Positions 1 to 64,000 of a stretch of DNA of 64,000 bases are shown here, one piece after another. The DNA is taken from positions 6,054,839-6,118,838 of the forward strand of contig NC_087383.1 of NCBI RefSeq assembly GCF_963675165.1. The letters are read 5' to 3'. Every line of letters begins with the position of its first letter. The stretch's first letter is position 1. The notes beneath the pieces are model-generated. The model saw nothing but the letters and a program-made list of their open reading frames with translations. It did not search any database and had not been told where the DNA came from. The DNA is from Halichondria panicea (Eukaryota > Porifera > Demospongiae > Suberitida > Halichondriidae). The position numbers and the translations under genes are program-made.

Positions 1-467
1 AACATCATCAAGTTTTGCTTTGCAAGTGTACACTTCTGGCGCTATACATGCATCAACTATACTGCAGTTATCACTATAATTAATGAAGTGTCTGTATAGC
101 CTGTTACTTGTTTAGTTCTGAGCTGAAATGACTCTACATTTAGATATCCAAAGCATCTATAGTAAGTTACTAACTTAGCTTGCATGTGTCAGAATATTAG
201 TAGACACTGCAGCACTGCATACAGGTTGCATATATAGTGGGACAGGTTGCATAGTGGGTAAAGGTTGTGTAACTTACATGTAGTGTTTGGAGTTTGGGTT
301 CAAAGTACTAGTATAGTATAATGCACATGTGCATTCCACGGTTACCTAGCACCAACTTCATTGCAAGGCAGCTGTGCTTGCCAGTAACTTCAGCTCCTGG
401 CAGAAAGAAGCTAAGTACAAGTACTCACAAAGGAGTTGTTTTGCATGTGTCTATAATGAAGAAGCTG

Positions 468-878
468 GTTAAATGAAGAAGCTGCACTACTGCTTGGAGA
501 CCCCCTGCTCATGCAGGTAACCAACTCTTAATAATTATTATTATTGATGCTGTGCCATTTTGTAGCTGTAGAAGGAGTGCTCCCAGAAAGTGATTGCTGA
601 TAAAGCATCTACTGGCAGTGCTGAATCAAATATGGATGCTGAGGGGTATGTTGTAAATCTGTATAATTATTGTAATACTTCATTTCTCACTTTATTTAGT
701 GACGTGACTGTCACGTGAGCTGAGGGTGAGGTGTAACGCACCAAGCAATTTCAAGTTCACACGAACATGTAAGTTTCTATTCTTGAAACACACATGTAGT
801 TTTATTTTCTTCTTATTGTGTAGGTCAGAGACATCGAAGAAAGTGACTCCTATAATAGCTCTCAAGATGACGCAGTAA
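468..878 (+). CDS. Possible terminal exons of an unidentified plus-strand gene
   Basis: Three candidate exons can be joined in one frame: about 468-516, 572-645 and 824-878, ending in TAA. Donors GTAACC and GTATGT and acceptors after CTGTAG and GTGTAG are reasonable, and phases agree (0, then 2). The predicted tail is short, polar and Lys/Ser-rich with an acidic patch before the last exon. I recognise no domain. The first exon has a weak acceptor, and upstream coding sequence would lie outside the window. Splice phase is the main support, so this may be chance. A different frame of the last exon also stays open and is acidic and Ser-rich. Confidence 0.3.
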
Positions 879-958
879 CTATGCGTATGCTTTAATTGTG
901 ATCTGTGCTTTTGTTTGTTATTATAATTTCTTTGCTCTCAAATGGTCAGGCGTACACT

Positions 959-997
959 GGGAGGGGAGGGGAGGGGAGGGGAGGAGGGAGGGAGGGG
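959..997 (+). repeat. G-rich simple repeat (GGGGA)n
   Basis: Runs of three or four G separated by single A cover about 39 bases. The strand could fold into G-quadruplexes. It lies just after the possible gene end at 878, and no function is evident. Confidence 0.85.
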
Positions 998-1020
998 CTA
1001 CTGCTGTAGTTTAAACACTG

Positions 1021-1135
1021 TAGGTTGTCGTTATTACAACCCAAACATTGTCTTGGTTACAACCATTGATTGTCTTGGAAACAGCCATTGATTGTCTTGG
1101 AAACAACCTTAGATTGTATCACTTAACAACCCAGG
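1021..1135. repeat. Short minisatellite rich in TTGTCTTGG / CAACC
   Basis: About three diverged copies of a 32-33 bp unit built around TTGTCTTGGAAACA and CCATTGA are in tandem. More GGTTGT/ACAACC motifs follow up to 1190. No coding signal is visible. Confidence 0.6.
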
Positions 1136-2858
1136 GTTGTTCGATTTAAACCAGTGTATGAGCAACCCAAAGGTTGTTTCCTGAACAACCTTTTTTTAAC
1201 AGTGCTATAGCATACCAGTTCCTTTCTGAAGGCAAACAGGAAGTGGTTTAGCAGGTAAGTTCTTTTCACCTGCACAAACTCAAAGTCTGCCATGTGAAAG
1301 TCTGCACTAACAAGCTGCTACTGTAGATACCACTGCAGTATCAATATGACTCAGAGGTGATTACGGTTAAAGTTTATTGAGGCTACTATTTGAGAGCAGC
1401 TTTTATTGCACTGAAGATGGGGATTAATTTTAGAGGCTACTATTTGAGTGTGGGCTTTATACAAGAGCAGCCTCTGATCAAGCATAATTAATATTTTGAC
1501 GAATATCAAAAGGATGATACCGTATATATTTATTCGATCTAAGGTGACACTTTTAAAGCCTAATTTTGGAGGTTGAAAAATTATGTTGAAGTCTTGCTGG
1601 TGTTGCATATTAATTTGATCATTGTTTCTCTATAGAGGCTATAGTTTGACCTCTATTTAGAACGTGACATACAAAAATATTGTCAACACAGCAGTTGCTA
1701 CAGTATATAGCCGGACCACGAATATTTTACCCATGCAGCAGGATTCACCAACACGGGCAGTTTGATAATGCCTAAAACTTTCTTTGGTGAGACCGTATAA
1801 GCATCCTATAAATGGAGCACATGCATGCACACCTTCAACAGATTGCACAGATAATAGGCACTTTTATAACATTTATGAGCTAGAATAATAGGGAGGTTTT
1901 GAAATACAGGTCAATATACGAGTCATAATTATAGTATAAACATATTTTGTAGGCCCGGAAGTACTGCATGGTGGGTAATTATCTCCTATTATTGTAGAAT
2001 TAATAGATAGAGGTCATATGCATAAATTATGGCCATTATATTAGTTTGTGTTACTTGTGCAACGACATGGGGCCTATATGCCGTGTTTTGGAGGCAATTA
2101 ATATAGGCTGTTAACTTGAGCATAAAAGAATAGCTATAGCATGCATAATTATAAATATATACTATAAGTACAGTTCAATATACATGTACCAAAAATAAAT
2201 TTTTTACGAGCAGCATCGTATATAGTGGGTATACATAAACTTCGCAGGATGACTGTTTAATAGAAAGGTTTTCGCAGATTTAATTTTCGCGGAATAGTGC
2301 AGCCTTTCTGCAGCATACATGCATGCATGCGTTAATCTTGCATATAAATGTTCGCGTTACATGCTTATATAATCAGAGAATTTAATCAGTTTATTAAATA
2401 ATCAATTCTCAACAATAACGCAAAACCTATAGTACTGGTAAGTGTACCCGATATCCTTGCATACTGCATGCTAGACGGGGAAAATATCTTTCAATGAAGT
2501 AAAACATGTAGTAATATCATGCATGTTACAACAATTAATAACAATTAACACACCACCAGGGATAGGTGTACAAGTGTATAAATTATTACAAGTATAATAG
2601 TGTAAAGATAAAAATTAATAGGAGGAATAGTAAGTCCAACTTATAGTCAATGGCAGCAGATAGAGTTAATGATCATTGATGTTTCTTCCTGCGTGTTAAA
2701 TGAGATGCGGCCAATACAATCGTGTGCATGTATAGATTATAGACTCATGCATAAAAAAACTGTTTTGCATGCAATGTATGCGTGTGCATGTTCAAGACAT
2801 GGCAAGGTACATTCCAGATTTAATCTACATCTGAATTGTCGTAGCTTTATACTATAGC
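1136..2858. other. Non-coding AT-rich stretch with a MITE-like repeat
   Basis: No gene is recognised here. The part at about 1515-1610 resembles 39010-39110 (shared motifs GACACTTTT, TTTTGGAGGTTGAA and GTGTCGCAT-like), so it belongs to a dispersed repeat family. The rest is AT-rich with many TATAATTATA-type motifs. Confidence 0.5.
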
Positions 2859-2915
2859 TAGCCTCGATCCCAGGCCGAGTTTTCGCTTTTATAACGTTTA
2901 GGTGAACAACTATAG

Positions 2916-3562
2916 CAGGGGCGGATCCAGAGGTAGTTCGTTGGGTTCGTACGAACTACCCTTCCAGCTAGTCTTGACATTACTAAGTCTAGCTAACTGT
3001 ACTGACAAAGTCGTACAAAGTTCTCTCCGTATAATAAAAGGGTGGGGCTGGTTCCTCTGCATAATAAAAGGGTGGGGCTGGGTCTCTCTGTATAATAAAA
3101 GGGTGGGGCTGGTTCTCTCTGCATAACAAGTAGAGGGTGGGGCTGGCTACTGCAGCCACATTGATTTGCACCGTGGTCAAGTGATAAATTATTATATATA
3201 GCCATGAATCCTTGGTTTAAGAAGAGGAAAGTTTCAGGTAAGGGAGAGTGCATGGCACTGCATATTGAATGACACTGCATACTTACATGTATAATTGCTA
3301 TAATCATTAATAAATTGATGGTTAAGTTCTACACGTCTACAGCCAAGTCTCCTCTTCACCAGTACTATCTCTCCTCCAGTCACAAAACCATCTCTCCTGT
3401 GTTACAAATTTTTTGAAGATAGAAAGTGATTAATTAGTAGGCGTGGCACGTCAAAATGGGGCGTGGTCTTCAAAAATTTCGGCGCTGCGCGCCGGGTGAA
3501 TTTCTTGTCCGCGAGAAAGTACTATAAGAACCCCCCTTTCTTAAATCCTGGATCCGCCCCTG
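2916..3562. mobile_element. hAT-like element, CAGGGGCGGATCCAG ends, 5-bp TSD
   Basis: Perfect 15-bp terminal inverted repeats CAGGGGCGGATCCAG are flanked by the direct repeat TATAG (2911-2915 and 3563-3567). Removing the element restores the host MULE sequence CTATAGGCCTG, which matches other copies and confirms the edges. Inside, 3031-3147 holds four tandem copies of a 30-bp unit with GGGTGGGGCTGG. CAGGGG-type ends are typical of hAT elements. A 5-bp duplication, not 8, recalls the hAT5 group (from memory). No coding capacity is seen. Confidence 0.8.
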
Positions 3563-4430
3563 TATAGGCCTGCACTAGTTGTCTGCGCATGCATGCGCCA
3601 GTCATTCAAGTAGACTAAAAATTAAACTAATGGATATTTTTGTTCACATTTATATTCGTGTACTATCGTACTAGCAGTCAGTATCCCGTTTATCATTAAT
3701 CGATTGGAATGGCTCTTAATTATAATTATAGAAAACATTATTCTGAAGACAGAAGAACAAGTGAAGAGGCTACAAATCTTGACAATTAAAGCTCGTCAAG
3801 GTCAGATTTGTTGTGTGGTTCTATCATATCAAGTCATTTTTGTTTGGAAAGATCTAGATCCATCATTGGTATAATTATTTTATGGTGGATGAAGTGAAGA
3901 GTGCATGTGAGCTAGAGGACTTGGTGGTGCCATCATCAGAGGGATTGACAATGACCTGTTTAATACGACACATTTAATTTACATCGCATGTACACATATA
4001 TTAATAGAATGTCTATACTTCTCTGCACAAGAGCAATGGTAATATCCAGCTATCCCAACAGTGCTCCTCTTTTCTACTAAGGGAGGAGACTGGACAGTGT
4101 GAGGTAAGGTTGAAGCTCTCTTTTTGTCTTTGGTAATCTTTCCTATACTCACAGGACTGGAGTGTATATGTATACCTGTTCATTCGAGTGTTGTTTCTGG
4201 CAGCTCAGAGCCATGAAGAGAATCTACCTTTCTCAAACATAAATTATGAGTTACAAATAGAGGTCTAGAATATCAGAGAGGTCCAGTAGCCTGCTAAACC
4301 TTCATAATTTGAGGCATTCAATCATCATCCATGAAGTTACATGCCCTAGCTGGGTCACTATAATCATGCTGCAGCACAACTGGCAACTCTCCTTGTGAAG
4401 CAGCTCCCTATAATGTGTATACTATACGTA

Positions 4431-4608
4431 CCATACGGGTGGAAAATTTTCAATATTTAGAACATTTCGCGGGTAGTAGGGTGTTGTGGCACCTATCTTG
4501 CATGCGCATATGAAGCCTTCCACGGGTTCTAATTTTCGTGTTCTGCATGCAGCCACCCACAAAAAACGCGAAATTAAAAAACACCTCGAAATTTTCCACC
4601 GGCATACA
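4431..4608. mobile_element. Short inverted-repeat element (MITE) nested in a MULE
   Basis: The ends CCATACGGGTGGAAAATTTTC and its imperfect complement at 4588-4608 form inverted repeats around 178 bp. Several CGCGAAAT-like motifs lie inside. It interrupts the 2859-4766 element compared with the copy at 20967. No target duplication could be defined. Confidence 0.5.
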
Positions 4609-4845
4609 GTATCTGCGAATTTTCTATACAATGTATTATTGGTTAATTAGCCGACACAAAATTAATACAATGAAAATTTTAAGCATGCGCTGACAACTAT
4701 ATAGGACCAGGCCTATAGTTGTTCGCCTAACCGTTATAGTGAAAACTCGGCCTGGGATCGAGGCTAAGCTTTAGCTAGCTATATAGTTAGTTCTGAGACA
4801 CCAGTGACAAATTAAATCTTATTTCAGAAAACACATGCATGGCAT

Positions 4846-4904
4846 TAGCCTCGATCCCAGGCCGATTTTTCGCTTTTATAACAGTTAGGCGAACAACGAG
4901 GCTA
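4846..4904. mobile_element. 59-bp MULE-derived micro-element with near-perfect 9-bp TSD
   Basis: The element keeps the usual left end TAGCCTCGATCCCAGGCCG plus the sub-terminal block to GGCGAACAAC, then jumps to a minimal right end GAGGCTA. The flanking 9-mers GCATGGCAT (4837-4845) and GCATGGCTT (4905-4913) agree at 8 of 9 positions and abut the termini exactly. This looks like a real insertion of a 59-bp element. Confidence 0.75.
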
Positions 4905-4913
4905 GCATGGCTT

Positions 4914-5985
4914 AAACACAAAAATCACGTGAGGATAAAATATACATAATAATAATTTATAAGTAAAATAATAGGTTCAACGAGTTTAGAGTTCAGTTAC
5001 TATACAGTTTATTATTCCAGAGTGAACATTAATTTTATGAGCTAAAAATATAGCATAACATTGCAGTCTTACCAGGATTTCTATATAGCTTTAGTAGTTG
5101 CCGATAATTATTATCCTTGTGTATATATAATTGCATTAAACGACAGATTATCGTTTCTTGTTGGTAGTGTCCTATACACCAATTTCAACAATATCATAAT
5201 AATTATCTGACAAACCACTTTAAAGAAACTCAGGTACTCAGATTTGCTTTGCTTTCTTTCTCTATCTTTATTACCTGGAGTATTCTTAAGAACCGTTAGT
5301 TCTAACACTTCCATTTATATTGGATACAATAAGTCTTAAAAAGGAGTGAAGGCTATTGAGGGTGCATATGCATGGTATTGTAGCAGCTATAAGGTGAATC
5401 AACAAATCTTAGACCTGGTATACATAATTGGCTGATGGATCAGTGGACCAAAGTGGCCAACTTCAATTTAGAATCTGGTGCGTATATGAAATTAGGTTCT
5501 GCTGCCATGGCTATGAGCTTTTACACAGTGCATGCGCAGTGGACCAAAGTGGCCAATTAGGACTGCCATCACAGAATCTGGTGCTATCAGCTCGTGTATG
5601 TATAGCTATCACTGGACCATGCAAAGTGAAGTGAGCTCTGACAGTCTGTGCATGAGGTTAATTCCATTCAGCAAGGGTGATCATGCAGTTATACCAGGAA
5701 CAGCTAATATAATTCTAGCTTCCTGTAAAAGGTATAAATAAATTATAGCAGATTAAATATATTGTATCTATAGACCAATCGTTACTGCATGAGCTGGACT
5801 TGATCGAAGCATAATTATAATTATATATAAGCGTATAGATCTTAACACAACAATCTACCTAGTGACCATGTCCACTCTATCAGGCAAGCTGCTATTTCAG
5901 AAAATAGCCACGGCTTAAAAACTCACGCTGGATACAGCATTATTATTATAATGGCCGCACATTACCATGCATCTCAACAGCTTAA
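4914..5985. other. AT-rich non-coding stretch
   Basis: No convincing gene. A short local duplication is present: CAGTGGACCAAAGTGGCCAA occurs at about 5442 and 5538, each followed by AGAATCTGGTGC. A fragment at 5888-5910 (TTTCAGAAAATAGCC) resembles the pogo-like repeat at 6700. Confidence 0.5.
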
Positions 5986-5987
5986 TT

Positions 5988-6546
5988 CAATCATAGATTG
6001 AAGAGTTATAGGGATAGGAAACGGTTGGTATCTCGAGTAACATCTGCGCTATATACGCTGCAGTTTAATCGAGGCCATCACAACAATATCTATTTCTACA
6101 CCCATGCAGTGCATAAAATAAACTACAAGTAACTGTGCTTAGTCCGTGCAACTCACTTATATTTCAAGGTCTATACCTATTGTAGTAGTCATAACCAGCT
6201 GTTTTAGAGCTATTGGATCATATAACGTGTACGCTTACACGTTATATGATCCAATAGCTCTAAAACAGCCTTGGAAACATATAACTTTATTGGAAAGTCT
6301 CTTTTTACTGGGTGTGGTCAGTCATTAGCAAGTACTACACGTGGCTCATGGACTATAGGCGTGTTATAAGTTGCTGAAAGAGATGATTTCTCGAAGAAAC
6401 ACAGCTTTGGGAGTTACCCGGCAAAAATGTGCTTAATAGCCTCGTTCATAGGGAGTAACGCGGATAATTTTCGAGGCTCCACTGCAGATTCAATGTAAAA
6501 TCATCACGTGCACCACTCCGTTTCCTATCCCTCTAACTCTTCAATC
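5988..6546. mobile_element. Inverted-repeat element with a perfect 33-bp internal hairpin
   Basis: The ends TAGATTGAAGAGTTATAGGG and their near-complement at 6525-6546 frame about 560 bp. A sibling copy lies in reverse orientation near 31800-32290. The centre holds a palindrome: arms 6199-6231 and 6236-6268 are perfect complements around CGCT. The sibling has only one arm at this place, so the hairpin arose within this copy. No coding signal. Confidence 0.65.
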
Positions 6547-6668
6547 TATGACTCAATCAACTCAAAAACCTGAATGGAAAACACAACGATAAAACACGCT
6601 TTATTAATTTGCACACACACATGCATGCAATGCCATACACATACATTGTTAATCCAGCCACACTTAGA

Positions 6669-7012
6669 CAGTGGAGCTTGGCAAGAATAGCGAGGTAGCC
6701 ACATTTCAGAAAATAGCCGCGGCTAAAACGACCCTACCTCGAATCTAATGACTGCATGATTTTACGGTGCAAAGATAATGCTCTTGTCTGCCAAACTACA
6801 CCCAAAACGTCACATCCGGCCGTAATAAAAATAAAAACGTATATTATATCACATATAGTTAGGGGCAGCCAGAACTGGCAGGTATACATTTCAGGGCAAG
6901 TGTGGTAGTATAAACAACTATAGCTAGCAATCCGTGCCAAACCAAATGGCGGGTATAATTATTGAGGTGGCCGTACTTCAGAGAGCCAGAATAGCGAGAG
7001 TCGATGATACTG
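6669..7012. mobile_element. Pogo/Tigger-like MITE
   Basis: Imperfect inverted ends start CAGTGGAGCTTGGC on the left and CAGTATCATCGACTCTCGC on the right. The interior shares AAATAGCCGCGGCT, AAAACGACC and CATCCGGCCGTAAT with copies near 9130-9440 and 47065-47620. The best-preserved end, at 47065 (CAGTAGACTCTCGTTAATCC), is a typical Tigger/pogo terminus. No transposase is visible. Confidence 0.5.
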
Positions 7013-7476
7013 TACACACATAATATACTTTATACCCACCTCATGATAGAGTTCTCCTCCGTGGATCATTCAGATCACCACAGTCTTGTGTAGTCAGAGA
7101 GGGAGCCGATTTTAGAGGCTCTGCCTTCAGTTGAGAAAGCTACTGTAAAAGGTTTCTTCACAGGGCACTTGCATTTTCCTCCACAAGGAGATTAATAACC
7201 AGCCAAATAGCACATTCACCAATGCTAGTATATACATCAGTGTTGTGATGATTGAGGGGAAAAATGAACTGCACTGCACTTGTGAAGAGTTGAGAGTAAG
7301 GCTTCCACTGTCTGTTTGTACATCAACGGTTATGATTTAAAGTTGAGCCGCTTACACCTTTTGCATCATCACAACACCATGACATCAGGAAAGAGAGTTA
7401 ACAGTCTCTGATATAGAGGGACATCCAGCCACCATGTATAAACTGTAGTAACACTCGTGCTCCAAGGGGTCCACAT
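7013..7476. other. Non-coding stretch
   Basis: I see no gene or clear element. The stretch contains short imperfect repeats and moderately higher GC than its surroundings. Confidence 0.4.
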
Positions 7477-7833
7477 CAGGGGCGTAGGCAGGAATTTGAG
7501 GAAGGGGGGGCTGAGCGCCGAAATTTTTGGTGACCGGAAGCCACACCCCCTAATTAATGGCTCATTGCGCATGTGCAAGAAATAGCCACACCTTGCTTCA
7601 ATTAATAATACTGCTAAAGCTAGCTAGCTAGCTAGCCATAGCTAGTTGCACTAAAGAATCAAAGTTACTAGTATAGTATAGCTAGCTCTTGGACATGCTG
7701 TTTGTCTGCCACTAATCTATACCAGTAATTCCCAGGCTGAAGACTCATCAGAGAAGGTGGGGCTCTTAGTGTAGTTTTTGCAGAGAAAGGGGGGGCTCCA
7801 GCCCCCAAAGCCCTCCCCCTCCCTACGCCCCTG
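7477..7833. mobile_element. hAT-like MITE, CAGGGGCGTAGG ends, 5-bp TSD
   Basis: The ends CAGGGGCGTAGGCAGG and their complement ending CCTACGCCCCTG frame 357 bp. The target duplication CACAT is present at 7472-7476 and 7834-7838. The sub-terminal GGGGGGCTGAG / GGGGGGCTCCAGCCCCC is typical of this type of repeat. It is the second element here with CAGGGGCG ends and a 5-bp duplication. Confidence 0.8.
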
Positions 7834-7869
7834 CACATACCTTTTCCACTTTGCGCATCCATTACGTGC

Positions 7870-7904
7870 TAGCCTCGATTCCAAGCGGCCTGGAATCGAG
7901 GCTA
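7870..7904. mobile_element. 35-bp palindromic MULE end-to-end remnant
   Basis: TAGCCTCGATTCCA and its complement are separated by only seven bases. The flanks TTACGTGC (7862-7869) and TTACGTGA (7905-7912) agree at 7 of 8 positions, which suggests a true insertion of an element reduced to its termini. An unrelated hairpin follows at 7917-7965. Confidence 0.55.
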
Positions 7905-7916
7905 TTACGTGACGTG

Positions 7917-7965
7917 CTTTACAGCATGACGTGACGGCCGTAAGGCCCCACGTCATGCTGTAAAG
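7917..7965. repeat. 17-bp-arm hairpin
   Basis: CTTTACAGCATGACGTG (7917-7933) is the perfect complement of 7949-7965 around a 15-base loop. The flanking GACGTG/GACGTC extends the symmetry imperfectly. Confidence 0.8.
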
Positions 7966-8011
7966 GACGTCAACGTCATAATAATATTTATGTTACAAAC
8001 CGCTTGCCATA

Positions 8012-8030
8012 CAGCCTGGGATCGAGGCTA
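8012..8030. mobile_element. Solo MULE right terminus
   Basis: GCCTGGGATCGAGGCTA is the family's right end, with no matching left end nearby. It is probably a deletion remnant. Confidence 0.5.
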
Positions 8031-8082
8031 AGCCACAGAAGGCTAATTTGCACAAGAGGGTTATGATCGTCACACAGATTAA

Positions 8083-8313
8083 CTACTGACAAAACAAGGA
8101 AGAAAGCTGTTCCATAGTTTTGATGATCCTTACCATACACACCCACACAGAAAAAATAGTGGATGGCTGGTGAGGGAAAGCGATCGTTTGGCGATCCCTA
8201 TAGGAGCTTCCGCAAGGCTCGGGAATTGTGGGATACTCCAGTAAATAGCTAGTGGCAGTAGATAATGTGGCAACGAGCATCGCAGCGAGTACAAGTGAGT
8301 GGTTAGTCATGAT
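8083..8313 (-). CDS. Candidate small secreted peptide, or duplicated non-coding repeat
   Basis: An open frame starting at the inner Met (about 8311) gives roughly 75 residues. It has a hydrophobic start rich in Leu, Ala and Val that could be a signal peptide, then a short Cys-containing segment with PCGSSYRDRQ and IAFPHQ. The same segment in the same frame occurs at about 42720-42870, again keeping PCGSSYRDRQ, although there the hydrophobic start is lost. I do not recognise the family. It could equally be part of a dispersed repeat that happens to stay open, since flanking non-coding DNA is also shared. Confidence 0.25.
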   Translation of the reverse strand: MMTNHSLVLAAMLVATLSTATSYLLEYPTIPEPCGSSYRDRQTIAFPHQPSTIFSVWVCMVRIIKTMEQLSSLFCQ

Positions 8314-9011
8314 CGACAAGGAATCAGTGGAGTGTATAGGATGCATGCTTTTGATGTGTGGCAATCAACATAATTATGGTATAATCAGAGAAGCTTCTGT
8401 GATAAAGATACTCGTCACTATAAAAATGTTTTTAACGTGCAGTTAGACCTACTTCATTGCGTACTAGAATTTGCAGATGATGGACGAGTTACTGCGTACA
8501 ATACAAGGTGACACCGTGGAGGATGCTTGAGGACGACTCATTAGCTTCCCTCAGTCATACAACTATAGCTATAGTACCTGCATGAATGCAACTTTAGGAG
8601 GGAATTGAATATCCTCCCCCTGTATGACACCCTAGCGTGCACTGGCATGCATGGTCATCACTTTTTTGCGTACCATAACTTTGATCTGATTATACCAAGT
8701 GATAGGGCCTTTTGACGTTTGTCACACTTTATTCGGAGGTGTTGTTTGTTGAAAGAATGTTACATCATCCTTAATTGTCTTTTCTAGCACTAGCATCCAT
8801 TCTCAAACTGTAGCTAAGAAGCCCGCGATCGCTTTTGCAGGCTACGCAATTCTACTTAACCTCACGCAATTTTTGGATCACGTGGAAAAATCAATGAATA
8901 ATCTCTACCCAAATTCTGGTAGAGACAGAAGCTATAGCCCAGAGTCACCAGTCCCTTTTCTCCCGTCCCCGTCCAATCAGAAAAGGTAGTGGCTTGCGAG
9001 TCTACCACAAC

Positions 9012-9085
9012 ACAATGAAAATTTGACGCATGCGCAGCGCGCCTAACCGTTATAAAAGCAAAAACTCAGCCTGGGATCGAGGCTA
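9012..9085. mobile_element. Solo MULE right end (about 74 bp)
   Basis: The segment from ACAATGAAAATTTGACGCAT through CCTAACCGTTATAAAAGC to GATCGAGGCTA matches the right end of the full copies. No left partner is seen upstream. Confidence 0.65.
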
Positions 9086-9129
9086 AAGCACGCCATGCAG
9101 AATTGCATAGGAGTGAGGACATCAAATTA

Positions 9130-9440
9130 CTAAGTACGGCCACTCGCTATTCCGTTTACCGGGGCCAGTACTATAGTGCTCTGAGTAAGGTATAATAATT
9201 ATGAGTAAGGTATATATAATAATTTATAATCATATAATTATACGTGTATTACGGCCGGATATGACGTTTTTTGGGTGTGGTTTAGCAAATAAACATTATC
9301 CTTCATTATCCTCGAGACAAGAACCGCAAAATAATTCATTAGAATCGAGGTAAGCCGCGGCTATTTCCTGAGATACAGCCACCTCGCTTCCGGCCAAGCT
9401 GCATGGTCCCAAGGGTAACCGGATCAACGAGAGTCTACTG
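9130..9440. mobile_element. Pogo/Tigger-like MITE, reverse copy
   Basis: The right terminus reads GGTAACCGGATCAACGAGAG then TCTACTG, the complement of the terminus at 47065. The interior shares ATTACGGCCGGATATGACG and AAGCCGCGGCTATTTCC with the other copies. The left boundary is uncertain. Confidence 0.5.
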
Positions 9441-9846
9441 TATAATTATAATGTCAATAATAAGTTAATAAAAGAACTACAAAAATATAGTGCATAATTA
9501 TAGAAACAGAATAAAAAAATTATATTCTTGGATGGTAAAATTTTAACGTATTATAATTATTACACAATAATAATTAATTTATTAATTAATGAAGCTACTA
9601 ACAAACTAAATTGTGAGTAATAAGGTGAGTAGTAATACTATTGAGCAAGCTAGTGTTAACATTCCTGTACACCAATGTAATCTCCACACATGACACACAG
9701 TGACACCTCCTGTACAATAAGAATAGAGACAATCATCGTTTGATAACAACACCAGTACAATCTAGAATAATGACATATTATACCCAACACAAGACAATAA
9801 TGCATGTTTGTGGTAAGCATTTACATCACTAAAACTATAATAATAA
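9441..9846. other. AT-rich DNA downstream of the ankyrin/Roc gene
   Basis: This is probably the 3' flank and untranslated region of the minus-strand gene ending at 9847. It is strongly AT-rich with several AATAAT/AATAAA-like motifs on either strand. No gene is seen. Confidence 0.4.
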
Positions 9847-34862
<25,016 letters not shown>

Positions 34863-35326
34863 TGTCCTGACCTTCCTGACCTGCCCTGGCCTGGGGCGGC
34901 CAGGGACTCTAGTAGCTGCAAGATAAGTGTATAGCCCTGATCTGCAGAGTTACTTCAGCTCAATCACAGTCTAGTCTAGCTAGTATCTATTTTGTCAGCT
35001 CAAAAAGTATTTTGTCAAAGAGCTGACACCTGTACCCAGAAGCTTTGTTTACTTGAGTTTACAAGATACGCCCTTTTTTAGCTTGATCTGATGTTGTTTT
35101 TTTTATTAATGATCTTTACCTACACACCCAATATTTGCATAAAATGCATGAATATATAGCAGTAAATTTGTTGGTCTCACCAAGAGAGTGTTATACATAT
35201 TTACGGTACGTATATAGTGACCAAAATAGTCACCATTAGTCATCATGATTATAATTATCAAGAAATGCAATGAACAAACATGCATGAAAGAAATGGAAAT
35301 AATGGTTGTGGTATATACGTAGGTCA

Positions 35327-42560
<7,234 letters not shown>

Positions 42561-42669
42561 GGCTAGACCAACACCACCTCACTCTTGCCCCGCTATACTC
42601 TATCCTCAAGAGTGTCTTTTAGCGTGAGTCCCAGCTCTGAGCTAGCTGACAGTCATTCCTACATCCACG

Positions 42670-42905
42670 TGGGGGAGAAGCCTGAGAGGGTTATGGTCGT
42701 CAATACACAAAACATGGAGAAAGCTGTTCCAGAGTTTTGATGATCTTTACCACACACACTCGCAGAATTGACTGGTGAGGGAAAGCGATCTTTTGGCGAT
42801 CCCTATAGGAGCTTCCGCAAGGCTCGAAAATTAGGTAATACTCCAGTAAATAGCTAGTGGCAGTAGATAATGTGGCTATTTATGCAGTAGAGTGTATAGG
42901 ACGGC
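42670..42905. repeat. Repeat shared with 8044-8340
   Basis: GAGGGTTATG, AAGCTGTTCCA, GAGTTTTGATGATC, GGCGATCCCTATAGGAGCTT and TAAATAGCTAGTGGCAGTAG are common to both. On the minus strand the candidate peptide frame stays open in both copies. Confidence 0.75.
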
Positions 42906-43447
42906 CATAAATAAAAAGGACTCCCTGCTATCAGCAGCCTTTGTCGCTCTCCTGAAGAACGAGGAATGATGTACATCTATAAGCCACCATCACAAGTACA
43001 CTCATAATTATTATGATATTTGAGTATGCATAATAAATAATTATTATGCATACATGTAAGCATATTAATTTTGTGATCATAATAATAATTATAATTATGC
43101 TTTTGCAATTTATGTCTAAGTTTTTGTGGCATTTTTATAGTGTTTGCAACACATCCCTCTTTTCTGGAATAGTTGATGGAGTCATGGTAACTTCACATTG
43201 TTTTGTTGAGCCATCAAGTTTACTTGTTCCATAGTTACGAGGTGCCTTTTCTTACTACTCAACATCCAGGTTAGCCTCGATCCCAGGCCGATCCGTCTCT
43301 AATTGAACGCTAGGTCGCTTCCTCGGCCTGGTATTGATTGTATCTGGGCGTGTATCTGGGCGTGACTTCGTTATTATTATTAAGTCCATGTGGTGAAATG
43401 AAAATTGAATAAAATTAATGGCTTCTAAGTTTGTTCTTTGTAGGTTA

Positions 43448-43662
43448 CCGTATACCGGGTAACTTTTTTCGGGGGACAAAATATTCGTGGTTCAGCAATA
43501 ATTATTGAGACATTTCGTGGGTAATATTTTCGTGGTTGCTGCTTGCACTGCAGGTAAAGGTAGGCAAGGTCGCTTCATTCATGGGTAAAATATTCGTGGT
43601 CAGACCTCCAACCACGAAAACCACGAATATTTTGCCCCACGAAAATTACACGCTATACGGTA
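43448..43662. mobile_element. MITE with TACCGTATACCGGGTAA ends
   Basis: TACCGTATACCGGGTAACTT on the left faces AATTACACGCTATACGGTA on the right. Several ATTTTCGTGG/CCACGAAAAT modules form an imperfect palindrome. It sits inside the Pack-MULE. Confidence 0.6.
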
Positions 43663-43675
43663 TGTTGCAGCACTG

Positions 43676-44125
43676 ATGCCATACAAAACAGAAGATATAA
43701 ACATTTGTTCAGCAGTAAGGCTCTCAAAGAAGATATTCCAGGGAGGCTCATGCAGTCTTGCATTGGATCTGCCTGTTAGTGATTCAGATGGCCTGTCAAA
43801 GATTGTCTGTCTTTCTTGTATCAAGAAGATAGAGTCCATAGAGGTGTTCAGGCTCCTGGCCAGACGTAGCTACCAGAAACAAGTGTCCAAAGAGCAGCTC
43901 CCTAGTAGTCCAGTAAGATCAGCCCCTAAGAAAAGGACTAAGGACACGAGTGGTTCCGACGCATCTCCTTTCACTGTGAGCTCGCGTCCAACAGCACACC
44001 CAGTCATTTCGAGAACCTCCACAATCACATTCCTCATAACATCTGTCACAGTAGCCGTTGCAGCCAACATTGGAGCACCAGGAGGGGCAAATGCTCTAAG
44101 CTCACCTAGGTGTGCATATAGGCAG
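43676..44125 (+). pseudogene. Captured segment of a Cys-rich (ZAD-like) protein
   Basis: The plus strand is open from an ATG and reads INICSAVRL, GGSCSLALDLPVSDSDG, KIVCLSCIKKIESIEVFRLL, then a Ser/Pro/Lys-rich tail with a basic KKRTKD stretch. The spacing of four cysteines (C...C...CLSC) followed by a helix resembles treble-clef N-terminal domains such as ZAD, and the basic tail suggests a nuclear protein. Its frame loses a clear end around 44125. It is convergent with the RecQ piece and inside the Pack-MULE, so capture from a host gene is inferred. Confidence 0.5.
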
Positions 44126-44185
44126 GACGAAAGTCAGAGCTCCTACAGAACATACATAATAATCACAACGGGAGTTATTAATAAC

Positions 44186-44760
44186 TTACCACTTGTAAAC
44201 ACAGTGTGCTTCGTCCACAGCTATTGCCACTAAAGAGGAATTGAGTGGAGGCTCTAGTAATAGCATCCTCCAACGATAGTCTTCAACAACAGCCTCTGGG
44301 GCAGTGAACAGCAGACGGTACTTTCCATCCGACACATCTTTTTTAGTGGCAACAAGACTTCTGTTGATTCCCTTATTACTACTGAGGATGGCAGCAGAAA
44401 CACCTCTAGTGTTCAGACTCCTGACCTGCATGGTCAATCATGAGAGACACAAGGGGAGAGATGACAAAAACTACACTTCTGGCAACAAGAGGACCCTTAG
44501 TCCTACCAAGCTTGTAGTCCATCAAGAAGGGTAGCAATTGATAGCACAGAGACTTGCCATACCCAGTTGGGAACCACACAAAAAAACGTCCCTTCCTTCT
44601 GACAGGAGCTTGAGAGCACGGACCTGCTGTTCCTTGAGGATCAGTCCTTCTTGCTTCACACAAGACAGTGCATATGCTAATGCTTCTTGGATATCAAAAG
44701 ACGTTGAAATTGCCATAGTATAGTAGCTAGCTAGCTTTACGGAGCTATTCATGAGATTAC
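44186..44760 (-). pseudogene. Captured RecQ-like helicase segment
   Basis: The minus strand reads LILKEQQVRALKLLSEGRDV, then in another frame WFPTGYGKSLCYQLLPF (Walker A), VVFVISPLVSLM (motif Ia), and in a third frame VRSLNTRGVSAAI, LLFTAPEAVV and VDEAHCVYKW (DEAH box), ending at GTAAGT. These are motifs 0 to II of RecQ helicases. The first frame break falls in a run of seven A (44580-44586, plus strand) and a second near 44430. The C-terminal helicase lobe is missing. It is non-functional as a helicase but a clear example of gene capture, with an intron donor retained. Confidence 0.8.
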
Positions 44761-44968
44761 GATTACTTTTACGGAGTAGGTGCTCATACATACACCATTA
44801 GTGTTAAGTCGCTCAGGAATTCGCTCTTTTTTAGCGAATACCTGAGCGAGGTGGAGCCAATAAGAGCACGCCCAGATACACGCCCAGATACAATCAATAC
44901 CAGGCCGAGGAGGTGACCTAGCGTTCAATTAGAGACGGATCGGCCTGGGATCGAGGCTACATCCAGGT

Positions 44969-45650
44969 ATAATCTAATTCTTCATTATAGTGATAGCTTC
45001 CAAGTAACCTGTAAGGTCTTCCTCCAATAATTTCACCGTCAAGCTTTGTTGGGGCACTCAGACAGATTATCTCCGTCGTGAATTCTTATTGGGTGGATAA
45101 ATATTCAGTTTGGTCACATTATTTTTTGCTTATAATATAAATTAATAGCCGGATCAGCATGTTACATAGTTATACTATGGCAATGGAGAGTGTAAATGAT
45201 GCTATCTTCTGTGAGAAGACAGACGTGGTGTGTTTCATTGCTCTGAAGAGGTGTTGCTCTAGATTTCAGTTTTGTGCTCTCAAATTGAACGAAAAATTAT
45301 AAACTTGATTTATTGTCTCCCCAATAATATTAAGCAGTGGTATTACCGTGTGACTGTGTGGAAGGTCTTCAGTAGTAGCCGGACCCCTATACCCTGCATG
45401 GAGTGGACCCAATGTCCCTATAGTGGCTCTACTCAGAGAGGGCAAGAGATTGGAACCTCCCCAGAATACTGCCTGCGCTCACTACAGAGATATATACGCT
45501 AATGCACATTATTTAGTACACTTATAATAATTATCAAAAATCTAACAGGCAATTCATCTCTAAAGTTGATCAGTTTGTGAAAATTTGTACGTGTCCCCAT
45601 TATAATAATTATGTCACGGCAACCCCATAATATTTTACATACATTTACTA
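44969..45650. other. Stretch with an unassigned open frame
   Basis: An ATG at about 45178 opens a short Cys-rich frame, and 45272-45502 stays open with QWYYRVTVWKVF and PEYCLRSLQRY. No splice-consistent model could be made, and I recognise no domain. Confidence 0.25.
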
Positions 45651-45681
45651 GTATAGTTCACAAATACAACTACAGAGTCTC

Positions 45682-45933
45682 GCTGATGACCATGCAGCTG
45701 TTGGTGCGAGGATTCTGAAGAGAGACCATCCTTTTATGAGTCGAGTTGAAGAATGTTGTGAGCACTATGCATGCATGGTGGTGGGCTACGTAGAACTGCA
45801 CATGGAGCTAGTCACCATCACAGAGGATGAACACAGTAAGCAACAATATGCTCATACAGCATTCACTCTGTCCGTCACCTTCATTGCAGAGCACCGCAAT
45901 AACTTTTTGGACATTTATCATTATAGAGAATGA
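45682..45933 (+). CDS. Possible exon of an unknown plus-strand gene
   Basis: After the acceptor-like TACAACTACAG the plus strand is open for about 84 residues: an amphipathic part (DDHAAVGARILKRDHPFMSR), CCEHYACMVVGYVELHMELV and a TITEDEH end, with GTAAGC following CACA as a possible donor. Residue use is protein-like and unlike its AT-rich surroundings. No family is recognised and no partner exon is certain. Confidence 0.3.
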   Translation, partial: ADDHAAVGARILKRDHPFMSRVEECCEHYACMVVGYVELHMELVTITEDEHSKQQYAHTAFTLSVTFIAEHRNNFLDIYHYRE

Positions 45934-46076
45934 TCGTGGAATCGTGTGAATCTATTATTATAAAGCAACTATTAGCTGTTTTTTTGTCGCTAAGTAGCTA
46001 AGCTAGCTTTTTGCATGGTGTTTTCCCCGGCCAATCGTACAACTTTCACATTGTTTGAGGTCTATAGGGAGCAAGC

Positions 46077-46748
46077 TAGCCTCGTTTCAAGGCCGATTAA
46101 AATACGGCCTATGGTACCTATTGCAGGGGTGATGGTGCGCATGCGTTTCAAATTACCCAGAATATGGGTAATCGTACTACAAACGTAAAACCTTAGTAAA
46201 TTATACCGTAATTAGTTCGTTTACTGAGAATATGTTCTGTAATACTTTATCTTCATGACTGAGTTCCGTGAAGCTGTGGCTTATGCCGTCTATTGTGTTG
46301 GTGTAGAAGGCTTGAACACTAGTCTAAAGACATGTAGAAGAGGCTCTCATCTTCGTCTACGATCGTCCTATAGGCAGGTTGTCTTTGCAAGCAAGTATAG
46401 CAGTTAAGAGGCACCATATACACTTCCCACGCATAGACTGTACACATCCAAGGTAAGACATCCTGACCATACAGCCGTCATAGAAGTAGATGAGAGCCTC
46501 TTCTGGCTTCAGACTAGCCTCGAATCCATGCCTTAAAATACGTATTTTAATCGGTGTGGATTCGAGGTTAGCTTCAGACTAGTGTGAAAGCCTTCTGGAA
46601 CAACGCAACAAAGAGCTAAGCTGATGTACATAATAGAGAGAGAAAGAAAAAGGGATTCCCCAGATGTTGGTGAATAATCTAACGCATGTCCCCTATCACC
46701 CTTGCAATAGGTACCAGGCCGTATTTAATCGGCCTTGAATTGAGGCTA
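46077..46748. mobile_element. Complete non-autonomous MULE, perfect 9-bp TSD
   Basis: TAGCCTCGTTTCAAGGCCGA and TCGGCCTTGAATTGAGGCTA are the ends, continuing through AATACGGCCT and GGTACCTATTGC. The duplication GGAGCAAGC is at 46068-46076 and 46749-46757. The interior holds GGCTTATGCC...AGAAGGCTTG palindromic modules also seen at 16330-17345. A 56-bp element is nested at 46515-46570. Confidence 0.88.
46515..46570. mobile_element. 56-bp micro-MULE nested in a MULE, perfect 9-bp TSD
   Basis: TAGCCTCGAATCCA and TGGATTCGAGGTTA are the ends. The centre has TTAAAATACGTATTTTAA, itself palindromic. GCTTCAGAC flanks both sides (46506-46514, 46571-46579). It has no room for more than termini. Confidence 0.85.
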
Positions 46749-47064
46749 GGAGCAAGCAAGCAAGGGTTCGCACATTGCATGTGTGCATGCATGGTGTAGT
46801 TACTGTATCTAAAATGAGCCATTAGACAATTACTAATTATAACCAATCCATGATGGTTATATTGTGTTTTAATGAGTAAGAAAGGGCGTGTAATGAGCAA
46901 GGAGTTGCACGGGAGACACCAGATACTTAAATATAATTATTATAATTAAAATTAATGATGTGCTGTACCCAACTGCTTGAGCCCCACTCCCAACTGGTTG
47001 GAGCACAATCTTGTTTGTGAACTTTTTGTTCTTTCAGTTCACATCATGCTCTTCCAACATTATA

Positions 47065-47620
47065 CAGTAGACTCTCGTTAATCCGGTCACCCTTGGGACC
47101 TAGACTGGCGGCGACAGCCCCTCGTGTACCGCGAGGGACTGGCAAACTGTCTATCAGTCACTCGTCTCAGCTGCAACGAGCATTGCAGCCTATCAGATTG
47201 CTCAACGTCATATTAGCCCTGTAATTGTAACCGCACTTACACTTCAGGGGATTCAGTGCATTCCATAGTAGCTGAATCTCATAGCAAAATTTAACCACAT
47301 TATCTATAACGATATTCATGTTTAGTAGTGTCATACGATCTATTACACTTCCGCTGAGACGAGTGACTGATAGGCAGTTTGCCAGTCGCTCGCGCTACAC
47401 GCTCGGGCTGCTGTCGCCGCCAGTCTACTTGGGACCATGGCTGCATCTCAGGAAATAGCCGCGGCTTAAAACGACCTTACCTCGAATCTAATGACTACTT
47501 TTGCGGTTCTTGTCTCGAGGATAATGTAGGATAATGAATCATTCTGTTCTCTATTTAAGTGTAATTCAATTTTATTTGCTAAACCACACCCAAAACGTCA
47601 TATCCGGCCGTAATATACGT
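47065..47620. mobile_element. Pogo/Tigger-like MITE interrupted by a MULE
   Basis: CAGTAGACTCTCGTTAATCC is a classic Tigger-type end after TATA. The interior from 47437 on (ATGGCTGCATCTCAGG, AAATAGCCGCGGCT, CATATCCGGCCGTAATA) matches 6690-6830 and, in complement, 9250-9400. The right end is not clear. Confidence 0.55.
47101..47427. mobile_element. 327-bp MULE-like element with TAGACTGGCGGCGACAGC ends
   Basis: TAGACTGGCGGCGACAGCCC and its complement are the ends, extending imperfectly for about 65 bp through GACTGGCAAACTG and ATCAGTCACTCGTCTC. The 9-bp duplication CTTGGGACC is at 47092-47100 and 47428-47436. Excision restores the pogo-like sequence CACCCTTGGGACCATGG, matched in complement at 9398-9412. 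The TIR is GC-rich and different from the TAGCCTCGA family. Confidence 0.85.
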
Positions 47621-47639
47621 ATTAAATTACATTGTCCTG

Positions 47640-48619
47640 GAGTTTTTGTTTTTCAATGGAGAAGACCATGTATACATGTATGACGGTATTTCTATTAGTG
47701 TACCCAAATTGCAATAGTTCATGCACGTCGTTTTTGCCATTTGAGCGGCTCATCCAACAATGCAACCTTATACTTCTTCACATATTTCTTGCATTTGTTT
47801 GTGCACTTTCTTCTTCACAGGTATACGATCATACATTTATAATTATGCATGGTGTTAGCTAGATCCATACAGTAGGTACGTACATAGCATTGCCACCTTT
47901 GTAAAAAGAAAGTTGCTACGTATACATGCAGCTGCTACAGTACTGAATTTTTATTTCCACGTCGCTATTTCAGGTTTTTATGAAAGCTCTGGAAAGTCAA
48001 GTATAATTATATAGATTCGACAGCGTATATATTCAAAAGCTGTACGAATATGGAAACCAGAGAAAACTATAAGTTCACAGTTTTATTGCGTGCAAACAAT
48101 ATCTCAATGTTTTGTATATACATCAAAATCTATTATACAGGTGGATTTTAGCCCGTACACAACCACTCCCCCACACACACCCTCCTGTATAGCACCTTCT
48201 GATCATCAAGTGCTGGTTTCAAGCTTATAATAATTTTGAGCTAATTATAGATGGCTGAGATATATATAGCTACCGGAACTGAGGAGAGTCAATCAATAAT
48301 TATAGAGACTCTAGTATCATGATCTTATTTTTTGTAAGCTTATCATGATCATGCATGGATCGATTCAGCTATAATTATAGCTTTTTGTATTCATTTGCCA
48401 AGAAATCACTTTTTAATACTAATAATTATTTGAAATTACAATCATAGTGATGTTAATTAACTATACAACTGTGTGCATAATAATCTGTAAATATAAGACT
48501 TAGTGCATGAGTACAAAAACTAGAAGGTGCATGTGAACAGGATTAAAGGATATTCTTGTGAGTGTGGTACTAAACACACAGCAGAGACTATACTAGGAAA
48601 GTGTTGAGTGTATAATTAA
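47640..48619. other. AT-rich non-coding DNA downstream of the second gene copy
   Basis: No gene recognised. The part next to 48620 is probably the 3' flank of the second Roc/COR gene copy. Confidence 0.4.
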
Positions 48620-51600
48620 TTATTGTGGAACTCTGTCGACAATGTACTGACACACCCTAACAGCCACGTCTCCTCTCTTGAGATCCAGTAAGATGATCAA
48701 CAGAGCTCGGAACGTGGCAACAAGAGGGTTCGGGGCACGCCACAGCTTCAAAGCTTTCGCCATTGCAGTTTGAATGTCTCGTTTGACAGCTAGATCATGA
48801 AGGTGAGTTTGTTGGCCGGGAGACAAGCGTAACTGATCGAGATAGTTCTCTAGATTATCGAAGCAGCCGGCTAGGATATGAATGTCGTGTTCTATGACCT
48901 CGGTGTCCAACTGTGTGTCACTGACTCCAGTCCTCCTCTTTAGAGCAGCCAGTGTTAGACCACTCACCACTGATTCACCTGATATAATTATGGGTGGAAA
49001 AAACAAAGGTCAAATTATAACGCTAACAATGCATAATTTTATGCGTTTATATCCTGTTCACTCCAGTCTCTATTTCTACCTACAATTAATACAATTACAT
49101 GGCAGTACATGTGCATGTATATATAATTATTATTTTGGTGAAGTTTTTAAGGTACTGACAAAAAATGTTATACCCTAAACATATAACTATACACATTGTT
49201 AAATGAAAATGGGTGCCATCAAGTAATTTAACGACATCTTACCAAGGCTCGAGGGTTGTCTGACTTCATTCCTCTCCTCAATAGTCGTCTGTGTGGCTTC
49301 GTCTAATAGGAGAATCGGAAAATACAGTCGTTGATGCAATATCAGATAATTAAACTAAAATAACATTATAATTATAGCCTTAATCAATGATCGATAATTA
49401 TTAAAAGTAACTTTCAGACGGGTATAAGCGGCAAATGGGTTTAGTATACTCACGTGTGCTTGGACTGGGTGACAGTTCAGTCGAGTCATCAGGTTGCTGT
49501 GGCAACATGTTTTCACAAAATAACATAGGAGCAACACCAGCCAAAACCTATAATCATGAGACATCATGTTTATGGGTCTGGAAAAATACGATAAATTTTT
49601 GTCATTTTTGTGTACAAAATCCAAAAAGTTTATTACATAATTATAAGACATGCACAACGAATTAGTTTCCATGACTTACGAGAGGGTTCTTCCCAGAGAA
49701 GACACTGAGTGGATCCAGAATCAGTCTCAATGCTCTGCAAGTCCCGTCACCACTGTCCCTCCACACCCTCAGGGCATGCTCTAGACTGCCACTCATTCCA
49801 TGTGAAACAACTGAACAAACAATGTCTGATAGTTCACGATTCTTGCTCCAATAAGATGAAAGAGCTGAGAGCAGTCCATCAGAGAGTTTCTCATCGTGTG
49901 CTGGGTCACCTTCGTTGCATAGAGCTTGTAAAATATTTTCACCGAGATCAGCGTACACCTCAGATTGCAGCAGCTCACCCACGGGTACAACTTGTGTGCT
50001 GGTGGTAGATTTAACGAATTCCTTCTGACAAGAAATGCTTTTAGCAACAGATTTCATACTAAACAATGGAGCACCAGCGATGTCAGTGGAAGGTAACAAC
50101 CGTTCGTCCGTGTCTATATTGGGGCAAAACTCACGAGCAGCTTCAACCACTTTGTTGATAACAGTGGATCGTACATCGAGTACATCTAACGAGACCTTAG
50201 GTGCTTGTAGTTGAATAGTGACACTCTTCATCTCCATCACCTCAACACGGGCTCTGATTCCATCCTCAGTGACCCAACACACACCAGTCTTCCAGACTGA
50301 GCATTGACCTTGCAAGGCAGGATTGTCAGTGTCCACCACTGGAGCAAGACCAAGCGACAGAGACAGTCGAAGGAGAAGAACGTGAAGAAATCGAGGGTTG
50401 AAAAAATGGTCATTGTGTGCACAGGCCAGGGACCAGTTGAAACTGTACTGGAAATTAATAGTGGTAGCCATTGGTTCGCTGGAAGCTACCAATCGGATCA
50501 GTGCTGGACAGAAGATGAAGCCTCCAGAGACGGACACAGCAGTTGCAGGAAGATGCTTGTCGATAAGACTGAGCACTATTTTGTCTTCAATGGGAACGGC
50601 TAGCTCGAGATGAAACAAGTATCCAATGAGCATGTCAATGTTGAAATTGGGGAAGTGTTTAGCGAGATTTGATTTTAGAACAACCCCAGTACTTGTGGAA
50701 AGCTCACAATGCTGTGTGAAATCTTCGGGAGCAAAAATGGTGCCATTTACTTCAGCCAAGAGTTTCGATTTGTCAATAACGATAAAGCTCTTTTCTGGAA
50801 AGGAAGCATTGCAAAGGAAAAGAATATGACCTTTGTCACTGAGTTGAACACAGATCTCAACAAGTCGTGGAATGCTGGTAGGCACGAAAGAAAGAACTTT
50901 TTCATCTTTTCTAGAAACTCGATCTTCATTTTCCCTTGAACTTCTTCCAGGGTTACAGCAATCTCACCCGAGTACTTGTCAAGAAGGTGGACAAGAAACA
51001 TATGAGCATTGAGGCTCACAGACAACCGCTCTCGAATGGAAGCACAGCTAGTTCCAACAATATGCCTAAATCTCATCATGCCATCAGAACTTGAAAAGCG
51101 ACAATCCATTGAAACAAAACCAGCAAGATCAAACATTGGAAACTTTTGAATGGCTCGTACTATAATTTTCTTCTTTTGCTCCACTTGTGTGCTTGTCACG
51201 AGATCAGCATGACTACCTACCACAATGAGTGGTGCTTTGCCCTCCATATTGGCACACTGGTTGGCAACAATTCCCAACCAATAGGAGACGGAGGTTGCTG
51301 TGATGGTGTCGTTATTCTGGAGACCGATTACCATGACAAAAACGGGTGGACACGTATCGACTGTATTCTTGATAATGGCAACATGGCTGCTGTAGTAGAC
51401 CTCTTGACCAGCAAAGTCGTAGACCAACACATCTCCAAAGACACGACTCTTGAATAATTGAGGGATGATTCCGGCTGTTTTCTTGCTCACTCCATCGACT
51501 TCTTTAGGAGAGACGAAGATGTTGACTAGAGATGTGAATGCATTTGGCTCGTGTTCCATTGCTTTAATGAGAGTGCTCTTTCCTTCTCCACCATGACCGA

Positions 51601-51855
51601 TAACAAGCATCTTCACTGGGTTTTTCAGGGGATCCTTTGAAAACACGTTACCAAGAGCTTTGCGATGATTGGTATAGACATCTTCGGCAGTAGCTCCATG
51701 TTGCAACAAGAGTAGAATGATTTCCTTGTTCTTTGCAAGAAAGAGTGGTGTGTGTCCATCGTCATCTTTGATATTGGGATCACAGCCAACAACGTCATTC
51801 AGAAGATATTCCACGATTTCGGTAACCCCATACTGGCAGGCAAGTAGAAGAACAT
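48620..51855 (-). CDS. Second Roc - COR - death-fold gene copy, 5' truncated and frameshifted
   Basis: Exons in coding order: 51855-49680, 49547-49454, 49302-49243 and 48978-48620 (stop), with phases 0, 1, 1 at the junctions. The protein parallels the first gene: ankyrin end, GHGGEGKST, DFAGQEVY, VVGSHAD, COR region, Ser/Pro linker and the death-fold exon. The main exon needs one extra base to stay in frame. The break lies near 50898-50910, among T runs, between the IEFLEKMK part and LSFVPTSIP. No ankyrin or start exon is seen upstream within the window, and a 9.55 kb element sits 31 bp before the exon. It may be a pseudogene, though later exons remain intact, so a sequence error or recent loss is possible. 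Confidence 0.75.
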
Positions 51856-52069
51856 CTGCAATGGATATGCATCAATAATCATTGAGTATGGGGTGCCATT
51901 TGTGTCAAAATTAATACAAATTGCACGTACATCATAAATGAATACATATAATATAAATACAGGTGGTGCATATGATATGCAGGTGCCCCATATGTAAATG
52001 CAGCATGTGCATATAGCAAATGAAGTGGTTGCATATACAAATGTAGCACGTACATTTGTATATGTACCT

Positions 52070-52235
52070 GATATATATAAATGCAGCAGTCGCATATAAT
52101 ATATGCAGCAGTTGCATATAATAAATGCAGCAGCGACATATAATAAATGCAGCAGTCCCATATAATATATGTAGCAGTCACATATAATAAATGCAGCAGT
52201 CCCATATAATATATGTAGCAGTCGCAGTTGCATAT
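52070..52235. repeat. Tandem array in the foldback arm
   Basis: Units of about 21 bp alternate GCAGCAGTCGCATATAATAA and GTAGCAGTCACATATAATA. The array continues at 53112-53403 and 58235-58375. The opposite orientation occurs at 59642-60149. It gives spurious reading frames rich in Tyr, Ile and Cys. Confidence 0.9.
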
Positions 52236-52239
52236 AATA

Positions 52240-53111
52240 ATTTTATATCCCGTTGCTACGTTGTTGCCAAGTGCAATATGAAGCATATTGCACTGCTGAA
52301 AGTCATATTGCACTGACCGCAAAGTCATATTGCACTGACCGCAAAACGCCCCTCTGGCAATTAGACAGACAATTAAATTAAAATTAAATTAATACGCATG
52401 AGAAATAACAAGTATCAAAGTATGTCCAGCCATGCAGGAATGAATGTTCAGCACTGCTGGAGTTTCTTCTTGCAACCATGCAGGTTTTAAAATTGTCTAA
52501 GATTCATTTTGTGGAAGATTCTGTGTTCCTAGATCGACCTAGTCCTCGACATCGTGATGCATGTCAATTCTGCTTCACCGTAGCACTAGAGTGGCTCTTT
52601 TTGCTGGGGGTATGAGCTGTTTTGCAGCAGTGTAGAAGCGAACTTTCTTGGCTTGGTTATGAGGCCGAGCGTAGACCAGCAGCTAATACGTATACCGTGT
52701 ATTCACTGAGTAGTGGGGTGGGGCTGTTTCTATGCAGCAGTAAGTGGGGCGGGGCTGTTTTGCAGAGAAGTGGGGTGGGGCTGTTTTGCAGATTTCAGTT
52801 GAAACTCCAACAATTTTGTGTCAAGCCATTGTCGGTCATGCCAACCTTATACGCTGCAGATACTGGCGTCTAGAAGAGAGAAGAGATGGACCTGTGTCTA
52901 GAGTTGTCTCTGTCTTTTTTTGTGCTGTTTATAATAATTATATTGTGTTACTAGGACAGTGTTATGTTGCTATGCCCTCGGGATATAAACTAGTTATAAC
53001 ACGTGCACTCGGGCTGCATGGCATATATTGCACTCAGCCCTCGGGGCTGGCGCCCTCGTGCTTCAGTGCAATATATTCCATACATCCCTCGTGCCCGTGT
53101 TATAACTATAA
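52240..53111. mobile_element. Element related to 19310-20440, inserted in the array
   Basis: The sequence matches the copy in the first gene's intron but has only one of the two 289-bp blocks, and has ATAATTATA inserted at about 52931. The end (52992-53108) is the same long imperfect hairpin. Confidence 0.7.
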
Positions 53112-53450
53112 CATATGCAGCAGTCGCATATAATAAATGCAGCAGCCTCATATAATATATGTAGCAATCGCATATATAAATGTAGCAGTCCCATATAATA
53201 ATTATATGCAGCAGTCGCATATAATAAATGCAGCAGCCTTATATAATATATGTAGCAGTCGCATATATAAATGCAGCAGTCCCATATAATATATGTAGCA
53301 GTCACATAATAATAAATGCAGCAGTCCCATATAATAATAATTTATGTAGCAGTCGCATATAATAAATGCAGCAGTCCCATATAATATATGTAGCAGTCGC
53401 ATATATGAGGTGCCGTTTGTGTCAAAACTATGTAAAAGTGAGACATATAT

Positions 53451-54030
53451 ATATGTCCATGGGTATTTATAAATGTCCATGGGTATTTATATATATCCAC
53501 GGGTATTTATAATACCCGTAGACATTTATAAATGTCCACAGGTATTTATAAATACCCATAGACATTTATATAATTATGTCCATGGGTATTTATAAATGTC
53601 CATGGGTATATATAAATGTCCATGGGTATATATAAATGTCCATGGGTATAATTATATAAATGTCCATGGGTATTTATAAATGTCCATGGGTATTTATTAT
53701 ATGTCCATGGGTATTTATAAATGTCCATGTGTATTTATAAATGTCAATGGGTATTTATAAATGTCCATGGGTATATATAAATGTCCATGGGTATTTATTA
53801 TATGTCCATGGGTATTTATAAATGTCCATAGGTATTTATTATATGTCCATGGGTATTTATAAATGTCCATGGGTATATATAAATGTCCATGGGTATTTAT
53901 TATATGTCCATGGGTATTTATAAATGTCCATGTGTATTTATAAATGTCCATGTGTATTTATAAATGTCCATGGGTATTTATAAATGTCCATGGGTATATA
54001 TAAATGTCCATGGGTATTTATAAATGTCAG
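53451..54030. repeat. Left sub-terminal array, 20-bp unit TGTCCATGGGTATTTATAAA
   Basis: About 28 units are in tandem. Each contains two small palindromes, CCATGG and TTTATAAA. A few units near the terminus are inverted or carry variant bases. The right arm (57622-58195) mirrors it. Confidence 0.95.
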
Positions 54031-54120
54031 TGGAGGATGTGTGCTTTTCAGGGTGTGGTTTTGTTACATTACAAGTGATAGTCACATGACTGTTACATAA
54101 CCTGCCACATGGTCACAACA

Positions 54121-55872
54121 ATGGCTGAAGGCTCAATAAGTGTGAATGTTGGAGTGTTGTCTAGTGCCCTGGCTGTTGCAATTCAGCAAGCAGCTAGCAG
54201 TGGACAGTCACAGTCACCTCAAGTCCCTGCCAATCAAAGTCAGCACACTTCCAGTCAAAGGTACAAATGTAGTGTACAGACCCATGAAAGTTTCAGATAT
54301 AGGCAGCATTTGATCATGCATCAGCCCACAATAATTTAGCATTACTAAGGAAGAAAGTGCACACAGGTATTACTTTATGTTGTGCATGCTGCATGCATGA
54401 TAACACTTATTTTTCTGTCTAGGTCTTACGATGTTTACAGAAGCCTTATCGATTTGACACAAGAGTCTCCCGACGATATGTCAGGTAGCGGCACTGACGA
54501 TGAGCTTCCCAAAGTGGAGTTTTCTCTTGCACCTCAACGTGATTTGGAAGAAAGGTATTGACTAAATTTGAAACATGACCGTGTTTCATTTATTATCTTC
54601 TAGGGGGGTTCGCAAAACAAATCCAATTGTATCCAAGCACGTAGTTCTCCAACATCAGTTGAGAGTACTAACTGGTGCAGCTGATGAGGAAGATCGACAA
54701 CGGATATGTGTACGCCGTAGTCACATTGTACAAGATGCATTGTGTGCTTTCGCCAAACCTTCCTTTCACACCTCAAAGATGTTGAAGGTGACCTTCATTG
54801 GGGAGATTTCAGTGGATGATGGAGGTCCCAGGCGAGAGCTGTTCAGTGTACTCATGAGGGAGCTCTTTGACAAGAGTGGCCTTTTCACAGGCTGGCCTGA
54901 GAATGCTGTACCAGTGCACAATGTTCATGCCTTAGCTGAAAATAAGTTCTACATCACTGGAAAGATCGTTGCAACCAGCTTAGTACAAGGTGGGCCACCC
55001 CCAGTGTGCTTCAGCCGTGCTGTTGCAGACTATATTGTGTTTGATGAAGTGAGGAGTTCTCCAGACCTTCAAGATATACCTGACTTCGAAGTTCGGCAGA
55101 ATCTTGAGAAGGTTGCGTGTGTACGTGTGTGTGCCTGTGCCTGTTTTTACTACATTTCTACAGATGCTAACTATTGTGAATGTTGAGGAACTCAGGTCAT
55201 TCACTGATGAGCACCTTGAGCTTCGCTTTGAGTGTGGCTACCAGAAACCAACCAGCTCGCTGCAGATCTCAGATAAGGAGGAGATCCTGAAGACAGTGTG
55301 GCTCCATTTTGTGTATTTCCTCCCTCTTGCTGAGCTGCAACAGCTAAGGAAGGGATTGAGGGAGACCCTCCAGCTGGAAATTTTGATGGTCCAATACCCT
55401 GATGACATGCATTCGTTCCTTGCCACCTCAATTGCGTTTGATGTTGATGGTGGTGACCTCTTAGACTGGTTTGTGGCTAGCTACTCGGAAAGAGGAAGCA
55501 ACAAAAGAAAGTCAGAGGAGGCTGTTTACCTCATGTGGAGCAACTATGTCATGGATTGCTCTGGTCAGTTACACACATTCATACAGCACTGTATATATGT
55601 ACATACTAAGCATTTATCGTTTGTCAGTTACACATTACAGCATTTATCCCAACACAGATGGTGATGAATCAGGTGTGTCGATTGGTGACATTCTACAATT
55701 TATCTCTGGCTCTAGGAGGCTTCCAGCAGCTGGGTTTCCTTGTATCCCTAGTGTCCACTTCACAAATGAAAAGATTCTCCCTAAGACTTCAACATGTGAC
55801 GTAAGCATCACCTTTCCAAGATCTTTTGACGAGCTGCCATATATGAGATGTTTAAGAAAAAAATGGATATGA
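54121..55872 (+). CDS. HECT-domain E3 ubiquitin ligase-like gene of the transposon
   Basis: Five exons, 54121-54260, 54423-54554, 54604-55111, 55164-55563 and 55658-55872, join with GT/AG and phases 2, 2, 0, 1 into 464 codons. The leader begins MAEGSISVNVGVLSSALAV, as in the transposase. An acidic linker follows (SPDDMSGSGTDDE). The HECT domain contains FIGEISVDDGGPRRELF, HALAENKFYITGKI, LHFVYFLPLAELQQL and the catalytic segment LPKTSTCDVSITFP with the active Cys. The last residues are out of frame: after ATATAT at 55839 another frame gives YEMFKKKMD and GFGGGP, a normal HECT tail. A two-base slip is likely. Transposon-linked HECT proteins may modify host factors or the transposase; the target is unknown. 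Confidence 0.88.
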
Positions 55873-55969
55873 GCGTTTTGGATTCTGCTGGTTTTGGTGG
55901 TGGTCCGTAGTTAGTATATAACAGTTCCAACTTTGACATTTTAGCTGCTGTATTACTTCATTGTGTTCA

Positions 55970-56036
55970 TTCATTCATTCATCATCACATTATTCATTCC
56001 TTTTTCATTTATTTATTCATTCTTTCATTCATTCTT
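55970..56036. repeat. (ATTC)n simple repeat between convergent genes
   Basis: CATTCATTCATTC and diverged continuation separate the 3' ends of the HECT and transposase genes, probably within the 3' flanks of both. Confidence 0.85.
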
Positions 56037-56059
56037 ATCATAATTATAATAATTGAATA

Positions 56060-57534
56060 TTACATCCAAATACATTGTGAGCAAGTAGCATTAAGATGCT
56101 GTCCTGTAGTATGAAGTACGTCGACAAAGAGTCCTCTACCATTATCTTCTGCTTCTTCAAGGGGATTTATAGTTTGGAAACTTTGTTTTAAAATTGAGCA
56201 TGGTATAAACTTAATTCTTGGCACTGATACACGTTCTCCTTCAACATCAGAAGTGTCCACATTAGCTGTAGTACCAAGTTCTTGCTCGCTTGTTTGCAGC
56301 ATACCTTCAAAAAAAGTTGGTATGGAGTTCGATTGCCTTCAGTAGATAAAGGATGATGATTCCAACTATCTACGAAACCTGAAATACATTTGTTTATTCT
56401 TGGCAGGAATATCAGATGCAAACAGTAAAGATCCACTTCATTTAAGGGGTCAAGAAGTCCATCACTTTCCAAAGATCGGAAGATTTGGGAAAACACGGAA
56501 CCAACACATCTATGAACGTCACGCCAGAGTCTCTCAATTCTTTCATTGTGCACAGAACTCCCGGTGATTACACAACTGTAATCATTATTGTGTGCAGCAA
56601 TCATGTACCGCCATACCTCTACATTTTCTCCGCCGTGATCTGATCTCACATGGTTAGGGACACCATAGTGCCTGATACTGTCAGTGAAGAGCTGGAGAAC
56701 AGTTTCTGAACGATTGTTGTCGGTGCATGCCACATAAATGATAGTGCGGGAGAAGCCGTCAATTGAACCATGGATCACAAAACGCCACCTTATAAGTTTA
56801 TGATGGCCATCAATGTGCCACACATAATTTGGGTGAGGGGCACTGTACACACGGCGTCTAACAACAGTACAGCGACGCGCAATGACATTTTCGTGATCCG
56901 TTCGATGAATGGAATCCCTGACAGCTTGCCGAGGAACTTTTAATCCCCTTGCTCTTAAGTGGCCGCAGACAAGTCGTTCCCCATCATTCGGGTGATCTCT
57001 TTTTATACCACTGATCACATCATCTAGCTCATTATCATCCAACATCGACCCATCCTGTGAGGATCTTCCATTTTCTTCTAATCGTCTGTACAAAGTTGCT
57101 CTTGATATTCCCAAGATAGACGCAATTTTATTCCATTTGTAATGAAGTGATCGTATTTCCAGTATTTCGTCAATGGTAACAGTGGACCTCGGCCTTCCTG
57201 GACGATCAGACCTGTATATACACATAGACAGTTATGTATCAGAATTATTGTTCATACAGATATAGCACAGTGGAACCTCGTCTTATGTGACAAGGGACTT
57301 GCCCGTGTATAATTATGGAAACTGAAGTACGTGGTGTTTACCATAGGGTAATGGTAATACCGCCGGTATGGTAAACTTTCTGCTAGAGTCTGTCACTGAC
57401 CTGTCACTAATGGGACTCTGGTTGGCACCACTTGTTGGCACTTGAGGTAACTGTAACTGACCACTGCTAACTGCTTGCTGAATTGAAACAGCCAGGGCAC
57501 TAGACAACACTCCAACATTCACACCTTCAGCCAT
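56060..57534 (-). CDS. DDE integrase-type transposase with HTH, one frameshift
   Basis: Exons are 57534-57401 and 57211-56060, joined at phase 2. The leader reads MAEGVNVGVLSSALAV. Exon 2 has a GRPR turn followed by a helix-turn-helix (IRSLHYKWNKIASILGISR, TLYRRLEE), then the rve catalytic core: YVWHIDGHHKL (first Asp), HVRSDHGGEN (second Asp) and NERIERLWRD (Glu, 34 residues on by my count). The enzyme would cut the TAT...ATA ends. The frame breaks in a run of seven A (56309-56315, plus strand). One added base gives QLFFEGMLQ and an acidic C-terminal tail to 56060, and brings the two exons to 429 codons. The copy is therefore inactive as sequenced or mis-sequenced. Confidence 0.88.
57401..57534 (-). 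CDS. Transposase leader exon, inverted twin of 54121-54260
   Basis: The two exons and about 85 bases upstream (GTGCTTTTCAGGGTGTGGTT, TTACATTACAAGTG, CCTGCCACATGGT) are nearly identical in inverted orientation. Differences keep the frame. The leader is Ala/Gln/Ser-rich with no known domain. Confidence 0.85.
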
Positions 57535-57621
57535 TCTTGTGGACCATGTGGCAGGTTATCATGTGACTACCACTTGTAATGTAACAAAACCACACCCTGA
57601 AAAGCACACATCCTCCACTGA

Positions 57622-58195
57622 CATTTATAAATACCCATTGACATTTATAAATACCCATTGACATATATAAATACCCATGGACATATATAAATGTCTATGG
57701 GTATTTATAAGTACCTGTGGACATTTATAAATGTCTACGGGTATTTATAAATACCCATGGACATTTATAAATACCCATTGACATTTATAAATACACATGG
57801 ACATTTATAAATACCCATGGACATATAATAAATACCCATGGACATTTATAAATACCCATGGACATTTATAAATACCCATGGACATTTATATATACCCATG
57901 GACATTTATAAATACCCATGGACATATATAAATACCCATGGACATTTATATATACCCATGGACATTTATAAATACCCATGGACATTTATATATACCCATG
58001 GACATTTATAAATACCCATGGACATATATAAATACCCATGGACATATATAAATGTCTATGGGTATTTATAAATACCTGTGGACATTTATAAATGTCTACG
58101 GGTATTTATAAATACCTGTGGATATATATAAATATCCATGGACATTTATAAATATCCATGGACATTTATAAATACCCATGGACATATATATATGT
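57622..58195. repeat. Right sub-terminal array, inverted twin of 53451-54030
   Basis: Units ATTTATAAATACCCATGGAC are in tandem, with a few inverted units near 57690-57745 and 58050-58105 that form local hairpins. Confidence 0.95.
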
Positions 58196-58375
58196 CTCAC
58201 TTTTACATAGTTTTGACACAAACGGCACCTCATACGCATATAATAAATGCAGCAACCTCATATAATATATGTAGCAGTCGCATATATAAATCCAGCAGTC
58301 CCATATAATATATGTAGCAGTCACATATAATAATTATATGCAGCAGTCGCATATAATAAATGCAGTCCCAATAAT

Positions 58376-58870
58376 AAATGCAATGAGTGGGTAATGATCG
58401 TCCATAATTGTTAGGATCGATGCCAAAGTCCAAGTCTAAAATTAATGGCTATAGAGCCTAATTGCAGCAGAGCTGTCTTCTAACTCTTGCAGCTATCAAT
58501 AGCTATATATAGCGTTCTATAGTGCATGCAGAGCTAACTACTATAAGTAGCAACACTCAGTCACCATGGACAAGTTTTTCTATGCACTCTTCTCAAAAGG
58601 CTGCAATGCATGTCATTGCAAGTAAGCAACACCTAGCATAACTCGAGAACGAATTGCAAATACACTAATTAAATCCAAGAAAACATGACTAGAAGGCCTA
58701 TAGAAACCCTTACTTGCACTTCATTGATTCTTGAGCAGCTGTAGCAGCTATAGTCGAGTCTACACACAAGACACATAAACACACTACCGTATACCCGTAA
58801 TACCTCGCTTGAATGCGCATGCGCACCAAGACATAATTATTATAATTATGCGATTGCATTTATTATATGC
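58376..58870. repeat. Reverse copy of the GTGTGT repeat family in the foldback element
   Basis: AACATGACTAGAAGGCCTAT, CTTACTTGCACTTCATTGAT and ACACTACCGTATACC match the complement of 14639-14780. Confidence 0.55.
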
Positions 58871-58871
58871 A

Positions 58872-59641
58872 TAGATTGAAAAGGAAGGGGATTGGAAACG
58901 ACCATGCAGGCCTCCCTGTGTAAATGGTTGAAACACTCCGCGTTATGATTTCGCGCTCGCGATTATTTTTGTTTTGACCGTACTCTGGTTGTATTTCAAC
59001 TGTTTCTAGCTCTCCTATCCACTAGCGATCACTCAGAGGCTGGGAGGTTACTCTAGAGAAGTAAGTTTACACCACTGACACGCTCTAATTTGTCTAAGTC
59101 AGCTGTCTTTACTCTGTTTTTAGTTTTTGTTGAGTATAGCTTGAATTACTCCATGTCAACTTTTCTCTTTCCCTGCTGCGAAGCCTAAACAGCAAAAGAC
59201 ATTACTTAACTTGGTTATTGTGTATCTAAGTACTATATAGAATGGTTTCATGCCATGGATAAGCTTTACTGTTCATAACCGTTTGCAGTATAGTCCTTCA
59301 AACTGCTTTAGTATACTTTTAGACACACCACGGGCCTTGACCTATCACGACTTCATAGTAAGGGCTATTCCTTCTTTTATAGTATTTATTTTGTTTAGTG
59401 ATAGTGGTTGCGTTGCTTAGTCGACCTTTTAGAGCTATATATTCTCTTTACTTTTTAGAATATTCAACATTAAAAGTGATCAATTTCACCATTTCTATGT
59501 ACAACACATTGTATGGCAGCCAAGACAGGTATATATAATCGCTGACTATAAAATAATCCCTTTGTAGTTTTAGCCACGCCCTATAACGCGGAGTGTTTCA
59601 CACAAAAATTTTCGTTTCCAATCCCCTTCCTTTTCAATCTA
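58872..59641. mobile_element. 770-bp element with long inverted ends, possible TA target
   Basis: TAGATTGAAAAGGAAGGGGA followed by TTGGAAACGA is mirrored at 59612-59641. A second pair AAACACTCCGCGTTAT/ATAACGCGGAGTGTTT lies inside; the left arm has about 30 extra bases between them. The first bases on each side may be a TA duplication. The ends resemble the TAGATTGAAGAG family at 5988. No transposase. Confidence 0.65.
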
Positions 59642-60149
59642 TATGTTATATGCGACTGCTGCATATAATGGGACTGTTGCATTTATTATATGATGCTGCT
59701 GCATATAATTATTATATGAGGCTGCTGCATATATTATATGAGGCTGCTGCATTTATTATATGCGACTGCTGCATATAATTATTACATGAGGCTGCTGCAT
59801 TTATTATATGCGACTGCTACATAAATTATATGGGACTGCTGCATTTATTATATGAGGCTGCTGCATTTATTATATGACGCTGCTGCATTTATTATACGCG
59901 ACTGCTACATATATTATATGGGACTGTTGCATTTATTATATGAGGCTGCTGCATTTATTATATGACGCTGCTGCATTTATTATATGCGACTGCTACATAA
60001 TATATTATATGGGACTGCTGCATTTATTATAATGCAACTGCTGCATATTATATGGGACTGCTGCATTTATTATAATGGGACTGCTGCATTTATTATATGA
60101 CGCTGCTGCATTTATTATATGCAACTGCTTGCATAATTATATGCGACTG

Positions 60150-61225
60150 TAGCCTCGATCCCAGGCCGAGTTTTCGCTTTTATAACGGTTAGGCGAACAA
60201 CTGGGCCTGGTACTAGTTGTCTGCGCATGCGTCAAATTTCATTGTATATTTGTGGTCGGCAAAAATATTTAATAAACCAATAATCGAAATTTGTACACAG
60301 AAAATGCACAGAGTGAGTACACAAAAGATGGCTTCACAAAGGCCTGGGGAGTTGCCAGTTGTGCTGCAGCACAATTACAGTGACCCAGGGCAACTTCAGG
60401 ATGATTGAATGCCTTCAAATTACGTTTCAAAAAGATTTAGCAGGCTGCTGGACTTCTCTGATTCTAGGCCCCAACTCGTAACTCATTGCTTGAGAAAACG
60501 TAGATTCTCTTGATGTCTCTGAGCTACCCGGCCCAGCAACGCTCGAATGAGCAGGTCATACTCCAGTCCTGTGTCTGTGAGTATAGGACAATATTAAAAG
60601 AAACCAAAGACGGTTAAACCCTTACCTCAAACTGTCCAGTCTTGTCCGTTAGTATAGCCAAGAGGAGCACTGTTGGGACAGCTGGATATTAGCCATTGCT
60701 CCTGTACAGAGAAGTAGACATTTTAAATACGTGTAGAAATTTCTCGGTTATAGTGTCATTGTCGACGAGCTGATGATGGCAGCACCAAGTTCTCTAGCTC
60801 ACACTCTTCACTTGATCCACCATATTAATGATGAAACTATAGTCTACCTACATTCTTGCCAAACATGAACAAGACTTGATAGCATAGCCGGCCATAGGGC
60901 CCACACAAAAATATCTGACCTTAACAAGCTTGACAAAGCTTTATACCTCTTCCCTTGTTGTTCAGTCTTCAGAATAAGCTTCAGAGAAGAGAGAAGCTTC
61001 AGCTAAGAGCCATTCCAATCGATTCCAATCGATTCCAATAATGATAAAACGGGAACTGACTTGTAGTACACGATAGTACACGAATATAAATGTCACGAAA
61101 GTGAACGAGAATATCCATTCGTCAGAATCTGACGAACGACTGACGCATGCGCAGACAACTAGTACCAGGCCCAGTTGTTCGCCTAACCGTTATAAAAGCG
61201 AAAACTCGGCCTGGGATCGAGGCTA
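60150..61225. mobile_element. Complete non-autonomous MULE in the foldback arm, perfect 9-bp TSD
   Basis: It has standard TAGCCTCGATCCCAGGCCGA ends. ATGCGACTG is duplicated at 60141-60149 and 61226-61234. The interior is a reverse-orientation relative of 20967-21939, sharing GAAAACGTAGATTCTCTTGA and TGTCATTGTCGACGAGCTGA in complement. Confidence 0.88.
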
Positions 61226-61436
61226 ATGCGACTGCTGCATTTATATATATCAGGTACATATACAAATGTATACGTGCTGCATTTATAATATGCAACCACT
61301 TCATTTGCTATATGCACATGCTGCATTTACATAGGGGCACCTGCATATCATATGCACCATCTGCATTTATATAATGTATTCATTTATGATGTATACGTGC
61401 AATTTGTATTAATTTTGACACAAATGGCACCCCATA

Positions 61437-61715
61437 ATTGAGCACCTAGCTGAAAGTACATAATTATATGCAGTACTCTATAATAATATTAACCTGATTC
61501 GTTCAAACAAGTTTTGGTTATTCGAAGATATCTCATACATTCACGTGTTGTGTAATGCATAATTATAGTGTAGGTAATTATAATTGTATTGTGATTTACT
61601 TATTATTGTCTTGCGTCATCTCTACGACGTACATCAAAGAAATTGCGAGTACTACAAAAATAATAATGACAGAACTCAATAAGCCGTGATCACAAGGGTA
61701 ATAACGAATATGTAA
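61437..61715. repeat. Duplicated intron segment matching 13085-13352
   Basis: Shared sequence includes GAGCACCTAGCTGAAAGTAC, GTTTTGGTTNTTCGAAGATA, CTTGCGTCATCTCTACGACG and ATAATGACAGAACTCA. Homology ends near 61715, before any equivalent of ankyrin exon 4. Confidence 0.85.
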
Positions 61716-64000
61716 AGCCAAGCGTCGTGCTACATTACGCCTATGCCCATGTTTTAAGATTTAATTACAGTAACTTTAACCATAGAAATCACACATTGAC
61801 AAGTTATAATGTCATCAAATACAATAATTATACATGTATAGAATAACAATAGAGATAAAATAATTATTCCTTTTTCGATACTGTATATTGGGAGATATCG
61901 AATTGAATACAGCAGATCCAAGGTTCTAAATCAGTTTTGTTGTAGCTGTTGCTTCTGTGAGCTGTTTATAGGAAGGAGCTCTGTCTGACAGCATAATTAA
62001 ACTTCGTAGCCAGTCAGAGAGCCAGAACACACGAGCCATGGAGATAATCAGAACACAACAATCAGAGAGCCACAACAGGGCCAGAGGGAGCAGAACAAGA
62101 AAGGACTGCACATTTCAACTTCTTAACCGACCACTTTGTGCTATATAATTATAGTCTGACATTATTTTGTCACTTCACGTCCATTTGTGTACTAACTGGA
62201 CTAAGCTATCAAGACCACATAATTATATGATGTTCTATAAAGGTCCAGGACTTGGTCTATAATTATATAATTATGCTCAGGAGCTTTTTCCTCTGGCTCT
62301 CCATGTTATAGCTTGATCTCTGAAAAGTATAGATTCCTATTATACCTATAATTATAGCTGTAATAATTATTATGATCCACATAATTATGATGTTCCATAT
62401 AGTTACTTACAATGTCCAGGAGACATGATCTATAATTTATATATGCTCCGGCAGGAGCTTCTTCCTCTGGCTCTCCATACATGCTCTTTATTTATAGCTT
62501 GATCTCTGAAAAGTAGATTTCTATATGATCCCAGTCACTGTCCTCTCACTCAATAATTATAAGCATCGTTGTTTAGCTGCCCTAGAACCTCCCTGAGGTT
62601 GTACTATGAATATATTGGAGCCATTATCAAACGGTCACTAATCTTAGCCTCGATCTCAGGCCTTTTTTTCTTGCCGTTGTTCATCCATAAATAGAAGGTA
62701 TATAGCAAAAAAGAATAGCAAAATAAGGCAGCATGCAAAAAAATTAATTGGGGTACAGTAAGAAAAAGTAAGGGCCTGGTTTAGGAAATGGCGTGATCCA
62801 AGGATTTTTATGAACGTGGGAGATATGTAGCCCACAATCGGGAATTTAAGGTATTCTCCGACGCATTCAGAGTTAATAAATATTAATAAGACTTGTCCTG
62901 AGACACTGCCAACAAGCTACTGCATGCAAAGTCAGGGAACCAGCGTGGCCAGCTCTGGTGACAGTAGCTACCTGCTAGATGATAATGATGACTAAGCTAT
63001 TAGTTTAGATCTAAGACACAACAAAAATATTCAATCTATAAACACACAATAATTATAGACTGGTAGAACATCTCTAGCACTGCATACCCACGCTCATTTT
63101 CACCCTTCTACCGTCCTTCTACCCTTACACGACTTCCCGATATAATTATACATGCATGCTCTCCTCTTTGCATGCTCTCCTCTTTGCTAACTCTACGCCA
63201 AACGCAATGAAATAAAACACCTACAAATTATATAGCACCATAAATGGGATTTAATTTCAGCAGCTAATAACAAACTTTTATTAGCACACAAAATGTGGTT
63301 TCAACATAAATGATTGGAATAACAATTAGATTTACTGATACGTAAAATGTGGGATATTATTTTCACAGTGAATTATTATTCACATTGTAAAAAAACTGCC
63401 TATTATTCTCCGGATAATTAATTTTGGTACAGGCCTATAGTCCCAGTCCTGCACCTGAGTATGAGGCGCTGGCCGAGTGAAGCGAGTCTCTATAATAATT
63501 ATAGTAATCTGTCTGTATGTCTGTGATGGACGTACGGCACGGATTTTATCGTAATCCTACAATATAAAGTACCTGTTCCGTTCCGTTTACGTAGTACACC
63601 AGTAGTACGTTTCATAACGTTTCCGTTTTTACACCATCATATTAAAAGCGTTGCAATTTACTGTACCGTTGTTATTTACCGTTACATGTTGCAAGTACGT
63701 TGTAGAAAAGTGGCAAACAAAGAGACAATCCTATATTCATCTTAATTACTTAGCTATAATGCTATGGCTTATGTCTAGCTGTAATTAAGCCTATATTATA
63801 GCTATAACAAAGACATAATTATAACGCACCATTCACAGGTTCTTCAACTTCTTTAAAAATATATTAATGTCTGCATGCAGTCTCTATATATAAATATGAG
63901 TCCAATCTCTGTTCTACAAGGTTAGAAAACGCTAGCTATTAGCTAATAATATTATTTATATACATGCATGCATACAGCTAACTACTTCACAATAGCTATA
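61716..64000. other. AT-rich right edge with a diverged local duplication
   Basis: No gene found. Position 62213-62340 and 62376-62526 are diverged copies (CCACATAATTAT, CAGGAGCTTNTTCCTCTGGC, GCTTGATCTCTGAAAAGTA). TAGCCTCGATCTCAGGCC at 62646 is a solo MULE end. I looked for upstream ankyrin exons of the second gene copy here and saw none. Confidence 0.45.

Follow-up and report, generated by a model that had tools for sequence, protein, structure and literature searches.

A two-gene IS3EU transposon of the sponge Halichondria panicea in which a HECT ubiquitin ligase gene faces the transposase gene

An IS3EU-like transposon of Halichondria panicea, found at positions 53404-58234 of the 64,000-nucleotide stretch of DNA analysed here (the window), harbours two convergent genes, one coding for a DDE transposase and the other for a HECT ligase. 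The pair is mobilised as a single unit flanked by 6-bp target duplications. Since many related elements of this genome contain the same convergent arrangement, the ligase looks, on sequence grounds, like a long-kept working part of the element and not a stray passenger. IS3EU elements are already known.

The left end of the element (TATGAGGTGCCG, from 53404) and its right end (CGGCACCTCATA, up to 58234) are flanked by the two copies of the target site duplication, CGCATA, at 53398-53403 and 58235-58240. A preliminary description of this DNA had placed one unit with a 6-bp duplication at exactly these coordinates, with two convergent spliced genes, one for a DDE enzyme and the other for a HECT ligase retaining its catalytic Cys (STCDV), and had assigned the element to IS3EU. 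All these features were recovered in our analyses. The left terminal inverted repeat (53404-54240, plus strand) is about 840 bp long and comprises ~28 copies of a 20-bp unit together with most of HECT exon 1; the right one spans 57425-58234 (minus strand), and both inner ends are approximate. In each ~840-bp arm, 28.5 copies of the 20-bp unit were counted. The repeats extend over the 5' flanking sequence of both genes and the greater part of their first coding exons, which is why the HECT and transposase proteins start alike. Such leader sharing was found only in the family of the window element. The inverted repeats detected in another family, L060, with one arm reaching to about 1140 and the other starting at about 4620, end before the recognised coding parts.

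The termini conform to TA..TA in three sponge families, with TATGAGG..CCTCATA in the window family, and TATGGAGC..GCTCCATA and TATGGAAC..GTTCCATA in the two others. Among the gene-bearing, two-ended copies examined in these three families, the target duplications are exactly 6 bp in 13/14 cases and 7 bp in the remaining one. Matching 6-bp flanks are present in 7/7 such copies of the window family, while the second family has exact 6-bp duplications in 5/6 and a 7-bp duplication in 1/6, and the third has one in its single copy (CTTTTT). The sole gene-less copy examined for duplications, L018, shows no target duplication.

The transposase gene lies on the minus strand. Its exon 1 (57401-57534) codes for the leader and is mostly within the right inverted repeat, and exon 2 (56188-57211) codes for a helix-turn-helix and the DDE core. 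The codons of the first and second catalytic Asp are at 56809-56811 and 56638-56640, and that of the catalytic Glu, separated from the second Asp by 34 residues, at 56533-56535; the DDE residues are invariant in 15/15 transposases. The window ORF matches the Pfam models PF24764 (rva_4, E 4.9e-77) and rve (5e-9). With the NCBIfam models the transposase scores 57.1 bits for IS481 and 53.7 bits for IS3, both below the cut-offs for bacterial members. No integrase zinc finger (HHCC) was among the Pfam matches before the core, where helix-turn-helix-type models and weak others matched. The element is thus IS3EU-like, as judged from its ends, its duplications, the likeness of its transposase and the missing HHCC finger.

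The HECT gene, on the plus strand, starts at 54121 with an exon (54121-54260) coding for the leader similar to that of the transposase. Intron 1 (54261-54422) is followed by an exon at 54423-54554, with GT-AG sites in the sister copy L009, by one with the start of the HECT N-lobe (54604-55111), by one with the remainder of the N-lobe (55164-55563), and by the last exon (55658-55910), which codes for the C-lobe and includes the catalytic cysteine codon of the STCDV motif (55795-55797). The protein translated from a sister copy (687 aa) matches PF00632 with 51.9 bits (cut-off 23.9), positions 2-304 of the 306 of the model being aligned with the C-terminal residues 384-684, whereas single unspliced ORFs of the window score 17.9 and 20.5 bits, below the cut-off. 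The active-site TC is kept in 8/8 aligned element C-lobes. Judging from these features, the protein is a HECT-type E3 ubiquitin ligase, predicted to transfer ubiquitin. Its likeness to solved structures is weak in sequence, the best being Rsp5 (E 8e-7). Its N-terminal domain gave no match in Pfam, none at E 0.01 among 42 candidates of the protein database, and no signal with a clownfish protein described below.

The window copy is decayed, with a frame break in both genes: near the C-terminus of the HECT protein (ORF stop at 55872), and near the end of transposase exon 2, after about residue 313 of the ORF. Both frames are open in sister copies. The window copy is also a short form, devoid of ~970 bp that were deleted at intron 1 together with two N-terminal HECT exons, which three sister copies retain. 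Of eight copies with both exact ends, seven carry both genes, one, a 415-bp element, carries neither, and none carries the transposase alone. Copies of the same inverted-repeat family with a transposase but never a HECT gene, which would have pointed to a passenger according to the preliminary description, were therefore not found among these eight.

Across the genome, 95 merged transposase loci were examined for the closest HECT match up to 3 kb away. It is convergent with the transposase in 67 cases, on the same strand in four and divergent in one, and 23 loci have none; a control with 200 random placements gave a mean of 0.69 and a maximum of 5. The convergent pair is present in at least seven diverged families. 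Its recurrence, suggested earlier as a check across animal genomes, was borne out in other families of Halichondria panicea. An early reading, based on 28/95 loci with any Pfam HECT match within 6 kb, was that many IS3EU families lack HECT; this impression came mostly from incomplete detection. Queries with element HECTs gave 44 convergent pairs within 3 kb, and adding L080, a divergent C-lobe from one family seemingly devoid of HECT, raised the count to 67/95. Twenty-three of the 67 pairs depend on this query, whose own Pfam HECT score is 19.2, under the cut-off of 23.9, and some of its matches contain stops and are weak, with E values close to 1e-5. One further query, whose matches were inspected by eye outside the count, showed no new pairing. 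Some of the 23 loci without HECT hold long open frames, such as C10:3899174 (450 aa) and C6:2978664 (407 aa); the 1.2-1.3 kb searched beyond these two revealed no HECT C-lobe. Together, the absence of transposase-only copies (0/8) and the recurrence at 67/95 loci exclude that the HECT gene is a one-off passenger.

Between families, the HECT protein appears to be constrained roughly like the transposase. For the window family against the L027/L079 family, pS is saturated (0.81-0.91), with pN of 0.29 and 0.36 for two HECT exons and 0.33 for the transposase. Between L059 and L060, conservation of the HECT pieces (pN 0.36 and 0.44) falls somewhat short of that of the transposase (0.34). Within families, substitution counts revealed no significant constraint on HECT: three synonymous and five non-synonymous changes and one stop for the window copy, L010, L011 and L014 against L009 (P 0.25), six, 14 and two stops for all copies (P 0.27), and three and four, and zero and three, synonymous and non-synonymous changes in the two L060 family pieces. 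Leader changes seen in L013 are an artefact, since this locus holds the transposase leader only. For the transposase, the counts show constraint in the window family (11 synonymous, five non-synonymous, one stop, P 9e-5) but not in the L060 family (four, 18, one stop, P 0.75). The divergence of the two genes, the comparison of which had also been suggested, was not significantly correlated across families in Mantel tests (P 193/720 with six families, 446/5040 with seven) based on a HECT stretch of only 45-83 residues. The C-lobe tree has low support.

We propose that promoters within the inverted ends would drive both genes together, that the transposase would cut and insert the element, and that the ligase would act in trans in its service, attaching ubiquitin to a protein that would otherwise hold transposition in check. 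That target, which we put forward as a proposal, would most likely be a host silencing or genome-defence factor, with the complex of transposase and DNA as a less likely candidate; a host target is preferred by analogy with IS3EU elements of fungi that carry alpha-kinase and TET/JBP dioxygenase genes. We give this model as a whole, of a two-gene IS3EU transposon with a HECT ligase as long-standing partner of its transposase, about an even chance. A reasonable but less probable alternative is that, in the same two-gene transposon, the ligase targets the transposase, or its complex with DNA, either limiting the level of the enzyme or tagging the bound complex for disassembly by the host. The pairing of both genes over a long divergence is consistent with it, and the similar leaders of the window-family proteins could bring them together, but leader sharing was seen only in that family, and in L060 the inverted repeats found do not reach the recognised coding parts. 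It is rather unlikely that the HECT gene has no role in mobility and is carried as a passenger or as regulatory cargo, kept by host benefit or by chance: the loci without a HECT match within 3 kb (23/95) and the lack of significant within-family constraint would fit, but the pair is found in at least seven diverged families in nearly always the same orientation, its protein appears constrained between families, and no exact-ended copy has the transposase alone. Lastly, insertion of a transposon into or beside a host HECT gene, favoured only by the host having HECT genes of its own, is refuted by the HECT gene lying inside ends with target duplications in 7/7 copies at different sites, and 25 of 27 HECT clusters without transposase within 6 kb were, by eye, absent from the element-HECT matches, so that host HECTs are not the closest likeness of the element HECTs.

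A search with the full-length HECT protein, in which the best 7999 candidates by shared words were scored, kept two. One Halichondria panicea protein found in this way, named 'G2/M phase-specific E3 ubiquitin-protein ligase-like', is the HECT of the window family itself (57% of the 687-aa query aligned at 99% identity); its name suggests a cell-cycle gene, yet the gene sits in a transposon. Since this NCBI-named protein is a transposon product, HECT genes in sponge gene sets should be annotated with caution. Another HECT protein, clownfish LOC111588293, aligns at 27% identity over 362 residues. Its score with the element C-lobe profile is 68 bits, whereas ten host HECT loci reach 38.9 at most; two of these loci are one gene, and several have their scores lowered by introns that cut the C-lobe. 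The transposase was also found (42-47%) on three contigs filed under a sponge-symbiont MAG, which are probably DNA of the host, another sponge. No HECT C-lobe was found on them, but they are only 3.4-4.2 kb long, one continuing into retrotransposon-like frames and one being cut by the contig end. No match came from the viral contigs or the phages searched.

Ubiquitin ligases are carried by viruses, and a cut-and-paste transposon with a ligase as its standard second gene would represent a new way to act on the host cell. More speculatively, the transposase-HECT pair might be an ancient animal IS3EU module for ubiquitin-based counter-defence, and the genes called 'G2/M phase-specific E3 ligase-like' that are present in multiple copies in other animals, fish among them, might be transposon genes or domesticated from such genes. 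A single genome with families both having and lacking a detectable partner offers a natural test of the role of the ligase.

IS3EU, with GingerRoot, is described as a superfamily of eukaryotic DNA transposons, and shares with the sponge element TA..TA ends, 6-bp duplications and an IS3/IS481-related DDE transposase without an HHCC finger, according to the available text of PMC10045372, in which the word HECT does not appear. On 24 May 2022, Repbase contained 45 IS3EU families, of which 17 were autonomous (PMC10045372). No paper on IS3EU and HECT together was found in the library of papers searched. In the available parts of PMC12730594, IS3EU elements of rust fungi and Tuber have an alpha-kinase gene in opposite orientation to the transposase gene and a TET/JBP dioxygenase gene between them. 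They thus have in common with the sponge element a gene oriented opposite to the transposase and 6-bp duplications. The ends of the rust families are TAYGG..CCRTA (PMC12730594), and those of the sponge families are TATGG or TATGA. The partner genes differ, alpha-kinase and TET/JBP dioxygenase in the fungal elements (PMC12730594) and a HECT ligase in the sponge, and the HECT-bearing element takes its place beside them.

The transposase and the HECT ubiquitin ligase of this transposon form one mobile unit of two genes, with their catalytic residues retained and with long-term constraint. The IS3EU-like element (53404-58234) has TATGAGGTGCCG and its inverse as its ends, lies within a 22-bp minisatellite array and has CGCATA on either flank, in agreement with the 6-bp target site duplication of the preliminary description. 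The two convergent genes reported there were likewise recovered, with the DDE transposase on the minus strand and the HECT gene on the plus strand. The transposase ORF matched PF24764 (E 4.9e-77), rve (E 5e-9) and a resolvase-type helix-turn-helix (E 3.8e-5). The nearest bacterial models were IS481 (57.1 bits) and IS3 (53.7 bits), both below the cut-offs for bacterial members, and the top PDB matches were retroviral integrases, albeit weak (E 1e-4). In an alignment of 15 relatives, the D, D and E residues do not vary; 34 residues separate the second D from the E. The window copy has a frame break close to the end of each of its two genes. Elsewhere in the window, two similar ankyrin-Roc (ROCO-type GTPase) genes are found on the minus strand (10826-13066 and 49662-51871, the latter split over two reading frames), as well as a DDE_Tnp_1_7 transposase fragment with an internal direct duplication (37802-38467), which we take to be of piggyBac type.

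The exact 29-bp terminal sequence was found as paired ends at eight places in the genome. The preliminary description had considered that relatives might carry the transposase but never the HECT gene; this is not the case, as seven of the eight copies harbour both genes, two of them broken by other insertions, and the eighth, a 415-bp element, has neither. All seven gene-bearing copies have matching 6-bp flanks, of a different sequence at every copy; in the C17 copy, a second 16-bp copy of the right end stands between the right end and the duplication. Comparison of the flanks of the 415-bp copy revealed no duplication. An additional pair of ends with two mismatches each, 1.27 kb apart (C5:1352700-1353966), encloses no transposase match, and a one-ended copy on contig C16 retains the transposase and the 3' part of the HECT gene. 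Sister copies show 92-99% identity in their main matches, which suggests a young family. One copy (C17:2196072-2218191) is interrupted by an insertion of 17 kb, with an overlap of ~3 bp. IS3EU-like transposase loci cluster on contig C7, where eleven of them, belonging to several families, lie within 0.8 Mb (~6.05-6.84 Mb, a region that includes the window).

A transposase search of the genome yielded 127 matches, merged into 95 loci. Both genes were seen in sequence in at least seven families (window, L027/L079a, L079b, L059, L060, L031 with L029 entered as a single family, and L080). The L059 element is 7.0 kb long and has perfect ends of 30 bp (TATGGAGCGCC..); its seven copies are 99-100% identical across the part with both genes. 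Recurrence of the convergent pair between ends with 6-bp duplications, envisaged in the preliminary description for animal genomes at large, was borne out within this genome, with exact 6-bp duplications at five of six two-ended L059 copies (7 bp at the other) and, read by eye, the ends TATGGAACGCC.. and the duplication CTTTTT of L060. At locus L079, the HECT and transposase genes of a third family are parted by a nested fourth element, itself with a convergent pair. The L080 family occurs as inverted pairs (C1:4126095-4154326, C1:8834472-8843889, C8:780309-797464, C9:2874335-2881997, C13:4273030-4281831 and C16:4429103-4447234), whose left half has both genes and whose right half, ~3-23 kb away, has an inverted second transposase and the HECT 3' part only. 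This arrangement resembles that of a composite element whose very long inverted ends contain the transposase gene.

With the Pfam HECT model alone, a match was present within 6 kb of 28 of the 95 loci and was convergent at 27 of these. Adding element HECT queries gave, within 3 kb, 44 convergent loci, one divergent and 50 without a match. With the divergent C-lobe of L080 also added, 67 loci were convergent, four had a same-strand HECT downstream, one was divergent and 23 had none; the 67 include several copies of the same family and are therefore not independent, and some L080-query matches are weak. In the 3-kb counts, the third-family transposase of L079 was scored as unpaired. Loci were classed by their nearest HECT match, and the last count used a shortened HECT list without many redundant matches and the presumed host HECTs, none of which was near a transposase in the 44-convergent count. 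Random placements with the same list paired a mean of 0.69 and a maximum of five of the 95 loci, ignoring orientation and assuming 6.5 Mb for contigs with no entered length. L080 itself scores 19.2 with the Pfam HECT model, below the cut-off of 23.9; its C-lobe has a TC motif at the aligned position, and one locus (C3:4745667) was found by both the L080 query and the Pfam model. The same-strand C-lobes lie ~3 kb downstream of the transposase (C4:2653247, C4:3498270, C15:5970426 and C7:4193342).

In the sister copy L009 (C7:6696291-6702308), the HECT gene has seven exons with GT-AG introns and a single open frame of 687 aa, which matches PF00632 with 51.9 bits over profile positions 2-304. A 395-aa database protein 99% identical to it is annotated 'G2/M phase-specific E3 ubiquitin-protein ligase-like [Halichondria panicea]'. 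A ~970-bp segment with two exons for an N-terminal domain is retained in L009 and two other copies (L014 and L016) and absent from the window copy and three others (L010, L011 and L012). We read the short copies as deletion products, because they still contain the final bases of the second lost exon together with its splice donor. The N-terminal domain (FPFVFLQCTGAGSKSLTIPS..TFTWTPQQVAKLG; L009 2226-2771, L079 3-320) is conserved between two families, and a Pfam search with it matched no model.

Comparison of the window family with L027/L079 gave saturated synonymous divergence (pS 0.81-0.91); pN was 0.33 for the transposase, likewise 0.33 for the N-terminal domain of the HECT protein, and 0.29 and 0.36 for two HECT exons. 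Between L059 and L060, dN/dS is 0.23 and 0.41 for the HECT pieces, with pN of 0.36 and 0.44 as against 0.34 for the transposase. Judging from these values, the ligase, including its N-terminal domain, has been maintained as a protein roughly like the transposase, somewhat less so in L059/L060. Within families, where the substitution counts are small, constraint on HECT did not reach significance; constraint on the transposase was seen in the window family but not in the L060 family.

The two arms of the window element align over ~840 bp, a stretch that takes in, for each gene, the 5' flank, the start codon and the greater part of exon 1; the predicted leaders are MAEGSISVNVGVLSSALAVAIQQAASSGQ.. 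and MAEGVNVGVLSSALAVSIQQAVSSGQ... One promoter type probably serves both genes, whose products would share an N-terminal segment; gene conversion between the arms suffices to account for the resemblance. In L060, the inverted repeats found end before its recognized coding parts.

Both genes would be expressed jointly, the DDE enzyme moving the element by cut-and-paste and the ligase acting in trans, with a host factor as its more likely target. A less likely alternative is that the ligase tags the transposase or the transposase-DNA complex, which would fit the strict gene pairing and the shared leader.

As to the wider distribution of element-type HECTs, the elements are known here from one genome, and the clownfish protein LOC111588293 may provide a lead. 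It has an element-type C-lobe (68 bits; ten host HECT loci scored no more than 38.9), with 27% identity over 362 residues. Three contigs (LWTN01000118, LWTN01000139 and LWTN01000127) assigned to the MAG of a Cycloclasticus symbiont from a Poecilosclerida sponge also bear eukaryotic-type IS3EU transposases; they are probably DNA of the host that was binned with the bacterium.

In the literature searched, which did not extend to Repbase and most subscription papers, none of the 35 papers naming IS3EU also contained HECT, and we found none joining HECT, transposase, terminal inverted repeat and ubiquitin ligase; among the matches listed, no title or abstract start dealt with transposon-HECT pairing. 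A Repbase curator may already have noticed the HECT gene. According to PMC10045372, IS3EU is an established superfamily with TA..TA ends and usually 6-bp duplications; as of 24 May 2022, Repbase had 45 IS3EU families, 17 of them autonomous. By analogy with fungal IS3EU elements, which encode other enzymes, we lean towards a host factor as the target of the ligase: in PMC12730594, an alpha-kinase gene is opposite to the transposase, with a TET/JBP dioxygenase between them.
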